A DNA stretch of 38,379 nt, from assembly GCA_002793035.1 (NCBI GenBank), contig PFPL01000059.1, positions 1 through 38,379 of the forward strand. Direction: 5' to 3'. This DNA comes from Candidatus Magasanikbacteria bacterium CG_4_10_14_0_2_um_filter_33_14. Lineage in GTDB: Bacteria; Patescibacteriota; Patescibacteriia; Magasanikbacterales; UBA922. A model generated the notes under the pieces. The model was given only the letters and a program-made list of their open reading frames with translations, was not told the origin of the DNA and made no database searches. Below, piece by piece: positions 1 through 38,379 of the stretch (positions within the stretch are counted from its first letter, which is position 1; every line of letters starts with the position of its first letter). A program made the position numbers and the translations under genes.

Positions 1-1037
1 TCTTTTTCGTATTCTTCTGAATCTACCCAAGTCAAAACTGGTTTGACATTACTAAACCAACTAGCGTGTTTGATAGCTTCTATAACTGAAATATATGAAT
101 CAGACAAAGTAAATTTGCCAGTACCAAAATATTTTCCAATGACCGCAATTTTGACTTCTTTTTTAGAGTTTTCAATTTTATTAACAAAAGCTTTCCACTT
201 AGTCAAATCTGTTTTGACACTTTTCATTTTTAACGCTTTGAGTAATTTGTTGCCAATATCTTGAGCTTCCATTTTAAGAGGTAATTCATAAATTGATGCT
301 ACATCAGGTGCGGAAATACAATTTTCTCTATGCACTCCACAAAATACAGCCAGCTTTTCGCTACGAGGCTTGTCTAGTTCCATCGAACCACGGGCTACAA
401 TGATATCCGCTTGAAGTCCTGCAGTATTCAAAGTTCTCGAAGCATATTGTGTTGGCTTAGTCTTCATCTCACCCAAATGTGAAGGAACTGGTAAATAACT
501 AACCATAACAACAGCAATACTCTCTGGATTTTTCATTTTCATCATACGAGCCGCTTCAAGGAAAATAAGATTTTGATATTCTCCCAAAGTTCCACCAACT
601 TCGATTAAAGTAATGTCGGCATCTTTTTCTTTGGCAGCCGCTTCAATTCTTCTAATCACTTCTTCCGGCACATGAGGCACGACTTCCACACATTTGCCTT
701 TGTACTTCATGGCACGTTCATTTTCAATTACTGACAGGTAAATACGACCAGTAGTCATATAATTGTTGGAATAAAGATCGGTATCCAAAAAACGTTCATA
801 GTTACCCATGTCTTGATCTGTCTCATCGCCATCATCAGTCACAAAGACTTCGCCATGTTCAATCGGATTCATCGTACCAGCGTCAACATTGACATAAGGA
901 TCAATCTTGAGAGCTGTAACCGAAAATCCCTTAGCTTTGAAAATCGCACCAAGAGAAGCTGTCGTCACACCTTTACCAACTCCACTAAGTACCCCACCAA
1001 CCACAAAGATAAATTTACGTTTTTTGAGTTTTGACAT
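1..1037 (-). CDS. pyrG: CTP synthase, 3' end cut by the window edge
   Basis: CTP synthase converts UTP to CTP with ATP and glutamine, the last step of pyrimidine nucleotide synthesis, in the cytosol. The reading frame starts at ATG 1035-1037 (MSKLKKRKFIFVVGGVLSG) and runs off the left edge after about 345 codons. The P-loop GGVLSGVGKGVTTASLGAI and the downstream KIDPYVNVDAGTMNPIEHGE and EVGGTLGEYQ motifs are those of the amidoligase domain. The frame continues into the linker and the start of the glutaminase domain (KEVKIAVIGKYFGTGKF). The catalytic Cys/His/Glu of the glutaminase lie outside the window. Full-length enzymes have about 530-550 residues, so roughly a third is missing because of the window boundary. 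No stop or frameshift is seen. Identification is secure. Confidence 0.97.
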   Translation of the reverse strand, partial: MSKLKKRKFIFVVGGVLSGVGKGVTTASLGAIFKAKGFSVTALKIDPYVNVDAGTMNPIEHGEVFVTDDGDETDQDMGNYERFLDTDLYSNNYMTTGRIYLSVIENERAMKYKGKCVEVVPHVPEEVIRRIEAAAKEKDADITLIEVGGTLGEYQNLIFLEAARMMKMKNPESIAVVMVSYLPVPSHLGEMKTKPTQYASRTLNTAGLQADIIVARGSMELDKPRSEKLAVFCGVHRENCISAPDVASIYELPLKMEAQDIGNKLLKALKMKSVKTDLTKWKAFVNKIENSKKEVKIAVIGKYFGTGKFTLSDSYISVIEAIKHASWFSNVKPVLTWVDSEEYEK

Positions 1038-1068
1038 ATTTTTTTAATTATTTAATATATTTTTTATG

Positions 1069-2316
1069 TTATTCCTTATTTTTAAACAAATTCAAATAAG
1101 CTATAGCCTTTTCTTCCAAAGCTTTAAAACCTCCATTATATTTTCTTTGAGCCCACAAGTATAATCCTCTATAACCATTTTCTCTTAACCATGTAGAACC
1201 AAAATCAGAACGACTACTTTCATCTAATTGTGACCATTCCCCATAAGCCCCTAATAACTCATTTACAGCTGACATTTCAGTTCTTTGATCTGTACGTTTT
1301 GTTCTTTCTTCTACATTAAAATCATTTTTAAAATTTCCTAAATCCAATTCTTCATGTCTATCTATATAATCTAATGTTATATCAAAAAGATGTCTTATTC
1401 CACCTTTGTCAGTAAATTCTTCACTTGCCCATCTATACAACTCTCTAAAACCATTAGCTATCAACCAACTAGGATTAAAATTTTCTCTAGTATTTTCATC
1501 TTGACCTAGCCATTTTTTATATGCTTCAAAAAATAATTTTATTTTTCTAATATTATTATCAAAAAGAATATCTTGACCAAGCTCTATTTCACGTCTGAGA
1601 GATTGTGTATATTTTTTTTTACGATTATCAACATTCGTATCACTAACAAAACCAATACCTTTCAAAACTAAGCCAACACAATTCTTTAATTCTTCTTTGT
1701 TCAAATTTGCCAAAACTTCTACTTCTTCTTTTTTTGTTATATCTAAAACATGACCGTGTTCTTCTTCAAAACCGTGAATTACAAATGTTGCGTTATCAGG
1801 ACTATCAGTTACAAAAATTAATTTTTTTTCTCCTTCTAAGACAAATACAATGTAAGACTTTTTTCCAACATTTTCTTTTTTCTCGCTATCTTTTCCAATA
1901 GCCAACTTAAATTTTATTCCCAAATCAGACAAAACCTGTCTAACTAAAGCAACTTTTGAGATATCTTCTACCACAGATTCACTTTCTTCGGTAGTCTCAT
2001 TAATATTTTGATTTTCAGAAGATATATCACCCAAATCCAACTTACCTGAAGACTCACATATTTCAAAATCAAAATCCCAAATTTCAGTAGGTAAAATAGA
2101 TTCTCTAGACAATAAGTCATCCAACAATTTAGAAAAATTCAACTGTATAACATCTTTTTTTTTGCCTCCAAACTTAAGAATATCAATATAATCATTCCAA
2201 CCCAAAGCTTGAGCAATCTTCAATAATTTGTCTCCCTTATTATCTACAGATACTAATTTTTTTAATTGTTCAGACAAAATTGCTCTCCTTGATCCCTCAG
2301 AGTCTATATTAGTCAT
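1069..2316 (-). CDS. Hypothetical protein with a duplicated C-terminal W/WL-NG-LY-W motif
   Basis: I do not recognise this 415-residue protein. It is soluble (no signal peptide or membrane segment), highly charged and Lys/Glu-rich. Residues about 1-90 look helical. The middle has an acidic linker (NINETTEESESVVEDISK) followed by an alternating beta-like stretch. The last third holds two copies of a motif of about 50 residues: first KKWLGQDENTRENF, PSWLIANGFRELYRWA; then GEWSQLDESSRSDF, STWLRENGYRGLYLWA. Both copies share W, D, R, F, WL, NG, LY and W. The pattern recalls short DNA-binding repeats with a conserved LY near a Gly-Trp, but this is a guess. It lies 31 bp downstream of the pyrG start on the same strand order, with its own AT-rich upstream region. 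Function unknown. Confidence 0.75.
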   Translation of the reverse strand: MTNIDSEGSRRAILSEQLKKLVSVDNKGDKLLKIAQALGWNDYIDILKFGGKKKDVIQLNFSKLLDDLLSRESILPTEIWDFDFEICESSGKLDLGDISSENQNINETTEESESVVEDISKVALVRQVLSDLGIKFKLAIGKDSEKKENVGKKSYIVFVLEGEKKLIFVTDSPDNATFVIHGFEEEHGHVLDITKKEEVEVLANLNKEELKNCVGLVLKGIGFVSDTNVDNRKKKYTQSLRREIELGQDILFDNNIRKIKLFFEAYKKWLGQDENTRENFNPSWLIANGFRELYRWASEEFTDKGGIRHLFDITLDYIDRHEELDLGNFKNDFNVEERTKRTDQRTEMSAVNELLGAYGEWSQLDESSRSDFGSTWLRENGYRGLYLWAQRKYNGGFKALEEKAIAYLNLFKNKE

Positions 2317-2490
2317 AAAAAATTAAATAATAAAACAATTTTATTAATACGTTAACATGCCGAATATTATACCAAATAATTTTGATTTAAACCACTATGA
2401 TAATCACTTCGACAGCAAAAATTTTTTAATTAAAATTCACAGAGTCTACAGATCCCTTTTCCTCGTTCCTCGGAAATGGGAGATACTACA

Positions 2491-2517
2491 ATTAAAAAAC
2501 CACCGGCAGTCGGTGGT
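2491..2517 (-). terminator. Intrinsic terminator of rplI
   Basis: On the minus strand a 7-bp stem (ACCACCG/CGGTGGT, plus-strand positions 2499-2505 and 2511-2517) with a 5-nt loop is followed by six Ts. It lies about 10 nt after the rplI stop codon. Confidence 0.85.
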
Positions 2518-2526
2518 ACTCTATTA

Positions 2527-2973
2527 TTATTCTTCGCAGATGTTGACTCTAATGTCTGCTTCTAGACCATGATTAAACGCAATATGTACATCATGTTCAC
2601 CAATATCTTTTATAGGTTCTTTCAATTTGATCTGTTCTGGTTTGACAGTCACACCTATTTGTTTCTTGATAGCTTGTGCTAATTTGGCAGAGTTGATAGC
2701 TGCATACAATGTACCAGAATTACTCACCTTGGCTAGTATCTCTATTTCTCCACCATCTAATCTACCAGCGACTTTTTGTTGAGATTCCAACTCAGATTCC
2801 ATTTGTTTGGTTTTTTTCTTAGCTTGAGATGCAAGTTTTTTCAATTCACCATCGGTCGCCATCGTAGCTAGACCTTGTTTCATCAAAAAATTACGAGCAT
2901 AGCCGTCAGACACCTCTTTTATTTCCCCCTTTTTAGCTGTGCCTTTGACATCTTTTAGAAATATGACTTTCAT
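2527..2973 (-). CDS. rplI: 50S ribosomal protein bL9
   Basis: bL9 binds 23S rRNA and spans the ribosome surface. The protein begins [30 protein letters not shown], the N-terminal signature of the family (VIxLxDVxxLGKKGDxVxVxxGYARNFL), and has the long central helix and a C-terminal domain ending in IRVNICEE. I place the start at ATG 2971-2973. A TTG two codons upstream is possible but would add residues before the invariant MKVI. The length of about 148 residues is normal. It stands alone rather than with rpsF/rpsR. Several CPR lineages are known to lack bL9, so its presence is a mild taxonomic clue. It has a good promoter at 3008-3036 and a terminator directly downstream. Confidence 0.96.
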
Positions 2974-3007
2974 AAGCAAAAACAGATAAAAATGAAATAC
3001 TATCTAT

Positions 3008-3036
3008 AGTATAGGACAATCTTGATTTTTATGCAA
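3008..3036 (-). promoter_or_regulatory. Sigma-70 type promoter for rplI
   Basis: Minus-strand TTGCAT (-35, plus 3031-3036), a 17-nt spacer, then TATACT (-10, plus 3008-3013). The predicted start is about 28 nt before the rplI ATG. Confidence 0.65.
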
Positions 3037-3117
3037 GAATATGGTAGCATTGAAGTGTTGGTTTCAAAAGTTAAAGAAAATTCTCAATAAAAACCAAACT
3101 TAAACTTTCAAAAAAGA

Positions 3118-3228
3118 GCTTACGAAGCTTACAAGGCTTACGAGGCTCACACAATCTCATTAAAAATGTTCATCTAAGAATAACAGGCCTTGTAAGCCCT
3201 GTAAGCCTTGTGAGCATTGTAAGCCTCG
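3118..3228. repeat. Word-array hairpin, family A copy 1 (GCTTACAAG words)
   Basis: The left arm (3118-3150) is a head-to-tail run of 9-bp words such as GCTTACGAA, GCTTACAAG, GCTTACGAG and GCTCACACA. The right arm (3184-3228) is a run of the complementary words CCTTGTAAG, CCCTGTAAG, CCTTGTGAG and CATTGTAAG. The arms can pair into a long hairpin. Substitutions between words are mostly T/C and A/G, which keep G-U pairing in RNA. The right arm ends 3 nt before the era start codon. Three other copies are at 19215, 26995 and 37798. Confidence 0.85.
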
Positions 3229-3231
3229 TTT

Positions 3232-4080
3232 ATGAAATCAGGATTCGCTGTCCTCATCGGACGCTCAAACGTTGGGAAATCTACACTTATGAATACTATG
3301 GTCGGCACCAAGATTGCGGCTACTTCTTTTCGTGCCCAAATGACCAGACAAGTCATCCACGGAGCTGTAAATACCGAAGAAGGCCAAATCGTTTTCTTGG
3401 ACACTCCAGGTATCTTCAAAGATAAGAAAAACAGACTAACAGGCAAACTTATTGAAAAAGCCAAAGAAGCTCTCGATGGTGTGGATGTTATCCTCTATGT
3501 AGTCGATCCTAGCCGAGAAATTGGTGATGAAGAAAAATATACCTATGGGCTAATCCGCCATCTAGATATTCCAAAAATTTTGGTAATAAATAAGAGTGAT
3601 CTACACAGAGAAGAAAAAAAATATTTACAAAGTTATCTAGAATGGGGTCAAGATTTTGAGGGAGTTTTCGAGCTTTCAGCTCTTCGTGCGAGTCACATCC
3701 AACCTCTTGTACAAAAAGTGATGGAAATTGTTCCTGAAGGTGAAGCTATGTACGACGATATGCAAATGACAAATATTAGTGACAAATTCTGGGTAGCAGA
3801 AATTATCCGTGAAAAAGTTTTTTCTGTGTTTGATAAAGAAGTTCCTTATTCTATCACTGTTGAAGTAGATGATATGGAAGATAAACCAGAAAAATTTGTG
3901 ATAGCAGCCAGAATTCTCACAGATGCCGAAAGATACAAAAAAATGATTATTGGTAAAGGTGGCCTCAAAATAAAAGAAATAGGCAAAATGGCTCGTCGTG
4001 AACTAGAACAAGCTCTCAACAAAAAAATATTCCTTGATTTGGAAGTAGAAGTAGACAAACATTGGGTAGATCGTGTCTAA
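3232..4080 (+). CDS. era: GTPase Era
   Basis: Era is a Ras-like GTPase with a C-terminal KH domain that binds the 3' end of 16S rRNA and helps small-subunit maturation. The 282 residues show G1 GRSNVGKST (about 10-18), the switch region with FRAQMTR, G3 DTPG, G4 NKSD and G5-like SAL. The KH domain has the core loop IIGKGGLKIKEIG near residues 240-252. The length matches the family. The start at ATG 3232 gives the usual N-terminus (MKSGFAVLIGRSNVGKST). There is no Shine-Dalgarno site; the family A hairpin ends 3 nt upstream, so initiation may be leaderless-like or affected by the structure. The gene stands alone between divergent rplI and a convergent lipoprotein gene. Confidence 0.97.
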   Translation: MKSGFAVLIGRSNVGKSTLMNTMVGTKIAATSFRAQMTRQVIHGAVNTEEGQIVFLDTPGIFKDKKNRLTGKLIEKAKEALDGVDVILYVVDPSREIGDEEKYTYGLIRHLDIPKILVINKSDLHREEKKYLQSYLEWGQDFEGVFELSALRASHIQPLVQKVMEIVPEGEAMYDDMQMTNISDKFWVAEIIREKVFSVFDKEVPYSITVEVDDMEDKPEKFVIAARILTDAERYKKMIIGKGGLKIKEIGKMARRELEQALNKKIFLDLEVEVDKHWVDRV

Positions 4081-4088
4081 CGACACAT

Positions 4089-4123
4089 GTCAAAAGTCGA
4101 AAGTCTTTAAAGTCCATAAAGTC
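4089..4123. repeat. Word array of AAAGTC units (solo)
   Basis: Five GTC words at 7-9 bp spacing (GTCAAAA, GTCGAAA, GTCTTTAAA, GTCCATAAA, GTC) begin 8 nt after the era stop. They have the same build as the other arrays but a different word, and no opposite arm nearby. Confidence 0.6.
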
Positions 4124-4128
4124 AAAAA

Positions 4129-4160
4129 TAAAAAATCCGTGAATAAATCACGGATTTTTA
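4129..4160. terminator. Bidirectional terminator between era and the DUF2202 gene
   Basis: A perfect 9-bp stem AATCCGTGA/TCACGGATT (4134-4142, 4148-4156) with a 5-nt loop is flanked by A- and T-runs on both sides. It serves the two convergent genes. Confidence 0.9.
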
Positions 4161-4165
4161 TTTTA

Positions 4166-4196
4166 TTAAGAACTAAGAACTCTGAACAAAGAACTA
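4166..4196. repeat. Solo word array, family B copy 1 (AAGAACT heptamers)
   Basis: Four heptamers (AAGAACT, AAGAACT, CTGAACA, AAGAACT). By hand alignment it matches the array before recR (27859-27889) at 27 of 31 positions, which frames the four-helix-bundle gene. Here no gene is enclosed. The array ends exactly at the stop codon of the DUF2202 gene. Confidence 0.8.
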
Positions 4197-4931
4197 TTAT
4201 TTTACATACCCATCAAACTCAATTTGAGAAATAGCTTGAGGTTTATAAGTAGCACCTTCAGCTACAAGCAAATCATTCAATACTTTCATATTTTTTGCAG
4301 AAGCTTCTCTAAGAGCTTCAAAAGTTGTCTTAGACAAACCATCAATTCCTCTTTCTAAATATGTATTTATATTTTTGATGATACTTTCTTCAAGAAGAAG
4401 ACCTGATGTATAAGCTTTGACACGCATTTCATCTCCAATTGGTAGTAATTTGTCATGTAGAGCTTGTACTGTAGCATCCTTAAAATTTCCATCTTCCAAA
4501 GCTGCCACTGACAAATCAACTTGTAAACTTCCCATTACAGCGGCAAGATTTTCTCTTTGTGCAGCATGTGATTCTGATAAACTTGCGAAAACTGGCAAAT
4601 CATAAGTTTCGTCCCAAGCAAAAAACAAATCTTCAGCCATTTTTTCTGATTCATACATATAAGGCAAAGACATTATATCACCTTGTGTTGCTTTGTCCCC
4701 TACATGCTTACCCATTTCTTTATAAAAAGGATCATTGTTCATAATAGCAACACCATCTTCTCCAACCAAAACCAAATTACTCGCTGACCCGACCATACTA
4801 GTACTAGTGTCAGATTTTATGTTATCTGAAGAATCAGAAGGTACGGTAGTATCATCAGATACATTACTACAACCTGCTCCTAATAGAAGAACTACTGAAA
4901 AAACAGATAAAGCCAAAATACTTTTTTTCAT
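4197..4931 (-). CDS. DUF2202 ferritin-like lipoprotein
   Basis: A 244-residue exported lipoprotein. The N-terminus MKKSILALSVFSVVLLLGAGC is a lipoprotein signal with the lipobox ending at Cys21, followed by a Ser/Asp/Thr-rich linker. Residues about 85-240 fit DUF2202: the helix YESEKMAEDLFFAWDETYDL, then SLSESHAAQRENLAAVM, and a later helix with LLLEESIIKNINTYL. The Glu and His residues sit where ferritin-like members bind a di-metal centre. The family's biochemistry is poorly known; oxidoreductase or metal-binding roles are inferred from the fold. The gene is convergent with era and shares its terminator. The word array at 4166-4196 abuts its stop codon. Confidence 0.85.
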   Translation of the reverse strand: MKKSILALSVFSVVLLLGAGCSNVSDDTTVPSDSSDNIKSDTSTSMVGSASNLVLVGEDGVAIMNNDPFYKEMGKHVGDKATQGDIMSLPYMYESEKMAEDLFFAWDETYDLPVFASLSESHAAQRENLAAVMGSLQVDLSVAALEDGNFKDATVQALHDKLLPIGDEMRVKAYTSGLLLEESIIKNINTYLERGIDGLSKTTFEALREASAKNMKVLNDLLVAEGATYKPQAISQIEFDGYVK

Positions 4932-4981
4932 AGACTATTTTATTACGACAAATTAAATTTTGTCTTTTTGTTAAATAAAAA

Positions 4982-5341
4982 TTATTTTCTAGAAGAAAAA
5001 ACTTCTTTCACCATTTCAACATCATGTCTTATTTTTTCTAATAGTTCTTCTTCTGAATCATAACGTTCTATTTCACTCACTTTTTGTACCAAATCAACTT
5101 CCAAATACTTACCATATAGATCACCTACAAAATCTAAAAAATGAATTTCAAATTTGTATGAGTCACCTTTTGGTAGAATTATCAAAGTACTATTATATTT
5201 TTTCTTCTCAACAGTAGAAATAGCAGCAAAAACTCCTGTAGCCACTTTTGTACTTTTTTTTAATTGACAATCAATATTTGCTGTAGGGAAACCAAATTTT
5301 TTGGCAACACCTTCACCTTTTACAACAATTCCTGAATACAT
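4982..5341 (-). CDS. Standalone riboflavin kinase
   Basis: Riboflavin kinase phosphorylates riboflavin to FMN. The 119 residues match only the C-terminal kinase domain of bifunctional RibF: GIVVKGEGVAKKFGFPTANI (substrate and ATP loop with the PTAN motif), GVFAAIS, the FEIHFLDFVGDLYGKYLEV strand pair holding the catalytic Glu region, and the C-terminal helix with EELLEKIRHD. The FMN adenylyltransferase (nucleotidyltransferase) half is absent, and the ATG gives a complete short protein, so this is a single-domain enzyme rather than a fragment. It could make FMN but not FAD. It lies 5 nt after the S41 protease gene, in one operon with murA. Confidence 0.9.
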   Translation of the reverse strand: MYSGIVVKGEGVAKKFGFPTANIDCQLKKSTKVATGVFAAISTVEKKKYNSTLIILPKGDSYKFEIHFLDFVGDLYGKYLEVDLVQKVSEIERYDSEEELLEKIRHDVEMVKEVFSSRK

Positions 5342-5346
5342 AATCT

Positions 5347-6609
5347 TTATTTTTGTTTTAAAATTTCTAAAGCTTTTTCCATGCCTTTGTCGTCATAATC
5401 TTCAACCTTTTCACCTTTGGTATCTTCTTTTTGAACAAACATATCAGTATCAATAGTTACATCTGGATCTAAACCTACTTTGTTTATTTGTCTCTGTTTT
5501 GGTGTATACCACTCAGCTACAGTAATCTTGAGAGCTGATCCATCTGGCAAAAGTTCAAATTCTTGAACAGAACCCTTACCATAAGTAGTTTTACCAACTA
5601 CAGTCGCGACTTCATAATCTTGCAAAGCACCTGTCACAATCTCAGAACCAGAGGCAGTCCCTTCATCTACCAAAATAACAGTTTTTATACCAACAAATCT
5701 GTGTTTACCTTCTTTGGCTGTATACTCTTTGGTACTAGCATCTTTAAATTTTTCTGAAACGACAACACCTTCATTTTCTTTAAGCCATTCCGCTGCGACT
5801 TTTACAGATGTATCGAGATAACCACCTGGATTACCACGTAAATCAAGCACAATACTTTTTGGATTTTTAAGTAAAATATCTTTGACAGCTTTGTCAAACT
5901 CTGACCAAGTATTATCATTAAAAGAATTTATACGTAAATAAATCACACCATTACCCTTGTCTTCCCATTTTACAGAAGGCAAATCAATTTTCTCACGAGT
6001 AATTTTGATATCTTTTTTATCCAAATTTTCACCATGCAATACAGTCAAAGTAACAATACTACCTTTTGGTCCACGAATTTTGAGTACTACTTCATCTACA
6101 GACAAATTACTAATATCTTCTCCATCTACAGAGATAATAATATCTCCTGCTTTCAAACCAGCACTCTCAGCAGGTGATCCTTCCAAAGGAGCTACCACAA
6201 TAATACGATTTTCTTTCATTCCAATTTGTGCTCCTATACCTTCAAAATTACCTGATAAATCTGTTACAAATTCTTTGGCTTTTACTGGTGGAAAATAAAT
6301 AGAGTAAGGATCATCCAAACCTTTTACTAATCCTTCCAAAGAAGCATAAAACAAATCCACATCGCTGACAGGTTGTTTGACATAATTCTTTTTTATTTTG
6401 TCCCAAACCTCCCAATACTGATCAAAATTTACTTTATCAGAACGACTATTACTATATAGATTTACAACTTTAGTAATATCTACAGCACCATTGGAATTCA
6501 CCAAATTATTACCAACATCTTTGCCAACTCCTACAACAACACCAAGAAAAAATATAGCTAGACTAAAAACTGTAAATAAGACAATGTTTAAAATTTTTCT
6601 TTTTGTCAT
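5347..6609 (-). CDS. S41 family C-terminal processing protease (CtpA/Prc type)
   Basis: A 420-residue membrane-anchored serine protease acting outside the membrane on C-termini of envelope proteins. It has an N-terminal membrane segment (about residues 8-28), a short helical region, a PDZ domain (about 115-200, with NFEGIGAQIG and SPAESAGLKAGDIIISVDG), and the peptidase domain with VLDLRGNPGGYL and EGTASGSEI. The Ser/Lys dyad fits Ser320 and Lys345, with Gln349 in YGKGSVQ, by the spacing known in CtpB. A C-terminal substrate-binding part follows. Length and order are normal. The gene is 3 nt downstream of murA and 5 nt upstream of the riboflavin kinase, in one transcription unit. Confidence 0.95.
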   Translation of the reverse strand: MTKRKILNIVLFTVFSLAIFFLGVVVGVGKDVGNNLVNSNGAVDITKVVNLYSNSRSDKVNFDQYWEVWDKIKKNYVKQPVSDVDLFYASLEGLVKGLDDPYSIYFPPVKAKEFVTDLSGNFEGIGAQIGMKENRIIVVAPLEGSPAESAGLKAGDIIISVDGEDISNLSVDEVVLKIRGPKGSIVTLTVLHGENLDKKDIKITREKIDLPSVKWEDKGNGVIYLRINSFNDNTWSEFDKAVKDILLKNPKSIVLDLRGNPGGYLDTSVKVAAEWLKENEGVVVSEKFKDASTKEYTAKEGKHRFVGIKTVILVDEGTASGSEIVTGALQDYEVATVVGKTTYGKGSVQEFELLPDGSALKITVAEWYTPKQRQINKVGLDPDVTIDTDMFVQKEDTKGEKVEDYDDKGMEKALEILKQK

Positions 6610-6612
6610 AAT

Positions 6613-7914
6613 TTATTCTTCGTAAGTTATATTAGCTCCCACCATAGAAAGACGCCCAGCCAAATCTTCATAACCACGCTCAATAGTATAAGAATTACGC
6701 ATAACAGATTTGCCAGAAGCAGCAATCATAGCTACCAGCAAGGCTACAGCAGGTCTAATAGCAGGTGGACACATCAGTTCATTACCTTTCAACTTACTTG
6801 GACCTTCGACGAAAACACGATGAGGATCGAGTAAAGTGAGATTAGCTCCTAATTTTTGAAAATCAAGAAAATAAATTGCTCTGTTTTCATAGACCCAATC
6901 ATGTACAAGAGTTCTACCCTTGGCTTGAGTCAAAATTGGTACAAACAAAGGTAAGTTATCAATATTGAGTCCAGGGAAAGGACGTCCATAAATTTTGTCA
7001 GGCAATGCTATCAACTCAGATGGACTAAATTTGATATCTACAATATCAAACTTTCCATTTTTTGACTTACGTTTATTTTTTATTTGCATTTTTTGTCCCA
7101 TCACACGAAGTTTTTCCAATTCTAATTCAAGAAAATCTAGAGGACAATTTTTAATAGTCATTTCCGATTTGGTAGTAACAGCCAAAGAAATAAAAGTCAT
7201 AGCTTCGATAGGATCTGGAATAATATGATATTTTCTAACTGAATTCAATTTTTTAACACCAGTAATCTTTAGAGTCGTACTGCCAATTCCTTCAATCTTA
7301 GCTCCAGCCTCTTGCAAAAAATAACACAAATCTTGCACCATATAGTTGGAAGAAGCAAACTTGATAGTAGTCACACCAGGAGCGAGTACTGCGGCCATTA
7401 TAGCATTTTCAGTTGGAGTATCTCCTGATTCATACATCACGATATCCGCTGATTTCAATGGTTTGTTTCTGACATCATAATATTTATTTTTTGATTCTAC
7501 ACTCACACCAAATTGTTCCAAAGCAAATAAGTGTGGTTTGACAGTACGCTCACCTAGACGACAACCACCAGATTTATAAATTTTGAATTCTTTTTCACGA
7601 GCCGCTAGAGCACCTAGAAGCATCAGAGAAGATCTTGTAATCTCAGTAGCCTTTTTGTCCATATTTTCCATCTGTAACTTAGCAGAAGTGTCCAAAGACA
7701 ATGTATGTTCATCAGTCCATTCTACTTTGACATCAATACTACTCAGAATTTCCAAAATACGATATACTTCTTCTATACGAGGAACATCATACAAGATAGT
7801 CTTACCTTTTATCATCAAACTAGCACAAAGTATAGCTACCGTAGAATTTTTAGCTGTATTGACATTCAAAGAACCTGCCAACTTATTACCTCCTTCAATG
7901 ATAAATTTAGCCAT
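6613..7914 (-). CDS. murA: UDP-N-acetylglucosamine 1-carboxyvinyltransferase
   Basis: MurA transfers enolpyruvate from PEP to UDP-GlcNAc, the first committed step of peptidoglycan synthesis. The 433 residues contain the substrate-binding Lys22-Asn23 (NTAKNSTVAIL), the loop SGGCRLGERTVKPHLFALE with catalytic Cys118, and the late NIDNLP segment with the conserved Asp. Because the loop has Cys rather than Asp, the enzyme is predicted to be fosfomycin-sensitive by family knowledge. The length is near the usual 420. It is the first gene of a murA, S41 protease, riboflavin kinase operon with 3-5 nt gaps. A promoter at 7951-7979 overlaps the divergent promoter of the PEGA gene. Confidence 0.96.
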   Translation of the reverse strand: MAKFIIEGGNKLAGSLNVNTAKNSTVAILCASLMIKGKTILYDVPRIEEVYRILEILSSIDVKVEWTDEHTLSLDTSAKLQMENMDKKATEITRSSLMLLGALAAREKEFKIYKSGGCRLGERTVKPHLFALEQFGVSVESKNKYYDVRNKPLKSADIVMYESGDTPTENAIMAAVLAPGVTTIKFASSNYMVQDLCYFLQEAGAKIEGIGSTTLKITGVKKLNSVRKYHIIPDPIEAMTFISLAVTTKSEMTIKNCPLDFLELELEKLRVMGQKMQIKNKRKSKNGKFDIVDIKFSPSELIALPDKIYGRPFPGLNIDNLPLFVPILTQAKGRTLVHDWVYENRAIYFLDFQKLGANLTLLDPHRVFVEGPSKLKGNELMCPPAIRPAVALLVAMIAASGKSVMRNSYTIERGYEDLAGRLSMVGANITYEE

Positions 7915-7923
7915 ATAAAAAAT

Positions 7924-7952
7924 TTGATAAATTTATAAAAATACGCTATGAT
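7924..7952 (+). promoter_or_regulatory. Sigma-70 type promoter for the PEGA gene
   Basis: TTGATA (7924-7929), a 17-nt spacer, TATGAT (7947-7952). The predicted start is about 23 nt before the ATG. Its -10 overlaps the -10 of the divergent murA promoter. Confidence 0.7.
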
Positions 7953-7979
7953 TATACCGTAAAATCATCTTAAAAGCAA
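7951..7979 (-). promoter_or_regulatory. Sigma-70 type promoter for the murA operon
   Basis: Minus-strand TATAAT (plus 7951-7956), preceded by a 17-nt spacer and a weak TTGCTT (plus 7974-7979). The two divergent -10 boxes share two bases, so both promoters cannot be occupied at once. Confidence 0.55.
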
Positions 7980-7981
7980 AC

Positions 7982-9289
7982 ATGGATAAACCTCATCAAA
8001 AAATACTAAAAACTCATCTAACAAGACCTATACGATTAGTAATAATGTGTACATTAATTACTTCTTTTTTTGTTATATCTCCTTTACTCATTGCCTATGC
8101 TTCTGGTTATCGCTATAATTTTTCCAAACATAGAATTGTCCAAACAGGGGTACTAAATATAGATATAGAACCAAAAGATGCTAAAGTATTTTTAAACAAT
8201 GAAAAAATTGAACATAGGATTCCTTTCAATATTTCGCTTTACCCAGATACTTATCTTCTAACTATAAAAAAAGATGGTTATAAAACTTGGGAAAAAAGTA
8301 TTACCATCAATAGTAAACAAACTACTTATATAAATTATTTTAATCTTTTCAAAGATTCTTTACCAACTTTTACTAATATATCTGGAATAGATCAAATAAT
8401 TGGAACTCCCAATGCTAATAATTTACTGCTACTTTCCGAAGCACCAAACAATAAAACCAAAATTAGTTCTTTATCTATCAAAGAAAATATACAAAACATT
8501 TTGCTAGACAATGTAAATATATTAGAATATTCTTTTTCTCCTTATTATGATTTTGTTTATTTTATAATATCCGAAAATAATGAAGAAAAATTACTATTGT
8601 ATGATTTGAATAATTTAACAAGTGCTACCACACTAAATACAGGCATTAAAGATACTACAAAAATTCAATGGCACAAAAACAAATCTTTTCCTCTAATAAT
8701 TGAAGAAAATGGAAATCTAGAAATGTTGTCTTTGACTGGTAACAAAAAAACTATTACAGAGATAAGTACAACTACTCTATGGTATGTCGACCAGAATGAA
8801 AAAGTATGGCAATACCAAAACAACATTTTAAATTCTAGTGATAAAGAATATAATTTGCAATATCAGCTTTCACAAATTATTGACATAAACAAAACAAGAA
8901 TACTAGCCAAAACCAACAATGAATTTGTGGTCTACAATATTGATACCAAAAATTTAAATGTAATAAATGGTGATAACATCCTATTTAATAATTTCAACAA
9001 CTCTTGGATAATCTTTTCCAAATCTGACATTACTGAAATTACCGAAAAAGGAACAATAAATTTACAATATCGTGGTGAAGAAAAAATAAAAAACCTTCAA
9101 CTCATGGATGAAGGTAAAATGTATCTGATAGCTACTGATAATGAATTAAAAATTCTTGATGTCGATAAATATTTGCAATTCCCAGTATTATCCAAAACAG
9201 AAAATAATATTTACTTTAATCAAAAAAATCTACAACTATTTTATATAGACGAAGAAGAAAACAACAATCTATATAATTTAGAATTCTAA
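7982..9289 (+). CDS. PEGA-domain membrane protein
   Basis: A 435-residue membrane-anchored protein of unknown function. A single membrane segment lies at about residues 18-42. Directly after it comes a PEGA domain (about 53-120: GVLNIDIEPKDAKVFLNNEK, then DTYLLTIKKDGYKTWEKSITI), a surface beta-sandwich. The rest (about 125-435) is a run of short beta-rich blades with Asn, Ile and Leu, resembling a degenerate beta-propeller. Similar architecture is common in CPR genomes. It is probably on the outer face, possibly binding envelope components; this is inference. It is transcribed divergently from murA with its own promoter and overlaps the convergent rmlA stop by 4 nt. Confidence 0.85.
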   Translation: MDKPHQKILKTHLTRPIRLVIMCTLITSFFVISPLLIAYASGYRYNFSKHRIVQTGVLNIDIEPKDAKVFLNNEKIEHRIPFNISLYPDTYLLTIKKDGYKTWEKSITINSKQTTYINYFNLFKDSLPTFTNISGIDQIIGTPNANNLLLLSEAPNNKTKISSLSIKENIQNILLDNVNILEYSFSPYYDFVYFIISENNEEKLLLYDLNNLTSATTLNTGIKDTTKIQWHKNKSFPLIIEENGNLEMLSLTGNKKTITEISTTTLWYVDQNEKVWQYQNNILNSSDKEYNLQYQLSQIIDINKTRILAKTNNEFVVYNIDTKNLNVINGDNILFNNFNNSWIIFSKSDITEITEKGTINLQYRGEEKIKNLQLMDEGKMYLIATDNELKILDVDKYLQFPVLSKTENNIYFNQKNLQLFYIDEEENNNLYNLEF

Positions 9290-10371
9290 ATTTCAACAAT
9301 CGTTTTATCTCCTATTACCATATTCCCACCTTCATTGGTAGGTTTTTTTATAATCCTCACGTTTTTTCCAATCAAACTCTCACGAATATCTAAATCAACA
9401 TCAATCAAAGTATTATCCAAAATAATAGAATCTTTTATTTTAGCTTGTTTTATTTCACAACCAGGACCAATAGTAGTATTAGGACCTATTTCACAATTTT
9501 CAAGTAAACAATTTTCTCCAATTATCACAGGACCTTTTAGAACAACACCTTTAGCTATTCTTGATCCAATACCCACATGCACCTTGCCCATAATTTCAAT
9601 ATCGACATCCGCAGTACCATAATTTATAAATTCTTCTTCTGGCATTTCTTCCAACAATAATCTATTTGCGATAAGCATATCATTTATTTTACCAGTATCT
9701 TTCCACCAACCTGTAATTTCTTTATAACCAACATTTTTATTATTTTTGAGAAAATGTGAATGAATACTAGATATTTCATATTCTCCCCTATTACTCTTTT
9801 CAATTTTTTCAAAAGTTTCAAAAAATAATTTTGGACCATAAAGATAAATACCTGTAACGGCAAAATTATTCTGTGGATTAGCTGGTTTTTCCAAAACATC
9901 TATAAGCTTATTATTTTCATCAAAGATAGGCACTCCAAAACGTTGCGGATCTGGGACTTCTGACAAAGCTAGCATACAGTCATAATTACCACTTTCAAAT
10001 TCTTCAAACATAGGTTTGATACTACCCAAAATAATATTATCAGACAAATAAAACATAAAAGGTTCATCTCCAATAAATTCTTTGGCTTCATTTACCACAT
10101 GAGCGATACCTTGAGGTCCACCAGTTTGTTCAAAAAATTTAATCTTGATTCCCCAATGACCTCCATCTCCAATATAATTTTCCAAATCTGTTTCCCCAGG
10201 ATTAGTATTTATAAAAATTTCTTCTACACCTGCTTCAACAGCTTTTTCAATAGCATGAAAAATCATTGGTTTGTTGGCCAAAGGTAAAAGATGTTTGTTG
10301 ATTGTAGTAGTGATAGGATGCAAACGAGTTGCTCTTCCCCCACCAGTCAAAATTGCTTTTTTTATTTTCAT
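9286..10371 (-). CDS. rmlA: Glucose-1-phosphate thymidylyltransferase, long form
   Basis: A sugar nucleotidyltransferase, probably making dTDP-glucose from glucose-1-phosphate and dTTP. The N-terminal domain (about 1-240) has the nucleotide loop AILTGGGRATRLHPITTTINKHL, the metal-site region FYLSDNII (the usual LGDN is LSDN here), EKPANP and GWWKDTG. The C-terminal part (about 250-361) is a left-handed beta-helix of hexapeptide repeats (VIIGENCLLENCEIGPNTTI), giving the long form of 361 residues. The gene lies in the polysaccharide region that also holds rmlB and a 3,5-epimerase/4-reductase, which supports the dTDP-glucose assignment over a UDP-GlcNAc role. The GxxExxY cassette is inserted 2 nt upstream of its start codon. 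Confidence 0.88.
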   Translation of the reverse strand: MKIKKAILTGGGRATRLHPITTTINKHLLPLANKPMIFHAIEKAVEAGVEEIFINTNPGETDLENYIGDGGHWGIKIKFFEQTGGPQGIAHVVNEAKEFIGDEPFMFYLSDNIILGSIKPMFEEFESGNYDCMLALSEVPDPQRFGVPIFDENNKLIDVLEKPANPQNNFAVTGIYLYGPKLFFETFEKIEKSNRGEYEISSIHSHFLKNNKNVGYKEITGWWKDTGKINDMLIANRLLLEEMPEEEFINYGTADVDIEIMGKVHVGIGSRIAKGVVLKGPVIIGENCLLENCEIGPNTTIGPGCEIKQAKIKDSIILDNTLIDVDLDIRESLIGKNVRIIKKPTNEGGNMVIGDKTIVEI

Positions 10372-10373
10372 AT

Positions 10374-10394
10374 AACATTGATTACACTGATTTT
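10374..10394. repeat. Left 21-bp inverted repeat of the GxxExxY cassette
   Basis: Starts AACATTGATTACACTG and is the exact reverse complement of 10822-10842. A second, degenerate copy of its GATT-CACTGA core follows at 10400-10416. Confidence 0.9.
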
Positions 10395-10411
10395 AAAAGA
10401 TTCCACTGAAA

Positions 10412-10804
10412 TTAATTATACTGTTTAAAATTTTTATAATTTGCGAAACGTTTTATATCAAGACTATCATTACAAAAATTAATTAACAAACCTATTTCTA
10501 AACCACTTGCTTTTAGGTAAGAAATTATTTGTGAATAAAATAATTTTGGAATTTCTCCTGAAATAGCTTTTAATTCAACGACAATCTTTCCCTCAACCAC
10601 CAAATCCAATATAAAAGTACCAACATGTTTATTCTGATACAGAATATCGAATTTCTTTTCACTATCAGCCGTTAGGTTTTCTTTCTCTAAATCTAAAATC
10701 ATAGCTTTATGATACACCCTTTCTTGGAAACCTGGTCCAATTTCACGATGTATTTTCATAGCTATACCAATTATTTTTCTTGTTAAATCACTCTCTTTAT
10801 ACAT
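10412..10804 (-). CDS. GxxExxY family protein (PD-(D/E)XK nuclease-like)
   Basis: A small protein of the GxxExxY family. The namesake motif is seen in GPGFQERVYHKAM. A strand pair FILDLVVEGKIVVELKAIS carries the D...ExK arrangement of PD-(D/E)XK nuclease folds, to which this family has been assigned; activity is not established. I choose the ATG at 10802-10804 (MYKESDLTRKIIGIAMK), which matches the family N-terminus. An upstream in-frame ATG at 10817-10819 adds five residues that lie in the flanking repeat region. The length of 130 residues is typical. It is co-oriented with the glycosyltransferase and rmlA genes it separates, and framed by a 21-bp inverted repeat. No link to sugar metabolism is implied. 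Confidence 0.9.
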   Translation of the reverse strand: MYKESDLTRKIIGIAMKIHREIGPGFQERVYHKAMILDLEKENLTADSEKKFDILYQNKHVGTFILDLVVEGKIVVELKAISGEIPKLFYSQIISYLKASGLEIGLLINFCNDSLDIKRFANYKNFKQYN

Positions 10805-10821
10805 AATCAGTAAAATCATTA

Positions 10822-10842
10822 AAAATCAGTGTAATCAATGTT
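10822..10842. repeat. Right 21-bp inverted repeat of the GxxExxY cassette
   Basis: Exact reverse complement of 10374-10394. Its last base is the first plus-strand base of the GT2 stop codon (10842-10844). Confidence 0.9.
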
Positions 10843-11945
10843 TACCACCAAATCAGCCCTTTGACAACTACATAATAATATAATTTCATAACAGGATTAG
10901 CAACATATTTTACTAAAAAATTATCAACCGAAGCATCTTGAAACAAAATTTCAGAAGCACTATGTGCCAACATTTTTCTATCACTCACTACTCTACTCTT
11001 TTGAATTTGTTTTCTTTTCTTTAGCCAGATAGACCAATTTTTCAAATTCAACCAATATTTATAAACGTCCCAACGTTTACTAGCATAACCATTTTTAATA
11101 CTAAAAAACCAAAGACCAAATTCAAGACCAATCGCAATTGGAGCTAACAAAATTAAAGTTGGTAATCTAAAATACATAAGCATTACAGCATGACGATTAC
11201 GTTCCATATAATAAAACTTGGTAATACTCCTAGCAAATTGATATTGATGATAAAATACAGAATCTCGAACCATTACACTCTTGTAACCCAAACTACGCAT
11301 ACGAAGTCCCCAATCCAAATCTTCATGATAAATATAAAAGTCTGCATCCCAAGCGCCATGCTTTTTGATCAAATTAGTACTTATCATAAAAGCAGCTCCA
11401 CTCGCATAATCCACTTCTTGCACTTTTGACAAATTCACATCTTTTATATTTTTTCGATAATCATTACAAAAACCAAAACCAAGATAATGAAAAGAATTAC
11501 CTGTACTATTTATAAGTTCAGTTTCAGGATGAAGTAAAACCAAAGATTGAGCTATAGCAATAGTTTTGTCACTTTCCAAAGTTTCTACCAAAGGTTCAAG
11601 TGCGTTGGTAGCAAAAAAACCATCATTATTGTGGAAAAAAACATAATCAAAATTATTTGCCACTGCCCAATCAGCACCTTGATTGTTTCCTACAGCAAAA
11701 CCAAGATTTTCTTTGTTAACGATAAGTGTTGTGTGAGGAATTTCTGTCCCAGACAAAGGCATGACAACATCATTTATATAATGTACAAAGCTACCATCTT
11801 TTTCATGATTGTTGGCTACAATAACTAACTCTAATTTATCTTTTGGATAAGTTATTTTTTTGAGAGATGAAACGAGATTATCTATATAAGACTCATTATG
11901 ATAATAGAGTAAATAGACTATCGCAATTTTTGGATAATTTTGCAT
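10842..11945 (-). CDS. Family 2 glycosyltransferase
   Basis: A 367-residue GT-A fold transferase of the rhamnosyltransferase-like GT2 group. The start IAIVYLLYYHNESYIDNLVSSL is the first beta-alpha unit. IVNKENLGFAVGNNQG is the typical NxGFxxGxNxG motif. FFHNNDGFF holds the sugar-nucleotide/metal site. SGAAFMIS and YHEDLDWGLRMRSLGYK carry the acceptor-side ED motif. A hydrophobic stretch near residues 258-285 suggests membrane association. It likely adds a sugar, perhaps rhamnose, to a lipid-linked polysaccharide; the substrate is not readable from sequence. It lies 5 nt downstream of a second GT2 gene in a minus-strand operon and is separated from rmlA by the GxxExxY cassette. Confidence 0.9.
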   Translation of the reverse strand: MQNYPKIAIVYLLYYHNESYIDNLVSSLKKITYPKDKLELVIVANNHEKDGSFVHYINDVVMPLSGTEIPHTTLIVNKENLGFAVGNNQGADWAVANNFDYVFFHNNDGFFATNALEPLVETLESDKTIAIAQSLVLLHPETELINSTGNSFHYLGFGFCNDYRKNIKDVNLSKVQEVDYASGAAFMISTNLIKKHGAWDADFYIYHEDLDWGLRMRSLGYKSVMVRDSVFYHQYQFARSITKFYYMERNRHAVMLMYFRLPTLILLAPIAIGLEFGLWFFSIKNGYASKRWDVYKYWLNLKNWSIWLKKRKQIQKSRVVSDRKMLAHSASEILFQDASVDNFLVKYVANPVMKLYYYVVVKGLIWW

Positions 11946-11950
11946 ATTGA

Positions 11951-12787
11951 TTATTTATATTTTATAGCATAATATTTTTGTTTTCCACGCCACTTCCACA
12001 AAAATTTTAACCAACTTTGTACATGAATACGAGCTAATTTATTTTTAAATAAAGCTTTGAAAACTCCAGGGACTTCCGCAGACCCTCTACCATGAATATG
12101 TGTCAAAACAATATCATGAACATAATATACAGGCCATCCTTTTTCCCACATAGACATTGACCAATCAATATCTTCATAATACATGAAATATCTTTCATCA
12201 AACATACCTGCATCATCAACAGCTTCTTTTCTCACAAACATAGATGAACCCATAATAGCATCTACAGGAATAGTATTGTTATGATCAAAATCTTTCATGT
12301 GATGGTGGTCTATCTTTTTCTTACCCCACTTAGTTTTTCCTAGTTTAGTACGTTGAAAAAATGGTTGAAAAAAAGATGGATATCTCCAACAAGAATATTG
12401 AAGGGAACCATCAGGATATACTAACTTTGTACCAATCATTCCAATTTTGGGATTATTTTCCATAAAATCAAACAGTTTCTGAATAGTATTTTTTTCTTTA
12501 TGAAATATGGTATCTGGATTCAAAATAAAATAATATTTGGCTTCACAATGTTTTATCCCTTTGTTTTGAGATTTACCAAAACCAAAATTTTTTTCTTGTT
12601 CGATATAATTTACTTGAGGAAACTTTTCTTTCAAAAACTGAATACTCCCATCTTCAGAATGATTGTCTACGACAGTAACACATACATCTAGATTATTTTT
12701 TTGTAAATCAAAAAAGAGTGTCTCCAAACAGACAGCTATTTTGTCTTTCATGTTATAATTTACAATAACAATGTTTATATCTTTCAT
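11951..12787 (-). CDS. Family 2 glycosyltransferase
   Basis: A 278-residue cytosolic or membrane-peripheral GT2 enzyme. It starts MKDINIVIVNYNMKDKIAVC (nucleotide-binding first strand), followed by VVDNHSEDGS, EKNFGFGKSQNKGI and FILNPDTIF (donor/metal site). Later come IMGSSMFVRKEAV and FDERYFMYYEDIDW with the ED motif. There is a basic, Trp-rich C-terminal tail (LKFLWKWRGKQKYY) that may touch the membrane. It is about 85 residues shorter than its neighbour, without the hydrophobic C-terminal segment. It sits 4 nt downstream of the asparaginase gene and 5 nt upstream of the next GT2, so it is part of one operon. Sugar specificity is unknown. Confidence 0.9.
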   Translation of the reverse strand: MKDINIVIVNYNMKDKIAVCLETLFFDLQKNNLDVCVTVVDNHSEDGSIQFLKEKFPQVNYIEQEKNFGFGKSQNKGIKHCEAKYYFILNPDTIFHKEKNTIQKLFDFMENNPKIGMIGTKLVYPDGSLQYSCWRYPSFFQPFFQRTKLGKTKWGKKKIDHHHMKDFDHNNTIPVDAIMGSSMFVRKEAVDDAGMFDERYFMYYEDIDWSMSMWEKGWPVYYVHDIVLTHIHGRGSAEVPGVFKALFKNKLARIHVQSWLKFLWKWRGKQKYYAIKYK

Positions 12788-12791
12788 AAAT

Positions 12792-13787
12792 TTATATTAA
12801 TTCACCTGCGATATTATTAGACATAATAATGTCTATTTCTTCTATAGTACTAGCTTGTGGCAAAGCCCACATAAGCTTGGTAACAGCCGCTTCTGTCGTC
12901 ATATCATGAGCTGAGATTGCACCAGCTTCTTTTGCTTTTAGTCCAGCTTCATAAGCTTCTAGATGTGTTTTTCCTCTTTCCATCTGATTGGCTATGAGTA
13001 CTACAATATTTTTTTCACGTGCTTTGATAATTCCAGGGATAATTGACGTCTCCAAAAAAGGTACATTACCAGGACCAAAACCTTCAATAACAATAGCGCG
13101 AATATCTAGAGAAAGCAAATTTTCCAAAATATCAGGATTAAAACCAGGAAACAATTTTATCACTACAATACGTTTGTCAAAATCTACTTTAGCATCCAAT
13201 TCACCATCATGTCTCTTACGACACCAATCATTGAGAACGATTGGCCTACCAAGTTCTCCTAGTTCAGGAAAATTTGGTGAGTGAAAGGCAGCGACAAAAG
13301 ATTCATGATGTTTTTTGGCTCTATTACCTCTTAGTATCTGATTTGACAATACTATACAAACCTCAGCGATATTTAGACCTGCTGTCATACAAGCATATAC
13401 TAGATTGTTACGTGCATCAGATCCAATTTCTAACAATGGAATAAGTGAACCAGTAAAAACAACAGGCTTACCCAAATTCCCCAAAGCATAGGACAAAGCA
13501 CTGGCAGAATAAGCCATAGTATCAGTCCCTTGAGCTACCACAAAACCATCATAATCCTTATATTTTTTTGCTATAAGATGAGCAAGTTTGATCCAATGAT
13601 CAGGCACCATATTGGAGCTATCTACATTTACGACCAATTCAAAATCAATATCAACAATTTCACTCAGCTCTGGTATATTATTCAACACTTCAAGTGCTGA
13701 CTGAGCTGGTTGCAAAGCACCAGTTTCTGGATTTGGAACCATACCAATAGTACCACCAGCAAATAATAATAAAATCTTTGGTTTCAT
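12792..13787 (-). CDS. L-asparaginase, type I (AnsA-like)
   Basis: Hydrolyses L-asparagine to aspartate and ammonia in the cytosol. The 331 residues show the first active-site motif LLLFAGGTIGM (nucleophile Thr near residue 13), the second GFVVAQGTDTMAYSASAL (Thr-Asp pair) and VFTGSLIP. RGNRAKK carries the catalytic Lys region. There is no signal peptide, which supports the cytosolic type I class. The archaeal tRNA amidotransferase subunit GatD is a related alternative, but the N-terminal extension typical of GatD is missing. It lies between GT2 genes with gaps of 1 and 4 nt, an odd place for an amino-acid enzyme; the operon may simply be mixed, as is usual in CPR genomes. Confidence 0.9.
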   Translation of the reverse strand: MKPKILLLFAGGTIGMVPNPETGALQPAQSALEVLNNIPELSEIVDIDFELVVNVDSSNMVPDHWIKLAHLIAKKYKDYDGFVVAQGTDTMAYSASALSYALGNLGKPVVFTGSLIPLLEIGSDARNNLVYACMTAGLNIAEVCIVLSNQILRGNRAKKHHESFVAAFHSPNFPELGELGRPIVLNDWCRKRHDGELDAKVDFDKRIVVIKLFPGFNPDILENLLSLDIRAIVIEGFGPGNVPFLETSIIPGIIKAREKNIVVLIANQMERGKTHLEAYEAGLKAKEAGAISAHDMTTEAAVTKLMWALPQASTIEEIDIIMSNNIAGELI

Positions 13788-13788
13788 A

Positions 13789-14850
13789 TTAGTTCCACCA
13801 TTTTCTTAATTCTTTATAATCTACTTTTCTCATTTGAATTACTTCATTTCTACGTTGTTTCAATAATTTTCTATTTTCCCAGAGCACAGAAAGACCTTTC
13901 AAAACTTTTCTGTCAAACAACAAAAAGTAAACAAACTTCTTTAATTCATACCACATTATAGCAAAAAAATCAATGGTAAAGTTCTTGCCGTATTCATTTT
14001 TATAAAGTGTCATAAGATGATTTTTGTAGCTATTATACTTTACCCATTCTGATTGTTTTTTCTTATTTTCCATGGCAGTTTTGTCCCCTAGTTTTTCTTG
14101 ACCAGCAGCTGATCTATCATGATAAGTCACAGTATCTAACAAAACAAAAGATTGAAATCCAGCCAAACGCAAACGCCAAGACAAATCAACATCTTCTTTA
14201 TATGATTCATAAAGATTGTCAAAAAAATTTTCATCAGAAAATTTCACAATATCAATCGCACTTTTTCTATACATTGGCAAAGCTCCAGAAACACCGAAAA
14301 CTTCTAGTGCTTGCGTCTGAGTACGAAAAGACAATTCCATTTTAGCTTTCTTTTCATCCCAATCTTTACCTACATACTTTTCTACTACTCTTCTACTACG
14401 CATGACTTTTAATCCAAGTGTATCTACATAATTTGTCATGCTTTCTACAAAATCTTGTTCCATTACATTGAAATTCCATTTCATTAGCCTTGGTGAAACC
14501 GCTGCAGCAGTTTCATTTTCATCAAGAAATTTTACAAGTTTTTCAAAAACGTCCGGCATCAAATACATGTCTTGATTAAGCAAGAGAAAATATTCACTAT
14601 CTGTTTTTTTGGAAAGTTCATTATGTCCACCAGCAAAACCAAGATTTTTTTCACTTGAAAAATATTCATATTCTAATTGAAAATCTTCCAATTCTTTTTT
14701 GATAAGCTCAGCAGTATTATCACTTGAAGCATTTTCCCAAACAAAAAGTTTCCAATCTTTGTAAGTTTGTTTTTTTAGAGAATCGAAAAGATAAGGTATG
14801 TATTTCGCACCATTCCAACTGACTAAATGTACTGATAACTTTACCGACAT
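13789..14850 (-). CDS. Family 2 glycosyltransferase
   Basis: A 353-residue GT2 enzyme. Motifs in order: SVHLVSWNGAKYIPYLFDSL, VWENASSDNTAEL, SSEKNLGFAGGHNEL, FLLLNQDMYLM (donor site, QD in place of PD), VSPRLMKW, VSGALPMYRK and YKEDVDLSWRLRLAGF (ED motif). The C-terminal third is basic and aromatic. Compared with the others it has an insertion of about 40 residues after the PRL segment. It probably acts on the same surface polysaccharide. It is 1 nt upstream of the asparaginase gene, so the two are likely translationally coupled. A word-array hairpin (14876-14980) separates it from the GT2 gene upstream. Confidence 0.9.
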   Translation of the reverse strand: MSVKLSVHLVSWNGAKYIPYLFDSLKKQTYKDWKLFVWENASSDNTAELIKKELEDFQLEYEYFSSEKNLGFAGGHNELSKKTDSEYFLLLNQDMYLMPDVFEKLVKFLDENETAAAVSPRLMKWNFNVMEQDFVESMTNYVDTLGLKVMRSRRVVEKYVGKDWDEKKAKMELSFRTQTQALEVFGVSGALPMYRKSAIDIVKFSDENFFDNLYESYKEDVDLSWRLRLAGFQSFVLLDTVTYHDRSAAGQEKLGDKTAMENKKKQSEWVKYNSYKNHLMTLYKNEYGKNFTIDFFAIMWYELKKFVYFLLFDRKVLKGLSVLWENRKLLKQRRNEVIQMRKVDYKELRKWWN

Positions 14851-14875
14851 AATTTTTTATATACTATTTATATAA

Positions 14876-14980
14876 TGACAAATTTCAAAGCTCAAATATC
14901 AAATCAAATTCAAATGACTAAACTTTTTAATATTATTATTTTGTCATTTGTTTGAAATTTGGATTTTTTAATTTGAAATT
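14876..14980. repeat. Word-array hairpin, family C (TTTCAAA/CAAATGAC words)
   Basis: The left arm (14876-14918) is a run of CAAAT/TTCAAA words ending in CAAATGAC. The right arm (14943-14980) begins GTCATTTGTTTGAAATTTGG and is its imperfect reverse complement. The spacer is 24 nt. The right arm reaches the stop codon of the next GT2 gene (14979-14981). It has the same build as family A but a different word. Confidence 0.75.
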
Positions 14981-15830
14981 ATTTACTATTTAGTTTATTC
15001 ATAACATACACTAACGATATCCCTACTGGTCTAAATAACCAAATCCAAAACCATTTATAAAACGGTTCCCATTTCTGAAAATAGGTCAGCATACTTCTGG
15101 TAAAATTCTTTTGTTTCCACAGACTTTCTTGCACCTTGAAACTTTGTCCGACATAGTCAGTGGCTGTAATCACAGGACTATACATTACTTTTAGGCCCAT
15201 CTTTTTTATCTCACGACAAATATCTACATCCTCATACCAAATATAATATCTAGGGTCAAAAGCAAAACCTAGTTTTTCTACCACTTCCCGACGCATGAGC
15301 ATAAATGAACCACGAACAGAATCAACCTCTTGTTCTTTTTCACCATCGAAATCTTTCATCAGATATTTGTCCAACATTTTTGGGAAGATGTGTGGCAGTT
15401 TCAAAATAAGCGCAACCTGTTCCCATACTCTTGGCAATCTACGAGGCTTGGCCTCTTCATTTAATTTGCCATTTTCATCCACCAATCTTGGACTGACAAT
15501 TCCCACATCTTTTCTTTTTTCCAGCCAATCAACAAATATATCCAGACTTCCCTCTGCTACTTTCATATCAGGATTGAGAAAAAGCAAATATTCTCCAGTA
15601 CTAATTTCAACTCCTTGATTGTTGGCATGAGAAAATCCTTTGTTTTCTGTATTAGCAATTACTTTGACATTTGGCATTACACTGGCAATTTCTACGGTCT
15701 TATCAATAGAAGCATTGTCCACCACGATTTGCTCGAATTCAAGATTTTTGCAACCTAAAACTACTGACTTTAGCTGTCTCTCAATTTGTTTCTCATTGTT
15801 CCAGGTGACGGTGATAATAGATAACTTCAT
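14979..15830 (-). CDS. Family 2 glycosyltransferase (rhamnosyltransferase-like)
   Basis: A 283-residue GT2 enzyme of the WbbL-like group. Motifs: SIITVTWNNEKQIERQLKSV, VVDNASIDKTVEIA, ANTENKGFSHANNQG, LLFLNPDMKV (donor/metal site), VSPRLVDENGKL, VRGSFMLMRREVV and FDPRYYIWYEDVDICREIKKMG with the ED motif. The C-terminus is hydrophobic and Trp-rich (FYKWFWIWLFRPVGI), suggesting membrane contact. Proximity to rmlB and the epimerase/reductase makes dTDP-rhamnose a plausible donor, but this is inference. It is followed by the family C hairpin and preceded by an 85-bp gap holding the terminator of the rmlB operon, so it may start a new transcript. Confidence 0.9.
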   Translation of the reverse strand: MKLSIITVTWNNEKQIERQLKSVVLGCKNLEFEQIVVDNASIDKTVEIASVMPNVKVIANTENKGFSHANNQGVEISTGEYLLFLNPDMKVAEGSLDIFVDWLEKRKDVGIVSPRLVDENGKLNEEAKPRRLPRVWEQVALILKLPHIFPKMLDKYLMKDFDGEKEQEVDSVRGSFMLMRREVVEKLGFAFDPRYYIWYEDVDICREIKKMGLKVMYSPVITATDYVGQSFKVQESLWKQKNFTRSMLTYFQKWEPFYKWFWIWLFRPVGISLVYVMNKLNSK

Positions 15831-15870
15831 ATAGTCCTATTCTAGCTTATTTTGAGGTAAAAATCAAGGA

Positions 15871-15900
15871 TAAAAAATGACCCTTTTTAAGGGGCATTTT
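15871..15900 (-). terminator. Terminator of the rmlB operon
   Basis: Minus-strand stem AAAATG-CCC/GGG-CATTTT (one mismatch, 7-nt loop) ending in a T-run, placed 16 nt after the stop of the coiled-coil protein gene. Confidence 0.75.
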
Positions 15901-15915
15901 ATTTATAAAATATTT

Positions 15916-16296
15916 TTATTCCAATGATTTCAAAAGTTCTATTGCTCCCTCTAACTTTCCAATAGTTACATTTACACGCTCTTCATACCAAGCACGTAAA
16001 TTTATATATTTAAATTTAATATCTTTATGCAATCTTTCCTGACGAAGAGAGTTTAATCTCTCTTCTAAAAAATTAATTTTGTCTTTAATGTCCAAAACAG
16101 TATAATTTTCTAATTCCAAAAACTTTTTCAAATCATACCTAGTTTCCAAATCCATTATATACTCGCGTATTTCTTTTTCTTTTATATCATAATCATGTCT
16201 TTCACGAGTATCCATTGTTGATCTTTGTATAACCAAATCATTTTGATTTAAAACTTTTGCCTCTGGAGCTGGTATGTGTGATAATTCTTTTGACAT
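15916..16296 (-). CDS. Hypothetical coiled-coil protein
   Basis: A 126-residue soluble, charged protein of unknown function. From about residue 30 to the end it is almost entirely helix-forming, with heptad-like spacing (EKEIREYIMDLETRYDLKKF, then KDKINFLEERLNSLRQERLH), so a coiled coil or helical hairpin is likely. The N-terminus (SKELSHIPAPEAKVL) is extended. There are no cysteines, signal or catalytic motif. It is the last gene of the rmlB, epimerase/reductase operon, 13 nt after the latter and followed by a terminator. Co-transcription hints at the envelope-sugar region, but nothing in the protein shows this. Confidence 0.75.
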   Translation of the reverse strand: MSKELSHIPAPEAKVLNQNDLVIQRSTMDTRERHDYDIKEKEIREYIMDLETRYDLKKFLELENYTVLDIKDKINFLEERLNSLRQERLHKDIKFKYINLRAWYEERVNVTIGKLEGAIELLKSLE

Positions 16297-16309
16297 ATAT
16301 AAAAATAAA

Positions 16310-17185
16310 TTAACAAGTAGGACCTACAGGATCACTCTTACCTTCTTTTTTTGCTTTGGCATATTTTTCCATAGTATCACGAATAGCAACGTGTACATCT
16401 CGCATATGAATACCGATTTTTTCAAGATTTTCTGAAGCAAGAAAATTGTTTGATCTTGTCTTTGTTGCTAGACCTTGTTTTACCAAATCATCATTACTAA
16501 TCCACTCATTGGTATGGCTTGGATCTACAAGTTCTTCATAAAGTGCAATAGTTTCTCTGTGTTTCAAATTACCAGGATTGGTAACATGAAAAATTCCACT
16601 AACTTTTTTCTCCATCAATTGATGAAAGACATCTATCATATCATCCAAAATAGTTACACTATTTTCTACATCAATAACTTTTGGATAAGTTGTAATTTTA
16701 TCTATAAGATTTCTTGGTGCAGGCATCCAGTCTATCGGCATACGAATTCTAGCGATACCTACATTTTCCAAAGTTGATAAGACCAAATCAGCTGCCCACT
16801 TAGTACGAGAGTAAGTAACTTCTGTTGGATTGCCCATATCATCTTCACGCCATTTTTTATCTTCGTGTGGTGAATCTCCATAAAAAATACAACCAGAACC
16901 CATATGAAGTAAATACACCCCCCTTTCCTGACAACCTTCAGCGATAGTAATTGGCAACTTAGTATTGCCCACGATTGTTTCCATCTGATGATCTTCACAC
17001 CAATCTACATTTGGTTTGCCAGTGACACCTGCTGAATTCAAAACAGCATCAGGATTATGTTTGTCCAAAAGAGCTAACATGTCTTCTTTATTATTTACAT
17101 GACATTCAGCAATGACAGCTTCATCACCCCAAGCATCTTTACAACGATTACCTACATAACCGTTACCAATTATTAGAATTTTCAT
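16310..17185 (-). CDS. dTDP/UDP-4-keto-6-deoxyglucose 3,5-epimerase/4-reductase, plant NRS/ER type
   Basis: A 291-residue short-chain dehydrogenase-like enzyme that probably converts dTDP-4-keto-6-deoxyglucose to dTDP-L-rhamnose in one protein. It has an N-terminal NAD(P) loop GNGYVGNRC, LNSAGVTGKPNVDWCEDHQ, GSGCIFYGD, the YSRTK catalytic Tyr/Lys motif, RIRMPIDWMPAPRNLIDKIT, SVTILDDMIDVFHQ, GIFHVTNPGNLKHRE and TRSNNFL. These blocks match, from memory, the plant bifunctional NRS/ER and the C-terminal half of plant RHM far better than bacterial RmlD. It is 11 nt downstream of rmlB in one operon, and no rmlC or rmlD is seen, which fits a merged function. A plain RmlD-like reductase is the alternative. 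Confidence 0.8.
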   Translation of the reverse strand: MKILIIGNGYVGNRCKDAWGDEAVIAECHVNNKEDMLALLDKHNPDAVLNSAGVTGKPNVDWCEDHQMETIVGNTKLPITIAEGCQERGVYLLHMGSGCIFYGDSPHEDKKWREDDMGNPTEVTYSRTKWAADLVLSTLENVGIARIRMPIDWMPAPRNLIDKITTYPKVIDVENSVTILDDMIDVFHQLMEKKVSGIFHVTNPGNLKHRETIALYEELVDPSHTNEWISNDDLVKQGLATKTRSNNFLASENLEKIGIHMRDVHVAIRDTMEKYAKAKKEGKSDPVGPTC

Positions 17186-17196
17186 AGTTTTATAAA

Positions 17197-18201
17197 TTAA
17201 CGAATAATATATTGTTTTTCATAATAATCTTTGTAAGAACCATCACGACAACGATTGACCCATTCTTGATTATCTTTGTACCAGTCTACCATATCTTTTA
17301 GACCATCTTCAAATTTTATTTGTGGCTCCCAACCTAATTCATTTTTAGCTTTGCTAAAGTCAACAGCATATCGTCTATCATGACCAGGTCTATCTTTGAC
17401 ATATTCAATATAACTTTCATCTTTGTCCATTACTTTTAACAAAGTTTTGGTAAGTTCCATATTGGTCAATTCATTATCTCCACCAAGACAATAAGTTTCT
17501 CCGATTTTTCCTTTTTGCAAAATCATATCTACACCACGAGCGTGATCAAGTGTGTGAATCCAATCACGTACTTGTAAACCATCACCATAGAGTGGCACTT
17601 TTTTGTCTTCCATCAGGTTGGCAATAAAAAGTGGTAAAACTTTTTCTGGGAACATATAGCGTCCATAATTGTTACTACAATTTGAAATTGTCATTTTTAT
17701 TCCATAGGTATGAAAATATGCACGAACGAGATGGTCAGCAGCAGCTTTACTAGCACTATATGGACTTCTTGGATCATAAGGAGTCTTTTCATTGAAAGCA
17801 GGATCCTCAGGCCCAAGCGCACCAAACACTTCATCAGTCGATACATGATGAAAACGTTTCCCATATTCTTTTACAGCATCCAATAATACTTGAGTTCCAA
17901 GCACATTACTACGCACAAAAGCACTAGGATCCATAATAGATCTATCTACATGAGTTTCAGCCGCATAATGTACTACTACATCCACATCTTTTACAGCAGC
18001 AAAAACAGCATCTCTATCACAGACATCACCTTTGATAAATTTATATTTTGGATTATTTTCTATTGTTTTAAAATTTTCCAAATTACCAGCATAAGTCAAA
18101 ACATCGAAATTAATAATTTCATCTTCTGGATGTTTTTCCAACCAATAATGTATGAAATTGGATCCTATGAATCCAGCTCCTCCAGTAACTAGTATTTTCA
18201 T
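17197..18201 (-). CDS. rmlB: dTDP-glucose 4,6-dehydratase
   Basis: RmlB removes water from dTDP-glucose to give the 4-keto-6-deoxy sugar, using bound NAD. The 334 residues start MKILVTGGAGFIGSNFIHYW with the GxxGxxG loop. They continue with NFDVLTYAGNLENF, HYAAETHVDRSI, STDEVFGALG (the Thr-Asp-Glu catalytic set), the YSASKAAADHL Tyr/Lys motif, NNYGRYMFPEKVLPLFI and DGLQVRDWIH. All family hallmarks and the length agree. It is the first gene of an operon with the epimerase/reductase and the coiled-coil protein. RmlA (9286-10371) supplies its substrate. The Nudix genes upstream are on the same strand 16 nt away, so transcription may start further up. Confidence 0.96.
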   Translation of the reverse strand: MKILVTGGAGFIGSNFIHYWLEKHPEDEIINFDVLTYAGNLENFKTIENNPKYKFIKGDVCDRDAVFAAVKDVDVVVHYAAETHVDRSIMDPSAFVRSNVLGTQVLLDAVKEYGKRFHHVSTDEVFGALGPEDPAFNEKTPYDPRSPYSASKAAADHLVRAYFHTYGIKMTISNCSNNYGRYMFPEKVLPLFIANLMEDKKVPLYGDGLQVRDWIHTLDHARGVDMILQKGKIGETYCLGGDNELTNMELTKTLLKVMDKDESYIEYVKDRPGHDRRYAVDFSKAKNELGWEPQIKFEDGLKDMVDWYKDNQEWVNRCRDGSYKDYYEKQYIIR

Positions 18202-18217
18202 ATATAAATTTTTATAA

Positions 18218-18655
18218 TTAATTCAAAAATTGTCTATCTGGATGAGTAAAATAATCATCCAATATATTTTTGTGATGAAAACCGATGTTATTTGGTATTT
18301 CATTTTTGTTTAACCATTTCATATCAGAAGCATTTATTGTCTTTTGAGGTTTTCCCTCTACAATATGTGCGATATAAACAATATTAATCCGTGCACCTCG
18401 AGGATCTTTACCTAAACTAGTATATGCACCATACACCCTATCTAATTTTATTTTTACAACAATTTCCTCATAAATTTTCCTTATAGCTGCTTCTTGTGGA
18501 CGTTCTTGTTTAATACGTCCACCAGGTAATATCCAATAATCTTTATAGGGTTCTACACCTCTTCTTATTAACAATATTTGACCATTTTCATTAGTAATAA
18601 TTACATCTACCGTACAGGTCTGATATTTTTCTTCTAGGGTAAATGGTAGTTCCAT
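18218..18655 (-). CDS. Nudix hydrolase with an altered Nudix box
   Basis: A 145-residue single-domain Nudix protein, likely cleaving a nucleoside diphosphate derivative. The box is recognisable in LPGGRIKQERPQEAAIRKIYEEIVV. The EE pair is present, but the first Glu of REUxEE is Lys and the Gly near its end is Val. These positions vary in some members and may lower or alter activity. Flanking features (DVIITNENGQILLIRRG and DYWILPGGR) are normal. A GDP-mannose mannosyl hydrolase-like role would suit the sugar-nucleotide neighbourhood, but that is inference. It lies between the larger Nudix gene (15 nt) and rmlB (16 nt) on the same strand. Confidence 0.88.
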   Translation of the reverse strand: MELPFTLEEKYQTCTVDVIITNENGQILLIRRGVEPYKDYWILPGGRIKQERPQEAAIRKIYEEIVVKIKLDRVYGAYTSLGKDPRGARINIVYIAHIVEGKPQKTINASDMKWLNKNEIPNNIGFHHKNILDDYFTHPDRQFLN

Positions 18656-18669
18656 ATAATACTGTTATA

Positions 18670-19206
18670 TTATTTGATAAAATGATTCCTTACCAAAGCC
18701 CAAGTTGCCATGGTAGGTCCATTCAAAATTTCATTATTCTTTATCATTTCCTCAATTTCATCTGGACGACGAAAAAGTACCTCTATGTCTTCTGAATCAT
18801 CCAACATTTGACTACCTTGTGTTGATACCTGTGCAATATAGACATTACAATAATTTTTTACTTCAGCAGGGGCATAAGCAAATACTCCAACATTCACAAT
18901 ATCATCTGTACTAAATCCTGTTTCTTCTTGTAATTCAGATTTCGCTGCATCTAAATTGGTTTGTCCTTCTTTAGCTTTTCCTGCAGGAAATTCAATACTT
19001 TGTTTATCCAAAAGATAACGATGTTGTAAAACCAAAGCTATTCTACCATCAGATAAAACAGGCACAATCATCACAGAAGCTTGCGTTTCAAAATAAAAAT
19101 AATCACCTTCCTCGCCATTTGGCTTAATATATTTATCATGTTTATAAGTAGTCCAAGGATTCTTATGTATTGTTTCTTCAGATATTTTTTCTAAACGTTT
19201 TGGCAT
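18670..19206 (-). CDS. Nudix hydrolase, ADP-ribose pyrophosphatase type
   Basis: A 178-residue Nudix protein resembling ADP-ribose pyrophosphatases, which split ADP-ribose or other nucleotide sugars. The Nudix box lies in FPAGKAKEGQTNLDAAKSEL followed by QEETGF. The usual first Glu is Gln and the Arg is Lys, while the EExG core is intact. Upstream QASVMIVPVLSDGRIALVLQ and the substrate segment AYAPAEVKNY, with the Pro-Ala-Glu typical of this class, support the subclass. The start at ATG 19204-19206 gives a normal length. The family A hairpin at 19215-19296 lies directly upstream, between this gene and the HIT gene. Confidence 0.9.
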   Translation of the reverse strand: MPKRLEKISEETIHKNPWTTYKHDKYIKPNGEEGDYFYFETQASVMIVPVLSDGRIALVLQHRYLLDKQSIEFPAGKAKEGQTNLDAAKSELQEETGFSTDDIVNVGVFAYAPAEVKNYCNVYIAQVSTQGSQMLDDSEDIEVLFRRPDEIEEMIKNNEILNGPTMATWALVRNHFIK

Positions 19207-19214
19207 AGACTAAA

Positions 19215-19296
19215 AAGCTTACGAGGCTCACAAGGCTCACGAGGCTTACAAGGCAAATTTATTGTAAGCCTTGTGAGCCTTGTAGGCAGTGTAAGC
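19215..19296. repeat. Word-array hairpin, family A copy 2
   Basis: The left arm (19215-19254) and right arm (19264-19296) consist of GCTTACGAG/GCTCACAAG-type 9-bp words. A 20-bp inner stem pairs with a single G-T wobble by hand alignment. It lies between the HIT gene stop and the Nudix gene start on the minus strand. Confidence 0.88.
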
Positions 19297-19308
19297 AAAA
19301 AGCAGAAA

Positions 19309-19716
19309 TTAATTTTTGAATAATTTGAATATTTCTTCTACACTTTCACTACCAGGATTATTTACAATAGCATGCATATTACTGCCACCATCACCACTGA
19401 AGCGTGGCATAATGTGAATATGTAAGTGAGGAACGACTTGTCCTCCTGCTTCACCATGATTCCAACCTATATTATAACCATCTGGTTTCAATACGATGTC
19501 AATCTTTTCTTGGACTTTTTTGACAGCAGGTAATAATTTACTGACAGAATCTTCATCCAAGTCGAGCAAATTCAAAGCATGTCTTTTTGGAATAACTAAA
19601 GTATGGCCTTTGGCTCTAGGTGTAATGTCTAGGAAAGCCAAAGTATAGTCATCTTCATAGACAGTATAGTTTGGAATTTCTCCAGACACAATTTTGCAAA
19701 AAACACAATCAGACAT
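19309..19716 (-). CDS. HIT family protein (HinT-like)
   Basis: A 135-residue histidine-triad hydrolase acting on adenosine nucleotide amidates and related compounds. The triad is HLHIH at residues 97-101 within VPHLHIHIMPR, with His99 the expected nucleophile position. The N-terminus MSDCVFCKIVSGEIPNYTVY carries a CxxC common in this group, and the nucleotide-binding stretch FLDITPRAKGHTLVIPKRH is intact. The length is normal. It lies 55 bp downstream of a GT-C-like gene and upstream of the Nudix pair, with the family A hairpin between. Housekeeping clean-up of nucleotides is the likely role. Confidence 0.95.
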   Translation of the reverse strand: MSDCVFCKIVSGEIPNYTVYEDDYTLAFLDITPRAKGHTLVIPKRHALNLLDLDEDSVSKLLPAVKKVQEKIDIVLKPDGYNIGWNHGEAGGQVVPHLHIHIMPRFSGDGGSNMHAIVNNPGSESVEEIFKLFKN

Positions 19717-19771
19717 ATTTTTTATATTATTACTAAATAATAGGACATAATGACTTTTTTTTCAAGTTTTC

Positions 19772-21415
19772 TTATTTCAAAAAAATCTGCTGTAAACTGG
19801 AATCCTTTGTTTTAAATATGTCTTCAGAAATAGATATATCAGATAAATCTAATTGAAAAGACATATTTTCATAATACCTTTTATCTGCAAACAAATCAAA
19901 AACATATACTTTGTAACCTCTTAACAACAAATTTTTTATAGCTGGTACAAAATTTTTATCTTCTACACTAGTTATGACCCTTCTGTCTGGAAATATATAT
20001 TTATCAGCATAACGAGTTACTATAATAGAGTTGTCTTCTGTATTTTGCACAATTTCTGTTTTGATATCGTTGTATTCAATCAAGACAGACTTGATATATG
20101 ACAATCCTTCAAAATCATAAAAAACAGATTTTATAGAAAAAATCAACAAAAAAACAAAAAATATAAAAATAAAATATTTTAATTTTTTGAACAAAAATTC
20201 AAACAAAAGCGCAATAAAAACGGTACCAAACAAATATAATGGCATAAAATATCTCACTTGTGAACTACCTATCGAATATTGCCCACTCAAATTATCTACA
20301 AAAGAACTAGATCCATAATAAAAAATAAGACATATTGCTGTAAAAACAAAAGTAGAAACCAAAATTTTGTACTTCTTCTTATCCAAATTTTTCTTTAATA
20401 AAAGATAATTCAAATAAACAAAAGATAAAAAATAAAAAAACAACCAAACAGGAAATACTAAACCAGAATAAAATAAAACATTTTTCAATATAGCCTTGAA
20501 ACTAAAACTAAATAAAAAGAAATTGCTAGAAATCTTATCCAAAATATTTCCAGCCATTCCATTTTCTTGTACAAAAGCATATCCTGTAGACCAGATGGAA
20601 CCATAATAAATTATTTGTAAAAGAGCAAATATCAACATCGAAAGAAAAGCCCCTAACAAAAAAAATAGAAAACTATTCCTAGTAAGATTTTTCCGTAGAT
20701 AAACAAGAAAAAACAAAAGCAAAGGACCAAGCCATAAAAACTCAATAGGTCTTATCAAAATAGCCACACCAAATAAAAATGCCCATAAAAAAGCGAACAA
20801 ACTTTTTCTTTTGTCATGACAATAAACAAAACTAGCAGCAAAATATAAAGAACTCACTACAAAAAAAATAAATATAATAGTATGTTGTAATGACCTACTA
20901 GCATAGTACCACCAAGCAGGATTGATAAAAAGAAGTAAACTAGCAAAAAAAGCTACACGACGATTAAATATTTTTTTCAAAAAACCATAAAAAAATAAAG
21001 GTGTAATAGCTCCTAACAAAGGCACCAAAGATACTAAAGCTAGGTTGAAAAAACTACTACCAAAAATATAAACAAAAAAAGAAGCAAATAAAGAAAAAAC
21101 AGCAATAACACCAGGGAAACCTATTGGTACCAAAGCCCCTTGTACTACTGTCATACTACGAGGATGCAACTGATTGAGTGTCAAAAATGATAAATTTTCT
21201 TCTACTCTAAATCCTTTGTCAAAAACCAACTTCCTAGTAAAAAAATAATTTGCAGATTCATCAGGTTGATTGAAAATCAAATAATCAGATTGATGAAAAA
21301 AATTTATCTTTGGGAAATTGTTGAAATCAGTACTAAGAAATAGATAAGTAACAAAAAAAATAATAGATAACCCTATCAAAAACAATTTGTATTTATCTTC
21401 AAAAAAATTCTTCAT
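19772..21415 (-). CDS. Multi-spanning GT-C type glycosyltransferase (PMT/ArnT-like)
   Basis: A 547-residue integral membrane protein with about a dozen hydrophobic segments and an extended C-terminal domain (about 450-547). After the first membrane helix, the external loop has NQPDESANYF, an acidic motif like the catalytic loop of polyprenol-phosphate-dependent GT-C enzymes (GT39/GT83), and later LHPRSMTV. WWYYASRSLQHTIIF in a membrane-edge helix is also typical. It probably transfers a sugar from a lipid-phosphate donor on the outer face of the membrane. Specificity is unknown. It is 3 nt downstream of pgsA on the same strand. Confidence 0.8.
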   Translation of the reverse strand: MKNFFEDKYKLFLIGLSIIFFVTYLFLSTDFNNFPKINFFHQSDYLIFNQPDESANYFFTRKLVFDKGFRVEENLSFLTLNQLHPRSMTVVQGALVPIGFPGVIAVFSLFASFFVYIFGSSFFNLALVSLVPLLGAITPLFFYGFLKKIFNRRVAFFASLLLFINPAWWYYASRSLQHTIIFIFFVVSSLYFAASFVYCHDKRKSLFAFLWAFLFGVAILIRPIEFLWLGPLLLFFLVYLRKNLTRNSFLFFLLGAFLSMLIFALLQIIYYGSIWSTGYAFVQENGMAGNILDKISSNFFLFSFSFKAILKNVLFYSGLVFPVWLFFYFLSFVYLNYLLLKKNLDKKKYKILVSTFVFTAICLIFYYGSSSFVDNLSGQYSIGSSQVRYFMPLYLFGTVFIALLFEFLFKKLKYFIFIFFVFLLIFSIKSVFYDFEGLSYIKSVLIEYNDIKTEIVQNTEDNSIIVTRYADKYIFPDRRVITSVEDKNFVPAIKNLLLRGYKVYVFDLFADKRYYENMSFQLDLSDISISEDIFKTKDSSLQQIFLK

Positions 21416-21418
21416 ATC

Positions 21419-22042
21419 TTATATCCCATGTCTAAAAAGGCTAACCAAAGCAAAACCAACTGACAAACCCAAAATTACACTAGCAATATTTAGTAAAAAT
21501 GGATTGTCGAAAACAAGAGCAATAAGTACAGTACAAATAGCTAAAACTTGTAAAAACATTTTTATTTTACCCCACAAATTGGCCATACGCACTGTCTTGA
21601 ATTTTACACGAGCAATATAAGCAGTGCTAATAAAAATAATTTCCATACCGAGGACTGCAATACCAAGCCAAAAGTCTAAATATTTAAATACCAAAAGTAA
21701 CACCATAGAACCAATAAGTAGCTTATCAGCCAAAGGATCTATTAGCATCCCAAATCTTGTTATTTTATTTTTAGTACGAGCAAGAGACCCATCCATAGCA
21801 TCAGTAAAAGCCACCAAAGCAAAAGTAATCACCCCAATATTATAATGTCCAAACAAAATAAGCATAAACACAAAAGGTGTCGCAATGATTCTAAAAATAC
21901 TAATTTTGTTTGGTGTAACTGATTTTGGCAAAAGACGCAAAACCGTATTTTCCAAAAAATGGTCATGAGGATGCACTTCCTGTGACTCTAGATATTCGAA
22001 CAAATCTTTATTCTTTTCTTTAAAACGCTTGATTAACGACAT
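21419..22042 (-). CDS. pgsA: CDP-alcohol phosphatidyltransferase (PgsA-like)
   Basis: Likely phosphatidylglycerophosphate synthase, joining CDP-diacylglycerol and glycerol-3-phosphate at the membrane. The 207 residues contain the complete CDP-alcohol motif DG-x2-AR-x8-G-x3-D-x3-D (starting MDGSLARTKNKITRFG and ending with two Asp in MLIDPLAD), and about five or six membrane segments. The N-terminus has an unusual polar stretch (NKDLFEYLESQEVHPHDHFLENTV) of about 40 residues before the first helix. The alcohol acceptor cannot be fixed from sequence, so a cardiolipin or inositol-phosphate synthase is possible. It is divergent from the 707-residue membrane protein gene across 30 bp and followed 3 nt later by the GT-C gene. 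Confidence 0.85.
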   Translation of the reverse strand: MSLIKRFKEKNKDLFEYLESQEVHPHDHFLENTVLRLLPKSVTPNKISIFRIIATPFVFMLILFGHYNIGVITFALVAFTDAMDGSLARTKNKITRFGMLIDPLADKLLIGSMVLLLVFKYLDFWLGIAVLGMEIIFISTAYIARVKFKTVRMANLWGKIKMFLQVLAICTVLIALVFDNPFLLNIASVILGLSVGFALVSLFRHGI

Positions 22043-22056
22043 AAATTTGGTATAAT
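22029..22056 (+). promoter_or_regulatory. Promoter for the 707-residue membrane protein gene
   Basis: TTGATT (22029-22034), a 16-nt spacer and TATAAT (22051-22056). The -35 lies inside the first codons of divergent pgsA. The leader would be about 10 nt. Confidence 0.6.
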
Positions 22057-22072
22057 ACTCAAAAATAAAGCT

Positions 22073-24196
22073 ATGAAACCTATTCTAAAAAAGTATATCA
22101 CGCTTCCCCTACTAATTACAATATTAGTCCTATTTTCTATTTGGTATAATAATAGCCCTATTTTTGGTGTATTTTCTTATACTCTTTATACTATTTTCTT
22201 TGGATACACCATAGGCAATTTCTTTCTAGACAAAGAAAACAAATTTTGGAAGACTTTTTTTGGTATAATTTCTCTTATTTCATTCCTTGTTATCTCTTTA
22301 TCTATAGTCTACTGGTTTTCATCGATAAACAAACTAATAGTATCACTGGTCTTTTCTATCACAAGTATTATTATTTTTTACCTAACAAAAAATACCAAAA
22401 ATCCTGAAATAAAAATATCCATACCAACTTTCAAAGAAATACTTAGCTACATTAACAAAAATAAATATGCAATACTTATATTTTTGTTACAATTGTTACT
22501 TTTTTATATATTTTTCAAACACCGCCAAGAAGAAAACATTATTTCACCATGGACCTCCTTTAGTTACAAGATGTTTAGTTTGTTCTTTTTGCTATCAGCT
22601 GTATTAATATACTTTTTACAAAAAAGCAAAAATAAAATAATAAACCTGATTTTGTTAGTTACTCACTTTGCAATTATATATAATATAATCCTTATAATTT
22701 TTAGCAATGGCTTTGGCTTTGATTCTCATATACACGAAGCTGCCGAAAAATGGATAAGTGAAAAAGGATCTATAACACCAAAGGAACCTTACTACATAGG
22801 ACAATACGTTTGGGTTGTCGCCACCCACTTTATTAGTAAACTTCCTATCCAAATTTTAGACAGATCTCTTGTACCCTTACTCTCTTCTATACTTTTACCA
22901 CTACTTTCTTTTTTTATACTAACTAAAAACAATTTAAAAAAGAAAATATATCCAGCCATACTTTTTTTACCACTTATTCCACTTTCTTTTTTTACTTTTA
23001 GCACCCCCACAAATCTTACCTTGATAATGTCATTTATCGTTGGATCATGGATTTGGTATGAAACCAATAATGGAACTATAAAAACAAATATATTAGGACT
23101 ACTTATTAGTAGTAGTATCATTGTCACTCATCCTATCATAGGTCTTCCTATTTTTTTTATTTACCTTTCTTCTATACTTCTCAAAAAAATAACTACAAAA
23201 TATAAAAAACTTTTTTATACACTTTATACTTTATTACTTTCAGCTATCGTACCATCTTCTCTTTATATCAATTCATTGTTACATAAAGATTCTTTAATAT
23301 TAAGTCTATCGAAATCAAACCTAAAAAAATTCTTAAACATTTTTAAAAGACCAAACTATATACACCTAGAACGAGGTGATATGGCTTTACAAACACTATA
23401 TCATTATCGAGACATACTCTTACCGATGATGCTCCTACTGTTAGTTTTTGGAATCTATCTAGCTATCCGTAAATATAAACAAAAAATTAGTTATTTTTTT
23501 ATTGCAACATTTTGTGGTTTATTTTTGTCAGCCTTCTTTATAATTTCTTCTATAGAATTTAAAAATGTTATTTCCTATGACCAAAGTTCTTACGGAATGA
23601 GATTGTTGAATCTAAGTCTTGTTCTACTTCTTCCCTTTTTTATTATTAGCATTAGAGAAATATTTCTAAATATAAAAAATTATAAAATACAAATACTATC
23701 ATCTTTTTTGTTTGCCTTTATTTTTCTCATTTCTTGGTACTTTACTTACCCAACATTCAACAAGGTTTCTATCTATACCGGACAAAATTTGAGAAAAGCA
23801 GACCTCATTGCCGCCAAATTTATCGACGAAAGAAATAACGGACAAAAAGATTATATTGTCATCACCAATCAAGCTGTGGCCACAGCAGCCTTACAATTGT
23901 ACGGATTTGAAAATACTTATATTAGTACTTTTACAGGTCCAGAATATTTTTATTCTATCCCAACAGGGGGACCACTTTACCAATATTTTTTGCAAATGAT
24001 TTATAGCGGAACAAAAAAAGAATACATGGAACAAGCCATGCTTTTTGCAGGAGTAAAAAAAGCGTACTTCATACATACCAACTACTGGAGCCCAGCCAAA
24101 AAAATAAATAATGCAGCAAGAGAAAGTGCTGACAATTGGTGGGGTTTGGACAACGAAAGAGTTTGGGTTTATGAATATCTACTAGAAGAAAACTAA
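22073..24196 (+). CDS. Large multi-spanning membrane protein, probable GT-C glycosyltransferase
   Basis: A 707-residue protein with many hydrophobic helices (first at about 10-27) and a soluble C-terminal domain (about 570-707). The loop GFGFDSHIHEAAEKWISEKG, with Asp and His after a membrane helix, is the position of the catalytic acidic loop in GT-C enzymes. It is followed by KEPYYIGQYVW. Further helices hold THPIIGLPIFF. Near the C-terminus, SIPTGGPLYQYF and YWSPAKKINNAARESADNWW are notable but not recognised. I infer a polyprenol-phosphate sugar-dependent transferase; an oligosaccharide polymerase or transporter is possible. It is the only plus-strand gene in the polysaccharide region and overlaps the convergent GT4 gene by 4 nt. 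Confidence 0.75.
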   Translation: MKPILKKYITLPLLITILVLFSIWYNNSPIFGVFSYTLYTIFFGYTIGNFFLDKENKFWKTFFGIISLISFLVISLSIVYWFSSINKLIVSLVFSITSIIIFYLTKNTKNPEIKISIPTFKEILSYINKNKYAILIFLLQLLLFYIFFKHRQEENIISPWTSFSYKMFSLFFLLSAVLIYFLQKSKNKIINLILLVTHFAIIYNIILIIFSNGFGFDSHIHEAAEKWISEKGSITPKEPYYIGQYVWVVATHFISKLPIQILDRSLVPLLSSILLPLLSFFILTKNNLKKKIYPAILFLPLIPLSFFTFSTPTNLTLIMSFIVGSWIWYETNNGTIKTNILGLLISSSIIVTHPIIGLPIFFIYLSSILLKKITTKYKKLFYTLYTLLLSAIVPSSLYINSLLHKDSLILSLSKSNLKKFLNIFKRPNYIHLERGDMALQTLYHYRDILLPMMLLLLVFGIYLAIRKYKQKISYFFIATFCGLFLSAFFIISSIEFKNVISYDQSSYGMRLLNLSLVLLLPFFIISIREIFLNIKNYKIQILSSFLFAFIFLISWYFTYPTFNKVSIYTGQNLRKADLIAAKFIDERNNGQKDYIVITNQAVATAALQLYGFENTYISTFTGPEYFYSIPTGGPLYQYFLQMIYSGTKKEYMEQAMLFAGVKKAYFIHTNYWSPAKKINNAARESADNWWGLDNERVWVYEYLLEEN

Positions 24197-25368
24197 TTTT
24201 TATAAAAAGTTATAAGCTTTTGAAAATAATTATTATTATCTATAGAAGACAAATTTTGTGACATTTTTGCAGACATATTCGTTATGTCTGTTTTATTTTG
24301 AAGACACCAAACTATTTTATTTTTCAAATCTTCTGTATTCAACACATCAAAAAACCAACCATTCTCCCCTTCTTTGATAAATTCTGGCAAAGAAGAATGA
24401 TTAACTGAGAGTACTGGTACTCCAAACTGAAAACTTTCAAAAATAACAGCTGGATAATTTTCATAACAAAGTGAAGAGAAAATTAATACATCTGTTGTGG
24501 CAAATATAGCAGGCAACTTTTCTCTACTCTTGCGTCCATAAAATTTTATATTTTCTAAATTAGCAAATTTATTTTTCAAATTTTCCAATTCTGAACCATC
24601 ACCTACAACATGCAAATTAGCATTATCAATATTTTGAAAAGTTTGTAATAATTCGTAAACTCCTTTATGTTTTTCAATCTGTCCCAAATACAAAAAGTTG
24701 AAACCAGAGTGTTCTTGTTTTTGAAAACCATCTGGTACTTGCAAAGTCAAAGGATTGGCTAATACTTGTAATTTTGATTTCGGGAAGAAACCTTTTTGTT
24801 TATAAAAATTTAGTAAAAATTTCGATGGTGAAATAACAATATCTGGTGAACCAATAAGTTTTTTCATTATAAAAATATGCAACTGCATGAGTAGACATTT
24901 GTGACGCCAAGAATTTTCTTTTGTCTTGATGATAATTCCACTAGGCTCTACCAATTGTACATCATGGACAGTATGAATATTTTTTATTTTTAATTTTCTA
25001 ATTTTTTTAGGTATAAGGAAACTCAAACCCATCAAATTGTGAGTATGCACAATATCTGGTTTTTCTTCTTGTAAAATTTCTGACACTCTCTTACTAACAG
25101 GAAGATTAAATATATTTATAAGATGCCAAACAAACTTAGACAAAAAATTATGTTTATCCAAATCAAAAAAACTAAAGATATTTTTTTGCTTCAAACGATA
25201 AATTTTTAATTTATCACTTTTTGAAAATTCCTCTTTTTCAGAAGCCAAAGTAATCAATATTACCTCATTGTTCTGAGACAACAAAAAATCAATAGTAGCC
25301 TTTACAACTTGCTCTGCCCCACCTCTAGCATAAGGTTCATATAAATTGTGTATAAGACAAATTTTCAT
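24193..25368 (-). CDS. Family 4 glycosyltransferase
   Basis: A GT-B fold retaining glycosyltransferase of about 391 residues. The start is ATG 25366-25368, giving MKICLIHNLYEPYARGGAEQ, the classic GT4 N-terminus with the acceptor loop RGGAEQVV. An upstream in-frame ATG (25476) would add 36 residues of unlike composition and is rejected. The C-terminal Rossmann domain shows FLYLGQIEKHKGVYELLQTF, VVGDGSELENL, FYGRKSREKL and the donor-binding SSLCYENYPAVIFESFQFGVPVL containing the E-x7-E motif. It probably extends the surface polysaccharide. It converges on the 707-residue protein gene with a 4-nt overlap. Confidence 0.92.
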   Translation of the reverse strand: MKICLIHNLYEPYARGGAEQVVKATIDFLLSQNNEVILITLASEKEEFSKSDKLKIYRLKQKNIFSFFDLDKHNFLSKFVWHLINIFNLPVSKRVSEILQEEKPDIVHTHNLMGLSFLIPKKIRKLKIKNIHTVHDVQLVEPSGIIIKTKENSWRHKCLLMQLHIFIMKKLIGSPDIVISPSKFLLNFYKQKGFFPKSKLQVLANPLTLQVPDGFQKQEHSGFNFLYLGQIEKHKGVYELLQTFQNIDNANLHVVGDGSELENLKNKFANLENIKFYGRKSREKLPAIFATTDVLIFSSLCYENYPAVIFESFQFGVPVLSVNHSSLPEFIKEGENGWFFDVLNTEDLKNKIVWCLQNKTDITNMSAKMSQNLSSIDNNNYFQKLITFYKN

Positions 25369-25506
25369 AAAATGATAAAAAACTGAAAAGCTATATACAA
25401 AGTTAATATTATCACAACTCAGCAAAAAATCAATGCTTTGACTAATATTACAAAATCTTGTCAACATATTAAACACATTATAGTAACAAACTAGTAAAAT
25501 TTTACC

Positions 25507-25535
25507 TTGAACTTCTCACCAATCTACGGTAATAT
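25507..25535 (+). promoter_or_regulatory. Promoter for dnaB
   Basis: TTGAAC (25507-25512), a 17-nt spacer, TAATAT (25530-25535). The predicted transcript starts near 25542, so the solo word array at 25558-25595 would be in the leader. Confidence 0.6.
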
Positions 25536-25557
25536 ACACAAGCCAACAAATTAATAC

Positions 25558-25595
25558 ATCAGTGTAAATCCGCGTTAATATCTGTAAAATCAGCG
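25558..25595. repeat. Solo word array before dnaB, related to the GxxExxY cassette repeat
   Basis: Four degenerate words (ATCAGTGTAA, ATCCGCGTTA, ATATCTGTAA, AATCAGCG) fill the dnaB leader and end 4 nt before the ATG. ATCAGTGTAA is shared with the 21-bp repeats of the cassette at 10374-10842. No gene is enclosed here. Confidence 0.65.
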
Positions 25596-25599
25596 TTTT

Positions 25600-26994
25600 A
25601 TGCCTGACATCACCCAAATAGAGAAAATACCACCACAAAATTTGGAAGCCGAAAAATCACTTTTGGGCTCTATTTTGATTGACAAAGATGCCATGCTAAA
25701 AGTCTCAGATATTATCAACGAATCAGATTTTTACAAACGTTCTCACACCTACATTTATGACATAATGGTAGAGCTTTACCAAAAAAATGAACCTATTGAC
25801 GTCTTGACAGTGGCCAACAGACTAGAAGAAAAAAAACTTTTGGAAGGCTGTGGTGGTAAGAGTTATTTGATAGAATTGTCCAATTCTGTACCAACAGCAT
25901 CTCACATCGCCCAATACGCTGAAATTATCAAGAAAAAATCTACTCTTAGACAACTTCTAAACTCTGCTCACGAAATTTCCAAACTCGGCTATCAAGAAGA
26001 TTCTGATGACGTTGATAGTCTACTTGATCAAGCACAACAACATCTCTATGGCATTACTCAAAAACACATGAAACAGACTTTTGTCTCTATTCGTGGTGTT
26101 TTGAGTACAGCTTTTGAACGTATTGATGAATTGCACAAAGAAAAAGGAAAAATGCGTGGTATACCAAGTGGCATTACCAAACTAGATAGTATTCTCGCAG
26201 GTTTTCAAAAATCTGATTTGATTATTCTAGCCGCTCGTCCAGCTGTTGGTAAAACATCTTTTGCCCTAGATTTGGTAAGACATGCTGCCACTAGATACAA
26301 AGTCCCTGTTGGTTTCTTTTCACTCGAAATGAGTAAGGAACAGCTAGTAGACAGAATGCTTTGTGCTGAAGCTGGTATTGACCTATGGAAAATGAGAACT
26401 GGTAATCTATCCGACAAACCAGATAGTGATGACTTCCCTCGTATTGGTCACGCCATGGGAGTACTCTCCGACGCGCCAATTTATATTGATGACACTCCTG
26501 GTAACAATGTGATGCAAATCCGTACCAAAGCTAGACGTTTGCAAGCTGAACATGGTCTTGGCATGATTGTCATTGACTATATGCAACTTATGGAATCACA
26601 CAATGATAAAAATGTAAGTAATCGTGTGCAAGAAGTTGCTGTCATTAGTAGAAACTTGAAAGGTATTGCCCGTGAACTAAATATTCCTGTGATTGCGTTG
26701 TCACAGCTATCTCGTGCTGTAGAACAAACCAAACCAGCTATCCCAAAGTTGTCACATTTGCGTGAATCTGGTAGTATTGAACAGGATGCTGACATCGTGA
26801 TGTTCTTATATCGTAAAGCAGCTGATAGAAATTATCGTATGGAAGATATTCCACCAGATGAAAGAAATATTGCTGAAATTCATATCGCCAAACATAGAAA
26901 TGGTCCAACAGGTGTTGTCCGTACTTTCTTTGATGAAGCTCGTACTTCTTTCAAAAATCTTGATACTGATACGACTTACGAAAGTCAGGAATAA
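25600..26994 (+). CDS. dnaB: Replicative DNA helicase DnaB
   Basis: The hexameric 5'-3' helicase of the replication fork. The 464 residues have the N-terminal helical domain (IPPQNLEAEKSLLGSILID, about 10-110), a linker helix, and the RecA-like domain with Walker A ARPAVGKTS (about 212-220), EMSKEQLVDRMLCAEAGID, Walker B MIVIDYMQLM (Asp near 326), the arginine-finger region LSQLSRAVEQ, and LRESGSIEQDAD. Length and motif order are normal and there is no intein. The start at ATG 25600 matches the family; there is no Shine-Dalgarno site, and a word array ends 4 nt upstream. The family A copy 3 hairpin begins at its stop codon. Confidence 0.97.
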   Translation: MPDITQIEKIPPQNLEAEKSLLGSILIDKDAMLKVSDIINESDFYKRSHTYIYDIMVELYQKNEPIDVLTVANRLEEKKLLEGCGGKSYLIELSNSVPTASHIAQYAEIIKKKSTLRQLLNSAHEISKLGYQEDSDDVDSLLDQAQQHLYGITQKHMKQTFVSIRGVLSTAFERIDELHKEKGKMRGIPSGITKLDSILAGFQKSDLIILAARPAVGKTSFALDLVRHAATRYKVPVGFFSLEMSKEQLVDRMLCAEAGIDLWKMRTGNLSDKPDSDDFPRIGHAMGVLSDAPIYIDDTPGNNVMQIRTKARRLQAEHGLGMIVIDYMQLMESHNDKNVSNRVQEVAVISRNLKGIARELNIPVIALSQLSRAVEQTKPAIPKLSHLRESGSIEQDADIVMFLYRKAADRNYRMEDIPPDERNIAEIHIAKHRNGPTGVVRTFFDEARTSFKNLDTDTTYESQE

Positions 26995-27081
26995 AAGCTT
27001 ACCAGGCTCACGAGGCTTACAAAGCCCACAAGGCTTTTTAAAAAATTGTAAGCCTCGCAAGCCTTGTAGGCCTTGTAAGCT
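26995..27081. repeat. Word-array hairpin, family A copy 3
   Basis: The left arm (26995-27039, words GCTTACCAG, GCTCACGAG, GCTTACAAA, GCCCACAAG) starts at the dnaB stop codon. The right arm (27046-27081, TTGTAAGCC TCGCAAGCC TTGTAGGCC TTGTAAGCT) can fold back on it. It could also act as the dnaB 3' end, but no T-run follows. Confidence 0.88.
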
Positions 27082-27157
27082 AAAACATAAAATAATTTAG
27101 ACGTTAGTAAAAAAATAAGTTATAATTAATAAGTAAATCATTAATATAAAAACGTAT

Positions 27158-27454
27158 ATGTTCAACAAACTAAAACAATTCAAAGATCTTCGTGATCAAG
27201 CCAAAGAAATGCAAAGTAAACTTTCAGAAGAAAGTATCACTGTAAAATCTGGTGGTGTTGAGTTGACTATGAATGGTAATTTGGAGCTTACCAATGTCAA
27301 TGTAGATACTGATACTCTTGATCCAAACAAAAAATCAAAAATAGAAAAAGACTTCAAAGATGCTCACGCTGATGCTCTCAAAAAAATGCAACGCGTGATG
27401 GCTATGAAAATGAAAGAAATGGGTGGACTACCAAATATTCCAGGACTTTCCTAG
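27158..27454 (+). CDS. ybaB: YbaB/EbfC family nucleoid-associated protein
   Basis: A 98-residue DNA-binding dimer that coats the nucleoid. Features: an N-terminal helix MFNKLKQFKDLRDQAKEMQS, a central strand pair SITVKSGGVELTMNGNLEL, and the C-terminal helix KIEKDFKDAHADALKKMQRV ending in Met-rich MAMKMKEMGGLPNIPGLS, as in the family. In many bacteria ybaB lies directly before recR; here a four-helix-bundle gene and two word arrays separate them. The TAG stop codon (27452-27454) is itself the first part of the family B array. A TATAAT at 27121-27126 could be its promoter -10. Confidence 0.93.
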   Translation: MFNKLKQFKDLRDQAKEMQSKLSEESITVKSGGVELTMNGNLELTNVNVDTDTLDPNKKSKIEKDFKDAHADALKKMQRVMAMKMKEMGGLPNIPGLS

Positions 27455-27482
27455 TTCTTAGTTCAAAGTTCACAGTTCTTAG
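27452..27482. repeat. Family B array, left end of the four-helix-bundle cassette
   Basis: Four heptamers AGTTCTT, AGTTCAA, AGTTCAC, AGTTCTT. The array is the reverse complement of 27859-27889 at 26 of 31 positions by hand alignment. It contains the ybaB stop codon. Confidence 0.88.
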
Positions 27483-27488
27483 ATTTAT

Positions 27489-27842
27489 ATGCAGACATGC
27501 AAAGATTTGAAAGTCTGGCAAAAATCTATAAAGTTAGTTACTTCAACTTATAAATTGACAGAATCTTTTCCTGATATAGAAAAATTTGGTTTAATAAGTC
27601 AAATGAGGAGAGCTTCTGTATCAATACCGTCAAATATCGCAGAAGGTTTTGCTAGAAAAAATAAAAAAGAAAATGCCCATTTTGTGAGCATTGCTTATGC
27701 ATCTGGTACAGAATTAGATACTCAAATAATAATATCCAAAGAATTAAATTTTGTTTCCGAAGAAGATTCACAACAATTAGAAAAACAATTGGAAGAAATA
27801 TTAAAGATGCTTTATTCTTACCGCAATTATCTACATAAATAA
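27489..27842 (+). CDS. Four-helix-bundle protein, 23S rRNA intervening-sequence (S23) family
   Basis: A 117-residue protein of the S23/IVP family, related in fold to the Avd protein of diversity-generating retroelements. The diagnostic blocks are present: CKDLKVWQKSIKLVTSTYKL, FPDIEKFGLISQMRRASVSI, PSNIAEGFARKNKKENAHFV and SIAYASGTELDTQIIISKEL. Members are found inside 23S rRNA intervening sequences or, as here, as isolated genes; their molecular role is unknown, though nucleic acid binding is suspected from the basic surface. The start codon is 6 nt after the left array. The gene runs in the same direction as ybaB and recR. Confidence 0.93.
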   Translation: MQTCKDLKVWQKSIKLVTSTYKLTESFPDIEKFGLISQMRRASVSIPSNIAEGFARKNKKENAHFVSIAYASGTELDTQIIISKELNFVSEEDSQQLEKQLEEILKMLYSYRNYLHK

Positions 27843-27858
27843 AAATTATTTCAATGAC

Positions 27859-27889
27859 CTAAGAACTAAGAACACTGAACTCAGAACTA
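27859..27889. repeat. Family B array, right end of the four-helix-bundle cassette
   Basis: Heptamers AAGAACT, AAGAACA, CTGAACT, CAGAACT. It ends 5 nt before the recR ATG and is inverted relative to 27452-27482. Confidence 0.88.
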
Positions 27890-27894
27890 TTACT

Positions 27895-28497
27895 ATGTAC
27901 AGTAAATCAATCCAAAATCTAATCAAAGCTTTTAGTAGACTCCCTAGCGTCGGACATCGTACCGCAGAACGCTTTGTTTTTTATTTACTCAAGTCTGGCA
28001 AAAAAGATGTGGCAGAGCTAACAATAGCTCTCAAAGAATTGATAGAAAATATCAAGAGTTGTGAAGTCTGCTGGGATTTTGCAGATGCTAGTCCTTGTAA
28101 TTTTTGTACAGATACCAGACGTGATCACAAAGTCATCTGTGTTGTCTGCCAACCACAAGACAGAGAAACAATTGAAAAGACCAAAGAATTTACAGGAGTC
28201 TATCATATTTTACGAGGAACACTAAAGCCAGATGATGAAAATATTTCCAAATTTCTAAAAATAAATGAGCTCATCTCAAGATTACAAAAAAATGTCGTGG
28301 ATGAAGTAATCTTGGCTTTGAACCCTGATATCAACGGGGAAACAACCATGATGTATTTAGAAAGACAAATAAAGAAACTCAAGCCAGAAATAAAAGTCAC
28401 TCGCTTAGCTCGAGGACTGCCAATGGGTAGTGACTTACAATATGCTGATGAGATTACACTGAGTAGTGCTCTGAAGAATAGAATTAGTAGTAAGTAA
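27895..28497 (+). CDS. recR: Recombination protein RecR
   Basis: RecR works with RecO (and RecF) to load RecA at gaps. The 200 residues have the helix-hairpin-helix start SIQNLIKAFSRLPSVGHRTA, the zinc module CEVCWDFADASPCNFC (four Cys), and the Toprim domain (VICVVCQPQDRETIEKTKEF to EVILALNPDINGETTMMYL). The C-terminal segment is [19 protein letters not shown] followed by [10 protein letters not shown]. Length and motifs are normal. The family B array ends 5 nt upstream of the ATG and there is no Shine-Dalgarno site. A second, diverged copy of its last 120 bp lies at 29112-29231, beyond the phosphodiesterase gene. Confidence 0.96.
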   Translation: MYSKSIQNLIKAFSRLPSVGHRTAERFVFYLLKSGKKDVAELTIALKELIENIKSCEVCWDFADASPCNFCTDTRRDHKVICVVCQPQDRETIEKTKEFTGVYHILRGTLKPDDENISKFLKINELISRLQKNVVDEVILALNPDINGETTMMYLERQIKKLKPEIKVTRLARGLPMGSDLQYADEITLSSALKNRISSK

Positions 28498-28501
28498 AAT
28501 T

Positions 28502-29089
28502 ATGAAAATAGCAATAATATCCGACATACATGAAAATTTTCACAATCTTGTTTTGTTTTTCAAAGAAATTGAAAAATTGAATGTAAAAAAAATTATATGT
28601 TTGGGTGATCTTATGAATAATGGAATTGCCAAAATGTTAGCAGCTTCAGATATACCAGTAATAGCAATCTGGGGAAACAATGACGGTGATAAAGTTGCTA
28701 TCACAAAAACATCTTTGAAAGAAGGGAGCAATTTGACTGTTGGTTTTACTACTTATGATTTTTTGGAAATTGATAATAAAAAAATATTCATTACTCACTA
28801 CCCTATAATAGCTAAACCAATGGCAAAATCTGGAGATTTTGATGCTGTTTTTTATGGACACAGTCACAAAAAACATATCGACAAAGTAAATGATTGTATT
28901 ATTGTAAACCCAGGTGAAATATCATCTCATAGAACAAGCACTGCTAGCTTTGCGATATATGATACAACAAAAAATGATGTTGAAATTATTGAACTCGAAA
29001 ACATAATTTGTGTTAATACAGAAGATGCAAAAAAATACAGAAATGAAAAACAAATCAAACCTCCAAATTCAAAAACACACGAATATTAA
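28502..29089 (+). CDS. YfcE-type metallophosphodiesterase
   Basis: A 195-residue calcineurin-like phosphoesterase. Metal-binding motifs appear in order: AIISDIHENFHN (Asp, His), ICLGDLMNNG (Gly-Asp), IWGNNDGD (Asn-Asn-Asp), FITHYPII (His) and FYGHSHKKHIDK (His-x-His), followed by INPGE-like VNPGEISSHR. Such enzymes cleave phosphodiesters; the physiological substrate is unclear. The C-terminal 30 residues (VNTEDAKKYRNEKQIKPPNS) are an unstructured extension. It begins 4 nt after recR and lies between the two recR 3' ends, so it may have arrived with a recombination event. Confidence 0.92.
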   Translation: MKIAIISDIHENFHNLVLFFKEIEKLNVKKIICLGDLMNNGIAKMLAASDIPVIAIWGNNDGDKVAITKTSLKEGSNLTVGFTTYDFLEIDNKKIFITHYPIIAKPMAKSGDFDAVFYGHSHKKHIDKVNDCIIVNPGEISSHRTSTASFAIYDTTKNDVEIIELENIICVNTEDAKKYRNEKQIKPPNSKTHEY

Positions 29090-29111
29090 AAATTAATAAA
29101 TTAAAAAAACA

Positions 29112-29228
29112 AAGCCTGAAATAAAAGTCACTCGCCTCGCTCGAGGATTACCGATGGGTAGTGATTTACAATATGATGATGAGATTACACTTAGTAGTGC
29201 TTTGAAGAATAGAATTAGTAGTAAATAA
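29112..29228 (+). pseudogene. Second, diverged recR 3' end (remnant)
   Basis: The 120 bp at 29112-29231 align with the recR end at 28381-28500 without gaps and with 11 differences by my count. The encoded peptide ([19 protein letters not shown], then [19 protein letters not shown], then stop) differs by one residue, Ala to Asp; all other changes are synonymous. This is the pattern of a functional allele, not of neutral decay. It has no start codon or N-terminal part and is not expected to be expressed. It is likely a scar of recombination with a related strain, or a displaced original end. Confidence 0.9.
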
Positions 29229-29245
29229 AATTTTATATAAAATAT

Positions 29246-29272
29246 AAATCACCTTAGTTGGTGATTTTTTAT
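29246..29272 (+). terminator. Intrinsic terminator after the recR region
   Basis: Stem AATCACC/GGTGATT (29247-29253, 29260-29266), a 6-nt loop and a T-run. It sits after the recR remnant, where it would terminate a recR transcript. Confidence 0.88.
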
Positions 29273-29286
29273 TAACATATTTAATA

Positions 29287-29316
29287 TTGACAAAATTAGT
29301 ATAGTATGCAAATATG
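29287..29316 (+). promoter_or_regulatory. Candidate promoter for the Cys-rich secreted protein gene
   Basis: A perfect TTGACA at 29287-29292. The -10 is weak; AAATAT or AATATG (about 29310-29316) has a 17-18 nt spacer. Its position after a terminator supports it. Confidence 0.45.
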
Positions 29317-29329
29317 TAAACCTCAACCA

Positions 29330-29363
29330 GACACCACAAGGTGTCAAAACAAGGAGAAGTGCT
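29330..29363 (+). promoter_or_regulatory. Leader hairpin and strong Shine-Dalgarno site deciding a TTG start
   Basis: A GACACC/GGTGTC hairpin with a 4-nt loop (29330-29345) is followed 5 nt later by AAGGAG (29351-29356) and, after 7 nt, by TTG 29364. Such a consensus ribosome site is exceptional in this window. The same layout recurs at 30271-30314. Confidence 0.7.
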
Positions 29364-30074
29364 TTGCGAAGAGTTATCTCCGCCATCCTCATGATGGCAG
29401 TCTTCTTCCTCGTCTCGCCAATGGCCATGGCTGGAAGTGGTGGCGGGACAACCCCGACCTACCACACTCAGGACATGGGGATCTCCTGCAATAGCAGAAT
29501 GAACCCATGCCCCACGGCCCTGAGCACCCTGCCAAACGTCACGTCAGTCGCCTGCACGATGTACACCTGCAAGGTGACATACGCGGACTGTGGCGCTCAG
29601 GACAACTACAACCACATCTTCAACGCGAGCACGGGGTATTGCGAAAGCTACCCTGTGATCTCAGTGGATCAGCTCTGCTCGACGGACCTGGGATGTGGTC
29701 CAAATCGACAAGTCGTCGAGATGCACGGTGCTACGGTCACCTACCACCACTACTGTGACAAAAACATTCTGGAGCCGTTCGGCACCTGCAAGATGCAGAT
29801 GCTGGAAACAGAACCCCTGCAGTGCCTCTACTGCCCCTACGGGGAGGCGGACTATGCAGGCAACTGCATAGATCCACGCTGTGATGAATCTCCCTCACAG
29901 TGTACATCGACAAGTACTCCTTACTGCACATACTCCCAATACACAAACAGCTACTTCTGTCAGGAATGCAACGTCAACAGCGACTGTCCTACAGGAGAAA
30001 CCTGTCAGTGGGGAATAAAGTGGTCAGGAGAGCTGGGAGATAGAGACTATTACCACTGTACTAGCACTCCCTAG
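29364..30074 (+). CDS. Secreted cysteine-rich protein, GC-rich gene of foreign character
   Basis: A 236-residue exported protein of unknown function. The start is TTG 29364, fixed by AAGGAG 7 nt upstream. The signal peptide is MRRVISAILMMAVFFLVSPM with a likely cut after AMA (about residue 23). The mature part has 21 cysteines, so about ten disulphides are possible. Near the C-terminus QECNVNSDCPTGETCQWG resembles the small C-x-x-DC-x-x-x-C knots of secreted proteins in myxobacteria and eukaryotes. The gene is clearly richer in G and C than all neighbours, with codons such as CTC, GCC and ACG. It has its own promoter candidate, leader hairpin, structured 3' region and terminator. Horizontal transfer is likely; no homolog is recognised. 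Confidence 0.85.
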   Translation: MRRVISAILMMAVFFLVSPMAMAGSGGGTTPTYHTQDMGISCNSRMNPCPTALSTLPNVTSVACTMYTCKVTYADCGAQDNYNHIFNASTGYCESYPVISVDQLCSTDLGCGPNRQVVEMHGATVTYHHYCDKNILEPFGTCKMQMLETEPLQCLYCPYGEADYAGNCIDPRCDESPSQCTSTSTPYCTYSQYTNSYFCQECNVNSDCPTGETCQWGIKWSGELGDRDYYHCTSTP

Positions 30075-30079
30075 CAAAA

Positions 30080-30154
30080 ACCCGAAATGACAATTCGTCC
30101 AGTAGGCCCCGCGATTAAAAGCGCGAGGCCTACTGGCGAGTCAAAACTTCGGGT
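30080..30154 (+). ncRNA. Structured 3' region, two nested stems
   Basis: An outer 7-bp stem ACCCGAA/TTCGGGT (30080-30086, 30148-30154) encloses a 15-bp stem with one mismatch (30099-30113 with 30122-30136; core CCAGTAGGCC/GGCCTACTGG) and an ATTAAAA-type loop. Internal loops are asymmetric. There is no T-run, so it is not a terminator; one follows separately. It could be an RNA-stability element or part of a small RNA; the class is not recognised. Confidence 0.6.
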
Positions 30155-30160
30155 AATCTC

Positions 30161-30196
30161 AAAAAATCATCTGAATTACAGGTGATTTTTTGTTTT
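30161..30196 (+). terminator. Intrinsic terminator of the Cys-rich protein gene
   Basis: Stem AAAAAATCATCTG/CAGGTGATTTTTT (30161-30173, 30179-30191), one G-T pair, 5-nt loop, T-rich tail. Confidence 0.9.
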
Positions 30197-30236
30197 ATTT
30201 TTATGTATTTTAAAATGTTTCATCCACAATCTAACC

Positions 30237-30265
30237 TTGACAAAACAAGCAAAATATAATATATT
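30237..30265 (+). promoter_or_regulatory. Promoter for the small Cys/His protein gene
   Basis: TTGACA (30237-30242), a 17-nt spacer, TATATT (30260-30265). Confidence 0.65.
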
Positions 30266-30270
30266 GATTT

Positions 30271-30314
30271 GTCGCTCAAACTTCAACTACCCGAGCGACA
30301 AGGAGAACTTCTCG
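30271..30314 (+). promoter_or_regulatory. Leader hairpin and Shine-Dalgarno site of the small protein gene
   Basis: A GTCGCTC/GAGCGAC stem (30271-30277, 30293-30299) with a 15-nt loop runs directly into AAGGAG (30300-30305), 9 nt before ATG 30315. It has the same hairpin-then-CAAGGAGAA order as at 29330-29363. Confidence 0.7.
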
Positions 30315-30599
30315 ATGAAGAAGGCTAACCATAATGGTAAGTTCACTGATAATCAAATGAACGAGATGCGCCAGCGAGCCCAAAAAAGAAGGGTTAGGCA
30401 TGTCTACGATCGTGAAATCAGCGAGCTCGTCGGTCACGAAACCGCCAAGTGTGGCGAATTCGGACCAGACACGTTCTTCCTCACTAACGAGGAAATCGAA
30501 GACATACACTCTCCCTACGACATTGACAAGTACAATGTCTGTCCTGGATGCGAGAGAAAGGATCGACTGTTGAACCACGTTTTCCACGTGGACTACTAA
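30315..30599 (+). CDS. Small basic protein with CPGC, GC-richer than neighbours
   Basis: A 94-residue soluble protein, not recognised. The start at ATG 30315 is supported by AAGGAG at 30300-30305; an upstream in-frame TTG at 30237 would overlap the promoter and is rejected. The N-terminal half is basic and helical (NQMNEMRQRAQKRRVRHVYD). The middle is acidic with ELVGHETAKCGEFGP. The C-terminal part has NVCPGCERKDRLLNHVFHVD. One Cys plus CPGC and nearby His residues could bind a zinc ion. The composition and signals match the upstream secreted protein gene, so both may have come together. A nucleic-acid-binding role is a guess. Confidence 0.75.
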   Translation: MKKANHNGKFTDNQMNEMRQRAQKRRVRHVYDREISELVGHETAKCGEFGPDTFFLTNEEIEDIHSPYDIDKYNVCPGCERKDRLLNHVFHVDY

Positions 30600-30698
30600 G
30601 TCAGTCTAGAATCGTCTAATATTGAGTGCCTTTTTTGTGTCTTGTTGTGTGTTTAGTGTCTAAGTAGCTCGAGTTAAGTGTACCCTATAAAAGGAGGT

Positions 30699-30865
30699 GG
30701 CGGACAAAAAAAAATTAAATATAAAAAAATATAAAAAAATCGTCCGCCTACCAATTATATTGTTAAACTTTGACAATATTGAGGTAAATATAAAAAAATC
30801 CCGTATCAAACGGGATTTTTATTTTTATCAGTTTTAATCTGTCTAACTTGTCCGCCTTGGGCGGA
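30699..30865. ncRNA. Cluster of hairpins in a gene-free stretch
   Basis: In the 275-bp gap between the small protein gene and rplU, four stems follow one another: 30699-30705/30742-30748 (GGCGGAC/GTCCGCC, A-rich 36-nt loop), 30757-30763/30773-30779 (ATATTGT/ACAATAT), the terminator at 30796-30818, and 30851-30865 (TCCGCC-TTG-GGCGGA). GGCGGAC at 30699 could pair with GTCCGCC at either 30742 or 30850. An AAGGAGG at 30691 lies just before the first stem without a usable ORF. It may be a small RNA or just rplU 3' signals. Confidence 0.4.
30792..30822. terminator. Bidirectional terminator between the small protein gene and rplU
   Basis: Stem AAATCCCGT/ACGGGATTT (30796-30804, 30810-30818) with A-run before and T-run after. 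It works in both directions; the clearest client is rplU on the minus strand. Confidence 0.85.
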
Positions 30866-30874
30866 ATCAATACT

Positions 30875-31189
30875 TTATTTAACTTCAGCAACTTTCACTT
30901 TTGTATAACGTTGTCTGTGACCATGAACTTTTTTGTAACGTACTTTACGTTTGTATTTTACTACACGAACAGTTCTTTCTTTGCCTTGTTCTTCACACAT
31001 AGCTACAATACTCACTCCTTCAAGATAAGGTTTACCAATTTGTACATCAGTACCATCTTCTTTAGCAAGCATCAAAACCTGATCAAAAATTACTTCTTTA
31101 CCAGCTTCTACTTCTAATTTTTCAACTTTTAGGAGATCACCATCTTTTACAAGATATTGCTTTCCACCAGTTTGAATGACTGCAAACAT
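30875..31189 (-). CDS. rplU: 50S ribosomal protein bL21
   Basis: bL21 binds 23S rRNA in the large subunit. The start is ATG 31187-31189 (MFAVIQTGGKQYLVKDGDLL), the standard N-terminus; an upstream extension of 14 residues in the same frame is rejected. Further matches are KLEVEAGKEVIFDQVLML, VRVVKYKRKVRYKKVHGHRQ and RYTKVKV at the C-terminus. The 104 residues are normal. In most bacteria rpmA (bL27) follows directly; here terminators and a foreign-looking island follow instead. It has a near-consensus promoter at 31271-31299 and a leader of about 75 nt with a stem-loop. Confidence 0.97.
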   Translation of the reverse strand: MFAVIQTGGKQYLVKDGDLLKVEKLEVEAGKEVIFDQVLMLAKEDGTDVQIGKPYLEGVSIVAMCEEQGKERTVRVVKYKRKVRYKKVHGHRQRYTKVKVAEVK

Positions 31190-31218
31190 ACTTATTATAT
31201 TTAAAAATTTAATTTTGA

Positions 31219-31235
31219 GATCTTGATACAAGATC
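31219..31235 (-). promoter_or_regulatory. Stem-loop in the rplU leader
   Basis: GATCTTG/CAAGATC with a 3-nt loop, 30 nt before the rplU ATG and downstream of its promoter. It could take part in autoregulation by bL21, as leader elements do in other bacteria; it is not a recognised L21 leader. Confidence 0.45.
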
Positions 31236-31270
31236 CAGCTAAGATAAAATTGTTTTTAGGAAACGTGAAT

Positions 31271-31299
31271 ATTATACTAAATTAGAGGAAAAAAGTCAA
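31271..31299 (-). promoter_or_regulatory. Strong promoter for rplU
   Basis: Minus-strand TTGACT (plus 31294-31299), a 17-nt spacer, TATAAT (plus 31271-31276). Confidence 0.8.
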
Positions 31300-31304
31300 G
31301 TCCC

Positions 31305-31766
31305 TTACTCCACAAGTATCATTTTGTCCCCTATCTTGAGTTCATATGCCTCTGACCACCCCGCAGGCACTTCTAGGACCATATCGGCATCAATGCGAGG
31401 ACGATAGATAGTATACTCACCGTCCTGCTTACCAGGTTCTATAGCTACATTTGGCGCAAAATCTACCACCACTCCTTTGGCAAACCAAATAATATCAATA
31501 GGGAAACTCATATCACGCATTACAAAAGCATGTTTGTCTAATAAAGAAAAAGGAAATACCATACCATCATAAGGATAAAGACTTTCTCTTCCTCCCAATC
31601 CTTTGTGATGACGATAGATACTATCTGCTACTAGGATATCTAAGGTCTGTCCTTTTAACTCTACCTGAGCTGTCGGCCAATGAAATCTCTGCCAAAAAAA
31701 TAAAAATACCGCGGCTACAACAAAAATTATCAGAAAATAAAATTTGAAATTGTTTTTTTTCTCCAT
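31305..31766 (-). CDS. DUF192 membrane-anchored protein
   Basis: A 153-residue protein with one N-terminal membrane segment (about 8-25) and an external DUF192 domain. Domain blocks: LDILVADSIYRHHKGLGGRE, DGMVFPFSLLDKHAFVMRDM, SFPIDIIWFAKGVVVDFAPN and LEVPAGWSEAYELKIGD. The usual Trp-Met of the FWMKNT motif is Val-Met here (AFVMRDM). The family function is unknown. There is a 98-bp gap to the WecA/MraY-family gene upstream, which holds an AT-rich hairpin. The stop lies just before the rplU promoter. Confidence 0.88.
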   Translation of the reverse strand: MEKKNNFKFYFLIIFVVAAVFLFFWQRFHWPTAQVELKGQTLDILVADSIYRHHKGLGGRESLYPYDGMVFPFSLLDKHAFVMRDMSFPIDIIWFAKGVVVDFAPNVAIEPGKQDGEYTIYRPRIDADMVLEVPAGWSEAYELKIGDKMILVE

Positions 31767-31812
31767 ATATAATTGATTTTATTATACTTTTACTTTCCTA
31801 TTTTTCTTGAGG

Positions 31813-31836
31813 AAAAAACTTACTAACAAGTTTTTT
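31813..31836. terminator. AT-rich hairpin, probable terminator
   Basis: A perfect 9-bp stem AAAAAACTT/AAGTTTTTT with a 6-nt loop, 29 nt after the WecA/MraY-family stop codon on the minus strand. The stem is weak but ends in T-runs in both directions. Confidence 0.5.
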
Positions 31837-31865
31837 ATATTAATAAATTTATTATATAAAAACAT

Positions 31866-32939
31866 TCAGCAATCATCATTCCTCATTCCCTTCTTACTAA
31901 ACCATACTCCTAATAACAACATTATAACAAAAAGAAGAATAAGAGCAAAAAGTTTTTGTTTACTCTGTAAAAAAAGAGCAGACAAACCAAATAAAAAAGA
32001 AATACTATAAAACAATAATACAGCTTGTTTCTGACTAAGACCACTTTCTACCAGACGAAAGTGTAAATGTTCACTATCCCCCATATAAATTGGCGTTTTC
32101 TTTTGAACTCTTTTTACAATTACACGAGCGACATCCAAAACAGGTATAGCCATCACCAAAAGTGTAATAGCAAATTTACCACCAGAAATAATAGCCAAAG
32201 AACCAATTAAAAAACCAGTAAGTAGACTACCACCTTCTCCCAAAAATATTTTTGCCGGGAACCAATTCCAAACCAAAAACCCCAAAGTAGCTCCTGCTAA
32301 AATAATGGCGAGCATCGCTACATCTGGCTGAAACCATTGCGCTTGTAGAGCAAAGAAAAAAATAACAAAAGCACCAATACTAACAATACCAGAAACAAGA
32401 CCATCCAAACCATCCAAAAATTTGGTAGTAAACATCATCCCCATGAGCCATAAAAAAACCAATAAGTCAGCAACAACAACGATAGTCCCCAAATCACCAA
32501 AATGTATCTGCCAAAAATCCAACCTAATAGCTCCACCAAAAGGACTAGAAATAATATGAGGACCAATACCTGCCAAAATAATAGACAAGGCTGCTAAAAC
32601 AGGAAATATTATTTGTACTTTAGCTTTTAAATTATATTTATCATCTAATATACCACCACCTACTAAAATAAGACTTCCCAAAAATAATCCCACCAAATTT
32701 CTACCCACTATTTCATAAGTAAAATTGTCTGCAAAAATCCAAGCTATCAAAACTGACAAGAAAAAACTAAAAAAAATCGCCAAACCGCCACCAAGAGCAA
32801 TAGTCTTTTTGTGAATCTTTCTTTTTTCTTTGCCAGCTTTGTCGACTATACCAAATTTTCTCATGAAAATAGCCAAAAAAAATGTCGTAATAACAGAGAC
32901 ACCAAAAGTAAAAATAAAGTAAAATAAATAAGTCAGCAT
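31866..32939 (-). CDS. WecA/TagO-like undecaprenyl-phosphate sugar-1-phosphate transferase
   Basis: A 357-residue polytopic membrane enzyme of the MraY/WecA superfamily, loading a GlcNAc-1-phosphate or similar onto undecaprenyl phosphate to start a surface glycan. About ten or eleven hydrophobic helices are visible. Cytosolic motifs: GGGILDDKYNLKAK (the DD motif), TKFLDGLDGLVSG, NWFPAKIFLGEGGSLLTGF and DSEHLHFRL. The last resembles the HLHHRL motif of WecA/TagO rather than MraY. The usual GD-x-GS is GEGGS here, replacing a conserved Asp by Glu. This is the only gene in the window ending in TGA. It has an extended -10 promoter and could prime the polysaccharide made by the 9-25 kb region; that link is inference. 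Confidence 0.88.
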   Translation of the reverse strand: MLTYLFYFIFTFGVSVITTFFLAIFMRKFGIVDKAGKEKRKIHKKTIALGGGLAIFFSFFLSVLIAWIFADNFTYEIVGRNLVGLFLGSLILVGGGILDDKYNLKAKVQIIFPVLAALSIILAGIGPHIISSPFGGAIRLDFWQIHFGDLGTIVVVADLLVFLWLMGMMFTTKFLDGLDGLVSGIVSIGAFVIFFFALQAQWFQPDVAMLAIILAGATLGFLVWNWFPAKIFLGEGGSLLTGFLIGSLAIISGGKFAITLLVMAIPVLDVARVIVKRVQKKTPIYMGDSEHLHFRLVESGLSQKQAVLLFYSISFLFGLSALFLQSKQKLFALILLFVIMLLLGVWFSKKGMRNDDC

Positions 32940-32955
32940 ATAGTTTATAAGAGGA

Positions 32956-32983
32956 ATTATAGCAAATACAGATAAAAAAACAA
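32956..32983 (-). promoter_or_regulatory. Promoter for the WecA/MraY-family gene
   Basis: Minus-strand TTGTTT (plus 32978-32983), a 16-nt spacer, and TATAAT (plus 32956-32961) preceded by TGC, an extended -10. The -35 lies in the stem of the upstream terminator. Confidence 0.6.
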
Positions 32984-33006
32984 CCTTTACAAAGATTGTT
33001 TTTTAT
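32974..33006 (-). terminator. Terminator of the Clp-like ATPase gene
   Basis: Stem AAAAACAA-CTTT/AAAG-TTGTTTTT (one mismatch) with flanking A/T runs, 10 nt after the ATPase stop codon. Confidence 0.7.
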
Positions 33007-33015
33007 TTAAATTTT

Positions 33016-35763
33016 TTAACGTTCTATTTTTATTTGACAAGCTTCTCCTAATACGATGATATCTCTCCTTTGCAATTTATTTTGTAAGATAAGTTCAGCC
33101 AATCTATTTTCTACTCTATCTTGAATAGCTCTACGCATAGGACGAGCACCAAATTCAGGATCAAAGCCTACATCAGCCAAAGCTTCCAAAGCAGCCTCTT
33201 CCACTCGCAATTCTACACCTCTATTTTCCAAATCTCTAGCAACACCTTTGAGCATGATTTCAGCTATTTGTTTAATTTCAGATCTAGTCAAAGACTTGAA
33301 TAATACGATAGCATCAAAACGATTGAGAAATTCTGGACGATAATATTGCATCAATTCACCATGTATCAGATTTTCTCTTATTTTGTCCATATCTACTCCA
33401 GAACTAATTTGAGATTGAACATAACTTGTACCAGCATTAGAAGTAGCAATAATAATAGTATTGGTAAAATCAACCACTCTACCCACACTATCTGTCAAAC
33501 GACCATCATCAAAAACTTGCAAAAATAGATTGAGCACATTTTTGTCAGCTTTTTCAAGCTCATCCAAAAGTAAAAGTGAAAAAGGATTTTGACGAACAGC
33601 CTCGGTAAGAAGTCCTGTACCTTGCTGACCAGGCTGACCTATCATTCTATAAATACTGGTACTATCTTGATATTCACTCATATCCATTCTAATCATACGT
33701 TCTTCTCCACCAAAATACACTTCGGCAATAGTCTTAGCCAATTCTGTTTTACCCACACCAGTAGGACCCAAGAAAAGGAAGTTGGCAATCGGTCTTTTTT
33801 GAGATCTCATCTCAGCACGAGCACGACGCAAAGCATTGGCAACCAATTCTACAGCGATATCTTGACCAATCACACGCTTATGCATTTCTTGTTCAAGACG
33901 AAGCAATTTTTGAGATTCATTTTCGGTAATACTTGCCACGGGGACACCTGTCTTACCCGATACCACTTCACCCACATCATCTCCCTTGACCAAACTATGT
34001 TGTCCTTTTTTATTACGAACAAAACTACCGACTTCAGACAAAAGAGAGATAGCACTTTCAGGTAAATTTTGATCAAAGAAAAATTTGTCAGCCAAAGTTA
34101 CACATTTGTCCAAAGAATCATAAGAAAAAAATATTTTATTTCGATATTCTACTTCACCTGCTTTTGACTGCAATACTCTGATAGCCTGATCTTCATTCAT
34201 TTCTTTGATACTTACCTTATTAAACACTGTACCTATTTCACTATTTACAATATTTCGATTGAAACCTTCAGGCAAAGAGGTCGCAAACATAGTAAATCGT
34301 CCACTAGACAAATATTCAGCCAAAGTTTCAGAAATATCGAGAGTTTCCCCTTGTCCATTTGCCATACCTGTCAAATCATGCAAATTGTTGATAAACAAAA
34401 TAATATTTTTAGCTCTAGAGACTTCATTCATTATGTTTATAAGTCTTTCTTGTGCTCCCGAAACAGTAGTACCAGCAATAAGAGATGATGTAGAAATCTG
34501 AATAAATCTTTTATCCAATAATTTGGCAGGAGCATTGCCGGCAATCATCTTTTGTACGACACCTTCTATAATTGCCATCTTACCCACACCGTGTTCACCT
34601 ACCAAAATCACATTTTCTCGACCAGCTTCAATAATATTAAATATTTCTTCTATTTCTTTGTCACGAGCTACGCATTGATCCAAATGACCATATTTTGCAT
34701 AGAGTGTCAGGTCTTTACTATAATGATTTAGATAAGGTGTGGCCACAGCAGTCATGGCTTTGTCCATACCGTATTTACTCACTCCACTAGCTGCTTTTCT
34801 AAATTTACGATATTCGTCATACAAATATTCACGCATACGCACCCACTCGACGACATTGTTCAGTTTTTTGTTTTCCACTTCTAGATCATAAAGCATTTCT
34901 TGTAAAATTTCCGATTGTCTAACAGTAGCTAATAATATTTCACTAGTACGAACAAGACTATCTTTCAATTCATAACTTGTTTCAAAAGCATTGAATACTA
35001 TTTGCCAAAAATCATCACCAAAATAATGGCTATCATCTTGCAAAGTATTATCTTTGAGCATCGTCAATAGATTACCACGCAAAGATTTTACCGAAATTCC
35101 TAGACGCACAAAAATACCAATTATTTCATTGTAAGATAATAAAGTATAAAAAAGATGAATAGGTGTAATAAAATGACTTTTGTTTTCTCTGGCAAGTAAA
35201 TAACTCTTTTGTAACACCTCAAGAGCATTCTCACTTAAATAATTACTTACATCTAATTTTTTCTTGTGTACGATACTTTTTATTTCATTCCAATTAGCAT
35301 CGCCCAAAGGTTCCTCATGTAAATTTTTTTCCAAAAATTTATAATCCAATTCTTCTTGGTGTACTTTTCTCACAAGCACACGATAATAAAAATAAGATAA
35401 AGCAATAAACCCCAACCAAAATAATAATCTAATTTTTTCTTTTTCATCCAACCAAAAAGAAACAGTAAAAAGTTTGTCAAAATTTTTGTCAGTTTCCCAA
35501 ATACTCAATAAAAATAAAGCAAAAAAACTAAGGGCAAAAAACAAAGAACCAAGTATTCTAAACCAATTCAATATTTTACGAGCGGACTTGAGCTTTATAT
35601 TATATAATGTAAGTGAATGTCCAAAATATAAGAATAGATTATTGAAAACAAAGCCGCTATGCATCTTACGACAATTTACACATTTACTAAAATTCACATA
35701 TCCTGTGCCATGACATTTTTCACAAACTTTAATATCTAAATTTTTATTTTTTACAAATAACAT
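33016..35763 (-). CDS. Membrane-tethered Clp-like AAA+ ATPase with an N-terminal zinc finger
   Basis: A 915-residue protein of the ClpA/B/C class with an unusual front end. Residues 14-31 hold CEKCHGTG and CVNC, half of a DnaJ-type zinc module. Two membrane helices follow (about 67-89 and 111-130), then a degenerate Clp N domain (about 170-310). The first AAA+ domain looks catalytically dead: Walker A GEHGVGKM (389-396) lacks the Thr/Ser, and Walker B is LFINNLHD (456-463) instead of FIDE. The second is intact: GPTGVGKT (666-673), LLLLDELEKA (730-739), TSNAG, the arginine finger in FLNRFD, and GARPMRR. No ClpP-docking IGF/LGF loop and no ClpB-type middle domain are seen. It is probably a membrane unfoldase or remodeller working without ClpP. 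It follows a small membrane protein gene. Confidence 0.9.
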   Translation of the reverse strand: MLFVKNKNLDIKVCEKCHGTGYVNFSKCVNCRKMHSGFVFNNLFLYFGHSLTLYNIKLKSARKILNWFRILGSLFFALSFFALFLLSIWETDKNFDKLFTVSFWLDEKEKIRLLFWLGFIALSYFYYRVLVRKVHQEELDYKFLEKNLHEEPLGDANWNEIKSIVHKKKLDVSNYLSENALEVLQKSYLLARENKSHFITPIHLFYTLLSYNEIIGIFVRLGISVKSLRGNLLTMLKDNTLQDDSHYFGDDFWQIVFNAFETSYELKDSLVRTSEILLATVRQSEILQEMLYDLEVENKKLNNVVEWVRMREYLYDEYRKFRKAASGVSKYGMDKAMTAVATPYLNHYSKDLTLYAKYGHLDQCVARDKEIEEIFNIIEAGRENVILVGEHGVGKMAIIEGVVQKMIAGNAPAKLLDKRFIQISTSSLIAGTTVSGAQERLINIMNEVSRAKNIILFINNLHDLTGMANGQGETLDISETLAEYLSSGRFTMFATSLPEGFNRNIVNSEIGTVFNKVSIKEMNEDQAIRVLQSKAGEVEYRNKIFFSYDSLDKCVTLADKFFFDQNLPESAISLLSEVGSFVRNKKGQHSLVKGDDVGEVVSGKTGVPVASITENESQKLLRLEQEMHKRVIGQDIAVELVANALRRARAEMRSQKRPIANFLFLGPTGVGKTELAKTIAEVYFGGEERMIRMDMSEYQDSTSIYRMIGQPGQQGTGLLTEAVRQNPFSLLLLDELEKADKNVLNLFLQVFDDGRLTDSVGRVVDFTNTIIIATSNAGTSYVQSQISSGVDMDKIRENLIHGELMQYYRPEFLNRFDAIVLFKSLTRSEIKQIAEIMLKGVARDLENRGVELRVEEAALEALADVGFDPEFGARPMRRAIQDRVENRLAELILQNKLQRRDIIVLGEACQIKIER

Positions 35764-35778
35764 AAATAAATTCCTAAT

Positions 35779-36150
35779 TTAAGAATTTGAGATAAGAGAA
35801 ATAAAAGAATCAACAAACATAAAAATAACAAACATAGGCAACAAAATCCAAATAAAAAACAAAACAACAACAAGAATCAACCATATAAAAAGGCCAATAC
35901 TTCTAAAAATAAAATTGAAAAAACGCATCATGAAACTAACCAGACGTCCTTGAAAATCAGATTGTCCAAACATTGGCACAAAAATATTTTTCAACCAAAG
36001 TCCAGGTGCGAGCATAGCATTCACATCTCTCACCAAAGCTACACAAAAAAGCAAGGCTCTTCGTGCACCATCGCTATACCACCAAATTGGGAAATATACT
36101 ATGTCCCACAATAGCTCTAATAACATTCTTTGTAAAAGAATCAAAAACAT
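35779..36150 (-). CDS. Small hypothetical membrane protein
   Basis: A 123-residue protein with a hydrophobic N-terminus (MFLILLQRMLLELLWDIVYF) and a long hydrophobic C-terminal half (FIFRSIGLFIWLILVVVLFF and onward), probably two or three membrane segments. The middle, GARRALLFCVALVRDVNAML and NIFVPMFGQSDFQGRLVSFM, is amphipathic. It is not recognised. It is 15 nt upstream of the Clp-like ATPase gene on the same strand, so the two are probably co-transcribed. A partner or membrane adaptor for the ATPase is an attractive guess. Confidence 0.8.
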   Translation of the reverse strand: MFLILLQRMLLELLWDIVYFPIWWYSDGARRALLFCVALVRDVNAMLAPGLWLKNIFVPMFGQSDFQGRLVSFMMRFFNFIFRSIGLFIWLILVVVLFFIWILLPMFVIFMFVDSFISLISNS

Positions 36151-36170
36151 ACCAAAAGTAAATTTTAATA

Positions 36171-36235
36171 AAAACTAATAATTAGTAATTAATAATTGTT
36201 AATTGTTAATTGTTAATTGTTAATTGTTAATTGTT
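36171..36235. repeat. Heptamer tandem array (AATTGTT)
   Basis: Six exact copies of AATTGTT in a row at 36194-36235, preceded by degenerate TAATTA words from about 36171. It lies between the small membrane protein gene and the mra operon terminator. This is the only perfect tandem among the word arrays, suggesting recent slippage. Confidence 0.9.
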
Positions 36236-36249
36236 CTAATTATACCACA

Positions 36250-36282
36250 AAAATAAAAAACACGTAACTAATTTGTTACGTG
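36250..36282 (-). terminator. Terminator of the mraZ-rsmH operon
   Basis: Minus-strand stem CACGTAAC/GTTACGTG (plus 36261-36268, 36275-36282), a 6-nt loop, then a T-rich tail. It lies 46 nt after the ftsL-like stop. Confidence 0.9.
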
Positions 36283-36327
36283 AATGATTTTTTGAAATTT
36301 CTTACCTACCTTGGAATAGATAAATTT

Positions 36328-36672
36328 TTAACGACGTGCCACAGCTCCATCCAATACTTGCAAATATTCTACATCAGTCACCGCTACAAGGTCTGTGTCT
36401 GAAATTCTCTCTTGCAAACTTTGCATAGATTTCAATTTGGCAATTTGTACATCCATTTTTCTATTTTCATATTCAAGAGTACTTACAGTATGTTCCAAAT
36501 CACTAATGGTATAACCTTTGGTAGAAACAGAAGTCGTTTTCAATATATACAAAATACCAAATAAAACAACAAAAACACCTAAAGATAAACGAAAAGAAGT
36601 ACTAAATAATAATTTATTCAATGCTTCCTTTTTTTGAAGTAATGTTTGTTTTCTTTCTATATAAGAATTCAT
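36328..36672 (-). CDS. FtsL-like division protein candidate
   Basis: A 114-residue single-span membrane protein with a short basic cytosolic N-terminus, one membrane helix (about 28-46), and an external coiled coil (about 56-90: TISDLEHTVSTLEYENRKMD, VQIAKLKSMQSLQE). Size, topology and position directly after mraZ and rsmH match FtsL, which joins FtsB and FtsQ in the divisome. FtsL sequences are too variable for certainty. No penicillin-binding protein (ftsI) gene follows; the operon ends in a terminator. A 131-bp gap with a word-array hairpin separates it from rsmH. Confidence 0.65.
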   Translation of the reverse strand: MNSYIERKQTLLQKKEALNKLLFSTSFRLSLGVFVVLFGILYILKTTSVSTKGYTISDLEHTVSTLEYENRKMDVQIAKLKSMQSLQERISDTDLVAVTDVEYLQVLDGAVARR

Positions 36673-36715
36673 AAGTGACAGGCTGATGAAATAAATACGT
36701 TTTTATATCAATCTA

Positions 36716-36782
36716 ACATTCGAATTACGAATACTTGCGAATATACGAATTCGCAGATTCGTAAGATTTCGTAATTCAAATG
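36716..36782. repeat. Word-array hairpin, family D (CGAATTA words)
   Basis: The left arm (36716-36752) and right arm (36754-36782) are made of CGAATTA/CGAATACTT and ATTCGTAA/TTTCGTAATT words. They pair into a hairpin of about 25 bp with small bulges, between rsmH and the ftsL-like gene. Confidence 0.75.
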
Positions 36783-36803
36783 TAATGATAAATTAAAATA
36801 TTT

Positions 36804-37790
36804 CTAAATCTTCTCAATCACCCGTAATTTGGCGCTACGTGCGCGAGGATTTTGTTCTCGCTCTTCCTCACTACAAATGACAGGTTTTTTAGTGATGATT
36901 TTAATTGTTTTATTATTTTGTGATTTGAAATAATGTTTGACTATAGAATCTTCAATCGAGTGAAAAGTGATAACAGCTAGTCTTCCACCACTCTTCAAAA
37001 CTTCTATAGCCTGTGGCAAAACTCTTTCTATTACACCAAGTTCATCGTTGACTGCAATACGCAAGGCTTGAAATACTTTGGTAGCCGGGTGCAATCCTCC
37101 CACCCAAGGGATTCTTTGTTCAGCTTGTCCCGACTCAGTCGGGATTTTCAATTTTTTTCTATAAACATCTAATATCACATCTACTAAGTCTCCAACTGTT
37201 TCTATTGGGAAAGCTTGTCTTTTTTCGACAATTGCTTCCGCAATTTCTTTACTTAGATTTTCTTCTCCATATTTTCGAAACATTTCAGACAAACCTTCGA
37301 CATCTTTGTGGTCAATCAGCTCAGCAGCGCTACATGGTCCATAAATCGGTCTTCCATCTGGTGTGAGAGGCGGACTGACCGCTTCATGCATACACTTGAG
37401 ATAAGTATCATAGCGCATGTCGAGTGGTTCATCGGTTTTGAGGAAACTAAATCCCCTACCACGTTCTTCGAACTGCGGACTAGACCAACCGTAATCCATC
37501 AAAATTCCATCAACATTGTCAAATTTATTTTCTTTGACAATATTTCTCAAATTTTCAAAATTATCACGAGCAAATACTACACGCTCATCGAACTTATACA
37601 AAAATTGTTTCGTGCGCAAAATTGCTTCAGCATCTGCATCAATACCAAGTAATTTTCCATCTGGACTTGTAAGTTCCAAAATCTTTTCAGCATGTCCAGC
37701 ATCTCCTAGTGTACAATCAATAATATTCTTCCCTGCTTCCAGGTTTAGAGCTTCTAGAACTTCTTGTAATAATACAGGTACGTGTCTCAT
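36804..37790 (-). CDS. rsmH: 16S rRNA (cytosine-1402-N4) methyltransferase
   Basis: RsmH (MraW) methylates C1402 in the decoding centre using S-adenosylmethionine. The 328 residues begin MRHVPVLLQEVLEALNLEAG. The SAM site IIDCTLGDAGHAEKIL differs slightly from the usual DATLGGGGHS, and LLGIDADAEAI follows. GILMDYGWSSPQFEERGRGF corresponds to LDLGVSSxQLDxxxRGFSF with Tyr-Gly-Trp in place of Leu-Gly-Val. The late motifs FQALRIAVNDELG and GGRLAVITFHSIEDSIVKHY are intact. An insertion near residues 140-155 (TPDGRPIYGPCSAAE) is noted. It lies between mraZ and the ftsL-like gene in the classic order, with the family A copy 4 hairpin in the mraZ-rsmH gap. Confidence 0.96.
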   Translation of the reverse strand: MRHVPVLLQEVLEALNLEAGKNIIDCTLGDAGHAEKILELTSPDGKLLGIDADAEAILRTKQFLYKFDERVVFARDNFENLRNIVKENKFDNVDGILMDYGWSSPQFEERGRGFSFLKTDEPLDMRYDTYLKCMHEAVSPPLTPDGRPIYGPCSAAELIDHKDVEGLSEMFRKYGEENLSKEIAEAIVEKRQAFPIETVGDLVDVILDVYRKKLKIPTESGQAEQRIPWVGGLHPATKVFQALRIAVNDELGVIERVLPQAIEVLKSGGRLAVITFHSIEDSIVKHYFKSQNNKTIKIITKKPVICSEEEREQNPRARSAKLRVIEKI

Positions 37791-37797
37791 ATTTCAT

Positions 37798-37884
37798 AAG
37801 CTTACAAGGCCTACAAGGCTTACCAGGCTTACATATTTTGGCTTTGTGAGCCTTGTAAGCTTTGTAAGCTTCGTGAGCCTTTGG
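37798..37884. repeat. Word-array hairpin, family A copy 4
   Basis: The left arm (37798-37832, words GCTTACAAG, GCCTACAAG, GCTTACCAG) and right arm (37841-37884, TTGTGAGCC TTGTAAGCT TTGTAAGCT TCGTGAGCC) fill the whole gap between mraZ and rsmH. It would be transcribed within the operon. Confidence 0.88.
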
Positions 37885-37885
37885 T

Positions 37886-38317
37886 TTAAACTCCCAAGTC
37901 AAACATTTGTTCTGCAATTTGATTACTCTCTGCTTCAGTACGTTTCTTATAATCTTCCCAATTTTTCTGATCCCACAATTCTAGACGGTTGTACAGACCG
38001 GCTACAATGATTTCTTTTTTGAGACCAGCAAAATTACGAAGATAATCTGGCAACACGATACGTCCTTGTTTATCTATTGTCACGTCCATGGCTCCGGCGA
38101 GCATGAGACGAGCGAAGGCACGACTATTGGCTTGTGAAAATGGCAAACTAGCGAGTTTGTCTGCAAGCACTTTCCACTCTGCCTTTGTGTACAAAAACAG
38201 ACAGTTATCTAGACCTCTAGTGACAACTGCACCTTTTGACAAATCAGTACGAAATTTTTTCGGGACGGCAAGGCGTCCTTTGTCATCTAGGTTGTGTAAG
38301 TATTCTCCTATCATCAT
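37886..38317 (-). CDS. mraZ: Transcriptional regulator MraZ
   Basis: MraZ is a double AbrB-fold DNA-binding protein that controls the division and cell wall cluster. The 143 residues have the two expected repeats, NLDDKGRLAVPKKFR and DKQGRIVLPDYLR, plus AGAMDVT before the second, LELWDQKNW at the end of the domain, and a helical tail. The start may be either of two adjacent ATGs (38317 or 38314). It heads the mraZ-rsmH-ftsL-like operon. MraZ normally represses its own promoter through repeats containing TGGG; none is seen in the 62 bp available upstream, only an AT-rich inverted repeat. Confidence 0.96.
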   Translation of the reverse strand: MMIGEYLHNLDDKGRLAVPKKFRTDLSKGAVVTRGLDNCLFLYTKAEWKVLADKLASLPFSQANSRAFARLMLAGAMDVTIDKQGRIVLPDYLRNFAGLKKEIIVAGLYNRLELWDQKNWEDYKKRTEAESNQIAEQMFDLGV

Positions 38318-38332
38318 AAAGATGTTTTTATA

Positions 38333-38359
38333 GATAAATAGACAAGCATTTTATTTATC
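38333..38359. promoter_or_regulatory. 8-bp dyad upstream of mraZ
   Basis: GATAAATA (38333-38340) and TATTTATC (38352-38359) form a perfect inverted repeat with an 11-nt spacer, 16 nt before the mraZ start. It could be an operator, or a weak terminator read on the plus strand (six Ts follow). Confidence 0.35.
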
Positions 38360-38379
38360 TTTTTTACCAGGCGAAGCTT

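Follow-up and report, generated by a model that had tools for sequence, protein, structure and literature searches.

An S23 gene cassette framed by inverted heptamer arrays between ybaB and recR of a Magasanikbacteria genome, and evidence that such cassettes are mobile

The closest described relatives of the locus presented here are the intervening sequences (IVSs) of 23S rRNA genes that carry an S23p ORF, as in Coxiella and Leptospira (PMC4990558). These IVSs are excised by RNase III; the one of Coxiella is 428 nt long with GACAGAT heptamers upstream of its ORF, and the S23p of Xanthomonas was described as a toroidal homopentamer (PMC4990558). In CPR bacteria, the host group of the present locus, 23S_rRNA_IVP ORFs were reported in insertions of both 16S and 23S genes by a survey limited to rRNA genes (PMC11270868). 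A second precedent is provided by tandem degenerate heptamers that are intergenic and scattered across phyla, namely the cyanobacterial STRR repeats and the TAACTGA arrays known from Beggiatoaceae, cyanobacteria and Bacteroidetes; the paper on the latter speculates that a repeat-binding protein might be the mobile element (PMC4679880). The third is the REPIN/RAYT and MITE arrangement (PMC3116915), in which gene-free inverted hairpins are dispersed in intergenic regions and a few gene-bearing copies are flanked by the same repeats. Our literature search, which covered few subscription journals, yielded no description of inverted heptamer arrays around orphan S23 or GxxExxY genes, or of their empty sites.

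The window (the whole stretch of 38,379 nucleotides that was analysed) is contig C33 of a Candidatus Magasanikbacteria genome of 1.097 Mb (71 contigs, 97% complete). The closest named relative is Candidatus Magasanikbacteria RIFOXYD12_FULL_33_17 (L266). An S23 cassette lies between ybaB (27158-27454) and recR (27895-28497) and has the following parts:

27452-27482, plus strand: left arm, a degenerate heptamer array (TAGTTCTTAGTTCAAAGTTCACAGTTCTTAG) of 31 nt that includes the ybaB stop codon and is 84% complementary to the right arm
27489-27842, plus strand: gene of an S23/IVP four-helix-bundle protein of 117 aa (PF05635, TIGR02436, PDB 2gsc, dN/dS)
27859-27889, plus strand: right arm (CTAAGAACTAAGAACACTGAACTCAGAACTA), in opposite orientation to the left one and ending 5 nt upstream of the recR ATG

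The sequence-only reading had placed the cassette at 27452-27889 and counted 26 complementary positions out of 31 by hand; a repeat search returned the same coordinates and count, with 376 nt separating the arms. The position of the ybaB end (27454) puts its stop codon inside the left arm. Both arms are imperfect tandem arrays of degenerate 7-nt units, as in STRR repeats (TRF period 7; 27448-27482 and 27859-27889). The ORF between them belongs to the S23 family (Pfam 23S_rRNA_IVP, PF05635, 137.7 bits against a cut-off of 33.8; NCBIfam TIGR02436, four helix bundle protein), its PDB homologue is 2gsc (XCC0516, E 8.7e-26), and comparison with the same-site orthologue in genome G001 gives a dN/dS of 0.09. 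The S23/IVP protein is a non-catalytic four-helix bundle. It is the sole ORF of the cassette, and Pfam and NCBIfam searches found no nuclease or recombinase domain there, so that the cassette has no transposase of its own. Downstream of recR, a second recR-like partial match (29013-29225, 69% identity, two stops) is a decayed duplicate.

The predicted RNA stem of the arms closes the whole element with the ORF in its loop (MFE z -2.7; the RNA folds closed by cassette arms have z values of -2.7 and -3.1). S23 cassettes share with 23S IVSs the protein family, the stem-forming inverted ends, the ORF in the loop, the size and the sporadic distribution. They differ by their location in protein operons and between tRNAs instead of rRNA, by heptamer-array arms on both sides with lineage-specific words, by many copies per genome and by the existence of gene-free derivatives. 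The ybaB-recR cassette is not within a 16S or 23S rRNA gene: no Rfam rRNA match was found in the window, and across the window and the S23 loci sampled Rfam matched nothing but tRNAs (three in locus L173, one in L262). We file the feature as an IVS-like element outside rRNA. STRR and TAACTGA arrays are direct repeats without a linked gene, whereas the arrays of S23 cassettes are inverted pairs bracketing S23 or GxxExxY genes. S23 is a distant homologue of the Avd protein of diversity-generating retroelements (bAvd 24.9 bits, DivGenRetAVD 28.9 bits, both below cut-off), and the genome has no reverse transcriptase, which sets the locus apart from that class.

The same genome encodes 12 PF05635 (S23) genes and four GxxExxY/PDDEXK_3 genes, one of the latter in the window, and nearly all 16 are bracketed by inverted short-word arrays. 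The array word is private to each gene lineage, for example GCTTACAAG, AGGCTGAAA, ATTAGATTA, AAATTGTT and CATTCGAATTACGAATT. When the upstream flank of each gene was aligned to its reverse-complemented downstream flank, a score of at least 24 was reached by 9/16 S23 and GxxExxY genes against 5/953 other genes (Mann-Whitney p=1.5e-6 for the 12 S23 genes and p=7e-4 for the four GxxExxY genes). The ybaB-recR gene itself has a score of 21 (rank 34 of 969 genes), and its inverted repeat also scores 21 in the genome-wide scan, where 89 inverted repeats reach 20 or more in the genome compared to two in a Markov-1 control genome. A GIY-YIG nuclease-like gene (C68:19889-20493), which lies between the halves of a near-perfect 32-nt inverted repeat of another kind (TCCCTGACCCGCCGAAGGACGG), is perhaps another cargo of a similar element.

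Words of the cassettes also build dozens of gene-free hairpins (loop 0-40 nt), which are far commoner in the genome than the gene-bearing forms. The window holds a second cassette and six gene-free features:

3118-3224, no strand: gene-free hairpin, GCTTACAAG family, with words of 9 nt; the GCTTACAAG word also brackets the S23 gene of contig C22
4164-4198, plus strand: gene-free array with the word of the ybaB-recR cassette (TTAAGAACTAAGAACTCTGAACAAAGAACTATTAT), 4 mismatches over 34 relative to the right arm
10374-10842, minus strand: second cassette, with a GxxExxY (PDDEXK_3) gene at 10412-10819 and arms at 10374-10409 and 10807-10842
19217-19296, no strand: gene-free hairpin, GCTTACAAG family (repeat scans)
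26994-27080, no strand: gene-free hairpin, GCTTACAAG family, immediately upstream of ybaB
36701-36798, no strand: gene-free hairpin with the CGAATTACGAATT word (CGAATT), which brackets the GxxExxY gene of contig C42
37798-37883, no strand: gene-free hairpin, GCTTACAAG family (repeat scans)

Hairpin density was compared over two S23-free and two S23-bearing genomes. Long hairpins amount to 7.6 per 100 kb in the present, S23-bearing genome and to 1.0-1.2 in the two S23-free relatives; periodic gene-free hairpins number 42 in 1097 kb of the former and none in 362 kb of the latter. Dispersed and polymorphic, the gene-free members are MITE- or REPIN-like inverted-repeat copies, a description that does not extend to the gene-bearing ybaB-recR copy. 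Unlike REPIN/RAYT and MITE systems, S23 elements have no Y1 or DDE domain, comprise many word families per genome and are mobile in the gene-bearing form itself. Further arrays and hairpins were recorded: a perfect TAATTGT heptamer array of six copies, intergenic and without inverted partner (36176-36235 of the window); gene-free hairpins of the CTCCCCCTATTAGGGGGAGTTAGAGGGGGTC type in genome G004 (L234, 9335-9476) and in the present genome (C38:27876-27973), with one in the ybaB-recR gap of G004; and a further gene-free family, the GTCACCCTGAATTTATTTCAGGGTCTTT hairpins dispersed in G004 (L236, L228).

The flanks of other S23 genes do contain inverted short-word arrays. For the 58 cassettes of relatives with both flanks available, 78% lie beyond the 95% quantile of mispaired S23 flanks, a null that is conservative because it includes arrays of the same kind. 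The corresponding values are 58% for 26 cassettes of a phylum sample and 54% for 78 cassettes of a cross-phylum sample (including Chryseobacterium, Pedobacter, Prevotella, Bacteroides, Desulforhopalus, Planctomycetes, Lentisphaeria, Cloacimonadota and Chlorobiota). The autocorrelation of S23 flanks is 1.38 at lag 7 and 1.24-1.29 at lag 14, compared to 0.99 and 0.97 in control flanks. This arm architecture with its 7-nt period surrounds S23 genes of Patescibacteria, where S23 is present in 145/287 sampled genomes, of Bacteroidota, of plasmids of Cyanobacteriota, and of others. Cyanobacterial plasmids carry S23 genes; carriage by phages was considered and rejected, with no S23 found in 50,697 phage records. 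A universal end motif (..AG, gene, CT..) was considered and discarded as not diagnostic, since its left part occurs in 14/19 and 35/70 cases outside the genus and in only 10/53 of the genus set. Upstream of the S23 gene of Anabaena 90 (L354, 1600-1960), a CAGGTGA/CAGGGAA heptamer array extends over ~340 bp while the matching right arm is short, showing that a single arm can expand greatly.

Similarity between arms is ~0.13 for S23 pairs less than 35% identical and rises to ~0.47 above 85% identity. The arm words hence travel with the gene lineage, which fits a recognition of the arms by the protein, and S23 plausibly recognises its own arms as ends, as judged from these sequence comparisons. 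Most S23 pairs have a dN/dS of 0.05-0.15. Such purifying selection indicates that the protein is important either to spread or to the host. On the other hand, the words differ wholly from one lineage to the next and at some sites turn over, which leaves no universal end sequence. The difference between lineages, together with that between G000 and G012 at the nusG-rplK site (see below), makes recognition of a fixed sequence doubtful.

The cleanest evidence for movement comes from the trb operon of cyanobacterial plasmids, whose neighbouring genes are 97-98% identical and which are yet one exact 428-bp S23 insertion apart. The empty site (AAAAAGTAAT followed by TAACAAATAA, that is AAAAAGTAATTAACAAATAA) is found in AP018310, AP018224 and AP018234. 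The filled site (NC_007412, AP018264) consists of AAAAAGTAAT, the element running from AAATCAGAATTCAGAAGTC through S23 to CTCCTGAGTTCTTCTTT, and GTAATTAACAAATAA; the insertion is made of 423 bp plus a second GTAAT (5-bp duplication). Another plasmid has a decayed cassette copy at this site. The empty plasmids carry no array whatever, which shows that arms and gene came together. This bears on the possibility that the arms came first, i.e., that heptamer hairpins pre-existing as STRR-like terminators or mRNA stabilisers served as targets whose loops the S23 and GxxExxY genes entered in some other way. Such an order would agree with gene-free hairpins being more numerous than gene-bearing ones and having words in common with them. 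It is contradicted by the clean trb site, by arms that follow the S23 phylogeny across loci and are common to paralogues, and by S23-free relatives that do not have such hairpins. The exact arm-free empty sites largely refute the role of arms as pre-existing targets, and we regard the arms-first order as very unlikely.

At a second site, in Nostoc plasmids, three are filled and four empty. Two of the filled plasmids (L348 and L349) differ by 2 mismatches over positions 2439-2863 (~425 bp), whereas the genes to either side are 7.5% and 8.3% divergent; at synonymous sites the divergence of S23 is 0.01, versus 0.40 and 0.32 for its neighbours. Near-identity confined to the cassette amid diverged flanks identifies the exchanged tract as the cassette. 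A third site is occupied by homologous cassettes that share the AGTCAGG/AGAATTC words, and the adjacent gap of a fourth plasmid contains a different S23 with GGGAAAA words that its relatives do not have. S23 is also located between cas10 and cmr3 of PCC 7003, where PCC 7002 has a 12-nt gap. Within Magasanikbacteria, the paralogue pairs L211/L214 and L208/L209 (from G002 and G001, each pair at two loci of one genome) have a similarity that comprises gene plus arms only. The cassettes are positioned at stop codons and operon junctions. Gene-free versions are also mobile: a ~180-nt gene-free hairpin with the AGTCAGG word interrupts an S23 gene in pNPM1, and a gene-free element with TTTAGAT words is present in AP018308 and not in two relatives. 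The target duplication is clean at one site only (the 5-bp GTAAT of a homologous plasmid cassette); elsewhere the junctions are ambiguous, owing either to the AATTCT at the end of the right arm itself or to diverged flanks. TTCTA was initially a candidate 5-bp duplication at the second plasmid site and was downgraded, as the right arm of the element ends with AATTCT at the third site.

These data show that gene plus arms is inserted, exchanged and lost as one unit. The sequence-only reading had proposed a moving unit of this composition, and its support comes mostly from homologous cassettes rather than from the ybaB-recR copy. The unit is far more general than was proposed there, spanning phyla; the commoner gene-free hairpins of cassette words, the GxxExxY genes with the same architecture and the spread over phyla all lie beyond that reading. 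Transcriptional or translational punctuation around an immobile host gene (terminators, all-frame stops) would account for arms that adjoin the gene ends and for 7-nt words with a stop codon, which by arithmetic place stops in all frames over three repeats. Exact insertions, cassette-limited exchange, paralogous dispersal and the gene-free insertion inside an S23 gene speak against it. As a full account, punctuation is refuted by the empty sites and is scarcely credible.

The history of orthologous sites, as read at a part of them, shows how cassettes change in place. Between ybaB and recR, the cassette of G001 is an orthologue built of the same words, G003 has another S23 (64% identical) with AGCCAAT words, and in G002, G004 and G009 the gap holds hairpins that have other words and no gene. 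The search for an uninterrupted ybaB-recR junction, which the sequence-only reading had suggested, was successful in G006 and G008, where the gap is 4 nt, and yielded no near-identical strain with an empty site for this copy. In the dnaB-ybaB gap, G002 has a hairpin of another word than the GCTTACAAG hairpin of the window. At pyk-ppdK, G000 and G001 have an intact cassette; G003 retains no more than a 101-nt S23 remnant, inverted between the arms, and a gene-free hairpin of another word replaces the S23 5′ half in G004. The GxxExxY gene is decayed with its arms kept at two sites, and for the 10374-10842 cassette this is the case in G001 and G003. At nusG-rplK, homologous S23 genes are found in G000, G004 and G012, the arm words of G000 being other than those of G012, and a gene-free hairpin is found in G001 and G003. 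Two further sites could be taken in favour of arms first. At the GT-YtxH site, the place of S23 in G000 and G004 is taken in G001 and G003 by a short array that has the same word and no gene; at one leuS-adjacent site the outer arm tips are common while inner words and protein differ. The comparisons as a whole indicate that cassettes arrive whole, are reduced to hairpins by decay and can become inverted between the arms, and that arm words can turn over. The hairpins to which cassettes decay, or with which they coexist, have the same words and no gene.

Which activity would move such elements was approached by the co-occurrence of S23 with Y1 transposases, reverse transcriptases (RT) and GxxExxY in the 287 Patescibacteria genomes, a survey limited to these three families. 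S23 could be passive cargo, if a resident transposase (IS200/IS605 Y1, or DDE) recognised the arms of MITEs that had captured an S23 gene of benefit to the host. The inverted ends and the 5-bp duplication at one site are of the kind expected, Y1 transposases and S23 tend to occur in the same genomes (OR 2.8, p 6e-5), and the present genome encodes two of the former. We nevertheless consider passive cargo unlikely: 71/145 S23 genomes have no Y1 hit, 33 have neither Y1, RT nor GxxExxY (one of these holds 11 S23 genes), there is no conserved terminal motif, and the cargo of different phyla comes from the same gene families. A trans-acting GxxExxY PD-(D/E)XK nuclease, mobilising all hairpins with S23 elements as its non-autonomous partners, would explain why GxxExxY genes lie in the same kind of arms and why S23 is present in 42/45 GxxExxY genomes (Fisher 4e-11). 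Its absence from 103/145 S23 genomes renders this quite improbable. Neither Y1 nor GxxExxY is supported as an obligatory partner by the 33 genomes devoid of both and of RT. RVT_1 is absent from the present genome at its 97% completeness; a resident reverse transcriptase is thus not needed there, and is ruled out as an obligatory resident partner for this genome.

Our preferred reading, to which we assign a probability of roughly 0.6, is that the cassettes form a widespread family of tiny mobile elements (~420-520 bp), each with an S23 gene between inverted arrays of degenerate 7-9 nt words, which are IVS-like, located outside rRNA and guided by S23. The element would be an intervening sequence within an operon transcript, where its arms would pair as a ~30 bp stem with the gene in the loop. 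By analogy with 23S IVSs, RNase III would probably cleave this stem, and we propose that the cleavage would render an intergenic insertion nearly harmless. An S23 oligomer, relative of Avd, would bind its own arm stem as RNA or as a single-stranded DNA hairpin and bring it to host or trans-encoded enzymes that would copy or join the element into a new site. The gene-free hairpins would be non-autonomous derivatives, as REPINs are to RAYTs. Counting against this reading, no excised, circular or RNA form of the element was observed, and the S23p of Coxiella is apparently untranslated (PMC4990558). More tentatively, and with odds somewhat against it, this non-catalytic protein may be a specificity factor for a lineage-specific heptamer-array stem, spreading itself and gene-free hairpins by means of host enzymes, in one phylum-spanning class that would unite orphan S23 genes, part of the STRR-type arrays and the S23-bearing rRNA IVSs. 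There is a substantial chance that S23 cassettes are a distinct class of mobile element.

Two long-standing puzzles of many genomes, the orphan genes annotated as "four helix bundle protein" and the scattered heptamer arrays, are joined here as one mobile unit. This gives a context to the orphan S23 genes, offers an origin for part of the heptamer arrays, and suggests a route by which S23 genes enter rRNA and operons. It also opens a direct test of the movement of an element of less than 500 bp without recognisable recombinase.

S23 cassettes were also observed within CRISPR-cas operons (cas6-cas4; cas10-cmr3) in L354 (NC_019429), L371 (NZ_CP016476) and NZ_CP112875, and are absent from the same operons of the relatives L361 and L393. 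The 23S rRNA IVP was listed with CRISPR adaptation modules (PMC10910872); its absence from the operons of relatives suggests that this listing may result from incidental insertion. Guilt-by-association with S23 may mirror random insertion into operons. In Synechocystis PCC 7339 (L394, NZ_CP063660, 821-1375) a gene coding a Uma2-family endonuclease, with no evident arms, is found in the cas10-cmr3 gap, the place taken by S23 in PCC 7003.
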